Below, one piece after another: positions 1-49,281 of a DNA stretch of 49,281 bases (the first letter of the stretch is position 1; each line of letters begins with the position of its first letter). The notes beneath the pieces were generated by a model that saw only the letters and a program-made list of their open reading frames with translations, was not told the DNA's origin and did not search any database. The stretch comes from Gammaproteobacteria bacterium (GTDB taxonomy: Bacteria > Pseudomonadota > Gammaproteobacteria > Pseudomonadales > Azotimanducaceae). Position numbers and translations under genes: made by a program. The stretch spans positions 1 through 49,281 of the forward strand of contig JABGTE010000022.1 in NCBI GenBank assembly GCA_018647445.1. Direction: 5' to 3'.

Positions 1-336
1 CGTCGCCGGGATCCTGCCCTGATCATAGCCAAGCCAGGTGTAACCAGCTTCTAACTTCCCCGCCTTCACGCTCTCGGTAATACTAAAGGCTGGGACCAGC
101 ATGCCCGGCTCATAGACATCCAGCAGCACCCGCCCGCCTGAGGCACGACTCAGTTGCTCTGAAACATATAAAATATTGTCGCCCAATGCCGGCAAGTGTG
201 TGCCAAACGCCACAGGGGTTCGCCACTTAATCTGTGGTGCCTCAACAGCGGTAATCTTGTTCTGAATCGGCGTCGTCGACCGAAGACTGAGGGCGCCGAC
301 AAGACCCAACAGAAATGCCATACTGATCGCAATCAT
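1..336 (-). CDS. TRAP transporter substrate-binding protein (DctP-like), N-terminal part, truncated by window edge
   Basis: Hand translation of the minus strand from ATG at 336: MIAISMAFLLGLVGALSLRSTTPIQNKITAVEAPQIKWRTPVAFGTHLPALGDNILYVSEQLSRASGGRVLLDVYEPGMLVPAFSITESVKAGKLEAGYTWLGYDQGRIPAT; open to the edge; signal-anchor plus DctP-like IKWRTPVAFGTH...AGY pattern. Confidence 0.7.
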   Translation of the reverse strand, partial: MIAISMAFLLGLVGALSLRSTTPIQNKITAVEAPQIKWRTPVAFGTHLPALGDNILYVSEQLSRASGGRVLLDVYEPGMLVPAFSITESVKAGKLEAGYTWLGYDQGRIPAT

Positions 337-430
337 TGCAGTTTGATTAGTCCAAGGATTCTTGATCGCTTTGCCCCTTTTTGCCCGCTCGAATGCTCTA
401 TACTAACGCAACGCGATAACGCTGCCATCT

Positions 431-1357
431 ATGACGCCAGAACAATTTACACAGGCACTCAGCCACACGCCCGAATCTTTTTCGGTGATGGTCAAAGACG
501 TTCCGATACAGTATCGGCGCTGGCCAAAGCCCAATGCGCCTGGGGTCTTACTGGTTCATGGTCACGCCGCGCACGCTCGGTGGTGGGACCACATTGGTCC
601 AGCATTGCATCATCGATTCGATGTCTCCGCGATTGACCTGTCTGGCGCTGGCGATAGCCCGCACAGAGCAACCTACTCATCCCGCTTATTCGCCGAAGAA
701 ATGAAGGCGGTCACACACCATGCAGGTTATGCGTCGCCGATCATCATTGCGCACAGTTTTGGCGGCACCCTTGCTCGGGTTGCTTGTTTTCTAAACCCTC
801 ATTGGGCACAACAGCTGATCTTGATAGATTCGGTCATACCGTCTAGCTCGCCAATCAGGCTGGACAGCTCGAAAGACGTCAAGACACCGTCAAAACCGGA
901 ACGGCAGAGCAGCCGTCCAGCCCGGGTGTATGCGACACGGCCGATTGCGATGAAACGCTTTCGACTAACTCCGCGACAGCCTTTAAGGCACCCTCATATT
1001 ATCGCGCACATCGCCCACCATTCTTTCCGTGAATCAGAGGCAGGTTTTGTATTCAAGTTTGATCGCGCAGTCTTTAACAAGATAACACCGGCGCCGGACT
1101 TACCCACCGGATCCCAGATGATGGCTCGCCTTCAAACTAAGACCAGCTTAGTGATTGGCCGCAAGAGTGTGTTTTTTGACTCGGCAAGCCCGCTTGGTGA
1201 GAAAAATTTATCAACCGCGACCAAACATCTTGCAAACCATCAGATAAAAATGATCGACGACGCCGGGCATCATTTGATGGTTGATCAGCCTCTGTCCACA
1301 ATCGAGACCCTTTTAGCGCTTACCACTGACTCGGCCGAAGGCCCTGATCGACGGTAA
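431..1357 (+). CDS. alpha/beta fold hydrolase
   Basis: VLLVHGHAAHARWWDHI, DLSGAGDS, IIIAHSFGGTLA nucleophile elbow, C-terminal DAGHHLMVDQP. Confidence 0.85.
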   Translation: MTPEQFTQALSHTPESFSVMVKDVPIQYRRWPKPNAPGVLLVHGHAAHARWWDHIGPALHHRFDVSAIDLSGAGDSPHRATYSSRLFAEEMKAVTHHAGYASPIIIAHSFGGTLARVACFLNPHWAQQLILIDSVIPSSSPIRLDSSKDVKTPSKPERQSSRPARVYATRPIAMKRFRLTPRQPLRHPHIIAHIAHHSFRESEAGFVFKFDRAVFNKITPAPDLPTGSQMMARLQTKTSLVIGRKSVFFDSASPLGEKNLSTATKHLANHQIKMIDDAGHHLMVDQPLSTIETLLALTTDSAEGPDRR

Positions 1358-2150
1358 TGCGCTGCATTTTTCGTGACTGTGGCCAATAATCATTAACAGG
1401 TTTGTGTTGGGTGATTCGATTGTCCCAAAAAGCAATCGAGTCTTTTTCCCAAGTAAATCGACAGGTGTGCTCCGGCAGAATCATATGCGCAAACAAAAAA
1501 TTAAGTAACGCATCGCTTTCAGTTTGTTGGAGCCCTTTGATCCGAGCGGTAAAAAGCGGATTAACATATAAACCGCGCACGCCACTTTCAGGGTGGGTAA
1601 TCACCACGGGGTGCTCAACCGACGGATTATCGATCACCATCTGTGCTAATCGATCCTGCCCACCGGGCTCTGCCAAAGACTCTTTAAACCCGAAACTGAA
1701 ATCATGAATCGCAACCAAATCCTCGAGCAGATCTTTCATGATCTGAGACAAACTCTCATAAGCCGCCGATAGGCTCGCGAAAAGGGTGTCGCCACCCCGC
1801 TCGGGAATAGACTGGCCGTGTAGGATAGAACCCAACGGCGGGCAAGCCCGAAACGTCATATCGGTATGCCACACTTCAATTTTTGAAGGATTTTCTCGAT
1901 CATTCTCAAGGATTGTGATCGCAGGGAACCCCGCGGCATGCGGATAAGCCTCATGATACTGCGGCTCGCCGAAAGCAGTGGCCAGCGCCATATGCTGCTC
2001 AGGCGACAATGCTTGGTTTCGGAAAAATAGAACTTGGTGCTCTAAAAGCGCTTGTTTGAGATCGCTCAACACCGCAGCCGATAGAGGCGCCGTGAGATCA
2101 ACCCCTGTAATCAGCCCGCCCAGGGCACCAGACACGCGTTTGCATTCCAT
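1320..2150 (-). CDS. TauD/TfdA-family Fe(II)/2-oxoglutarate dioxygenase
   Basis: ORF MECKRVSGALGGLITGVDLTAPL...EVWHTDMTF...WDNRITQHKPVNDY; start placed at 2150 after AAAGGAAA-type SD. Confidence 0.88.
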   Translation of the reverse strand: MECKRVSGALGGLITGVDLTAPLSAAVLSDLKQALLEHQVLFFRNQALSPEQHMALATAFGEPQYHEAYPHAAGFPAITILENDRENPSKIEVWHTDMTFRACPPLGSILHGQSIPERGGDTLFASLSAAYESLSQIMKDLLEDLVAIHDFSFGFKESLAEPGGQDRLAQMVIDNPSVEHPVVITHPESGVRGLYVNPLFTARIKGLQQTESDALLNFLFAHMILPEHTCRFTWEKDSIAFWDNRITQHKPVNDYWPQSRKMQRITVDQGLRPSQW

Positions 2151-2254
2151 GATGACTGATTTCCTTTCGGCTTTAACTTTGCGGTCCTTAGTCAATCCAG
2201 GTGCGTCAATTTAATACCCAGATCACCTGCGTTGCACGCTCTAAACGCCGGAGA

Positions 2255-2425
2255 CTAGCTCTCTGACGCCAATTGCTCGACGAGCGCCTCAGCTTTCGCC
2301 TCGAGTTCAGCCAACAATTCTTTGCTCTTATGGGTCGACAAAGCAACCACTCGATTGGGTCCTAACTTCCGCAAACCGGCTAAGATTTCAGAAGCATTTG
2401 CTTTCGCTTGCCCAATTTGACTCAT
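2255..2425 (-). CDS. small hypothetical protein, 56 aa
   Basis: Hand-read ORF below track cutoff: MSQIGQAKANASEILAGLRKLGPNRVVALSTHKSKELLAELEAKAEALVEQLASES; helical, charged composition. Confidence 0.45.
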   Translation of the reverse strand: MSQIGQAKANASEILAGLRKLGPNRVVALSTHKSKELLAELEAKAEALVEQLASES

Positions 2426-2522
2426 CCTGCTCACCCTGTATATTCATGCACTTGGCGCGCATGATAACGGATTTGCGCGTTGCAATCATCAAGACAAATA
2501 GCAATTCAATGGAGAAAAGCGC

Positions 2523-2801
2523 TTGGCACCAACAACCCTGCAGAGCGAGCATCGCGGCGCAAAACTAGCCCTCACCTATCGAACTGATGGCCATGCCCAG
2601 CTGATCGTCAATGGTTTGGTTCGAGACGAAGGCAAAAGCTTGACCCGACTCAAACTACAGAGCGTCGTTCAGACAGATTATGAATGGCATGAGCAAATCA
2701 GCGGAACCTTTGATCGCAAGGACCAATCGGTTCGACTAACCTTATTGATGAGCGACGTAGAAATCGCAACCGGCGATTTTGATTTGGGGCTAGATAGCTG
2801 A
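2523..2801 (+). CDS. hypothetical protein (TTG start)
   Basis: 92 aa ORF MAPTTLQSEHRGAKLALTYRT...; stop overlaps the start of the PNPOx-family gene at 2801. Confidence 0.6.
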   Translation: MAPTTLQSEHRGAKLALTYRTDGHAQLIVNGLVRDEGKSLTRLKLQSVVQTDYEWHEQISGTFDRKDQSVRLTLLMSDVEIATGDFDLGLDS

Positions 2802-3388
2802 TGCACATTATCGAGCAGCTGCAAGCTGACCAGACTGCCGCCAATGCCCAACAGGATCCAAACGCCAACATCTGTTTTTTTGCGACGGTGGATGCCGCCG
2901 GCTCACCTCAGGTCCGCACGCTGGTTTTGCGTCATATTGCTGACGCAGGCATCACGTTATTTGTCAATACCAGCAGCCCTAAATGGCAACAGCTATTGAA
3001 ACAACCGCGCTGTCAGGCACTTCTTTGGTACCCCAGTCTCCAAATCCAATATCGCCTGAGCGGAATCGCGGAAGGCCTCGCTAGCGAGACGATTCAAGAC
3101 AATTGGCATAAGCGCCCCCTGCGCGCCAAGCTTTTGGACTATTTCTACGACAGGACCTCGCCGCAAAGCAGTCGAATGACCTCTCGAGCCGATTTCCTCG
3201 AGCAATTTGAGGCTTTGTCACAACGCGTTGCGCCAGCGGACCTAAAACCGAGCGATGCCGCCATTGGGCTATTAGTTCAGCTGGATCAAATTGAACGCCT
3301 GGATCTGTCTCAGAACGATTTACCCCACGAGCGCACTGTGTTTGAGCACACCGAAAACGACTGGATCGCCCACGCGCTTGTCCCATAA
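2801..3388 (+). CDS. pyridoxamine 5'-phosphate oxidase family protein
   Basis: NICFFATVDAAGSPQVRTLVLRHI...LFVNTSSPKWQQL...LLWYPSLQIQYRLSG...WHKRP pattern of FMN-binding split barrel. Confidence 0.85.
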   Translation: MHIIEQLQADQTAANAQQDPNANICFFATVDAAGSPQVRTLVLRHIADAGITLFVNTSSPKWQQLLKQPRCQALLWYPSLQIQYRLSGIAEGLASETIQDNWHKRPLRAKLLDYFYDRTSPQSSRMTSRADFLEQFEALSQRVAPADLKPSDAAIGLLVQLDQIERLDLSQNDLPHERTVFEHTENDWIAHALVP

Positions 3389-3410
3389 GACGCAAAAATG
3401 ACAAAACCCT

Positions 3411-3439
3411 TTGACTCCGGGCTTGATTGGAATTACATT
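3411..3439 (+). promoter_or_regulatory. candidate sigma70 promoter for small RNA
   Basis: TTGACT (3411-3416), 17-nt spacer, TACATT (3434-3439). Confidence 0.5.
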
Positions 3440-3445
3440 TTTACT

Positions 3446-3633
3446 CGAACTTTGAAGCGCAGACGTTCTAACCAGGGGGAACCTCCAGCGCGCCTTTTAA
3501 TCCCCTGACCGCAAAGGAGGTGATCCCATCAATAGTCAGTCTATGAGGGGCGCCTCCGAGTTAAATTAACTCGGAGTCCGCTCCCACACGTTAAGACAGA
3601 GCCCCGAAGTGCCTTGGCATTTTGGGGCTTTTT
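3446..3633 (+). ncRNA. candidate independently transcribed small RNA with perfect anti-anti-SD segment
   Basis: Promoter-like elements upstream; AAAGGAGGTGATCC at 3513-3526 (reverse complement of the conserved 16S 3' tail GGATCACCTCCTT[T]); perfect palindrome 3554-3576; strong terminator 3600-3633; no convincing full-length ORF. Confidence 0.55.
3600..3633 (+). terminator. Rho-independent terminator
   Basis: AGCCCCGAAGTGC CTTG GCATTTTGGGGCT followed by TTTT; about 13-bp stem. Confidence 0.85.
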
Positions 3634-3754
3634 AATGCCCGCCACAGACCTGCAAAACTCTGATAGGGCATTACACCAACGAGGTCCGTGTAATGTTGGC
3701 AACCGCACTGCTTTGCGATTCATTAAATTAGGATAAGTCGCAGGGCTCAGAGCC

Positions 3755-4678
3755 TTAGGGGCCCTCAATTCTTTTGATGCCAGCCAGATGATTAAAACAG
3801 GTTGATATCGCTGTGCTCAAGAACTCTTGCATAAACGGATCCTCGAGTTGCTCGCGACGGACGGCGGCATAAAGTCGTCCCCAAAGGCCGTTTTCCGACA
3901 GTCGCTTCGCGGTTAGTAACTCGTTTGCCAAATACTCTGTCAAAGCCCAATTTGGAAGACACGTGACGCCCCGACCGCTTGCGACCAATTGCACTATCAT
4001 TGGCGTCAGTTCGGCATTTCGAATCTCAGCCGGGTCGACCCCGGCCGGGTCGAGAAACTGGGTAAAAATATCCAATCGGTCTCGATCAACGGGATAGGTG
4101 ATGAGGGTTTGATCCGCCAAATCCAGTGGGTTGATAACGGTCTTCTGGCTCAACGCGTGCCGATTCGACACAGCCAACATCGCTTCGTATTCGAACAAGG
4201 GCTCGTAGTGAATATCGGGTAGGTCAATCGGATCCGAGGTAATCACGAGGTCAAGATCCCCTCGCGCTAAAGCCGGCAACGGCGTAAAACTAAATCCGCC
4301 GATCAAATCCAATTCCACTTCAGGCCAATTCAAACGGTAGGCTTCGATACAGGGCACCAGCCACTGAAAACAAGAATGGCACTCAATGCAAATGTGCAGC
4401 CGACCGGCCTCACCCTGCGTTAATCTCGCGATATCTCGCTCAGCAGCTTTAAATTCGGGCGCTACCAGGTCTGCAAGCGCCAGTAACCGGCGACCGGCGC
4501 TCGTGAACCTAGGCGGCTTAGTCTTCCGAATAAAGAGCGTACAGTTTAGCCGATCCTCAAGATCTTTAATTTGATGTGATAAGGCGGATTGCGTTAAGTG
4601 CAGCACCTCTGCAGCTTCAACCAAACTACCCATTTCTCGAAGCGCCTTTAACGTTTTTAAATGCCTCAGCTCAAGCAT
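3755..4678 (-). CDS. metR: LysR-type methionine regulon regulator MetR
   Basis: MLELRHLKTLKALREMGSLVEAAEVLHLTQSALSHQIKDLEDRL...HICIECHSCFQWLVPCIE...LVITSDPIDLPDIHYEPLFEYE...NGLWGRLYAAVR. Confidence 0.9.
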   Translation of the reverse strand: MLELRHLKTLKALREMGSLVEAAEVLHLTQSALSHQIKDLEDRLNCTLFIRKTKPPRFTSAGRRLLALADLVAPEFKAAERDIARLTQGEAGRLHICIECHSCFQWLVPCIEAYRLNWPEVELDLIGGFSFTPLPALARGDLDLVITSDPIDLPDIHYEPLFEYEAMLAVSNRHALSQKTVINPLDLADQTLITYPVDRDRLDIFTQFLDPAGVDPAEIRNAELTPMIVQLVASGRGVTCLPNWALTEYLANELLTAKRLSENGLWGRLYAAVRREQLEDPFMQEFLSTAISTCFNHLAGIKRIEGP

Positions 4679-4914
4679 GCTTACCAAATGATTAAAATTC
4701 ATGGTTATAGTACTAAATCACGAAAAAAATTCAATTACCTCCCCATATTTTCGAAATAAAACCGCTCCACTTAGCCTGCTGGTCGCATTTTAGGCTCAAA
4801 ATTTATACTATTGCGCGGAATTTCTTAACGCTGTGTGAGCTGTTATTGCCCCCAAAAGTCTACGGTAGACTCAGATAACGGCATGCACCGCGTCCAAGCG
4901 GGATTGCGCGAAAT

Positions 4915-6150
4915 ATGAAAATTTGTCTGCTGGGTTATCGCAGCAATCCTTACAGCGGCGGTCAGGGCATTTATCTTCGTCACCTAGGCCTAGCACTCAT
5001 CGCCGCCGGTCACCAAGTCGATGTCATTTCGGGCCCGCCCTATCCTGATCTGGACCCTCGAATTAAACTGATCAAGCTTCCGAGCCTTGACCTCTATGCC
5101 ACCCCCGATCATATCCGGGCTTTTAAGTGGGGTTACTTACGATCGGTAACCGATTTGATCGAGTATGTTGATACCGTGTTTGGAGGCTTCCCAGAGCCTT
5201 ATACCTTCGGCCGCAGACTCATTCGCTATTTTGATCAACATCAACCTCAATACGACATCGTTCACGACAATCAGAGCTTGTGTTACGGCGTTCTTGCACT
5301 CCAAGAAAAAGGCTACCCCGTGATCACAACGGTTCATCACCCTATCACCCGAGATTTAGAGATTGCACTCTCCGAAACCACCGATTGGGGCATGCGATTA
5401 TTAATCAAACGCTGGCACTCGTTCCTTTCAATGCAAACCAAAGTGATTCGCAAGCTGACGCATCTCGTTAGCGTGTCGGACGCGGCTAGAAAAGATATTG
5501 CCGATGCGTTTGATGTGGATGCCCAACGCATCCATGTCGTGCACAACGGCATCGACCTAAACCGATTCAAGCCCATGCCGGAGATCACTCGGGCACCACA
5601 TCGACTGATGACAACCGCCAGTGCGGATGCACCGCTCAAAGGCGTTCAGTACCTGCTCAAGGCACTCGCTGAAGTCGCAAAGGTTGTTCCCGACGTCACC
5701 CTATGTTTACTCGGAAAACTGAAGCCAGGCGGAGAAACCGAAGCCCTCATCGATGCCTTGAATCTTCGAGATCGGATCGAATTCCACGTCGACATTTCCG
5801 ATGAAGCAATGGTCGCGCTTTATGCGCGCGCAACGATCGCTATTGTTCCGTCGGTTTATGAGGGATTTGGCTTCCCCGCAGGCGAAGCCATGGCCTGCGG
5901 CGTACCCGTTATTTCAACCCGAGGTGGTGCGCTCCCCGAAGTTGTTGGCAATTGCGGGGTTTTAGTTGAACCTAAGGATAGTCAGGGCCTTGCTACGGCA
6001 ATCCTTGATCTTTTAAACCGCCCCGATGAACTTGAACGACTCGCGAGCATCGGCCGCAGGCGGATTGAGCAGCAGTTTCAATGGTCGCGAGCTGCCGCAG
6101 AATTTCTAGCACTGTATCAAACCGTCAACGGATCGCCTCATGTCTCTTGA
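4915..6150 (+). CDS. glycosyltransferase family 4 (GT-B)
   Basis: MKICLLGYRSNPYSGGQGIYLRHLGLALIAAGHQVDVISG...VPSVYEGFGFPAGEAMACGVPVISTRGGALPEVVG. Confidence 0.9.
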   Translation: MKICLLGYRSNPYSGGQGIYLRHLGLALIAAGHQVDVISGPPYPDLDPRIKLIKLPSLDLYATPDHIRAFKWGYLRSVTDLIEYVDTVFGGFPEPYTFGRRLIRYFDQHQPQYDIVHDNQSLCYGVLALQEKGYPVITTVHHPITRDLEIALSETTDWGMRLLIKRWHSFLSMQTKVIRKLTHLVSVSDAARKDIADAFDVDAQRIHVVHNGIDLNRFKPMPEITRAPHRLMTTASADAPLKGVQYLLKALAEVAKVVPDVTLCLLGKLKPGGETEALIDALNLRDRIEFHVDISDEAMVALYARATIAIVPSVYEGFGFPAGEAMACGVPVISTRGGALPEVVGNCGVLVEPKDSQGLATAILDLLNRPDELERLASIGRRRIEQQFQWSRAAAEFLALYQTVNGSPHVS

Positions 6151-6883
6151 AACCATTAACGCCAACTTCCTCGATCTAAACCCAGAGGATCTTTTGCTGG
6201 ACTTAGGCAGTGGCGAGGGTCGCCACACGATTTCCTTTGGTCTCAGTCAGAAGATTACCGCCGTGGGTCTCGATTTATCGCATACAGACTTAAAGACCGC
6301 GACTGAAAGACTGTCGGACTTTGAAGATCTGAGCACCACTGAATCACCTAGAGTTTGTTTCACGCAAGGCTCTGGCAATCAACTGCCGTTCAAAGACCAG
6401 CAATTTGATAAGGTCGTCTGCTCTGAAGTGCTTGAACACATTCATGACTACCAAGCGTTCTTGCAGGAAATCAAGCGAGTGATCCGGCCCGGAGGCGTGT
6501 TTGCAGTGAGCGTGCCCGCCGCCTTCCCCGAGTGGGTTTGCTGGAAGCTGAGCGATGCCTACCACGCGATGGAAGGCGGGCACATTAGAATTTTTTCAGC
6601 AAGCACCTTGCATCGAAACATCGAGCAATTAGGTTTCAAACGCTATCGATCTCATAAAGCGCATGCCTTACATGTTCCTTATTGGTGGCTTAAATGCTTG
6701 TTGTGGCGCGCCGACCCACAACACCCGGTGGTCACAACCTATCATCGATTTTTAGTTTGGGATCTTATGAAAAAGCCTTGGATCTCGCGTACCCTGGATC
6801 GCATCTTGAACCCTATCCTGGGAAAATCTATTGTCATGTACTACGTTGCGACAGCGTTAAACCGCCCGAGCCAGAGCGATTAA
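6140..6883 (+). CDS. class I SAM-dependent methyltransferase
   Basis: LLLDLGSGEGRHTI...VVCSEVLEHIHDYQAFLQEIKRVIRPGGVFAVSVPA. Confidence 0.88.
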   Translation: MSLETINANFLDLNPEDLLLDLGSGEGRHTISFGLSQKITAVGLDLSHTDLKTATERLSDFEDLSTTESPRVCFTQGSGNQLPFKDQQFDKVVCSEVLEHIHDYQAFLQEIKRVIRPGGVFAVSVPAAFPEWVCWKLSDAYHAMEGGHIRIFSASTLHRNIEQLGFKRYRSHKAHALHVPYWWLKCLLWRADPQHPVVTTYHRFLVWDLMKKPWISRTLDRILNPILGKSIVMYYVATALNRPSQSD

Positions 6884-6884
6884 G

Positions 6885-7931
6885 ATGAACCACGCGCCCT
6901 TACAAAAAGACCCGACGCTTGCGAAAATGCTCGATGAAACCGCAGCCTACATTGCCTCAGTTCAAAGCCTAGATGGCTGCATCGCCTGGTTTGTTGGCGG
7001 CAGCGCAGACCCTTGGGACCACATCGAAGCTGCAATGGGTTTGGCAACCAGCGGTCGAATTGATGCGGCAAAAAGCGCCTACAATTTCCTTGCCGAGCAG
7101 CAGCTTGCTAATGGCGGTTGGTTTGTCACTTATGAACAGGGTAAGCCCAAAGACACCAGTCGAGTCGAATCAAATTTCGTGGCCTACATCGCAACCGGCA
7201 TCTGGCACCTTTATCTGGTGACAGATGACAAAACCGTCCTCACCACCTACTGGCCCATGGTGGCAAGGGCAATGCAATTGGTGGTTAGCTTGCAAGGCAC
7301 CTATGGCGAGATCTATTGGGCCATTGATTCCGAAACCGGTGTTCAAGAAGATGCTCTCGTTACGGGATGTAGCTCCATTTTCCATAGTCTTGGATGCGCC
7401 ATTGCAATTGCGGATACCCTCCACGCGCCGAGCGCGATGCTCAAACAAACGAGACAAAACCTTAAAACCGCGCTGACTGTTCACCCTGAAGCGTTTGACC
7501 GAACCTGGGAAAGCAAAGCACGGTACTCCATGGATTGGTTTTACCCCGTCCTGACCGGCGTCCTGACTGGATCCGCGGCGCTCGCACATATTGATCAGCG
7601 CTGGGATGAATTTGTCGTCGATCAACTGGGGTGCCGTTGTGTCAACGACCAACCTTGGGTGACGGTGGCCGAGACTTGCGAGCTGGTCATGGCATTAGCC
7701 GTTGCCGGCGATACCGCTCGAGCCAGCACTGTGTTTAGCTGGATTCATCAGTTCCGAGATGACGTCGGTGCCTACTGGACGGGATATGTGTTCCCGGACC
7801 AAGCCATTTGGCCAGAAGAGCGGACCACTTGGACAGCCGGAGCGGTGTTGCTCGCAGCCGATGTTTTGTCAAAACGCACCGCCGGCCATCGGCTATTTTT
7901 ACAGTCTTTAAACCAGACTGCCAACACTTAA
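6885..7931 (+). CDS. prenyltransferase/squalene-cyclase-like alpha-toroid protein
   Basis: ETAAYIASVQSLDGCIAWFVGGSADPWDHIEAAMGLATSGR...FLAEQQLANGGWFVTYEQGK...; repeated helical GxW-type motifs; overlapping/adjacent to the methyltransferase gene. Confidence 0.65.
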   Translation: MNHAPLQKDPTLAKMLDETAAYIASVQSLDGCIAWFVGGSADPWDHIEAAMGLATSGRIDAAKSAYNFLAEQQLANGGWFVTYEQGKPKDTSRVESNFVAYIATGIWHLYLVTDDKTVLTTYWPMVARAMQLVVSLQGTYGEIYWAIDSETGVQEDALVTGCSSIFHSLGCAIAIADTLHAPSAMLKQTRQNLKTALTVHPEAFDRTWESKARYSMDWFYPVLTGVLTGSAALAHIDQRWDEFVVDQLGCRCVNDQPWVTVAETCELVMALAVAGDTARASTVFSWIHQFRDDVGAYWTGYVFPDQAIWPEERTTWTAGAVLLAADVLSKRTAGHRLFLQSLNQTANT

Positions 7932-7942
7932 ACCCGTAGAAG

Positions 7943-7971
7943 AGAGCCTTAAAACGCGGCAGGCTCTTATT
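7943..7971 (+). terminator. intrinsic terminator
   Basis: AGAGCCT...AGGCTCT followed by TATTT between convergent operons. Confidence 0.6.
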
Positions 7972-8079
7972 TGAGTCAGGATGTTGCACTACCGAGATGG
8001 TGCTGATTTTTACGGGCAAAGTCTTCTAACACTGCCAAAATATCCGCCCATCACAAGATCAGGGACGCCGATTTGACGG

Positions 8080-8700
8080 CTACTGCTTGACCTTTCGCCT
8101 CAGAATTCCAAGCGTCTTCACCATTCTTAACAGCTCAAATTTTCCCGAAGCCAAGGCCGCTTGATAGATTTCAAATGGCGGCCTGCCGCCGTCTTTGGGA
8201 TCTGGAAAGATATCATGAATCACCAAAAGCCCGCCCGGAACAACCCAAGGCGACCAAACCTCATAGTCGATTGTGGCGGCCTGGCTACTATGACCGCCAT
8301 CGATGAACACCAGGCCCAAGGGCATCTTCCAATCCCGACCCACAACTTTTGAGGCCGCAACGATAGGAATCACCGTATCCTCAAGCTGAGCTGCCAATAT
8401 ATTCGAACGAAACACCGCAAAAGAATCAAACAACCCGGCTTCCGCGTCGTAGAGTTCGGCGTCATGGTAAGCCTCACCCACCTGATGCTCTTCGGAGCCG
8501 CGATGGTGATCAATGGCGAACAGACTGTTCTGACTCTCCTGACACCCAGCGCCCAAATAGACAGTCGATTTGCCACAATAACTGCCGATTTCTAGGCACG
8601 GTCCCAATGCCGCAACCGAGCGCGCCGATTCATACAGGGCAAGCCCTTCATCGGCATCCATAAAGCCTTTGATCGCATCAATATCGACTGAAAGTTTCAT
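8080..8700 (-). CDS. class I SAM-dependent methyltransferase (Methyltransf_24-like)
   Basis: LEIGSYCGKSTVYLGAGCQESQNSLFAIDHHRGSEEHQ...LVFIDGGHSSQAATIDYEVWSPWVVPGGLLVIHDIFPDP. Confidence 0.8.
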   Translation of the reverse strand: MKLSVDIDAIKGFMDADEGLALYESARSVAALGPCLEIGSYCGKSTVYLGAGCQESQNSLFAIDHHRGSEEHQVGEAYHDAELYDAEAGLFDSFAVFRSNILAAQLEDTVIPIVAASKVVGRDWKMPLGLVFIDGGHSSQAATIDYEVWSPWVVPGGLLVIHDIFPDPKDGGRPPFEIYQAALASGKFELLRMVKTLGILRRKVKQ

Positions 8701-8704
8701 ACCA

Positions 8705-8884
8705 TCAAACCCAAAAGAAGATGCCGGTGTAGATGACGAACATCGAAGCCCCAGCGTAGATCAGCAGGTTCATCGCAGTAGACCACTTGTCTGGCCTTCG
8801 AATTGGAAGCCGGTCACCAACGCCCAACCAAATCAAACATCCCAGCAGACCGCCAAACACAATACTGATGATTAATAATCCCAT
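8705..8884 (-). CDS. 59-aa two-helix membrane protein
   Basis: Hand translation: MGLLIISIVFGGLLGCLIWLGVGDRLPIRRPDKWSTAMNLLIYAGASMFVIYTGIFFWV; sits 4 nt upstream of the methyltransferase start. Confidence 0.65.
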   Translation of the reverse strand: MGLLIISIVFGGLLGCLIWLGVGDRLPIRRPDKWSTAMNLLIYAGASMFVIYTGIFFWV

Positions 8885-8897
8885 GACACCGCTCCGG

Positions 8898-10094
8898 TTA
8901 TAGTCCGTTCATCAAAAGATAAGGCAAAGTGTCCCCCACCCGGACCCATTGATTTGGCGCCACAACCGCCAAGGCATTGGCCCAAGAAAGGCTCGACATC
9001 ACCCCAGAGCCCTGCGCTTTAAACGCAATTAACTGCACCGATGACCCATTCGGCACCGCGCGCACGCGAAGATACTCCTGACGTGCGCCGGCCTTGAACT
9101 CAAACGCCGCTTGGCCAGGCCAGGCAACCGACTCTGTCTCAAGCTGACCTTGCAGCCGCACAAGGTAGGGCCGCGCGAGCACCTCGAAGGTTACAAAAGT
9201 TGAAACCGGATTGCCGGGCAGTCCGAAAAAGGGTTTGTTCTGCACATGACCATAAGCCATTGGTTTACCTGGTTTTATCGCTAATTTCCAGACATCTAGG
9301 GCACCCAATTGGGTTACGGCTTCTTTAACAAAGTCTCGATCACCGACCGAGACGCCGCCCGAGCAGATGATGACATCCGCTTGCTCCGCGGCGCGCGCCA
9401 GCGCAACAAGCGTTGCATCCAGGTCATCGGAAACAATGCCCATATCCACTACGGCAATCCCCATCTGCGTCAACAGTGCAGCGAGCGCGTAGCGATTAGA
9501 GTTGTAGATCTGACCGGGTTTCAGAGCTTCCGGCGGCTGAACCAGTTCATCACCGGTGGATAAAATAGCAACTGTAAGCTTTCGATAGACCAGTGCGTTG
9601 TCCTTTCCAAGACTGGCCAAAAGACTTAGATCAGCTGGTCCCAATCGTTGCCCGCAAGCCAGCACTTGGGCGCCTTCCTGAATATCCTGCCCTTTTGGAC
9701 GAACATTCTCACCAGTTTTAACCGTCGCCTTTGGCACGAGATGCACTTCATCGAATTCAGCATCCTCTTGGATTAGGACCGCATCCGCCCCAATGGGCAT
9801 TTCGCCACCGGTAAAGATTCTCGCAGCGCTGCCGCCATTGAGTGGCTCTCCAGGACTTCCCGCTGGGATGATTTGATGAATCGATAACGGCTGCCCAACC
9901 ACGACATCGGTCGAGCGAACCGCGAAACCATCCATTGCGCTATTGTTCGCCGGCGGTACAGCCCGCGTTGCAATGATATCGTCCCCTAAGATTCTGCCAA
10001 GCGCTTGATCCAATGCAATGGTTTCACATGCGGTGACAGGCACTGCCTGCGACAACAACCGCTGGAGCGCGTTTTCTACTGACATTAACGTCAT
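8898..10094 (-). CDS. moeA: molybdopterin molybdenumtransferase MoeA
   Basis: PPANNSAMDGFAVRS, IFTGGEMPIGADAVLIQED, ILSTGDELV, SGGVSVGDRDFVKEA, FFGLPGNPVSTFVTFEV. Confidence 0.95.
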   Translation of the reverse strand: MTLMSVENALQRLLSQAVPVTACETIALDQALGRILGDDIIATRAVPPANNSAMDGFAVRSTDVVVGQPLSIHQIIPAGSPGEPLNGGSAARIFTGGEMPIGADAVLIQEDAEFDEVHLVPKATVKTGENVRPKGQDIQEGAQVLACGQRLGPADLSLLASLGKDNALVYRKLTVAILSTGDELVQPPEALKPGQIYNSNRYALAALLTQMGIAVVDMGIVSDDLDATLVALARAAEQADVIICSGGVSVGDRDFVKEAVTQLGALDVWKLAIKPGKPMAYGHVQNKPFFGLPGNPVSTFVTFEVLARPYLVRLQGQLETESVAWPGQAAFEFKAGARQEYLRVRAVPNGSSVQLIAFKAQGSGVMSSLSWANALAVVAPNQWVRVGDTLPYLLMNGL

Positions 10095-10111
10095 GCCAAC
10101 TTGCCTCTGTG

Positions 10112-10615
10112 TCAGTGATGGCCTCTAAGGATCAACTCTGCAAAATTGCAAGGTCGATGCGTGCTGTCTAACTGGGAAACCAAAATGCCGTCCCAAGCGG
10201 TTCTACACGCACCGGTTGAACCCGGCACGCAAAAGATCAAAGTATTGTTTGCAAGTCCGCCCAGGGCCCGAGACTGAACCGTTGAGGTGCCTATCTCGGC
10301 AAAAGACAACTGCCGAAACAGCTCACCAAAGCCATCAATCCGCGTATCGAGCAGGGGGCCGATGGCTTCAGGCGTCGAATCCCGACCCGTAAAACCGGTC
10401 CCGCCGGTCATAAGCACAACCTGAACCAATGGGTCTGCGATATGACTCGAAACTTTTGCGCGCAATAGATAACAATCATCAATCACAATGGCGCGATCAA
10501 CCAGCTCATGCCCCACGCTGCTCAACGCATCAGCAAGATAATCGCCGGAGGTATCGTTTTCTGCTGTGCGAGTATCTGACACTGTTACCAGCGCGATCTT
10601 TAACGCGTCACTCAT
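10112..10615 (-). CDS. moaB: molybdenum cofactor biosynthesis protein B
   Basis: [23 protein letters not shown]...[17 protein letters not shown]...[21 protein letters not shown] before ATG at 10615. Confidence 0.92.
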
Positions 10616-10661
10616 TACAGGACTCCTGTTAAACCCCATTCACTAAAAAAGTATTAATCGA

Positions 10662-10793
10662 CTAGATCAAATCCGCCGCTAAAATCACCGACTTCGACTT
10701 CCGCAAATGGATCGAAAACGCACCAGTGACGGTGAGATACGCAACAACAAAGATAATCAGTGCAGTTATGCCTAAGGTGGCATTCACCACCAC
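10662..10793 (-). pseudogene. relic of NhaD-type Na+/H+ antiporter N-terminus
   Basis: Minus-strand reading VVVNATLGITALIIFVVAYLTVTGAFSIHLRKSKSVILAADLI*; resembles the N-terminal IFVLAY...HLRKSKPVxLAAG block of NhaD proteins, then stops. Confidence 0.5.
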
Positions 10794-10928
10794 AATACGC
10801 CCCTATTTGATGCAGTGGCAAACACATCATTCATTTAAGCCATCAGACATATGCCGTCAGACATAAGCCAAGTCCGAGGGCACACCATTTTTTCATTGTC
10901 GACATATCTCTTGTTGCGATTGCTGTTG

Positions 10929-11702
10929 CTACCGACCTTTCCAATTGGGGGCGCGTTTTTCCGAAAAGGCTCTAGGGCCTTCAATAAAATCCTCGCTTGC
11001 GTAAAGCGCAGCGATCTGATCATACCGACCTTTGATCGCGGCCTCGAGCGATTCCGCCGCCATGCCTTGCATCGCGGCTTCCTTACTGGCGCGAACCGAA
11101 ATCGGCGCGCATTCCAAAATTTGCGCGGCCCATTGCTTAGCAGCCGTTAGTGCTTGCCCTTGCGGCACCACCTCATTCACAAATCCCAGCTGCTGGCCTT
11201 CCACGGCAGGTACCCGGCGACCGGTTAAAAGCATACTCATCGCTTGTTTCATACCTATTTCACGCGGCAGTCGATGGATTCCCCCGGCTAATGCGGCCAA
11301 ACCTACTCTGGGCTCTGGTAAGGCGAAGATCGCGTTTTCGGCGGCAATAATCAAATCACAAGCCAATGCAATTTCAAATCCCCCACCCATGGCTAACCCA
11401 TTAACGGCAGCAATCACCGGTTTCGAATTATCAAACCGTGCGGTTAAACCCGCGAACCCAGATTTTGGCCCGCCCATTTTGCCGCCCGAGGCCTGATACT
11501 TTAAATCGTTACCGGCACTGAAGGCCCGATCACCCGCGCCGGTAATGATCGCAACCCATTGCTCTGGGTCCGACGCAAAATCATCAAAGGCTCCCGCGAG
11601 TTCGAAATTGCCCGGCGGATGCAGGGCATTCATGACATCGGGACGCTCGATCGTCACGATCGTTAATCGACCTTCTTTTTCAACCCGACAAAATTCTCCC
11701 AT
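10929..11702 (-). CDS. enoyl-CoA hydratase/isomerase family protein
   Basis: Crotonase motifs: VAIITGAGDRAFSAGNDLK, KPVIAAVNGLAMGGGFEIALACDLIIAAENAIFALPEPRVGL. Confidence 0.93.
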   Translation of the reverse strand: MGEFCRVEKEGRLTIVTIERPDVMNALHPPGNFELAGAFDDFASDPEQWVAIITGAGDRAFSAGNDLKYQASGGKMGGPKSGFAGLTARFDNSKPVIAAVNGLAMGGGFEIALACDLIIAAENAIFALPEPRVGLAALAGGIHRLPREIGMKQAMSMLLTGRRVPAVEGQQLGFVNEVVPQGQALTAAKQWAAQILECAPISVRASKEAAMQGMAAESLEAAIKGRYDQIAALYASEDFIEGPRAFSEKRAPNWKGR

Positions 11703-11801
11703 AACCCGTCTCCAAACTGTTCCAGTTTTAATGAAGTAGATTCAGGCGTGCCGACTTAGCTCTCCCACGCCCACTCGTTTCAAATCACCCTCGAATGATT
11801 A

Positions 11802-12950
11802 CTATCGCATTCGAGTATCGCAAGCCTTTCGCATTCGATCTAGCCCTGCTTCCAGTACGCGACGCGGGCAACCGAAGTTCAACCGAATATAGCCATCTCC
11901 CTTAAATTGCGAGCCAGCCGACAAACCTACCCCAGCTGACTCAAAAAAGCCTTGCGGATCGGTCAAGCCAAGCTCGGTCACGTTCAACCAGGCGAGGAAA
12001 GTCGCCTCGGTCAACCCCACGCTGACACCCGGCATTTCGGCGACATGCTGAACCAATAGATCGCGGTTAGCGGCTAGGTAAAGCAGCAGCGATTCATGCC
12101 AGGCATCGCACTCGGACCACGCCGCTTCTGTTGCGACATAACCCAATGTATTGACGTGCGCCATAATCCCAGCGCCGCCCGCCTTAAACTGCGCCATCAG
12201 CTCAGGATTTTGCGCGATCACCACTGCACAGCCAAGACCCGCTAAGTTAAACGTTTTCGAGGCGGCCTGCAGGGTAATCGTTTGATCTGCGGCAAGCTCA
12301 CTTATGGCGGCCATTGGGGTATGAACCCGTCCATCCAACAACAACTCACAATGAATTTCATCCGAACAGATCACAATATTGTGCGCCAAACAAATCTCTA
12401 GGATCTCCCTTAAAATCGCAGCCGGCATTACCCGCCCAACAGGATTCATGGGATGGCACAACAACAACAATTCAATCTCGGGCCGCGCGGCGGCCAAGGC
12501 TCGAAATTCAGCAACCGGAAAGTCCCAATGCGTCGCCTCAGTCATTTCAAGGGTGAACAATTGCCGCCCCATATATTCGGGGGCCTCTAAAAAAGGTTGA
12601 TATACAGGAACCGCGGTCACGACTGCCCCACCTGGACTGACCACGCCGCGGATAACCTGATTAATAGCTGGGACAACACCTGGCACAAGCTCAAGTGCGC
12701 TGGGTTCAACAGACCAACCATAGCGGTTGCATAGGCGGGCCTGAATGACCCCAATTAAGGAGTCAGGCAAAACGGTATATCCATAGATTGGGTGCTCGAG
12801 CCGCGCACGAAGCGCTTGCGTCACTTCATCCGGGGCCGCAAAATCCATATCGGCCACCCACATCGGGAGCACGTCTTGCTCTCGATATTTATCCCATTTG
12901 GAACTCCAAGTCCCTTGGCGATTAATGATCGTATCAAAATCAGGATTCAC
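11802..12950 (-). CDS. MalY/PatB-family PLP aminotransferase (cystathionine beta-lyase)
   Basis: DVLPMWVADMDFAAP...GYTVLPDSL...CHPMNPVGRV...ICSDEIHCELLLDG...QAASKTFNLAGL. Confidence 0.9.
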   Translation of the reverse strand: MNPDFDTIINRQGTWSSKWDKYREQDVLPMWVADMDFAAPDEVTQALRARLEHPIYGYTVLPDSLIGVIQARLCNRYGWSVEPSALELVPGVVPAINQVIRGVVSPGGAVVTAVPVYQPFLEAPEYMGRQLFTLEMTEATHWDFPVAEFRALAAARPEIELLLLCHPMNPVGRVMPAAILREILEICLAHNIVICSDEIHCELLLDGRVHTPMAAISELAADQTITLQAASKTFNLAGLGCAVVIAQNPELMAQFKAGGAGIMAHVNTLGYVATEAAWSECDAWHESLLLYLAANRDLLVQHVAEMPGVSVGLTEATFLAWLNVTELGLTDPQGFFESAGVGLSAGSQFKGDGYIRLNFGCPRRVLEAGLDRMRKACDTRMR

Positions 12951-13099
12951 GGTTTGGACCTCTTCTTAGCCACACCCTTGGACCCCAAAGTCTACAACAA
13001 ATCGGGAGTTAAGCGGGTCCCGACACGCTGTCGACATCATTCGAAACCGCTTATACTTAGGGCTTCGGTGCCAAAAAATGTTATCAGGAGCACAACATC

Positions 13100-13729
13100 A
13101 TGGGATTATTCTCAAAGGCCATTTCTCTACCCAGCGCCGCGACGGCCTTACCCGGACGCCGTGACCCCATGCCCGTGCAAAGCCAGCACTTTGTCAACGG
13201 CAATCCTCTCAGCGGCCCCTTTCCCGATGACTACAACCAGCTTTTGTTAGGCATGGGCTGTTTTTGGGGCGCTGAGCGAAAATTTTGGCAGCTGGACGGC
13301 GTTTACACCACAGCCGCGGGTTACGCCGGCGGGCACACCCCAAATCCAACCTACGAGGAAGTCTGCTCAGGCGGCACTGGCCATACCGAGGTGGTTTTAG
13401 TCGTTTGGGATCCGAGTCAACTGTCTTTAGAGTCGCTGCTCGCCACCTTTTGGGAGAGTCATGATCCAACCCAAGGCATGCGGCAAGGAAACGATCTTGG
13501 CACCCAATACCGATCCTGTCTCTACCTGCAAAGCCAAGCAGACCTTGATCAAGCGCAGCGAACCGCGACCGCCTTTCAGGCTAAGCTGAGCGCTGCGAAC
13601 TATCCAGAGATCACAACCGAACTTGCTTTTGGTCAACACTTTTATTACGCCGAACATTACCATCAGCAATATCTAGCGAAGGTGCCGAACGGCTATTGCG
13701 GCATCGGTGGAACGGGCGTGTGCTATTGA
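13100..13729 (+). CDS. msrA: peptide-methionine (S)-S-oxide reductase MsrA
   Basis: [53 protein letters not shown] aggag upstream. Confidence 0.95.
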
Positions 13730-13767
13730 GGCAGGCGTGTTTCGGACTGCAAAAACGTTCTTTCAGC

Positions 13768-13809
13768 AGCTGCTGATTAAAAGCTGCTGATTAAAAGCTC
13801 CTGATTACA
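13768..13809. repeat. 14-bp tandem repeat, 3 copies
   Basis: AGCTGCTGATTAAA / AGCTGCTGATTAAA / AGCTCCTGATTACA. Confidence 0.9.
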
Positions 13810-13843
13810 GCAGAAACTTTTAACCAGGCATGACTGATTGCCC

Positions 13844-14749
13844 TTATGACAGAAGTTTTTGGTAGGCCTGGTCATATCGCGCCAGCGTCTGCTCGATCAC
13901 CTCATTTGGCAGCGCCGGACCAGGGGCTTCTTTATCCCACAACCCTTGGGCAACCAAACCTTCCGTATAGTTCCTGACGAATTGCTTGTCATAACTATTT
14001 TGCTCTTCTCCCGGAAGCCAAGCATCGGCTGGCCAAAACCGTGAACTATCCGGAGTCAGTACCTCATCGATCAGCACCGGATCAGACGACCCAGGCTCGA
14101 GCCCGAATTCAAATTTAGTATCGGCGATCAAGATCCCACGCTCACCGGCATAGGCTCGACCCTCGTTATAGATAGCAATCGAGGTATCTCGAATCGACAT
14201 CATGAGGTCCTTCCCGGCTATATCACAACTCTCTTCAAAACTGATGTTTTCGTCATGTCCTGATTCCGCCTTGGTACTCGGCGTAAACACTGGCGCCTCG
14301 ATCCGATCGCTGTTGACCATCCCGGCCGGTAGCGCGATACCACAAACCTGCCCAGATCTAAGGTAATCTTTGTAACCACTGCCCGTTAGATACCCTCGAA
14401 CAATACACTCAACCGGCACCACCTGATTCTTACGGCAGATCATAATTCGGCCGTCCAATACCTGGTAGTCCTGCTCAGACAACCCACTAACATCCCGAAT
14501 ATTGGTGCTCACCAAATGGTGACGGTAGCGCCCAGAGAAATAGTCAAACCAAAACTTTGAAATCTTAGTCAGCATCGCGCCCTTTCCGGGGATTCCGTTT
14601 TCGAGGACCACGTCGAAAACACTCACTCGATCCGAAGCGATAATCAAAAGCCCTGCATCGCCATTCGGCAACGTGACGTCATAGAGGTCCCGAACCTTAC
14701 CGGTTCGCTTGTTGGGAAGGGGGAGGTTGGTTTCTAATAATGCCTGCAC
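13844..14749 (-). CDS. purC: phosphoribosylaminoimidazolesuccinocarboxamide synthase
   Basis: KRTGKVRDLYDV...LLIIASDRVSVFDV...VECIVRGYLTGSGYKDY...ILIADTKFEFG...LIDEVLTPDSSRFWP. Confidence 0.95.
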   Translation of the reverse strand: MQALLETNLPLPNKRTGKVRDLYDVTLPNGDAGLLIIASDRVSVFDVVLENGIPGKGAMLTKISKFWFDYFSGRYRHHLVSTNIRDVSGLSEQDYQVLDGRIMICRKNQVVPVECIVRGYLTGSGYKDYLRSGQVCGIALPAGMVNSDRIEAPVFTPSTKAESGHDENISFEESCDIAGKDLMMSIRDTSIAIYNEGRAYAGERGILIADTKFEFGLEPGSSDPVLIDEVLTPDSSRFWPADAWLPGEEQNSYDKQFVRNYTEGLVAQGLWDKEAPGPALPNEVIEQTLARYDQAYQKLLS

Positions 14750-14784
14750 AATTTCACCTTTTCGCTCAAGTTAATAATCTTTGT

Positions 14785-16014
14785 TTAGCTTTGTGACGAC
14801 AGCGCTTGATCGAAGTCTTCAAGCAAGTCTTCAATCTCTTCAATGCCCACAGAAAATCGGATCAGATTGTCCTTGATGTCCATTTCCGCGCGGCGATCGG
14901 GCCCAATTTCATAAAATATTGAATGGGCAACCGGTATTGCAAGGGTTCTGACATCACCCAAATGAGTGGCCTTGATCACTGTCTGCAACTGATTCAAGAA
15001 CCTAAAACAATCAATTTCTGGTTGCAACTCAATACTCAAAATAGCACCCGGTCGACCGAACAGATCAAGCGCTCGTTGGTGCTGCGGATGATCCGGCAAC
15101 CCTGGGTAATAAACCGCGTCGATTAAATCATGGCCTTGAAAAAACTTTGCGAGGGCGTAGGCATTATCGCAGGCTCGCGCCATACGAAGCGCGAGCGTGT
15201 CGGCCCCGGTCGACAATCGATGCGCCGAGTCTGCGGCAAGACTTGCGCCAAAGTCGCGCAGCCCTTTTTTCTTGATTTGGTTCAAGCCCCACATTGACGG
15301 CGTGCCAACTCGATAGTTTTCATGGATATTGGCAAACGTTGTCCAATCGAACTGACCCATTTCCGTCACACTGCCGCCAAGCGCATTGCCATGCCCACCT
15401 ATGTACTTGGTGAGCGAATTGATGACAAAGCAGGCGCCCACCGACTTCGGCTGGAATAGATAGGGCGTCGTGAGGGTATTATCAACAACGTAGATTAAGC
15501 CTTGCGCTTTGCAGACAGCGCCAATCCCTACCAGGTCTGAAACTTGCGTTCTTGGATTGGCAATGGTTTCAACAAAAACCAATTTGGTATTGGGCTGAAC
15601 CGCCGCGGAAACCGCATCAGCGCCCGTTGCGTCAACAAAGGTTATCTCGATGCCATGGGCGCCAAACGACTCGAATAAACTCGCGGTATTGCCAAACAGG
15701 AATTTTGAGGCGATAACATGATCACCCGCCCGTAAAAGTGCAAACAGGGTCGTGCCGATCGCCGCCATACCTGTGCCAAAGGCAATCGTCGCCAAGCCAT
15801 TCTCCATTTGGGTCACTTTTTGTTCAAGCGCTTCGACCGTCGGATTAATCTGCCGACCGTAGGTATAACCCTTTTGCTTACCCTGAAAAACGCGCGCCAA
15901 ATCATGCGCGTCTTCGTATCCGTAGGTTACACCGGGGTGAATCGGCTTCAGCAAGTTACCGTGTTCGACGCCATTACGGCGATCCGAATGCAAAAGCTGT
16001 GTGGTAAATCCCAT
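14785..16014 (-). CDS. Cys/Met metabolism PLP-dependent enzyme (cystathionine gamma-synthase family)
   Basis: MGFTTQLLHSDRRNGVEHGNLLKPIHPGVTYGYED...YGRQINPTVEALE...VDNTLTTPYLFQP...INSLTKYIGGHGNALGG; start 16014 with GGAGA SD, not the ORF-track start 16044. Confidence 0.9.
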   Translation of the reverse strand: MGFTTQLLHSDRRNGVEHGNLLKPIHPGVTYGYEDAHDLARVFQGKQKGYTYGRQINPTVEALEQKVTQMENGLATIAFGTGMAAIGTTLFALLRAGDHVIASKFLFGNTASLFESFGAHGIEITFVDATGADAVSAAVQPNTKLVFVETIANPRTQVSDLVGIGAVCKAQGLIYVVDNTLTTPYLFQPKSVGACFVINSLTKYIGGHGNALGGSVTEMGQFDWTTFANIHENYRVGTPSMWGLNQIKKKGLRDFGASLAADSAHRLSTGADTLALRMARACDNAYALAKFFQGHDLIDAVYYPGLPDHPQHQRALDLFGRPGAILSIELQPEIDCFRFLNQLQTVIKATHLGDVRTLAIPVAHSIFYEIGPDRRAEMDIKDNLIRFSVGIEEIEDLLEDFDQALSSQS

Positions 16015-16031
16015 AATGGGTCTCCAAAAAT

Positions 16032-16057
16032 AAAAAACCCGCAAGGTTCAGCGGGCC
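16032..16057 (-). terminator. riboswitch-associated intrinsic terminator
   Basis: Minus strand GGCCCGCTGAACCTTGCGGGTTTTTT: CCCGC/GCGGG stem plus T6, located between aptamer and SD. Confidence 0.8.
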
Positions 16058-16060
16058 GTG

Positions 16061-16113
16061 CCCCTTAGCGGTACTTGTTACGCGCCCGCAAGTTGGTTAC
16101 AAATCGGCGCCCC
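16061..16113 (-). ncRNA. SAM-II/SAM-V-like riboswitch aptamer
   Basis: Minus strand GGGGCGCCGATTTGTAACCAACTTGCGGGCGCGTAACAAGTACCGCTAAGGGG; aligns with SAM-II architecture (GCGCC/GGCGC P1, GAUUU loop, UUGC, GCUAA-GGG pseudoknot segment) upstream of a Met-pathway gene. Confidence 0.8.
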
Positions 16114-16217
16114 TTAATTTTATTACGCACTTCACGACTATTCAATGTCGCAAGACACCCACGCTGACTTCAGCTACTTGAGTGGGGCCTGCTACAATAA
16201 CCTTAACTCAACCGCAC

Positions 16218-17525
16218 ATGCCGCTCATGACTGAATCTTTAAATCCGCGTTTACTTCAATTTATTCAGAATTCCCCAACACCGTACCATGCAACCCAGCA
16301 GGTTATTGCACAACTTAACGTCGCGGGATTTCAGGCGCTTTCTGAAACTGATGCCTGGACCCTTCAAGCAGGCCAGTACTATGTTGTTCGTAACGATTCT
16401 TCGATCATAGCCTTCCGCTGGGACCCAAGCACCCTAACGGAGTCTGGACTCAAGATGGTCGGCGCCCATACCGATAGCCCCTGCCTTAAAGTGAAACCCA
16501 ACCCAGTAACGCTTGAACAAGACTATCAGCAGCTCGGCGTGGAGGTGTACGGCGGCGTTCTGATGAACCCTTGGTTCGACCGAGACCTTAGCCTCGCCGG
16601 CAAGGTCACTTACCGCTTAAAAAATGGCCAACTGCGAAATGGCTTGATCAATTTTGAGCAGGCTATTGCCGTGATTCCAAGCCTCGCCATTCATCTTGAT
16701 CGAGAAGCCAACTCACAGCGCAGTATCAACGCGCAAACAGATTTACCCCCGATCATTTCTCAAACGACTGAGCCATTCGATATCCTGTTAAAAAACGAAG
16801 TACTCAGAACCTATCCAGAAAGCCAAATTGACGAAATCCTCGCGTGGGATATGTGTTTTTATGACGTCAACCCGCCCGCTTTGATTGGCCTTGACGACGC
16901 GTTTATTGCAAGCGCCCGTTTAGACAACCTATTGTCGTGCTTTATCGCCATAGAGGCCTTGATTCAAAACGATGCAGCAACGAACACCTTAGTTGTACTC
17001 AACGATCATGAGGAGGTCGGCAGCAGCTCAATTGCGGGCGCTGATGGCTCCTTTTTAGTCGACGTACTAAGCCGTTTGACAGCAAATCCCGAGGAAAAGA
17101 CCCGCATAATGGCCAGGTCCTTGTTAATTTCGACAGATAATGCCCATGGCGTGCATCCTAATTTTTCGGGCAAACATGATCCACGCCACAGCCCGAAGCT
17201 AAACAAAGGGCCCGTGGTCAAGGTAAACGCCAATCAGCGCTACGCGACCAATAGCGACACCCACGGTTATTTTAGGGCTCTGTGCGAAGCGAAGGACATC
17301 CCACATCAGGTTTTCGTCACACGATCCGATATGGGGTGCGGCAGCACCATCGGACCGATCACCGCGAGCAAGCTCGGGGTAAAAACCCTCGATATTGGCG
17401 TGCCGACTTTTGGGATGCACTCCATTCGAGAATTAGCTGGAGCAAAAGATCCTGAGTATCTGCTGCAGGCGCTTACCGCTTTTTTCAACCAAGCACAGTG
17501 CGTGCAAATCACCCCTGAGCATTAA
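16218..17525 (+). CDS. apeB: M18 family aminopeptidase
   Basis: MVGAHTDSPCLKVKPNP, GVEVYGGVLMNPWFDRDLSLAG, LNDHEEVGSSSIAGADGSFL, DNAHGVHPNF; exact start uncertain. Confidence 0.92.
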   Translation: MPLMTESLNPRLLQFIQNSPTPYHATQQVIAQLNVAGFQALSETDAWTLQAGQYYVVRNDSSIIAFRWDPSTLTESGLKMVGAHTDSPCLKVKPNPVTLEQDYQQLGVEVYGGVLMNPWFDRDLSLAGKVTYRLKNGQLRNGLINFEQAIAVIPSLAIHLDREANSQRSINAQTDLPPIISQTTEPFDILLKNEVLRTYPESQIDEILAWDMCFYDVNPPALIGLDDAFIASARLDNLLSCFIAIEALIQNDAATNTLVVLNDHEEVGSSSIAGADGSFLVDVLSRLTANPEEKTRIMARSLLISTDNAHGVHPNFSGKHDPRHSPKLNKGPVVKVNANQRYATNSDTHGYFRALCEAKDIPHQVFVTRSDMGCGSTIGPITASKLGVKTLDIGVPTFGMHSIRELAGAKDPEYLLQALTAFFNQAQCVQITPEH

Positions 17526-18940
17526 TCAAGAGTGAGCGATATGAGACTCGCTTGCTCCTGCAGGCGACGCAACAGCTTAGGCAACAAGACAGAATCGGGT
17601 TGCGCGGCAAACCGAGCTTTGGTGGTCTGGTAGAGGGTACTGAGCCGCGCGTCCCGCTGCCACCGAGCCGACAAGAAAGCGCGCCATCGCTGGACCTGCG
17701 CTGCATCTAAGCTATCAGGGTAATGCCTTGCTTTAAACGTGAACAACAATTCGTTGAGACGTGCCGTTTCGAATACCTCGGTTTGCCCCGGCGCACTCGC
17801 TGTCTCATGAACCCATGCGAAGCGACTGCGATCAACTTCTGAGACAAACCCGCCGCCATAAAGCTGAAACTCTGCATCCTTCTCGGACACCTCAGGCACC
17901 TGCCGCAATGTCTCAATGAGCGCACCTTGAACGCCAGGATGACTTTGGATCTTTTTTACAAACCCAGCAAGCGCGTCATGAGACCAGCTCAAATCCACCG
18001 CTAATGCCGATGGCAACGTATTCATCGGCGCGATCGGCGGACAACGATTGATTTGGATCCGCTGGACCACTGAGGGCTTCGACCCTTCACCTTTAACCCG
18101 TTTTGGCAACAAAAAGTCCGTTAGCGCGTCCCCTTTTAGCGAACAATAGGCTTCCGGGTCTTGGCGGAGGTCTAAGCAGATAACAGAATTTTGATTTGAA
18201 GGATGCGCAAGCAGGGGCAGGATCGGCGCAAGATATCGATCATTCGGATCAAAAAACGGTTGAACCAACAGCACGGGCGCTTTACCCAATGGGTAGAGCA
18301 GGTCTAAAACGGGCTGCTTCTTACGCATCTTAAAATGATACTCAAATAATTTTGGTTGCACATTCTTAACGAGTTTGGCCAAAGAAATTGTCGCTTCAAT
18401 GTCTGACAACGCATCGTGGGCATTTTCATGACTGAGCCCATTCTCCTCGGCCATCTTCACGAGCGTAAAAGATGGTTTACCATCTTCTCGTTTCGGCCAG
18501 TTGATGCCCGCCGGACGAAGCGCGTAAGTCATCCGAAGTAGATTGATCAGGTCCCAGCGTGAATTGCCGTTCTGCCACTCGCGCGCATAAGGATCGAAGA
18601 AATTGCGATACGAAGATTGCCGAACAAACTCATCATCGAAATTTAAATTGTTATACCCAACCACACAGGTATTTGGCTCTGTAAAACACGCTAGAATTTT
18701 TCGAAGCCCTTCTAATTCACTCAAGCCTTCAGCATCAATTTGATCCGGGTCAATTCCGGTGATCAATGTGGCATCTGGATGAAACAGCGTGTCGACACTG
18801 GGTTTAATATAGAAGTTGACGGGCGGGCCGATGGGTCGAAGGTCCGAATCGGTTCGCTGGCCTGCGAACTGGACGATTCGATCCAAAATCGGGTCCGTAC
18901 CCGTAGTCTCAAGGTCATACCAAAAAAAGGTGCTTTGCAT
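17522..18940 (-). CDS. sbcB: exodeoxyribonuclease I
   Basis: FFWYDLETTGTDPILDRIVQFAGQRTDSDL...VGYNNLNFDDEFVRQSSYRNFFDPYAREW...HDALSDIEATI. Confidence 0.95.
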   Translation of the reverse strand: MQSTFFWYDLETTGTDPILDRIVQFAGQRTDSDLRPIGPPVNFYIKPSVDTLFHPDATLITGIDPDQIDAEGLSELEGLRKILACFTEPNTCVVGYNNLNFDDEFVRQSSYRNFFDPYAREWQNGNSRWDLINLLRMTYALRPAGINWPKREDGKPSFTLVKMAEENGLSHENAHDALSDIEATISLAKLVKNVQPKLFEYHFKMRKKQPVLDLLYPLGKAPVLLVQPFFDPNDRYLAPILPLLAHPSNQNSVICLDLRQDPEAYCSLKGDALTDFLLPKRVKGEGSKPSVVQRIQINRCPPIAPMNTLPSALAVDLSWSHDALAGFVKKIQSHPGVQGALIETLRQVPEVSEKDAEFQLYGGGFVSEVDRSRFAWVHETASAPGQTEVFETARLNELLFTFKARHYPDSLDAAQVQRWRAFLSARWQRDARLSTLYQTTKARFAAQPDSVLLPKLLRRLQEQASLISLTLD

Positions 18941-19007
18941 ATGATTGCATCTTCGAATCCTGCCCTACTGTACCCTATAATCAAGCGAACTGGTCTCGAG
19001 TAGTACA

Positions 19008-20381
19008 ATGGTGCATTCAAAAATTCTGTTTACCGCTTTGGGCCCAGTTGCTGGCTCCGTGCTCTTTTGGATGCTGACTGCGCAGGATCAACCCACAGCC
19101 ATCGCCATTACCGCGGCAATCACTCTCTGGACCGGCCTCTGGTGGGTCTTTGAGCCCATTCCCATTCCTGCAACTTCATTGTTGCCGCTAGCATTGTTCC
19201 CGGCATTTGGCATTTTAACGCCGTCACAAGTTGGCGCCGCCTACGGAAGTCCGCTTGTATTATTACTGATGGGCGGCTTCATTTTATCAACGGCAATGGA
19301 ACGCAGCGGCGCTCATCGGCGCGTTGCGCTCACCATGGTCAACCTTTTTGGAGGCAGTAGTAGCCGACGTTTGGTGTTTGGCTTCATGGCCGCCTCAGCA
19401 CTTCTATCCATGTGGATTTCAAACACCGCTACGACCCTGATGCTGCTGCCGGTTGCGCTCGCTGTGCTCGAAAAAGCCCCCGACAAGCGATTGGCTGTGC
19501 CTTTATTATTGGGTATTGCTTACGCCTCCAGTATCGGCGGTATCGGCACCCCTATCGGTACGCCACCGAATCTGGTTTTTAGAGAAGTTTATGCAACGAC
19601 CACTGGCCAAGAAATTGGCTTTCTGACCTGGATGAGCTGGGGCGTGCCGGTTGTGCTCTTGTTTGTGCCCTTGACCGCCTTGTGGCTCACTCGAAATCTG
19701 AATTATCAAGGCACATTCGAATTACCGCCGGTTGGCACTTGGGAAACCGCAGAGCGGCGAGTGCTGATCGTGTTTTCTTTAACCGCACTCGCCTGGGTGA
19801 CCCGCAGCCAACCCTATGGTGGTTGGAGCCAATTACTGGACGTACCGGGTATTAATGATGCAAGCATTGCAATGCTTGCCGTCGTTGTCATGTTTTTAGT
19901 GCCTAATGGCAAGGGTGAGCGTTTACTGACCTGGGACTCCGCGGAAAAAATTCCTTGGGGGATGCTTATTCTCTTTGGGGGCGGCATCGCCATAGCCAAA
20001 GCCTTTGTTACTTCCGGACTATCCCAAGAGCTTGGCGGCATGCTCACCCAACTGGCAGGGATGGATCTGTTCTTTTTAGTCTTGGTCATTTGCCTGGTGA
20101 TCACTTTTATGACCGAAATCACCAGCAATACGGCGACCACTACTTTGATGTTGCCGATCCTTGCCGCCGCCGCAGTTGCCTTTGACATCCCACCGGAGCG
20201 ATTGATGGTCCCAGCTGCCATGAGCGCAAGCTGCGCGTTTATGCTACCGGTCGCCACCGCGCCTAATACCATTATGTTTAGCACGGGCGCCTTTCCGATT
20301 AGAACCATGGTACGAGAGGGTTTGGCGCTCAATTTTATCGGCGCCTTTTTGATTAGCGCGCTGAGCGTTTGGCTGATCTAA
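19008..20381 (+). CDS. DASS (SLC13-type) anion/dicarboxylate transporter
   Basis: Multi-TM; WWVFEPIPIPATSLLPLALFP, IGGIGTPIGTPPNLVF, TEITSNTATTTLMLPI, FMLPVATAPNTIMF. Confidence 0.9.
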   Translation: MVHSKILFTALGPVAGSVLFWMLTAQDQPTAIAITAAITLWTGLWWVFEPIPIPATSLLPLALFPAFGILTPSQVGAAYGSPLVLLLMGGFILSTAMERSGAHRRVALTMVNLFGGSSSRRLVFGFMAASALLSMWISNTATTLMLLPVALAVLEKAPDKRLAVPLLLGIAYASSIGGIGTPIGTPPNLVFREVYATTTGQEIGFLTWMSWGVPVVLLFVPLTALWLTRNLNYQGTFELPPVGTWETAERRVLIVFSLTALAWVTRSQPYGGWSQLLDVPGINDASIAMLAVVVMFLVPNGKGERLLTWDSAEKIPWGMLILFGGGIAIAKAFVTSGLSQELGGMLTQLAGMDLFFLVLVICLVITFMTEITSNTATTTLMLPILAAAAVAFDIPPERLMVPAAMSASCAFMLPVATAPNTIMFSTGAFPIRTMVREGLALNFIGAFLISALSVWLI

Positions 20382-20491
20382 CGATTCAGGTCTGGAGTCG
20401 GGGCGGCAAAGATCATGATACTGAAAGGGGTGACGAGACGACCTCACAGGACTATTCTTAACACTGACAACTCGATCATTTAAGGTAAACC

Positions 20492-21370
20492 ATGCGATTC
20501 ACTCGGGGCAGTGTCACGCTGTTACTCATGTTCTTTAACACTTTGATCCTTGCGATACCGTTATGTATTGCGGCGCTACTGCGCGGGCTTATCCCTTCCC
20601 GCTATCAAGCGCTGTGCACGCAGATGTCAATGCGTTGTGCTGAGGGCTGGATTGCGAACAACAACCGCATCATCGATACCTTTCAAACTCTAGACATAAG
20701 CGTTGCGCACTATCCTGAATTAAGCCCTGACGAGTGGTACCTGGTCATCTGCAACCATCAAAGCTGGACAGATATTGTGATTCTGCAGCGGATCCTGAAC
20801 AAAAGGGTCCCGATGTTGAAATTTTTTATTAAGCAAACGCTGCTATTTGTTCCGATCCTAGGCATTTGCTTTGTAGCACTCGATTTCCCCATTATGAAGC
20901 GTTACGACAAGCGCACCCTTGCCAAGAGACCGCATCTGAGAGGCCGGGACCTTGAGACCACCTTAAAATCCTGTGAGCGGTTCAAACTCACGCCAGTTTC
21001 GGTCCTAAATTTTGTGGAGGGCACTCGTTTCTCTCCCGAGAAACAAAGGCAAACAAAGAGTCCATACCAATACTTACTCAAGCCCAAAGGTGGTGGTGTC
21101 GCCATGGTCGTCGATTCCATGCAGGATGATCTCAGTGCAATCTTGGATGTGACAATGGTCTATCACGATCAAACCCCATCATTTTGGTCTTTTATATGCG
21201 GTCATCCAACGCCAATTAGAATCCAAATTGACCGACTTGGGATTCCTAAACGAACTGATTTTGCAGAATCCGGTGCCGTGAAATCGATGGGTAAACAGGT
21301 TAAGCAACTTTTACTCGATCGCTGGGACAAGAAAGACGGCGTTTTGCAGCAACAGCTAGAGCCTAACTAA
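20492..21370 (+). CDS. 1-acyl-sn-glycerol-3-phosphate acyltransferase family (YihG-like)
   Basis: ICNHQSWTDIVILQ (NHxxxxD) and FVEGTRFSPEK motifs. Confidence 0.88.
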   Translation: MRFTRGSVTLLLMFFNTLILAIPLCIAALLRGLIPSRYQALCTQMSMRCAEGWIANNNRIIDTFQTLDISVAHYPELSPDEWYLVICNHQSWTDIVILQRILNKRVPMLKFFIKQTLLFVPILGICFVALDFPIMKRYDKRTLAKRPHLRGRDLETTLKSCERFKLTPVSVLNFVEGTRFSPEKQRQTKSPYQYLLKPKGGGVAMVVDSMQDDLSAILDVTMVYHDQTPSFWSFICGHPTPIRIQIDRLGIPKRTDFAESGAVKSMGKQVKQLLLDRWDKKDGVLQQQLEPN

Positions 21371-21405
21371 CTCTCCTGCTATGCTTACTGATTGGAGGAC
21401 CCGCT

Positions 21406-23154
21406 TTGACTTCAATCTACAATGACTACTTTGGGCTGAAAGAATCCCCCTTCTCGATTGCACCGAATCCTCAATATCTTTACATGAGTGATCGGCATCG
21501 CGAGGCGCTCGCGCATTTGATGTACGGCATCCAAGGTGATGGCGCCTTCATCCTATTGTCTGGTGAAGTCGGAACCGGAAAAACCACGATTTGTCGATGC
21601 CTGCTAGAGCAAATCCCGACCCAAGTTGATACCGCCTTCATTCTTAATCCGAAATTAACGGCTGCTGAACTGCTTGCGGCGGCCTGCGACGACTTAAAAA
21701 TCAGCTATCCGCAAGGCTCGACCATTAAGGTCCTTACCGACTGCATTAATGCATATCTTCTTGATGCCCATGCCAATGACCGACGCACCGTCCTCATTAT
21801 TGATGAAGCCCAAAACTTATCCATCGAGGTGTTAGAACAACTGCGCTTACTAACCAATCTTGAAACAAACCAGCGCAAACTCCTCCAGATTATTTTGCTT
21901 GGCCAGCCCGAACTTTTAGGACTTCTCGCGAAACCTGAACTCCGACAATTATCGCAAAGGATTACGGCACGGTTTCACCTTAATGCCTTAAATCGTGATG
22001 AAATTTCAGCCTACATTAAACATCGCTTGGTTGTGGCGGGGGCAAAGGGTACTTTTTTCACAAAACCCGCGATCGATCGAATTTATAAAATCAGCCAAGG
22101 TATTCCGCGTGTTATCAACTTGGTTTGTGATCGCTCTCTGCTCGGCACCTATTCTGAGGGAGAACTTCAAGTCACACCAAAAATCGTGGCAAAAGCAGCC
22201 TTGGAAATCCTAGGTCCCGAGGCCCAAGCGATTCCTAATTGGCGACTGATCGCAATCGCCAGCATCGGTAGCTTACTGGTACTGACGGCGCTGTTAATCC
22301 TAACGCTCACGGGTGAATCAGAGCCATCCATTGCGCAAGGACAACCTGCTGTGCAGCAAAACACTGCCGCGACAATCGCCGAATCAGTCGAAAATCGTGA
22401 TAATCAAACTGTCGATTCGTCTGCTTATGTGGTGCCGGAGGCCCAACAGAGCCCTGAAATAGCTGAACCCATGCGCGTGCAACCTTTTGAAGAAACCCTG
22501 TCCGCACCCACCGCCACAATCTCAAAGCCCTACACGAATCAGGCAAGCGAAAGCCTTACCTCGTTAAGTTTGATTCGCGGCCATGACATCGCAGGGGCGG
22601 CTTTAAATGATCTGCTCCAATTGTGGGGCGTCGACTTCACCGATCCAGACTCCGCCTCTTGTGAGCTTGCAGAAACCATCGGCTTATTTTGCTTTTCGAG
22701 TATCGCTGGTCTCAATGAAATGAATGATTTCGACCGTCCTGTGGTGATTAACCTTAACAATCAGTGGTTCACGCTGATCGAACTCGATCGTGGTAGCGCA
22801 TCGCTGAAAGTGGGTGGCACGACCCACCGCGTCCGGGTAGCAGAACTACTCGATGCCTGGAGCGGTAATTTCACGCTTCTGTGGCGAGCACCCCCGGGGT
22901 ACAAGGCGCCCATCTCGATGGGTGATCGGGGCCCTGCAGTGGACTGGTTGGTTAACCGGTTACAAGTCATCAATGACCGAACGGGTCCGACAACGCCGGG
23001 TTATGTGTTCGACGGCGAGTTAGAAGTTCAAGTAAAGCAATTTCAGCTCACGACGGGCTTGACCCCGGACGGGATTGCGGGCGTTAAGACCTGGATTAAA
23101 ATTAATGATGCGGACGATATCGACACGCCACGTTTAGACGGGGAAAGCTTGTAA
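21406..23154 (+). CDS. ExeA/GspA-like AAA ATPase with C-terminal peptidoglycan-binding region
   Basis: YNDYFGLKESPFSIAPNPQYLYMSDRHREALAHLMYGI, GEVGTGKTT Walker A, VLIIDEAQNLS, C-terminal PG_binding_1-like MGDRGPAVDWLVNRLQ...DGIAGVKTW. Confidence 0.9.
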   Translation: MTSIYNDYFGLKESPFSIAPNPQYLYMSDRHREALAHLMYGIQGDGAFILLSGEVGTGKTTICRCLLEQIPTQVDTAFILNPKLTAAELLAAACDDLKISYPQGSTIKVLTDCINAYLLDAHANDRRTVLIIDEAQNLSIEVLEQLRLLTNLETNQRKLLQIILLGQPELLGLLAKPELRQLSQRITARFHLNALNRDEISAYIKHRLVVAGAKGTFFTKPAIDRIYKISQGIPRVINLVCDRSLLGTYSEGELQVTPKIVAKAALEILGPEAQAIPNWRLIAIASIGSLLVLTALLILTLTGESEPSIAQGQPAVQQNTAATIAESVENRDNQTVDSSAYVVPEAQQSPEIAEPMRVQPFEETLSAPTATISKPYTNQASESLTSLSLIRGHDIAGAALNDLLQLWGVDFTDPDSASCELAETIGLFCFSSIAGLNEMNDFDRPVVINLNNQWFTLIELDRGSASLKVGGTTHRVRVAELLDAWSGNFTLLWRAPPGYKAPISMGDRGPAVDWLVNRLQVINDRTGPTTPGYVFDGELEVQVKQFQLTTGLTPDGIAGVKTWIKINDADDIDTPRLDGESL

Positions 23155-23771
23155 TGTCTTATATCCTTGATGCGCTGAATAAATCTGAAGAAGAAAAGAA
23201 ACAGCACCGTACGCCTGGCCTGAATACGATCCACCAAAAGCCGACCAGTCGCTCTCAGGGTAAAAGCCTCTGGACGATCGTCGCTGGTAGTGTCGTGATC
23301 CTAAATCTGCTTGGTTTGATCGTTTGGTTCGTGTTTTTAGCTGAACCCACAAAAACAAACGATCCAGAAGCCAGTTTAACGCCGAAAACGCAGACCCTCA
23401 TCCGCGAGACTCAGCCTAATAATAATCGTGCTTTTAACCGTGAGACGCGCCCCCCCCGTCCTGAACCGACATTAACAAGATCAAGCCCTTCAGGGCCAAC
23501 TCGCGAACGCTCGTCAGCGCAAGCTGATCAACTCCAAGACACCTTAGGTCGCCAAATCAAACAGGAAATCTCAGCCATTCGTTTTTCGAGTCATATTTTT
23601 GCGAACGACGCCAGTCTTCGAATGGTGGTTATCAATGGTCAATCCCTCCGAGAAGGGAATCGGTTCGGCTCTGGCCTCTTACTCAAGAACATTACCGAGG
23701 AGGGGGTTGTCGTCGCGTACCAAAATCATGAAGTCCCGATTAGCGTTCTCAGCCAGTGGGCTGACGACTAA
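23154..23771 (+). CDS. general secretion pathway protein GspB-like
   Basis: MSYILDALNKSEEEKKQHRTPGLNTIHQ N-terminus, single TM; C-terminal HIFANDASLRMVVINGQSLREGNRF. Confidence 0.85.
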   Translation: MSYILDALNKSEEEKKQHRTPGLNTIHQKPTSRSQGKSLWTIVAGSVVILNLLGLIVWFVFLAEPTKTNDPEASLTPKTQTLIRETQPNNNRAFNRETRPPRPEPTLTRSSPSGPTRERSSAQADQLQDTLGRQIKQEISAIRFSSHIFANDASLRMVVINGQSLREGNRFGSGLLLKNITEEGVVVAYQNHEVPISVLSQWADD

Positions 23772-23816
23772 TACCTCTCTGCATTATCTGCCTGGCTCTC
23801 CACAACACTCGCTCCA

Positions 23817-24590
23817 TCATTGAACCACTAGGGGTGTCGGCGCAACAATAGCGTCATCCAACCGCTGGATCTGCCTTTTCATTTCAATGACTTCGGTGTT
23901 GTGCTGCTGCCGATACTTTAGGTTCGAGCCAATGTCCTCTTTTGCTTCACTGATCTGTTTCGACATCACCGTACCGGCTCGCCGCAAGGTTTCAAGCGCA
24001 TCGGCTTGGTCCTGGTTTTGTTGTCGGATCAAGGCAAGCTCCGTTGAGAGGTCTTCACCATCCATCGCCCGTTGCTGCTTCAAACTGATCAAGTCTTTAT
24101 TTAAAGCATCGATCTTCGCACCAACACCTGAGACGGCGCCGGCGATCGGGTCAAGCTCAGCTTTGAAGCCGGTAATCGCTGTCTCTAGATCTTCAGCGAC
24201 TTTTTCAATTTTTGGTCTATTCTGCCGATAAGCGACCGCCCACAGCTTGTCAATTTCACTCATATTGGTATTCGATTGTTCCTGCATTGTCTCAAACGTT
24301 TTTGAGACATCCGAACCGGTTGCCGCAAGCCTGCTTTCAAGCTCTCCAATGCTGGCCTGACTTTTTTCTAAAAGCCCATTGGCTTCATCAAGTTTGGTTT
24401 GAACTTGAAACAGCACATATCCACCAAAACCCATCACTAAAAGCATCAAGACGACGATGAACATCAAGATCCCATTAAAGTTACTCTGCTTCGGTGCCTC
24501 AGAGCGACCCCCGCGGCGATAGGAAGAAACGTCCGCAGCGTCCGGCGTAATCGACGGCAGCTCGTCTAAATTTTTTATATCATCGTTCAT
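23817..24590 (-). CDS. hypothetical single-TM coiled-coil protein
   Basis: ILMFIVVLMLLVMGFGGYVLFQVQTKLDEANGLLEKSQASIGELESRL... one TM then long heptad-rich helix. Confidence 0.7.
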   Translation of the reverse strand: MNDDIKNLDELPSITPDAADVSSYRRGGRSEAPKQSNFNGILMFIVVLMLLVMGFGGYVLFQVQTKLDEANGLLEKSQASIGELESRLAATGSDVSKTFETMQEQSNTNMSEIDKLWAVAYRQNRPKIEKVAEDLETAITGFKAELDPIAGAVSGVGAKIDALNKDLISLKQQRAMDGEDLSTELALIRQQNQDQADALETLRRAGTVMSKQISEAKEDIGSNLKYRQQHNTEVIEMKRQIQRLDDAIVAPTPLVVQ

Positions 24591-24603
24591 GAAGGCTCTT
24601 TCC

Positions 24604-24630
24604 AAAAAAAACGGGACCTTAAAGGCCCCG
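24604..24630 (-). terminator. intrinsic terminator
   Basis: Minus strand CGGGGCCTTTAAGGTCCCGTTTTTTTT. Confidence 0.8.
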
Positions 24631-24656
24631 CATTTTAAGCTATTTTACAGTTTAGG

Positions 24657-25334
24657 CTACAGTAAGTGCATGCATCCATACAGCACAGCCGTGAGCCCCA
24701 ATCCGCAGTGAATCACGCCTACAACCGACGTCATAGGCCCTTGTTTGCCGCGAAGGGCATTGACCTGCAGCAGCAAAATGATTGCAAAGACCGCTACCAA
24801 ACTCACCGTCGACGCGGCCATCTCATCAGTTACCATACCGCTTGGCAAATGCGCCGAGGACCCCATAAAAAACAGCATTGGGATGGAAAACAAAGTATTG
24901 GTCCGAGATGCGAGGCCCGCTTTGGGCGCGGCAGCAGCGGCTTCCGGTAGCGCTTCACCACCACCCGCAACTTGCGTTGCTGACGCGATCACTATTTTTT
25001 GATTTGGCCAGATTATGAACCATACATTAAAGGCCATGAGCGTGCCCAACGTTGCGCCAACGGTAATATCATAGGTCATAGCGCCGTGGAGACGGTACAG
25101 AAGATAAAGGCCGGTTAGGAAGGTAAACGCGGCACCCCAACGAAACCACCACAGTGCGCGCGGCACAAGCTTTTGAATCGCACCGGACCGGTGATCCGCT
25201 TCGGCTTCTTTGAAATACTCGGTTTGAACAAAGTTGAAGTAATACAACAACCCAATCCAAACGATGCCGAACAGAAGATGGCCCCATCTAACGAGGTAGT
25301 TCACGCCGTATTCTGAAAATAATGGAATATCCAT
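24657..25334 (-). CDS. urate hydroxylase PuuD-like / urate-oxidase N-terminal domain membrane protein
   Basis: VNYLVRWGHLLFGIVWIGLLYYFNFVQ...ALWWFRWGAAFTFLTGLYLL...NVWFIIWPNQKIVIA. Confidence 0.75.
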   Translation of the reverse strand: MDIPLFSEYGVNYLVRWGHLLFGIVWIGLLYYFNFVQTEYFKEAEADHRSGAIQKLVPRALWWFRWGAAFTFLTGLYLLYRLHGAMTYDITVGATLGTLMAFNVWFIIWPNQKIVIASATQVAGGGEALPEAAAAAPKAGLASRTNTLFSIPMLFFMGSSAHLPSGMVTDEMAASTVSLVAVFAIILLLQVNALRGKQGPMTSVVGVIHCGLGLTAVLYGCMHLL

Positions 25335-25453
25335 ACCCTTCCCCTAATATTGTTTAACGAAACCTAATGCTGTTTTGAACGCGTTCTCGGAACGAATTCA
25401 ACCGCAGTACTATAACAAACTTTTCCCAAAACATAAGCTTTTCCAGGCTGAAC

Positions 25454-25678
25454 TCAGAACTGCTTTAAACACACCAGGCCTTGGAGCTTACCTGCGTCAT
25501 CATACTCAATCTCGAACCAGCCTTGGACACCATCTTGAGTCACGAATCGGCGCAGTAATTCAGCTGAGAATTGCAACCGCTGGCCATTTTCCGCGGTCAC
25601 AACAACGCTCCTGGCCTGACCGGAATAATAGCGCTGCATTTCTAACGCTGAAATTCTGAGAGAAAATTGATTCTTCAT
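25454..25678 (-). CDS. DUF2835 family protein
   Basis: FSLRISALEMQRYYSGQARSVVVTAENGQRLQFSAELLRRFVTQDGVQGWFEIEYDDAGKLQGL. Confidence 0.8.
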   Translation of the reverse strand: MKNQFSLRISALEMQRYYSGQARSVVVTAENGQRLQFSAELLRRFVTQDGVQGWFEIEYDDAGKLQGLVCLKQF

Positions 25679-25730
25679 AGAGCGAGAAAATTAAAGCGTT
25701 TAAACGATCAACGCAACCTTACGGACTGAC

Positions 25731-25762
25731 AAAAAAAACCCCGCATTTAGCGGGGCTTTTTC
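25731..25762 (-). terminator. groEL terminator
   Basis: Minus strand AGCCCCGCTAAATGCGGGGTTTTTTTT. Confidence 0.9.
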
Positions 25763-25775
25763 ATCAGGGGTTGGA

Positions 25776-27467
<1,692 letters not shown>

Positions 27468-27487
27468 TCAAACCGATAAGAAAGCGC

Positions 27488-27775
27488 TTACTCAACAACG
27501 CCAAAAACTTCGCTTTCACTCATAACAAGCAATTCTTCGCCGTCAACTTTAACGGTACTGCCGGCATATTGGCCAAAGAGCACTTTGTCACCAACTTTCA
27601 AATCAACCGCTTGAACGGATCCGTTTTCAAGCTTCTTGCCCGTACCTACAGCCAAGACTTCGCCTTGAGAGGGCTTTTCAGCCGCTGAACCAGGAATAAC
27701 AATCCCACCAGCTGACTTGGTTTCCTCTTCCAGACGTCGTACGACCACTCGATCTTGTAATGGACGAATATTCAT
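27488..27775 (-). CDS. groS: co-chaperonin GroES
   Basis: [40 protein letters not shown]. Confidence 0.99.
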
Positions 27776-27866
27776 TCTGATCTCCCAAATTAACGTTAAA
27801 CTGACCCGATGATCAGTTCGTTTTTATCTGAATTGAACCAGTTCCGCCTTCCTGCCGACAGGTTTT

Positions 27867-27893
27867 CTGGCACTCTCCCCTAAGGAGTGCTAA
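27867..27893 (-). promoter_or_regulatory. CIRCE (HrcA operator) upstream of groES
   Basis: CTGGCACTC-N9-GAGTGCTAA versus consensus TTAGCACTC-N9-GAGTGCTAA (16/18 conserved positions). Confidence 0.8.
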
Positions 27894-27920
27894 TAATAGG
27901 GTCACTTTTTCGAGAGTCAA
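27893..27920 (-). promoter_or_regulatory. groES-groEL promoter
   Basis: Minus strand TTGACT (27915-27920), 16-nt spacer, TATTAT (27893-27898) abutting CIRCE. Confidence 0.6.
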
Positions 27921-28002
27921 GGGTCGGGCCTTAAAATCAATTGAATTTGATCACAGGGCCAGGCTGATAAAGCCCTCTTTAAATTAAAAAGGAACTGAGG
28001 CG

Positions 28003-28305
28003 ATGGCCCTATCCTTGGACTTAAAAGAATCCATCTGGCAGGTTGTGGCCTCAATCCCTGTAGGCCGCGTTGCGACCTACGGCCAGGTTGCGAGCATGGC
28101 CGGCCAGCCTGGCCGAGCCCGGTGGGTCGGCCGCTTGCTGTCGGAACTGCCAGCAGCAACGACCCTGCCCTGGCACCGGGTGGTAAACGCCAGCGGTCAG
28201 ATCACCAATCCTCATGCAATGACTCAAATTCAACGCCTTGCCCTAGAAGGTATAAAAATCAATAACTTAAGACTCCGCCTAAAACAGCATCAATGGCACC
28301 CATAG
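28003..28305 (+). CDS. alkyltransferase-like protein (ATL, MGMT family)
   Basis: VASIPVGRVATYGQVASMAGQPGRARWVGRLL...LPWHRVVNASGQI; active-site PCHRV Cys replaced by Trp. Confidence 0.9.
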   Translation: MALSLDLKESIWQVVASIPVGRVATYGQVASMAGQPGRARWVGRLLSELPAATTLPWHRVVNASGQITNPHAMTQIQRLALEGIKINNLRLRLKQHQWHP

Positions 28306-28336
28306 CCCCATTTAGCCTTGGGCCAAAATAAAGACG

Positions 28337-29653
28337 TCATCGATGGTCTGCCGGCAGCGCTCGCTCTCGATAAACCAGATAAAGCACCATCAAAATTGCA
28401 GGAACCCCCAAAACCCCAGTTCCGATAAAAAACAACGGGTAGCCGAAGGCATCGACCGCGATGCCCGAAAAACCACTCGTGAACTTACCTGGCAAGGTCA
28501 TTAATGAGCTAAACAGCGCATATTGTGTTGCGGTATACGCCGTGTGCGTTAGGCTCGACAGATAAGCGATAAAGCTGGTTGCCGCAATCCCGCCGCTTAG
28601 GTTGTCTGCCCCGATGATCAGGGCCAGCCAAACCAGATTAGGCTCGGTCAAAGCCAGCAGCGCGAAGAGCAGATTAGTCAAAGCCACTGAAACCCCACCG
28701 ATCAGCAGGGTGATCAAAACACCCCAGCGAACCACCAAAACGCCACCCAGAAATGATCCCAGTATCGACAAGGCAAATCCTAACCCTTTCGCAATGTTGG
28801 CAATCTCAAGCTTGGTGTAGCCTAAATCCAAATAAAACGGGTTGGCCATAATGCCCATCGTGATGTCGCTCAGCCGGTACAGTGCAATAAAACTGAGTAA
28901 GAACACGGCAAAGCGACCATTTCGCCTAAAAAAATCGATAATCGGTGCGAGAAACAAAGCGTGCAGCCCCGGCCACTTTGAAGCTGCCTCTTCAACTTCC
29001 GGCGAATATTCGTCATTTGCTAACGCAGGCCTTGGAATGAGCAAAGTGGTGACCAGTCCCACACCGCCACAGAGCGCCATCAATTGATAGGCCTGTACCC
29101 AACCCAAATATTCTGCGGCGTAGAGTGCGCCGGCACCCGAAACTAAAAGCGCCGTTCGATAGCCAAGAATATAGGCGGCGGATAATGCCGCTTGATCCTG
29201 AGCCGGCGCGGCCTCAATGCGATAGGCATCAATGGCAATATCTTGAGTTGCTGATGAGAAGGCCACAACCAACGCAAGCACTGCAAGCAACGTTAGCTGC
29301 GTCGGGCCGACCCAACTCATCCCTAGGAGCGCCGCCATAATGCCAAGCTGCGCGACTAACATCCAACTTCGGCGCCGCCCTAACGCAAGATTGAGCCAAG
29401 GCAGCTGCAAGCGGTCCACAAACGGCGCCCAAATCACCTTGATGGAATACATCATCCCGACCCAGGCAAAAAACCCAATCGCCGAACGACTTATACCCTC
29501 GTCTCGCAGCCAGGCCGTTAGGGTTGAAAATACCAAAAGATAGGGCAGCCCTGCCGAAAACCCGAGAAACGCCAAGGAAACCACGACCGGTTTGCGATAA
29601 ACCAAAAAGGATTCCAGCCAAGTTGGCTGCCTCCCCGCACGCATAGGCGGCAT
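28337..29653 (-). CDS. AmpG-family muropeptide MFS transporter
   Basis: SLAFLGFSAGLPYLLVFSTLTAWLRDEGISRSAIGFFAWVGMMYSIKVIWAPFVDRL...ATQDIAIDAYRIE. Confidence 0.88.
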   Translation of the reverse strand: MPPMRAGRQPTWLESFLVYRKPVVVSLAFLGFSAGLPYLLVFSTLTAWLRDEGISRSAIGFFAWVGMMYSIKVIWAPFVDRLQLPWLNLALGRRRSWMLVAQLGIMAALLGMSWVGPTQLTLLAVLALVVAFSSATQDIAIDAYRIEAAPAQDQAALSAAYILGYRTALLVSGAGALYAAEYLGWVQAYQLMALCGGVGLVTTLLIPRPALANDEYSPEVEEAASKWPGLHALFLAPIIDFFRRNGRFAVFLLSFIALYRLSDITMGIMANPFYLDLGYTKLEIANIAKGLGFALSILGSFLGGVLVVRWGVLITLLIGGVSVALTNLLFALLALTEPNLVWLALIIGADNLSGGIAATSFIAYLSSLTHTAYTATQYALFSSLMTLPGKFTSGFSGIAVDAFGYPLFFIGTGVLGVPAILMVLYLVYRERALPADHR

Positions 29654-30135
29654 CAGTCTCTGAAGTTCTGGTACTGCAGCGGGACTTCATATCCGGCGGC
29701 TTTAATTTCAGCCATCACGCCCTGGAGGTCATCGCGTTTTTTACCGGTCACCCGGACCTGATCGCCCTGGATTGCAGCCTGCACCTTTAGCTTCTTATCC
29801 TTTATAAGTTTGACGATCTTTTTTGCAAGCAGTGTCTCAATGCCTTGCTTCATAGCAACCGTCTGGTGCAGTAATTTACCGCTCGGCATTATCGCGCCGG
29901 GATCCATCACCATAGGGTCAACCGAGCGCTTGATTAATTTTTCTCGGAGAATATCCATCATCTGATCAAGCTGGATATCAGCCTGAGCTGTAAGCTTAAT
30001 ATCGCTCCCCAAACGCTCATAAGAGGCCGTAATACCTCTAAAATCATATCGCGTCGACAACTCTCGGTTCGCCTGGTCGACCGCATTGTGCACCTCTTGT
30101 AAGTCGACTTCCGACACCACATCGAATGAAGGCAT
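29653..30135 (-). CDS. yajQ: YajQ family nucleotide-binding protein
   Basis: MPSFDVVSEVDLQEVHNAVDQANRELSTRYDFRG...; ATGA/TGATG overlap with ampG-like gene. Confidence 0.96.
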   Translation of the reverse strand: MPSFDVVSEVDLQEVHNAVDQANRELSTRYDFRGITASYERLGSDIKLTAQADIQLDQMMDILREKLIKRSVDPMVMDPGAIMPSGKLLHQTVAMKQGIETLLAKKIVKLIKDKKLKVQAAIQGDQVRVTGKKRDDLQGVMAEIKAAGYEVPLQYQNFRD

Positions 30136-30268
30136 GTTCAGCTCCGCTGTTAAAGGATCGTTGCAGCATATCAGAATCGGATCATTTTAATGAACCAAAC
30201 CCCCGTGCAGACTGAGACTATTGGCAATGATTACCGTACACTGAACGAACCTCCACTCGAGAATAACC

Positions 30269-30850
30269 ATGGGCAAGCGACTGTCAAAAATCTATACCCG
30301 CACCGGTGATCAAGGCGAGACCGGACTCGGAGATGGCAGCAGAATTCTTAAGAATCAACCCAGAGTGGTCGCCATGGGCGATATCGATGAACTCAATGCC
30401 CATTTAGGCCTCTTGATCGAGCAGTTGAACCAATCGTCCATTACCGAGTGTACTGAGTGGGTGCCTTTCCTGCGCTATTGCCAGCATCGGATATTTGATT
30501 TGGGCGGTGAAATTTCAATTCCAGGCTTTGAACTCATTCACAGTGAACATGTTGCGCTCATCGAGACGGAACTGGATAAATTAAATGAACCCTTAGCGCC
30601 CTTGGAAAATTTTATTCTGCCTGGCGGCTCCCTATTGATTGCGCAGTGTCATGTTGCTCGGTGCACATGCCGGCGGGCCGAACGTGCGGTCATTACGCTC
30701 TCTGAAACAGACACAATCAATGCCGAGGGTCTCAAGTTCTTGAACCGCTTTTCAGATTTTCTCTTTGTATTGTGCCGTTCGATCGCCGTTGCCACCAAGA
30801 CACCGGAAGTCCTATGGCAAAAAGATCATTTGAGTTATAGCGCCGAATGA
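30269..30850 (+). CDS. cob(I)alamin adenosyltransferase, PduO type
   Basis: KIYTRTGDQGETGLGDGSRILKNQPRVVAMGDIDELNAHLG...CRRAERAV. Confidence 0.93.
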   Translation: MGKRLSKIYTRTGDQGETGLGDGSRILKNQPRVVAMGDIDELNAHLGLLIEQLNQSSITECTEWVPFLRYCQHRIFDLGGEISIPGFELIHSEHVALIETELDKLNEPLAPLENFILPGGSLLIAQCHVARCTCRRAERAVITLSETDTINAEGLKFLNRFSDFLFVLCRSIAVATKTPEVLWQKDHLSYSAE

Positions 30851-32617
30851 TTAAACGGCGAGATGCCGAATATCACTGAGTTGCCGACTAAGTTCGACCA
30901 TGAACCGAGCAGCCTCCGCACCATCGATTGCGCGATGATCGTAACTCAAAGCCAGCGGCAAGATTTTTCTGGGTTCGAGCGCGCCCGCGACGTACCTAGG
31001 TAGCAGCTGCGTTCGCGCAACCCCCAAAATCGCAACCTCAGGACTGTTCACAATCGGTGTAAATCCCGTCCCGCCAATGCCCCCCAGGCTCGATATCGTA
31101 AACGTTGTGCCCTGCATTTGGGCCGGCAACAGTTGTTTGTTCCTGGCAAGTTCAGCAAGTTCTGCCGCGCTACGCGCGAGCGTGGCGACTGACTGCAGGT
31201 CAGCACTTTTGACATTCGGCACGACCAAACCATTGGGGGTCTCAACCGCAATACCAATATTAAAAAATCGTTTCACAACCCAATGTTCATACCCGGGATC
31301 AATCGACGCATTGAACCTCGGGTATTTCTTAAGCGCTTGGATAACGGCCTTGATCACGAAGGCAAGGGGCGAGATTTTAACGTCGCCCGGCACTAGCGCG
31401 CCATTCAAACCAGCCCGAAACGTTTCGAGATCGGTAATGTCCGCCTCATCAAAGTGCGTAACCTGAGGAATCGATTGCCAACTGTATTCCAGATTTTTTG
31501 CTGACACCCGCCGGATCCGACTAAGCTTCTCAAAAACCACTTCGCCAAACTGACTGAAGTCCGGTAAGGCTTTTTGCTGAAGACCGACGCTCGCTACTTG
31601 CTTCGGTTGACGTAGCTGCCCTTTGACAAACTGCTGCACATCTTCTTTTAAAATACGGTGACTGGGCCCCGATCCTTGGACCATCGATAGGGCAACCCCT
31701 AACTCACGGGCCAATTTTCGCACCGCCGGACCTGCATGTACTGACTCGCCCGATTCTCGGTCGGGAACCCCCGCACTTGGGCTCCTCTCCTGAGGGCGCG
31801 TATCCGGCATCTCGCCAAGACGGGCGCCTTCTCCTGCGTTCGCCAGCGCCGCCTCATCTGACGGTCCACTGGCTGCCGGTGTCGATGGTTTCGGCGGTGT
31901 TTTTGGCAGCGCGGGTATTGCCTCACTAGCCGTTGCTGTATCCCCGCTTGCTACCGTCAATTCAATAGCAACTTCGCCGCCTTTCACCTGATCGCCAACA
32001 GTGAGATCAATCGAGGCCACGAGCCCCGTCGACTCCGCCACAATCTCCATGCTGGCTTTGTCCGACTCGAGGAGCATCAAAACTTGGTTTAAGGCAACTT
32101 CATCCCCAACCTGGCAATGAACCTCTATCACTTCAGCGTCATCAATCTGGCCAAGGTCTGGAATAAAGATCGCAACCGTCTGAGAATTGGCCACTGCTAA
32201 AACAGCTGCCGGCGCGTCATCCGGCGGCTTTGACGCGCTGGAATCTTGATCCCAGACTTCCGCCGACCCAGTACCAGCATAGGCCTCAGATCCTGGCGAT
32301 TCGACAACGTCCTCGTCAGGCCCATCCACGCCAGTGGCGCGTTCAGACTCTGACTCAGCCTCAGTCAGCGCGGTGCTTACGCTGGTTTCAATGGTCAGCA
32401 GCACATCCCCTTCTTTCACCGTCATACCCGGCGTTATCAGAACTGCGACCACGACGCCATCAAATGCCGCCGGCAATTCAACACTTGCCTTATCGGACTC
32501 GAGCACCACCAAGGACTGATTCTGCTTCACTACATCACCAGCAGCCACTAGGACCTCGACCAACTCGATGCTTTCGGCTTCGCCCACGTCTGGGACGCTA
32601 ATCTGCTTAAGCGCCAT
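30851..32617 (-). CDS. aceF: pyruvate dehydrogenase E2 (dihydrolipoamide acetyltransferase), two lipoyl domains
   Basis: MALKQISVPDVGEAESIELVEVLV...VLESDKASVELP twice; HAGPAVRKLARELGV binding domain; SYDHRAIDGAEAARF. Confidence 0.96.
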   Translation of the reverse strand: MALKQISVPDVGEAESIELVEVLVAAGDVVKQNQSLVVLESDKASVELPAAFDGVVVAVLITPGMTVKEGDVLLTIETSVSTALTEAESESERATGVDGPDEDVVESPGSEAYAGTGSAEVWDQDSSASKPPDDAPAAVLAVANSQTVAIFIPDLGQIDDAEVIEVHCQVGDEVALNQVLMLLESDKASMEIVAESTGLVASIDLTVGDQVKGGEVAIELTVASGDTATASEAIPALPKTPPKPSTPAASGPSDEAALANAGEGARLGEMPDTRPQERSPSAGVPDRESGESVHAGPAVRKLARELGVALSMVQGSGPSHRILKEDVQQFVKGQLRQPKQVASVGLQQKALPDFSQFGEVVFEKLSRIRRVSAKNLEYSWQSIPQVTHFDEADITDLETFRAGLNGALVPGDVKISPLAFVIKAVIQALKKYPRFNASIDPGYEHWVVKRFFNIGIAVETPNGLVVPNVKSADLQSVATLARSAAELAELARNKQLLPAQMQGTTFTISSLGGIGGTGFTPIVNSPEVAILGVARTQLLPRYVAGALEPRKILPLALSYDHRAIDGAEAARFMVELSRQLSDIRHLAV

Positions 32618-35289
32618 TACAGGATCACTGGCTCTGGGCTCGCTGGATCGATGCCCCACCGCTCGCGGGCCTGCAAGACAACCTCAAGCGCAATGATATT
32701 GGATGCCGCCAACGCCTGGAGCGCGGTATACGCGATTGAATACCGATCAACTTCGAAGTGCCGGCGCAGCTTCTCGCGAGTATCACTTCGACCAAAGCCA
32801 TCGGTTCCCAAAACATGATAGTCACCCTGAATTTGAGCCCGGATTTGATCGGCATAAAGCTTGATGTAGTCCGTTGCGGCAATGACGGGTCGGCCGCTAT
32901 CCCCGAGACAAGCCTGGACATGACTCTGCCGGGCCGGCTGATCCGGGTTCAATCGGTTCCAGCGCAAAACAGAATCCCCATCTCGTTTGAGTTCGTTAAA
33001 ACTCGTCACGCTGAAGATGTCAGAGAAGACCTCGAACTCGGCTTGCAAGATGTCTGACGCTGCCAACACTTCTCGTAAAATCGCGCCCGAGCCTAATAGT
33101 TGAACCCGCTTCTTAGACCGCTTTGCTTTACTTGAAGCCGCTTTCAGTAAATACAGGCCACGCTTGATACCCACTTCACAACCCTCGGGCATAGCAGGCT
33201 GCTGATAGTTTTCGTTGGTGACGGTGATATAAAAATACTTAGCCTGCTTTTCAACAAACATCACCTGCAGGCCATGCTGAATAATCACGGCGAGCTCGTA
33301 GGCATAAGTCGGATCATAGGACACGCAATTGGGTACCGTGCCGGAAAGGATATGACTGTGCCCGTCTTGATGCTGCAAGCCTTCCCCGTTGAGCGTCGTT
33401 CGACCCGAAGTGCCGCCCAACAAAAATCCGCGGGCACTAAGGTCTCCCGCCGCCCAACACAGATCCCCGATTCGTTGAAAGCCAAACATAGAATAATAGA
33501 TGTAAAACGGCACCAATGTTTGCGCGTGATTGGAATAAGAGGTTGCCGCAGCCAGCCAGGCAGCAAACGCGCCGCCTTCGTTAATCCCCTCTTCCATAAC
33601 CTGCCCGTGTTGGTCTTCACGGTAAGACATGATCTGACCCGTATCAACAGGCTCGTAGAGCTGACCCACGCTCGAATAAATACCCAACTGCCGGAACATA
33701 CCCTCCATCCCAAAGGTTCGCGCTTCATCCGGCACTATAGGAACAATCCGTTCACCGAGATGGGGGTCTTTTACTAAAATCGAGAGTAACCGAACAAATG
33801 CCATCGTGGTCGAGATTTCACGATCGCCAGACCCTTGGGTAACCGATGCAAAGGCCTCTAAATCAGGAATGGTTAAGGCCTCGAAATAGTTGAGCCTCGA
33901 GGGAATCGCGCCGCCGAGCTTTTCGCGGCACGTTTTTAAATACCGCAGCTCGATTGAATCTTCGGGCGGCCGATAATAAGGAATTGCTTCCAAGTCCTCA
34001 TCATTAATGGGAATGTCAAACCGATCTCTGAACTCGCGCAATGCTTTGGTATCGAGTTTCTTCACGGAATGCGTGAAGTTTTGGGCTTCTCCTGCCAAAC
34101 CAAGCCCGTAACCTTTAACAGTTTTGGCTAGAATGACGGTGGGCTGACCCTTATGGGCGACCGCTGCGGCATAGGCCGCATAGACTTTATATGGATCATG
34201 GCCTCCACGATTGAGCCTCGAGATTTGTTCATCCGTGAGGTCAGAGACCATTTCGGAAAGCTCTGGATACGCGCCAAAAAAATGTTCGCGAACATAGCCA
34301 CCATCATGGCTTTTGTAGTTCTGGTAATCGCCATCAACCGCGTCGTCCATCCGCTGCTGTAGCAGCCCCCGCGTATCCTTCTCGAATAAAGCATCCCACT
34401 GACGCCCCCAAACCACTTTAATGACATTCCAGCCAGCACCTCGAAAGGCGCCTTCGAGCTCTTGAATAATTTTACCGTTACCTCGAACCGGGCCATCCAA
34501 TCGCTGCAAATTGCAATTGACCACAAAAATCAGATTATCAAGACCTTCTCGCCCGGCCAGAGAGATCGCGCCAAGTGATTCAGGCTCATCCATTTCGCCG
34601 TCGCCAATGAAGCACCAAACTTTGCGATCACTTTCGGGCGCAAGGCCTCTATTCACAAGATACTTCATAATGTGGGCTTGGTAGATCGCCTGCAACGGCC
34701 CGAGGCCCATCGAAACTGTCGGGAATTGCCAGTATTCGGGCATCAACCAAGGATGTGGGTAGGAGGACAAACCATCACCATCGACTTCCTGCCGAAATCG
34801 ATCGAGCTGATCTTCGGACAGGTCGCCTTCTAAGAAAGACCTTGCATAAATCCCAGGGGCACTATGGCCTTGAATGTAGAGCAAGTCCCCTGGCAGCCCC
34901 GGCTGATTGGCACGAAAAAAATAATTGAACCCAACATCATACAAGGTCGCCGACGACTGGAACGTCGAAATGTGACCACCCAGAGTGGCATCTTTGATAT
35001 TGGCGCGCATCACCATCGCCATGGCATTCCAGCGAATAAGGCTGCGGATATTTCGTTCAACGAAAAGATCGCCGGGCATCCGAGCTTCTTTGTGTACTGG
35101 AATCGTATTTCGGTACGGGGTTGTGATGGCGTAAGGTAATTGCGAGCCTTGCTCTGTCAATTTGACCGACAATTTTTGCAGTAAATATTGAACTCGTTCG
35201 GCACCTTGGGTCTTCAAGACCGACGACAGCGCATCCAGCCATTCCTGCGTTTCTTCAGGATCTGAATCCATTGATTCGATTTCATTCAT
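32617..35289 (-). CDS. aceE: pyruvate dehydrogenase E1 component
   Basis: MNEIESMDSDPEETQEWLDALSSVLKTQGAERVQYLLQKL..., C-terminal VLGTDGFGRSDTREKLRRHFEVD. Confidence 0.97.
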   Translation of the reverse strand: MNEIESMDSDPEETQEWLDALSSVLKTQGAERVQYLLQKLSVKLTEQGSQLPYAITTPYRNTIPVHKEARMPGDLFVERNIRSLIRWNAMAMVMRANIKDATLGGHISTFQSSATLYDVGFNYFFRANQPGLPGDLLYIQGHSAPGIYARSFLEGDLSEDQLDRFRQEVDGDGLSSYPHPWLMPEYWQFPTVSMGLGPLQAIYQAHIMKYLVNRGLAPESDRKVWCFIGDGEMDEPESLGAISLAGREGLDNLIFVVNCNLQRLDGPVRGNGKIIQELEGAFRGAGWNVIKVVWGRQWDALFEKDTRGLLQQRMDDAVDGDYQNYKSHDGGYVREHFFGAYPELSEMVSDLTDEQISRLNRGGHDPYKVYAAYAAAVAHKGQPTVILAKTVKGYGLGLAGEAQNFTHSVKKLDTKALREFRDRFDIPINDEDLEAIPYYRPPEDSIELRYLKTCREKLGGAIPSRLNYFEALTIPDLEAFASVTQGSGDREISTTMAFVRLLSILVKDPHLGERIVPIVPDEARTFGMEGMFRQLGIYSSVGQLYEPVDTGQIMSYREDQHGQVMEEGINEGGAFAAWLAAATSYSNHAQTLVPFYIYYSMFGFQRIGDLCWAAGDLSARGFLLGGTSGRTTLNGEGLQHQDGHSHILSGTVPNCVSYDPTYAYELAVIIQHGLQVMFVEKQAKYFYITVTNENYQQPAMPEGCEVGIKRGLYLLKAASSKAKRSKKRVQLLGSGAILREVLAASDILQAEFEVFSDIFSVTSFNELKRDGDSVLRWNRLNPDQPARQSHVQACLGDSGRPVIAATDYIKLYADQIRAQIQGDYHVLGTDGFGRSDTREKLRRHFEVDRYSIAYTALQALAASNIIALEVVLQARERWGIDPASPEPVIL

Positions 35290-35351
35290 AAGGACTGACC
35301 GATAGACTCAATTGACGAAAACCATTACGCGTCATTCACTTTGAGTATAAC

Positions 35352-36206
35352 TTACCCAGATTCGGCCTCCAAATGGATGGCTCGACAGAGCGCCGTAATA
35401 CCCGACAGAATGCGACGAGAGGGACGACTGAGCAAGTCTGCCTCGACACGTTGAATCGCCACGTCGGGCAGAAAAGCCTGCCATTTAGCCTGCCAGGGAA
35501 GCGGCCCTTTTCGATTGGTCACGAAAACAATGACCTCAGGCTGTCCGGACAGCACGCTCTCCAATGTGACCACGGGCACCTCGGAGGCCGCATCAAAAAA
35601 CAAATTGTCCCCACCACAAACGGATATCGCTTCCCCCATGTAGTGCTGGGCACTGACGGTAAACAATTGATTCTCGGCGATTTGAAGGAAAACGCGCGGG
35701 GTTGACTCACCGGCATAGCGCGCCCGCAACTGATTCAGCGATGCAGCAAATTCTGCTTCGATCAGCGCCCCTCGCGGGCCCTGACCCAAGGCGTCACCCA
35801 ATTCGCGATAGCCTTTACCGATACTGCTCAGCCCCTTGATTTCTTGACGCTGCACCAAGTATCCCAGGCGTTGTAGTTTATTCAGCGTCTTCGGCGCACC
35901 CCCCTGCCACGCTAGAATGCGATCAGGCGCGAGATTAATAATGAGTTCAACATTTAGCTGGAGTGCATCACCGACCCGCGGGAGGCGCGCCGCGGCAGCC
36001 GGAAAATCAGAGTAACGCGAAACCCCAACCAACTGCGCTCCTATCCCAAGATCATAAACCATCTCGGTCAAGTGCGGCGCCAAGGAAATCAGCCGCTCGG
36101 TCGAGGATGCTTGGGCGGACCAAAGTGTGATGAAAACCCCAACCGCGAGCGGCCATAATTGCTTCGGCCTCGATGATTGCTTCAAAAAAACGTCGCGCTT
36201 AACCAC
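35352..36206 (-). CDS. cobalamin-type ABC transporter substrate-binding protein (BtuF-like)
   Basis: RLISLAPHLTEMVYDLGIGAQLVGVSRYSDFPAAAARLPRVGDALQLNVELIINLAPDRILAW. Confidence 0.85.
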   Translation of the reverse strand: MVKRDVFLKQSSRPKQLWPLAVGVFITLWSAQASSTERLISLAPHLTEMVYDLGIGAQLVGVSRYSDFPAAAARLPRVGDALQLNVELIINLAPDRILAWQGGAPKTLNKLQRLGYLVQRQEIKGLSSIGKGYRELGDALGQGPRGALIEAEFAASLNQLRARYAGESTPRVFLQIAENQLFTVSAQHYMGEAISVCGGDNLFFDAASEVPVVTLESVLSGQPEVIVFVTNRKGPLPWQAKWQAFLPDVAIQRVEADLLSRPSRRILSGITALCRAIHLEAESG

Positions 36207-37031
36207 TTACGACAGCAGGGTCAGCAGCGCCGCCAAACCAATCCAGCCGAAAAACAGGCGACTAAGCAGTCCCTCATAATCTTGAAGCCAGTCCACGTAG
36301 GCCGCTGAATCTAGCTCGGTTTCAGACTCAACCTCGGGCGCAAGCCCAAGACAGACCCCGGCGTACAGAAGATCCCCTTCATCGATTGACCAGTCCTTCA
36401 GACTGGCAACAAAGAACGGCCAACCATCTCGAAAACGCCCGACCAATGCCAACAACAATAGTGAAACACGGACACTCAACCCTACCAACCAGCGCGAGAC
36501 AGCCTGCGCGCCCAGGTTGACTGTCGCATCCAGCGAATTGAAGTCTGATCCATCGTTGCCTTCTTCGCGCTCATAATGACGCTGAAGAAAACAAAATAGG
36601 GCGCCACCCGGCCCCAGAAGCAAGTACCAAATAATATAGACAAAAAAACCTTGATGGAGCCTGCTTAACAAACTGCGCAGTGTTTGATCCTGTGTATCAG
36701 CAAGCAACCCATCGTGGGTTTTGGATTGGCGGGCTTGAAGCTGCAGTGCATCAAAGGTCATTTCCGGCGAGGGTGCATGTAAAACGAAAAACAAGACACC
36801 CAGATGAAGCATCAAAGCTGGCAGCCCAAACAAAATCCCCTCAAACCCATTCGAAACCCAGGCCAGCAGCAGGGCTGGCAAAACAACACCCGCGAGGTAG
36901 GCTGGTGAACCGGACAGCAAGCTATTAATCCAGCTGAACCAATGCGACGGATAGTTGCCCGCAATGCTCGGAAGCTCGCCCCACCAATACCGCACAGCGA
37001 GTAAAAAGAGTAAGACCACGATGAACGTCAT
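36207..37031 (-). CDS. AmpE-like membrane protein
   Basis: Multi-TM protein of AmpE/CobD type, immediately downstream of ampD: VLLFLLAVRYWWGELPS...FVYIIWYLLLGPGGALFCFLQRHY. Confidence 0.75.
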   Translation of the reverse strand: MTFIVVLLFLLAVRYWWGELPSIAGNYPSHWFSWINSLLSGSPAYLAGVVLPALLLAWVSNGFEGILFGLPALMLHLGVLFFVLHAPSPEMTFDALQLQARQSKTHDGLLADTQDQTLRSLLSRLHQGFFVYIIWYLLLGPGGALFCFLQRHYEREEGNDGSDFNSLDATVNLGAQAVSRWLVGLSVRVSLLLLALVGRFRDGWPFFVASLKDWSIDEGDLLYAGVCLGLAPEVESETELDSAAYVDWLQDYEGLLSRLFFGWIGLAALLTLLS

Positions 37032-37062
37032 CGAACCATCCTTTTATTAATCATTGAAAACC

Positions 37063-37110
37063 CGCTTAATTTACACCAGAACCTCCCCAGGATCTGATGT
37101 AAATTAAGCG
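37063..37110 (-). terminator. long inverted repeat between ampD and ampE-like gene
   Basis: CGCTTAATTTACA (37063-37075) and TGTAAATTAAGCG (37098-37110), 13-bp perfect arms with inner CAGAwCC/GGwTCTG pairing; includes the ampD stop codon. Confidence 0.55.
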
Positions 37111-37649
37111 CGACACCAAAATTTTTCCCAATCAAAAGATGGTCCAGGGTCCGTTTTTCTCCCTGGCGCAATATCCGAGTGCCCAACCACTGCGCTCGTT
37201 GGCATCTGGTAATGCGCTTGCAGGGCCGTAACTACAGACCCCAGAACTTCGTATTGAATCTCGCTATAAGGGACCGTATCGGTGCCTTCGAGCTCGATTC
37301 CGACACTAAAATCATTACATCCTTGCTGACCTTGATAGCTTGATACCCCTGCATGCCAAGCACACTGATCGAAGGTAACAAACTGCAAGACCGCGCCGCA
37401 TCGACGAATGAACAGATGCGCCGAGACGCGAGCCGCCGATAAGTCGGAGAAGTCCTGATGCGCATGCCCCGATAGGGTGCCCATAAAGAGTTCTTCAACA
37501 TATCGGCCGCCAAAATGACCAGCTGGCAAGCTGATACAATGTAAAACGATGAGGCTTATCTCGACTTCAGTCCTTGGACTGGCATGCGGCGACGGACATT
37601 GACGCGCAGTCTCGATACGGTGGTTTACAATCTGAATTCTGGCGCTCAC
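37104..37649 (-). CDS. ampD: 1,6-anhydro-N-acetylmuramyl-L-alanine amidase AmpD
   Basis: SLIVLHCISLPAGHFGGRYVEELF...VSAHLFIRRCGAVLQFVTFDQCAWHAGVSSYQGQQGCNDFSVGIELEGTD...VVGHSDIAPGRKTDPGPSFDW. Confidence 0.95.
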   Translation of the reverse strand: MSARIQIVNHRIETARQCPSPHASPRTEVEISLIVLHCISLPAGHFGGRYVEELFMGTLSGHAHQDFSDLSAARVSAHLFIRRCGAVLQFVTFDQCAWHAGVSSYQGQQGCNDFSVGIELEGTDTVPYSEIQYEVLGSVVTALQAHYQMPTSAVVGHSDIAPGRKTDPGPSFDWEKFWCRA

Positions 37650-37689
37650 GTCGGCTGACCCTCAGCATTAACAGGAGAGATAGCAAAGC

Positions 37690-38199
37690 ATGGCTGGGAT
37701 TACACAACTAGGCAAGGGCATGATGGCTGTGGGCTGGCTCTTATTCATCGGCCTGATGAGCTTTTGGTTTAATAGCATAGAAGAAGACCGCTCATATCCC
37801 AATCGAACGCCATCCAGCCATACTGAGAATGGCGTTATCTCGGTTACGCTCAAACAAGATCGCCAAGGCCACTATATCGTTAGCGGCCTGATCAACAGCG
37901 AGCCCTTAAACTTTTTAGTTGATACGGGTGCAACCGAGGTCGTGATTCCTGCAGGATTGGCAAAACGCCTCAACCTGCAACCCGGACGCGCCAAGCGCGC
38001 AAGCACCGCCAATGGCCCCGTGACGGTTTACCAAACCAATCTGGCAAGGCTATCAATCGCTGACTTGCACTTCGACAATGTCTCAGGTGTGATCAATCCA
38101 GGCATGACCGGCACCTCAGCCCTACTTGGGATGAGCGTTTTGAAAAATCTGGAATTAACGCAAACTGGCAACGTCTTGATACTGAGGAGGAAGCAATAA
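37690..38199 (+). CDS. retropepsin-like clan AA aspartic protease (TIGR02281 type)
   Basis: N-terminal TM; NFLVDTGATEVVIPAGLAKRLNL; ALLGMSVLKNLELTQTGNVLILR. Confidence 0.88.
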   Translation: MAGITQLGKGMMAVGWLLFIGLMSFWFNSIEEDRSYPNRTPSSHTENGVISVTLKQDRQGHYIVSGLINSEPLNFLVDTGATEVVIPAGLAKRLNLQPGRAKRASTANGPVTVYQTNLARLSIADLHFDNVSGVINPGMTGTSALLGMSVLKNLELTQTGNVLILRRKQ

Positions 38200-39044
38200 T
38201 GGATCACGAAACTCAAGCAAGCCTAACGTCCGTGGTTGATGCCGCGATCGCTGAAGACCTTGGCAGCGGCGACCTCACCGCCCAACTCATCCCCGAGCTG
38301 GCCCAGGCAACGGCAACTCTAATCTGTCGAGATGCAGCGGTTATTGCAGGTATCCCTTGGGCAGAACGGGTGTTCAAAACGATTGACCCGAACCTTCGCC
38401 TTGAGTGGTTGATCGATGAAGGCGCTAGAGTCAAAGCCGGCGCGAGGATCATGACCTGCTCGGGGAATGCGCGATCAATTCTAACCGCAGAGCGCACGGC
38501 GCTAAATTTTCTACAAACCTTATCTGCAACGGCAACCGCCACCCGAGCGCTGGTAAATACCATCAGCCACACCAAAGCTCAGCTTCTAGACACTCGAAAA
38601 ACCCTGCCGGGTCTTAGGTTGGCGCAGAAGTACGCGGTACTTCAAGGCGGTGGACGAAACCACCGCATTGGCTTGTATGACGCCTTTTTAATCAAGGAAA
38701 ATCATATCCTCGCAGCTGGCGGTATCGGCGCGGCCATCACTCGGGCGCGCGGACTAGCCCCGGCAACCCGACTTGAAATCGAGGTCGAATCGCTTGCTGA
38801 ATTAAAAGTGGCGATCGCCGGCGAACCCGATTGGATTATGCTCGACAATTTTCCCCTAGAGGAACTAATTAAGGCGGTTAAGTTGACACCCGATACCATC
38901 AAACTTGAAGCCTCAGGCGGTATCGAGAAACCAGAGGACCTAATAAGGATCGCCGAAACTGGCGTTGACTTTATTTCAGTTGGCGCCCTCACCAAGCATT
39001 GTCATGCCGTGGATTTATCGCTTCGCCTCGAGGCCGAAGATTGA
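38199..39044 (+). CDS. nadC: nicotinate-nucleotide pyrophosphorylase (carboxylating)
   Basis: AEDLGSGDLTAQLI...ERTALNFLQTLSATATATRALV...LLDTRKTLPGLRLAQKYAVLQGGGRNHRIGLYDAFLIKENH. Confidence 0.97.
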   Translation: MDHETQASLTSVVDAAIAEDLGSGDLTAQLIPELAQATATLICRDAAVIAGIPWAERVFKTIDPNLRLEWLIDEGARVKAGARIMTCSGNARSILTAERTALNFLQTLSATATATRALVNTISHTKAQLLDTRKTLPGLRLAQKYAVLQGGGRNHRIGLYDAFLIKENHILAAGGIGAAITRARGLAPATRLEIEVESLAELKVAIAGEPDWIMLDNFPLEELIKAVKLTPDTIKLEASGGIEKPEDLIRIAETGVDFISVGALTKHCHAVDLSLRLEAED

Positions 39045-39133
39045 AGCAACCTGTTTGCCTAATAACGTTGACGTGATCGAAAGCAAGTCGAGGAACCCGT
39101 ATTCGTAACAACCGCACCGATTCGGACCTAAAA

Positions 39134-39192
39134 CCGTTGACCGTTGACCGTTGACCGTTGACCGTTGACCGTTGACCGTTGACCGTTGACCG
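39134..39192. repeat. heptanucleotide tandem repeat (CCGTTGA)8 + CCG
   Basis: Eight perfect consecutive CCGTTGA units then CCG. Confidence 0.98.
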
Positions 39193-39323
39193 AAATCACA
39201 TTCTAGTTTTAGGCTTAATTTGATAACCTTTTCACTTTAATCCACGTTAATTTCGTACGCCCTGAACGGGAAATTGAACGCAGCTAACGATCTCAAGCAA
39301 ATTTCAACCTCGGACACACTCGA

Positions 39324-40466
39324 ATGAATGACGTCAGCCCACCCATTGATCCCTACCAAAGCTACCGAGCCCTCAGGGACGATGCACCCATCTGTCAGCT
39401 GGAAGCGGGTGGGCCTTGGCAGATTAGCCGTCATACTGATGTGCATCAGGTATTAAAAGATAACGAAACCTTTTCATCGGAAGTTTCCCTGCGCCCGCCC
39501 GAAGCGCGCGGTCAGCCATCCATGCTTTTCAGTGACCCACCCCTGCACCATCGCCTGCGAAAGCTTGTGAGCAGCGCCTTCAAGCCTTCACACATTGAGC
39601 GCCAGGCGGACCGAATCACTGCGCGAGCAGAACTGTTGATAAAGGAGCTGCCGCGGGGCGAAAGTGTCGACTTAGTCACCACCTTGGCAGCACCCTTACC
39701 TGTTATGGTCATCGCAGAGATGCTAGGCGTTGAAGACGGCAACCTCCTCACCTTCAAAAATTGGTCTGATGCCATTTTTAGTAATATTGGCGATATTCTG
39801 TTTGGCACGCCCAGCGCGGAAGCCGAGCAGGCCGCGCTTGAAATGGATGGCTATTTCCTCGAACAAATCGAAGCGATTCGCCAGCGCCCTCAACCGCACC
39901 TGCTAGGACGGCTGGTCGCTACGAAAACCGACGAGGGACACTTAAACAACGAGGAACTTTTAAGTTTCTGTCGATTGCTACTGATCGCCGGCAATGAGAC
40001 CACAACGGGGTTGATCACCGCCTCCGCTCGCATCTTTCACGAGATCCCAGAAACCTTGCCCGCCATCCGAAACAATCCGGAACTCATTCCAACATTTATT
40101 GAAGAGGCGCTACGATACTACTCGCCCTTTTCCGCCACGGTGCGTCGAACAACTCGAGCCGTCACCCTCGGTGGCGTCGAGATTCCCAAAGGAGAGCTCC
40201 TAATACCACTAATTGCGTCGGCCAATCGCGACGAGCGCGTTTTTGATCAGGCCGAGACCTTTCAGATTGATCGTAATCCCAACCCACATCTCGCGCTTGG
40301 GTTTGGCATTCATTTTTGTCTGGGCGCGCACCTTGCGCGCTTAGAAGGCAAGATTGCAGTGCAATGCCTGGCAGATCAGTTTCAGTCAATTCGACTCGCT
40401 GACCCGTCGCAAACGGAAGTAGGCGGTCTGGGCGGACCGAAATTGATGAATGTTATTTTGACTTAG
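39324..40466 (+). CDS. cytochrome P450
   Basis: LLIAGNETTTGLI (I helix), EEALRYYSP (ExxR), ALGFGIHFCLGAHLARLEGKIAV heme-binding loop. Confidence 0.95.
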   Translation: MNDVSPPIDPYQSYRALRDDAPICQLEAGGPWQISRHTDVHQVLKDNETFSSEVSLRPPEARGQPSMLFSDPPLHHRLRKLVSSAFKPSHIERQADRITARAELLIKELPRGESVDLVTTLAAPLPVMVIAEMLGVEDGNLLTFKNWSDAIFSNIGDILFGTPSAEAEQAALEMDGYFLEQIEAIRQRPQPHLLGRLVATKTDEGHLNNEELLSFCRLLLIAGNETTTGLITASARIFHEIPETLPAIRNNPELIPTFIEEALRYYSPFSATVRRTTRAVTLGGVEIPKGELLIPLIASANRDERVFDQAETFQIDRNPNPHLALGFGIHFCLGAHLARLEGKIAVQCLADQFQSIRLADPSQTEVGGLGGPKLMNVILT

Positions 40467-40555
40467 ACGGGGCCTTGGATTTCCATTTAAAATAGAATTT
40501 CCAGATGAACGTTAAAATCTCTTGATTGTATTTTCTTCTGCCATGGCAATGTAAT

Positions 40556-40631
40556 TGGTGCCGGAAAGAGGACTTGAACCTCCGACCAATTGCTTACGAA
40601 GCAACTGCTCTACCAACTGAGCTATTCCGGC
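40556..40631 (-). tRNA. tRNA-Thr(CGT)
   Basis: Minus strand GCCGGAATAGCTCAGTTGGTAGAGCAGTTGCTTCGTAAGCAATTGGTCGGAGGTTCAAGTCCTCTTTCCGGCACCA; 76-nt cloverleaf with encoded CCA, anticodon loop TTCGTAA. Confidence 0.97.
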
Positions 40632-40956
40632 AGATCACAAAAAGCCTAAGTTTAGTGATTTTACCCGAATATCCCAGCGAAATATCTGATAAATACCACC
40701 CGATCAAAACCGATCAGACTTACGCCTGACTCGCCTTACAAGGCTCAGCATTTGCGCCAAGCTCTATCCAACCTCTCCGGAAATACTCCGCTTGCTGTCT
40801 TAAACAATACGCTGAGTGGTTCATCCCCTTCATTCATAGAACAGAAATTAGCATCCCTTGCGACAGATCGAATTTATTGCCTATTGCTGCTCTTTGCGAG
40901 GTGTTTAGGGTGGATTTCAAAATTTTTGATTTCCGGTCAATTTCTCTAGATTCAGC

Positions 40957-41073
40957 CTAAAGTGATCTGCCGCTACCATCCTTCTTATCTTTTTTATCCT
41001 TTCGCTTTTCTAACAGCGTTTTCAAGGGCTTCTTCTTTTCGCTGCTCTTTTGCTTATCTTTTCCTTTGGCCAC
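40957..41073 (-). CDS. 38-aa lysine-rich small protein (GTG start)
   Basis: AAGGAG SD then GTG: VAKGKDKQKSSEKKKPLKTLLEKRKDKKDKKDGSGRSL. Confidence 0.6.
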   Translation of the reverse strand: MAKGKDKQKSSEKKKPLKTLLEKRKDKKDKKDGSGRSL

Positions 41074-41473
41074 GACGTGACTCCTTTTAAAGGTCCAAAG
41101 TAGACCGACCTCACTTACAATGCGGCAAATACAACTTGATAGCAAAATAAAACAAATTGGCTCTTGAAATCTTTAGCTTTAAATTGTCGAAAATACCAAT
41201 AAACTGTTTAAAAACAGTATTTTATAGGTATTCAGGCTTTTCTGTAACGCAGAACCTTTTGTGAAAGGGGTCAGGACACCATCGCCCCAACCACCATTGA
41301 TAACGCCCAATTCTTCGGCGCGACTGCAACATCAGCGCACAACTGTTGCAGAAAAAATTTATCTTTGAATCATGCGCCCCGATCAGTCGCGGCATTTAGA
41401 AAACTTTCGGCTTACAACGCCTCCAAAGTTATCAAACCCAATAGAACTTTTATAACCAATAAATGGTCCTTAC

Positions 41474-41504
41474 AAAAAAAAGCCCAGCGCAAAGGCCGGG
41501 CTCT
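41474..41504 (-). terminator. pilA terminator
   Basis: Minus strand GAGCCCGGCCTTTGCGCTGGGCTTTTTTTT hairpin followed by T run. Confidence 0.75.
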
Positions 41505-41586
41505 TTATATGACTGCTCAAAATTTCACGATCTTGTTCTACTACCGACCCTTTATTTTTTGCGCCGATCTACAGATTACTATATTT

Positions 41587-42057
41587 TTATGATGGACAAG
41601 CCTCAGTGCCCAAAGTAACCGTGCCATCAGTTTCAATATTGGTTGTTTCTGCAGGCGTGAAAGAGCCGTAACAAGGCCTAGTAATCGTTACGTCGCCATC
41701 ACCATCAACTTCAATGGTTACTTGCCCGTTAGTCGAATGTACCAAGATAAAATCAGCAGCAACATAAGCTGCATCACCACTAGGTGCAGAGCCGCCAGCT
41801 TTCGTTAGCTCTGTAACCCAGCCAGCTGCGTCGGCTGGGGTGCCAGCAGATAATCCCAACGCAAGGTTTGTAGCGCCTTTTGCAATCGTACCTTTAACCA
41901 AATTTACTGCGGAACCATATTGGCTACTCACTTTCGCCATGTTTGCATTCTCGATGTACCCTTGGTATGCGGGGATAGCAACTGCGGCCAAAATACCAAT
42001 AATCGCTACCACGATCATTAATTCAATTAATGTAAAACCTTTTTGCATTGTTTTCAT
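41587..42057 (-). CDS. pilA: type IV major pilin
   Basis: [38 protein letters not shown] class III leader; C-terminal Cys pair. Confidence 0.95.
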
Positions 42058-42255
42058 AAATTTTCCTTCGTTCCGAATTGCGCGGCGCAGGAATTACTGC
42101 CGCAATGCTTAAACTATGACACCGAAAGATATATTTTCCAACTCCTAATATGTGCTTTTGGAACTTTGAATTGGTGAAAGCCTTACCCAAGATTCATCGC
42201 CGCCCCATCGAGATAACCTATAGGCAAAGCGATTTTCAGATGTTGCATCACAGGC

Positions 42256-44004
42256 TTGAGGGTTTACACTGTCTTTTCAAACCTTGAACCATTGATCATG
42301 TCAGCAAAGCTAAAACCTATCAGCGGCCTCACTCGCCGCCTAATTCAAGACGGCTTTATCGAATTAGAGGATGCTGAAAAGTATAGCGTTGAAGCCAACA
42401 AAGCTCGGCAACCGCTCGTAGCCTATCTGGTTAAAGAGAAAATTATTTCCGCTGAGGCCATTGCAGCGGCCGCGGCCAGTGAATTCGGCACCGCCATAAT
42501 TGATTTAGATGCACTAGACCCCAGCATGGTCCCTGAGGGCTTGGTGAGTGAAAAACTCATACGAGACCATCATGCCTTCCCGCTGTTTCAACGCGGAAAG
42601 CGGCTGTTTGTGGCCGTATCAGATCCCACCAATCGCGCCGCACTGACCGATATTCAGTTTCAAACCGGAATTACCACGGAAGAGGTCTTGGTGCGCGAGG
42701 ACCAGCTCACCGCTTACATCGATCATCATTTAGGTGAACCTGAAGAAGAGGGTTTGACAGACTTCGGCGATGATGTTGATCTCGACCTTGAAACCATTGA
42801 CCCCGATCAGGAAGAGGAGGATACCAGTGCTCCGACCGACGATACGCCAGTGGTCCGATTTATTAACCAAATGCTGCTGAACGCCATTCGGCTCGGTTCG
42901 TCTGATCTACATTTTGAACCTTTTGAGAAATCCTACAAAGTACGCTTCCGAACGGACGGTATCTTGCATGAAGTCGCAAGCCCGCCCGTTACATTATCGC
43001 CGCGGATCGCGGCGCGCCTGAAGGTCATGAGCCAAATGGACATCTCGGAACGCCGAGTGCCCCAGGATGGCCGTATCAAGCTGAAGGTCTCCAAGACCAA
43101 ATCAATCGACTTTCGAGTGAACACCCTCCCGGTCCTGTTTGGTGAAAAAATTGTTCTGCGAATCTTGGATGCCAGCGCGGCCCAAATGGGGATTGATGCC
43201 TTGGGGTATGATGATGACCAAAAGGCCTTATACCTTGAAGCTTTAAACAAACCGCAAGGTATGTTTTTAGTCACCGGCCCAACCGGGTCGGGTAAAACCG
43301 TGTCACTTTATACTGGCCTTAATATCTTGAACACGCCGGAGCTGAATATTTCAACAGCTGAAGATCCCGTTGAAATCAACCTAGAAGGCATTAACCAATG
43401 CCCTGTGAACGCTAAGGTTGGACTTGATTTCTCGGCCGCACTCCGGTCGTTCCTGCGTCAAGACCCGGATATCGTGATGGTCGGCGAGATCCGAGATATC
43501 GAGACAGCCGAAATTGCAATTAAAGCCGCTCAAACCGGGCACATGGTCTTGTCCACATTGCACACCAATTCCGCGCCCGAAACCATCACGCGCCTGCGTA
43601 ACATGGGGGTGCCGGCATTTAACTTAGCAACCTCTATTAACCTCATTGTTGCCCAGCGATTGGCCCGCAGACTTTGCAGCTGTAAAGAAAAAATTGATGT
43701 GCCCGAAACCGCCCTGCTCGAGAAAGGATTTACCCAGGCAGACTTGGACGCAGGGCTTGATATTTACGGCCCCAAGGGCTGTGACAAATGTAACGGCGGG
43801 TACAAAGGTCGGGTAGGCGTTTATGAGGTGGTCAAGATCACGCCAGAAATCTCCAAAGTAATCATGGAAGATGGCAATTCGCTCGAAATTTCCCGCATTT
43901 GCCAAGAACAGGGCTTTCGGAACATCTATCAATCGGCGCTACTTAAGGTAAAACAGGGCCTCACGAGTCTGAATGAAGTCGATCGCGTCACGAGTGGTCA
44001 CTAG
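42256..44004 (+). CDS. pilB: type IV pilus assembly ATPase
   Basis: GPTGSGKTVSLYTGL, FLRQDPDIVMVGEIRDIETAEIAIKAAQTGHMVLSTLHTNSAPETITRL, C-rich zinc motif; actual start probably at MSAKLKPISGL (42298). Confidence 0.96.
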   Translation: MRVYTVFSNLEPLIMSAKLKPISGLTRRLIQDGFIELEDAEKYSVEANKARQPLVAYLVKEKIISAEAIAAAAASEFGTAIIDLDALDPSMVPEGLVSEKLIRDHHAFPLFQRGKRLFVAVSDPTNRAALTDIQFQTGITTEEVLVREDQLTAYIDHHLGEPEEEGLTDFGDDVDLDLETIDPDQEEEDTSAPTDDTPVVRFINQMLLNAIRLGSSDLHFEPFEKSYKVRFRTDGILHEVASPPVTLSPRIAARLKVMSQMDISERRVPQDGRIKLKVSKTKSIDFRVNTLPVLFGEKIVLRILDASAAQMGIDALGYDDDQKALYLEALNKPQGMFLVTGPTGSGKTVSLYTGLNILNTPELNISTAEDPVEINLEGINQCPVNAKVGLDFSAALRSFLRQDPDIVMVGEIRDIETAEIAIKAAQTGHMVLSTLHTNSAPETITRLRNMGVPAFNLATSINLIVAQRLARRLCSCKEKIDVPETALLEKGFTQADLDAGLDIYGPKGCDKCNGGYKGRVGVYEVVKITPEISKVIMEDGNSLEISRICQEQGFRNIYQSALLKVKQGLTSLNEVDRVTSGH

Positions 44005-44015
44005 GAACAATCCCC

Positions 44016-45230
44016 ATGGCTGAAGATCTGATTTTTGACTGGAAAGGTACCGATAGAGCGGGCAAAAAAGTCTCAGGTGAGATCAAGGGTATTAACGTTA
44101 ACTTGGTTAAGGCCCAGCTGAGAAAGCAAGGCATCAATGCGGGTAGCGTTAAAAAACGAGCGAAGCCGATGTTTTCATTTGGCGGTAAAAAAATAGGGCC
44201 CGCAGATATAGCATTGTTTACTCGTCAACTGGCTACCATGATGAAGGCTGGGGTCCCATTGGTGCAGTCTTTTGATATTGTTGCGGGCGGTGTCGACAAC
44301 CCAGCAATGAAAGCGTTGATTAAAAATATTGCCAACGAAGTCTCTGGGGGCAATAGCTTTGCAGCGGCCGTAAGTGCTCAGCCGAAGGAATATTTTGATG
44401 AACTGTTTTGCAATCTAATCTCGGCAGGCGAACAATCAGGCTCACTCGAAACCATGCTGGATCGCCTTGCAACCTATAAAGAAAAATCTGAAGCACTAAA
44501 AGCAAAGATCAAGAGCGCCATGAATTACCCTATCTCGGTGCTGGTCATCGCAGGGATCGTGACGGTCATCCTATTAATCAAAGTCATTCCCCAATTTGAA
44601 AGCATGTTCAGCAGCTTTGGCGGAGAGCTACCGGCATTTACCCAAATGGTTGTTCGCGCCTCAGAATTCATGCAGGCCTGGTGGCTCGTAATCATGATTG
44701 GCATTGGCGTCACTTATGCTGGCTATAAGCAAATTCACAAAACGTCCCAAGCCTTCCGAGACGGCCAAGAGCGTTTGACACTCAAAATGCCAGTTATTGG
44801 TGACATCATCGACAAATCCTGTGTTGCACGTTTTGCCCGAACCTTGTCCACGACCTTCGCGGCCGGCGTGCCGCTGGTTGACGCACTGGACTCAGCATCC
44901 GGCGCCGCCGGCAATGTCGTTTATAAGGACGCGATTCTTAAAATCAAAAGCGAAGTCTCTGGCGGGACCCAGCTCAACCATGCCATGCGTCAGGCCAATG
45001 TTTTCCCGAGCATGGTCGTTCAAATGGTATCGATCGGCGAAGAATCTGGCGCACTCGACGCCATGCTCGATAAATCCGCAACCTACTATGAAGAGATGGT
45101 TGATAATGCCGTTGATGGCCTGACCAGTATGATCGAGCCCATCATCATGGCCTTCCTAGGGGTTGTTGTCGGCGGCATGATGATTGCCATGTACCTTCCC
45201 ATCTTCCAAATGGGCGGCGCGATGAGCTAA
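44016..45230 (+). CDS. pilC: type IV pilus inner membrane platform protein
   Basis: FTRQLATMMKAGVPLVQSFDIVA...ARTLSTTFAAGVPLVDALDSASGAAGN...MVQMVSIGEESGALDAML. Confidence 0.96.
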   Translation: MAEDLIFDWKGTDRAGKKVSGEIKGINVNLVKAQLRKQGINAGSVKKRAKPMFSFGGKKIGPADIALFTRQLATMMKAGVPLVQSFDIVAGGVDNPAMKALIKNIANEVSGGNSFAAAVSAQPKEYFDELFCNLISAGEQSGSLETMLDRLATYKEKSEALKAKIKSAMNYPISVLVIAGIVTVILLIKVIPQFESMFSSFGGELPAFTQMVVRASEFMQAWWLVIMIGIGVTYAGYKQIHKTSQAFRDGQERLTLKMPVIGDIIDKSCVARFARTLSTTFAAGVPLVDALDSASGAAGNVVYKDAILKIKSEVSGGTQLNHAMRQANVFPSMVVQMVSIGEESGALDAMLDKSATYYEEMVDNAVDGLTSMIEPIIMAFLGVVVGGMMIAMYLPIFQMGGAMS

Positions 45231-46108
45231 TGCTGGACCAGCTTTACCTTCTACACGAACTCTATCCAGTCCTCGCGGCGACAATCGACCTTGTCTTCGG
45301 TTTATTGATTGGCAGCTTCCTGAACGTCGTCATTACAAGGCTACCACTCATACTTGAACAGCAGTGGCAGCAAGAAGCCCACTTTGTGCTTGAGCTGGAA
45401 TCCGCTGAGCCAGCGTCGACACCGTTAAGCCTGGCTCGCCCTAGGTCTCGGTGCCCGAACTGTCTCACGCAGATTAGCGCCCAGCACAACATCCCGGTTC
45501 TCAGTTATTTATTCTTGCGCGGCCGCTGTCACCATTGTGCCAAGAGCATCTCGCCTGAGTACCCGCTAGTTGAGCTAGCGGCCGGTGCAGCTACCGTATT
45601 TCTAATCCAGCACTTTGGCTTTACCGCCAATGCGGGCCTTGCCTGTCTTTTCACCTATGCCCTCATCACCCTGGCGATGATCGATTTTAAAACCACCCTG
45701 CTACCCGACTCGATCACCCTGAGCTTTCTGTGGCTCGGTATTCTTGCGAACTTAAATGATGGGTTTACCGACCTGCCCAGCTCGGTTATTGGCGCCATGG
45801 CGGGCTATCTGTCGCTCTGGCTTGTTTACTGGGGCTTTAAACTCGCGACTGGAAAAGACGGCATGGGCTTCGGCGATTTCAAGCTACTCGCCATGCTTGG
45901 GGCTTGGGTGGGCTGGCAGCTCCTCCCAATCGTTATCTTATTATCCTCCTTTACCGGCGCCCTGATCGGCCTCACCTTAATCGCGCTGGGCCGGGACAAG
46001 AGCCATCCCATTCCCTTTGGCCCCTATTTAGCGATCGCCGGCTGGCTGGCTTTAATCTGGGGCGATGACATCACGCAGCAATACTTTCAGCTCATAAACC
46101 TGGCATGA
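45230..46108 (+). CDS. pilD: prepilin peptidase / N-methyltransferase
   Basis: GLLIGSFLNVVITRLP, CPNC...CHHC, GDFKLLAMLGAWVGW. Confidence 0.96.
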   Translation: MLDQLYLLHELYPVLAATIDLVFGLLIGSFLNVVITRLPLILEQQWQQEAHFVLELESAEPASTPLSLARPRSRCPNCLTQISAQHNIPVLSYLFLRGRCHHCAKSISPEYPLVELAAGAATVFLIQHFGFTANAGLACLFTYALITLAMIDFKTTLLPDSITLSFLWLGILANLNDGFTDLPSSVIGAMAGYLSLWLVYWGFKLATGKDGMGFGDFKLLAMLGAWVGWQLLPIVILLSSFTGALIGLTLIALGRDKSHPIPFGPYLAIAGWLALIWGDDITQQYFQLINLA

Positions 46109-46704
46109 ATCAACTGATTATTGGGATAACGGGAGGCATTGGATCGGGGAAGACCGCTGTTTCTAACCGTTTCCAAGCCCTCGGCATTACCATCGCCGAT
46201 GCGGATCTTGCAGCCCGCGCAGTCGTGCAACCCGGATCTAAGCTACTCAGCGACATCGCTGCAAAATTCGGCCAAAACATCCTAACCGACACGGGCGAAT
46301 TAAATCGACCAAAACTCCGGGGTATCATCTTTGCAGATAATGATGCCCGCCGGTTTTTAGAGCGCGCAACCCATGGACCAATTATGGACCAGCTTCGCTC
46401 AGAACTGGCGACTGCGACCAGCCCTTATGCCATGTTGGTGTTATCAGCAGGCACCGGGCGAAACCCGCTCATCAACCGAATGCTGGTTGTTGACGCACCG
46501 ATAGAATTGCAACAGTCCCGCGTTTTGGCCCGGGACGGCAGTACTCTTGAGACGATCAATCAAATTATCGACGCCCAACCCGCAAGACACGAGAGGCTGG
46601 CGCTCGCAGACGATATCATTGAGAATATCGGGTCAGAGCAGGCATTAGACGACAAAGTTGCCGCGCTGCATCAATTTTATCTGGACCTAAATCATCATGA
46701 CTGA
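46105..46704 (+). CDS. coaE: dephospho-CoA kinase
   Basis: IIGITGGIGSGKTAVSNRFQALGITIADADLAAR... Confidence 0.95.
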   Translation: MNQLIIGITGGIGSGKTAVSNRFQALGITIADADLAARAVVQPGSKLLSDIAAKFGQNILTDTGELNRPKLRGIIFADNDARRFLERATHGPIMDQLRSELATATSPYAMLVLSAGTGRNPLINRMLVVDAPIELQQSRVLARDGSTLETINQIIDAQPARHERLALADDIIENIGSEQALDDKVAALHQFYLDLNHHD

Positions 46705-46888
46705 CGCCATCGTGCAATGCCCTATCTGTCGCAAAGCCGTGGCTTGGATTGCAGCCAACCGCTACAAACCCTTTTGCTCTGAACGCTGCCAACTCATCGA
46801 CTTAGGAGAATGGGCCAGTGGTAACCGCAGCATTCCAACAGATGCAGATCACGACGAGGTCACTGCGAGCGATCTTGATCAAGACTAG
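46697..46888 (+). CDS. yacG: DNA gyrase inhibitor YacG
   Basis: VQCPICRKAVAW...KPFCSERCQLIDLGEWASG zinc motif. Confidence 0.95.
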   Translation: MTDAIVQCPICRKAVAWIAANRYKPFCSERCQLIDLGEWASGNRSIPTDADHDEVTASDLDQD

Positions 46889-46891
46889 GGA

Positions 46892-48100
46892 TTACGTGCG
46901 GTATTCCGCATTGATCTTAATGTAGTCATGGGATAAATCACTCGTCCAAACAGTCTCCGAGCAGTCACCCGCATTAAGATTAACGTGCAGCAGGATCTCT
47001 GCCGCCGCCATTGCCCTGGCGCCATCGGCCTCTTCATACTGCTTATTTTTAATCCCGCCGCGCATTAAACACACATCGCCAATACAAAGGTCTACCAAGC
47101 TCGCATCAAAAGGCGTTGCCACCTTGCCCATCGCCATCGCAAGACGCCCCCAATTGGCATCACTGGCAAAGAGCGCCGTTTTCACAAGCGGCGAGTTGGC
47201 AATTGAAAAAGCCATCTCCAAAGCCTGTGCCTCTGTTTCTGCGCCAGCCACCTGAACTGTTACAAATTTGGTTGCACCCTCGCCGTCCCGCACAAGGCCA
47301 TGCGCCAGTTCCAACATCAAATCTGTGAGCGCGTCCTGAAATTCAGCTTGGGCTTCAAGGTCTTCGTCAAGATCGATCCCAGATCGACCGCTGGCCATCA
47401 GCACCACCGCATCATTGGTCGAAGTATCACTGTCAACGGTAATTCGGTTCAAAGACAAGTCGGCTGCCGCCCGCAACATGTCTTGCAAGGTCTCTTGCCG
47501 CACCTTGGCGTCGCACCCAATAAAACACAACATTGTCGCCATATTGGGTTGGATCATGCCAGCCCCTTTAGCAATCCCCGTCAACCTGATCACGTGGCTA
47601 CCGAAATGCACCTCCCGGCAGGCAATTTTTTGCCGCGTATCCGTGGTCATGATCGCGCTTACGGCATCCAACCAGGTTTTAGTTCCCAACCCTGCTACTA
47701 AAGATTCGGCCGATGCTTCAAAGCGCTCAATCGGTAAGCGCTCGCCTATGACGCCCGTCGAAAAAGGCAGCACCGCTGATGCGTCCATCCCTTCTAAGGT
47801 TGCGACGGCCTGACAACAGCGCAATGCGTCCTCAAGCCCGGCGTCACCGGTTGCTGCGTTGGCGTTACCACTATTAATCAACAAATACCGGGCGCTGCCT
47901 TTTGCTTGATGGGCTTTTGCCAAAATAACCGGTGCAGCCGGAAAATGGTTTCGAGTCCAGAGGCTCGCGATCGACGTCCCTTGTGCACACCGGATGAGTA
48001 ATAAATCGTCTCGATTTTGGTACCGAATGCCCGCAGCAAGCGTGTTCAGTTCAATGCCATCGATGGGAAACCAATCAAGACGGTTACCGCCAACAGCCAT
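46892..48100 (-). CDS. argJ: bifunctional glutamate N-acetyltransferase/amino-acid acetyltransferase
   Basis: INSGNANAATGDAGLEDA, GIAKGAGMIQPNMATMLCFIGCDA, TVDSDTSTNDAVVLMASG; start by TAATG overlap with secA stop. Confidence 0.96.
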   Translation of the reverse strand: MAVGGNRLDWFPIDGIELNTLAAGIRYQNRDDLLLIRCAQGTSIASLWTRNHFPAAPVILAKAHQAKGSARYLLINSGNANAATGDAGLEDALRCCQAVATLEGMDASAVLPFSTGVIGERLPIERFEASAESLVAGLGTKTWLDAVSAIMTTDTRQKIACREVHFGSHVIRLTGIAKGAGMIQPNMATMLCFIGCDAKVRQETLQDMLRAAADLSLNRITVDSDTSTNDAVVLMASGRSGIDLDEDLEAQAEFQDALTDLMLELAHGLVRDGEGATKFVTVQVAGAETEAQALEMAFSIANSPLVKTALFASDANWGRLAMAMGKVATPFDASLVDLCIGDVCLMRGGIKNKQYEEADGARAMAAAEILLHVNLNAGDCSETVWTSDLSHDYIKINAEYRT

Positions 48101-49281
48101 TAGCCCAATCGCCCATGGCACGCTTTATATTTTTTGCCGGACCCGCAAGGACAGACCTCATTACGGCCAACTTTTTTCTCGGGCCGCACGAACGGCGCCG
48201 CCTGTTCTGGCTCTGGGATTTCAGATTCTGGTGCATCCGGCGACTGGGATTTCTGAAAAATCATTTTGCTTTTTGCAGCTTCGGCTCGACGACGGTCTTC
48301 TAAGGCCTGAGCATTTTCGTCCGCTTGAAACTGAACTCGCGACAAAAATCGAATGACTTCTACTTTCACGTTATACAGCAACCCTTCGAACAACTCGAAG
48401 GCCTCTCGTTTATATTCCTGCTTTGGTTGCTTTTGAGCATAAGCCCTAAGATGGATCCCTTGCCTGAGATAGTCCATCCCGGCCAAGTGCTCCTTCCATA
48501 GATTGTCTAAAATATCGAGCATAATGCGCTTTTCAAACAGCCGGAGTTCTTGCCCAAGCAGCGCTTCTTTTTCGGCATAGCGCGCTTGGGCTTGCTCGAC
48601 AATGATACGGCGAAGATCTTCTTCGATTAAAGACTCATCTGCATCGAGCATCGATTGAACCGGCACATCAAGGCCAAAATCAGTCGACAGCGCCTGCGTC
48701 AAGCCTGGCACGTCCCACTGCTCAATCAGACTTTGTGGCGGTATATAGCCACTAACCGTGTCGTTTAAAACATCCTCCCACAGTGCACTAATGGTCTCTG
48801 AGACATCCGAGGTTTCCATCAACTCATTCCGCTGCCGATAGATCATTTGCCGCTGATCGTTAGCGACATCATCGTATTCCAACAACTGCTTTCGAATATC
48901 AAAGTTTCTAGCTTCGACCTTCTTTTGGGCGCGTTCGATTGAATTGGTAACGATGCGCGCCTCGATGGGTACACCGGGCTCACTAACGCCTTGCATCAAA
49001 CCTCGCATCCTGTCCGAGGCAAAAATTCGCATTAAATTGTCTTCTAATGACAAATAAAACCGGGAATATCCTGGATCACCTTGCCGACCCGCCCGACCTC
49101 GAAGCTGGTTGTCGATCCGACGACTTTCATGTCGCTCGGTGCCGATCACGTGTAGCCCCCCGGCTTGCAAAACCTGCTCATGGCGGGTTTGCCAGGCGGT
49201 TTTTAACGCTGCAACTTCCGCGTCACTCGGAGCCTCCAGGGCTGCGGCTTCCGCCTCCCAGTTACCCCCAAGAATAATATC
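48100..49281 (-). CDS. secA: preprotein translocase SecA, C-terminal part, truncated by window edge
   Basis: Frame open to window edge (DIILGGNWEAE...); GLHVIGTERHESRRIDNQLRGRAGRQGDPGYSRFYLSLEDNLMRIF; C-terminal VGRNEVCPCGSGKKYKACHGRLG. Confidence 0.98.
   Translation of the reverse strand, partial: DIILGGNWEAEAAALEAPSDAEVAALKTAWQTRHEQVLQAGGLHVIGTERHESRRIDNQLRGRAGRQGDPGYSRFYLSLEDNLMRIFASDRMRGLMQGVSEPGVPIEARIVTNSIERAQKKVEARNFDIRKQLLEYDDVANDQRQMIYRQRNELMETSDVSETISALWEDVLNDTVSGYIPPQSLIEQWDVPGLTQALSTDFGLDVPVQSMLDADESLIEEDLRRIIVEQAQARYAEKEALLGQELRLFEKRIMLDILDNLWKEHLAGMDYLRQGIHLRAYAQKQPKQEYKREAFELFEGLLYNVKVEVIRFLSRVQFQADENAQALEDRRRAEAAKSKMIFQKSQSPDAPESEIPEPEQAAPFVRPEKKVGRNEVCPCGSGKKYKACHGRLG

Follow-up and report, generated by a model that had tools for sequence, protein, structure and literature searches.

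A small, predicted structured transcript of marine gammaproteobacteria in which a complement of the 16S rRNA tail probably serves as an extended Shine-Dalgarno sequence

Within a 49,281-nt stretch of gammaproteobacterial DNA (the window), a short intergenic transcription unit carries an exact complement of the 16S rRNA 3' end, much longer than a ribosome-binding site needs to be, and raises the question of whether such a block binds ribosomes for a regulatory purpose of its own or starts the translation of something overlooked. An earlier note on this DNA had favoured the first answer, offering a ribosome-binding RNA, a sensor or decoy of the 16S tail, or a leader-peptide device.

The transcription unit and its 16S complement

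The promoter and the U-tailed terminator described in the earlier note are present where it had put them (Table 1), and the flanking genes are, as it had said, a PNPOx-family gene and one for a MetR-like LysR regulator. A promoter scoring at least 9/12 lies upstream in 59 of 85 homologs, compared with 12% of shuffles, and a terminator-like stem was found in 71 of them; the fold z-score of the region relative to shuffles is -5.4.

Table 1. Features of the element, by position in the window
Feature	Positions	Strand	Details
Sigma-70-type promoter TTGACT-N17-TACATT	3411..3439	+	TTGACT 3411-3416, 17-nt spacer, TACATT 3434-3439
Predicted transcript, about 190 nt	3446..3633	+	inferred from promoter and terminator
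5' pseudoknot	3457..3507	+	GCGC 3457-3460/3488-3491; GUUC 3465-3468/GAAC 3479-3482; loop CAGGG 3473-3477 with CCCUG 3503-3507
AAGGAGGUGAUCC, exact complement of the mature 16S 3' tail GGAUCACCUCCUU; putative extended Shine-Dalgarno	3514..3526	+	G002 16S tail, homolog comparison
Alternative hairpin sequestering the Shine-Dalgarno	3516..3557	+	GGAGGUG-AUCCC with the ORF's own GGGGCGCCUCC; predicted folds
Candidate micro-ORF, 13 codons and stop	3528..3569	+	AUC AAU AGU CAG UCU AUG AGG GGC GCC UCC GAG UUA AAU UAA
3' domain	3548..3585	+	3548-3553/3580-3585 and 3554-3560/3570-3576; covariation
Intrinsic terminator	3600..3633	+	stem 3600-3629, then T run

The block in question, AAAGGAGGTGATCC, lies at 3513-3526, and the 3.0-Mb assembly as a whole has a single AGGAGGTGATC. 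No 16S copy was detected in that assembly, and the 16S of a same-genus genome, G002, served as reference (tail GGATCACCTCCTTAAAAAATGC). Because this 16S ends in GGATCACCTCCTTA, the match to the mature rRNA is 13 nt and not 14: of the 13-14 nt claimed earlier, the thirteen at 3514-3526 stand and the fourteenth base is a mismatch. The thirteen cover what we take to be the single-stranded 16S tail beyond helix 45, and the figure of about 0.0015 chance matches per window given in the earlier note is right (2 x 49281/4^13). Comparison of the remaining RNA with rRNA gave only short or GU-rich pairing matches.

Conservation of the element extends to more than a hundred marine bacteria. Whole-element BLAST recovered it from nearly all same-genus genomes and from four other genera of the window's family, and covariance models placed it in 63 of 201 genomes of that family and in 70 of 137 genomes of a second, Pseudohongiella-type family. 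A scan of named genomes with a pattern that selected on the Shine-Dalgarno (SD) and ATC returned 94 stretches, nearly all of them marine gammaproteobacterial MAGs, including the K189A clade, Pseudohongiella and OM182. Conservation in relatives, a check proposed in the earlier note, was found by BLAST and covariance models for the element and for its anti-SD complement alike. Neither the element nor its ATG-type homologs matched an Rfam 15 family at gathering or relaxed thresholds, in keeping with the note's remark that it recognised no described family, and no homologs were found in the viral contigs, phages, E. coli and plasmids searched.

In the window's family the element is flanked by the PNPOx gene and metR, and five loci (L055, L095, L100, L110 and L114) have it inverted while these neighbours stay in place; in the Pseudohongiella-type family it adjoins an Lhr-like helicase gene (identified by eye). 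The differing neighbourhoods and the inversion mark it as an independent unit. Together with the conservation, the fold z-score and the covariation described below, they bear out the earlier description of a compact, independent and structured transcription unit. They also weigh against the idea that the element acts in cis on an adjacent gene, as a leader or attenuator. It does bear a likeness to attenuators: leader peptides such as trpL likewise combine a short ORF laid over mutually exclusive hairpins with a U-tailed terminator, and here a short ORF with bistable hairpins of SD and anti-SD comes before the terminator. The leader-peptide device was the nearest of the options that the earlier note had listed, but it lacks a downstream gene in cis: past the terminator there is no co-directional gene, the next gene being convergent, and the neighbours differ between families and keep their places when the unit is inverted. 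On this gene order, the cis-leader reading is largely refuted, and we give it hardly any weight.

The reading frame behind the complement

An AUC codon stands 7 nt after GGAGG, the ideal SD spacing, and opens a frame of 13 codons. The earlier note's statement that no ordinary ORF begins at the block holds for ATG, GTG and TTG starts but not for this AUC frame; the 8-codon ATG ORF that it had mentioned was rejected, its sixth codon being ATT, ATC, ATA, AAT or the like in most relatives. The homologous ORFs are 13-15 codons long (17-21 in a few) and share the consensus I-N-S-Q-S-I-K-G-A-S-x. Of 83 distinct 3' segments from homologs, 80 have an in-frame stop at codons 13-16, against a mean of 18.6 and a maximum of 37 in shuffled sequences, and frames +1 and +2 have a stop there in only 16 and 9 of the 83, respectively. 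The conserved stop falls in variable sequence and is written as TAA, TAG and TGA.

The named-genome scan had selected on the SD and ATC; the count of start codons therefore used the 85 homologs that came from BLAST or covariance models, unselected on the start block: 73 have AUC, 11 AUU and one GUU, and AUG, GUG and UUG do not occur. As in genes with non-canonical starts, AUY thus stands at SD spacing in 84 of the 85, and about half (42/85) have no canonical in-frame start in the ORF or in the 66 nt upstream of it; in eight, a stop directly precedes the SD. In genus g47 the spacing between SD and start has changed by 1 nt and a codon-sized 3-nt insertion has been gained, with the AUU frame intact. 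The interchange of AUC and AUU is also expected of an internal Ile codon, and the six C/T changes out of six are not significant against transition bias. Within the AUC clade synonymous change is not in excess (26 observed, 23.2 expected), so that selection on the peptide is not demonstrable, RNA structure constraining the same bases. Across the homologs compared, the start, frame and stop of the candidate micro-ORF are conserved.

At the position of the micro-ORF start, the distant homologs recovered from three other families have AUG. Their peptides are MSNECINGASGGTC (followed by the stop), MSNDSMCAASGATC, MSNRCIIGAPGGTC, MSHRCIIGFSGGAC, MSNRCMYRTSGGTC and MSNGCIEVLTG, and a terminator-like stem follows each of these ORFs. 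GASG-type peptides among them use different synonymous codons (GGC GCT TCT GGA vs GGA GCC TCC GGT).

Given the conserved frame and stop, the AUY starts and the AUG of the distant homologs, an extended SD is the best reading of the 13-mer. We consider it probable that the element is a stand-alone structured mRNA of ~190 nt, the core of which is a micro-ORF of 13-15 codons starting at AUC or AUU, with the 13-mer compensating for the weak start. The element is then probably not non-coding, and the earlier statement that the block is not an RBS is probably wrong, as it occupies the RBS position of a conserved ORF. A non-coding, 30S-binding RNA that uses the 13-mer to titrate or sense the free 3' tails of 16S rRNA, with no productive translation, as the earlier note had envisaged, would fit the exact match to the 13 nt of the single-stranded tail and the absence of a synonymous-substitution signal, and a 30S subunit could park at AUC, a poor start. 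Such an RNA would have no conserved reading frame, however, and here the in-frame stop is kept with three stop types, AUG takes the same start position in distant homologs, a codon-sized indel retains the frame, and the SD itself is predicted to be sequestered. Frame conservation outweighs a simple anti-SD decoy, and we regard the sensor or decoy as improbable and the earlier proposal as probably mistaken.

The translated reading has parallels. The infC gene of G002 (L261) shows AAGGAGG-7 nt-AUU and no canonical start, the same geometry as the micro-ORF, and infC, the IF3 gene, with its AUU, AUC or AUA starts and its autoregulation, shares with it the AUY start and the strong SD; infC, however, encodes an essential protein of roughly 180 aa, whereas the micro-ORF is short, stand-alone and structured. 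In S. aureus, an extended SD is paired with a non-canonical start in cvfC1 (AUU) and ccpN (AUA) (PMC13009471), where it steers initiation to that conserved codon, as proposed here, though these are protein genes (cvfC1 of 61 aa) and not micro-ORFs inside a covarying structured RNA. The sigR gene of Streptomyces starts at GTC and is repressed by IF3 (PMC5472188); it is alike in that a conserved non-canonical start holds translation low, but it is a sigma factor gene and not a small structured RNA. By analogy, the extended SD, 7 nt from AUC, would compensate for the weak start codon, and initiation might be kept low and IF3-sensitive, as for infC.

RNA structure and a possible switch

Covariation, another check that the earlier note had set, was found in both the 5' pseudoknot and the 3' domain. 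In the pseudoknot 97.4% of cells are paired, double (compensatory) changes occur in all seven pairs of the two P1 helices, and the covariation score exceeds those of all 500 shuffles and all slid controls; the CAGGG/CCCUG helix is nearly invariant. The 3' domain, whose 5' arm is formed by codons 7-11 of the ORF, is a hairpin with weak covariation in the window's family; in the Pseudohongiella type it takes the form of a three-way junction, where the third helix covaries strongly, the second little and the invariant closing helix not at all.

In predicted folds, an alternative hairpin pairs GGAGGUGAUCCC with GGG(A)GCCUCC and so sequesters the SD. All 85 homologs are predicted to form it in the nascent fragment, and in 83 of them the SD-paired fold has a slight advantage over the SD-free one (median energies of -41.5 and -38.4 kcal/mol, respectively, in pseudoknot-free energy models). 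According to these models the sequestering hairpin and the 3' domain can compete, from which we infer a bistable SD switch: the hairpin would hide the SD for as long as CCUCC is not taken over by the 3' domain, which a ribosome translating the ORF would then open again. The state of initiation would in this way be coupled to the conformation or stability of the RNA itself, or to micropeptide output.

As for the output, we favour a trans-acting regulatory small mRNA or a dual-function RNA. One form of the latter, a base-pairing sRNA in which the invariant AAGGAGGUGAUCCCAUCAAUAGUCARUC, the 5' loop or both pair with mRNAs in trans and the ORF is a second function, is compatible with the micro-ORF reading and not exclusive of it. 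Near-invariance that does not end with the SD and the start codon but reaches codons 2-5 speaks for it, as does the independence of the unit, which occurs in two unrelated neighbourhoods and is sometimes inverted relative to its neighbours; yet the SD, the ORF and the sequestering hairpin also explain the conserved bases, and we hold this form to be a possibility of the lesser sort. Dual-function sRNAs that could serve as analogues include Spot 42, and to our knowledge its ORF and that of VcdRP use canonical starts, unlike the micro-ORF. VcdRP is likewise a dual-function sRNA (PMC8672173), and both resemble the present RNA, a predicted transcript with a candidate ORF, in being short structured transcripts with a promoter, a terminator and a small ORF.

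Somewhat more speculatively, the element could be a free-standing sensor of the translation-initiation state, in which IF3 activity and 30S availability would decide on translation of the AUC micro-ORF, and the passage of ribosomes would flip the RNA between the SD-sequestered form and the 3'-domain form, the latter acting in trans or setting RNA stability. If the micro-ORF reading holds, extended anti-SD complements could serve as markers of hidden micro-genes that start at AUC or AUU, and the element would offer a natural test system for IF3-controlled initiation outside infC.

Further small ORFs and look-alikes

Four of the AUG-type loci (L162, L257, L258 and L259) have the stop context UGA-C, and a 5' GCGUC in them is complementary to GACGC at the stop; the counterpart in L165 is GGCGUU/AACGCC. 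This pattern suggests a long-range helix at the AUG-type stop that termination would open. In L164 (f228, a 1.3-Mb genome), a weak match at ~1560-1610 consists of TTGGAGGTGGTCCT-ATT with a frame of 14 codons whose last residues, before the stop, are KSGSGGFAF; it is a possible further AUU-start homolog and, as a weak match, was left out of the homolog counts.

Two other hits were set aside. At ~1501-1549 of L252, leuA coding sequence (INSQSGKGG) resembles the start block of the micro-ORF in both DNA and frame, a likeness that is probably coincidence, and L080, from Lachnospiraceae, is a chance pattern match. Four gammaproteobacterial loci (L236, L253, L255 and L256) hold small ORFs with a full-length SD and a ATGTCTAGTG start, for example MSSEINMVSVQPLDLGLETTTGFVLS followed by a stop in L255, and apparently form a separate small-ORF group.
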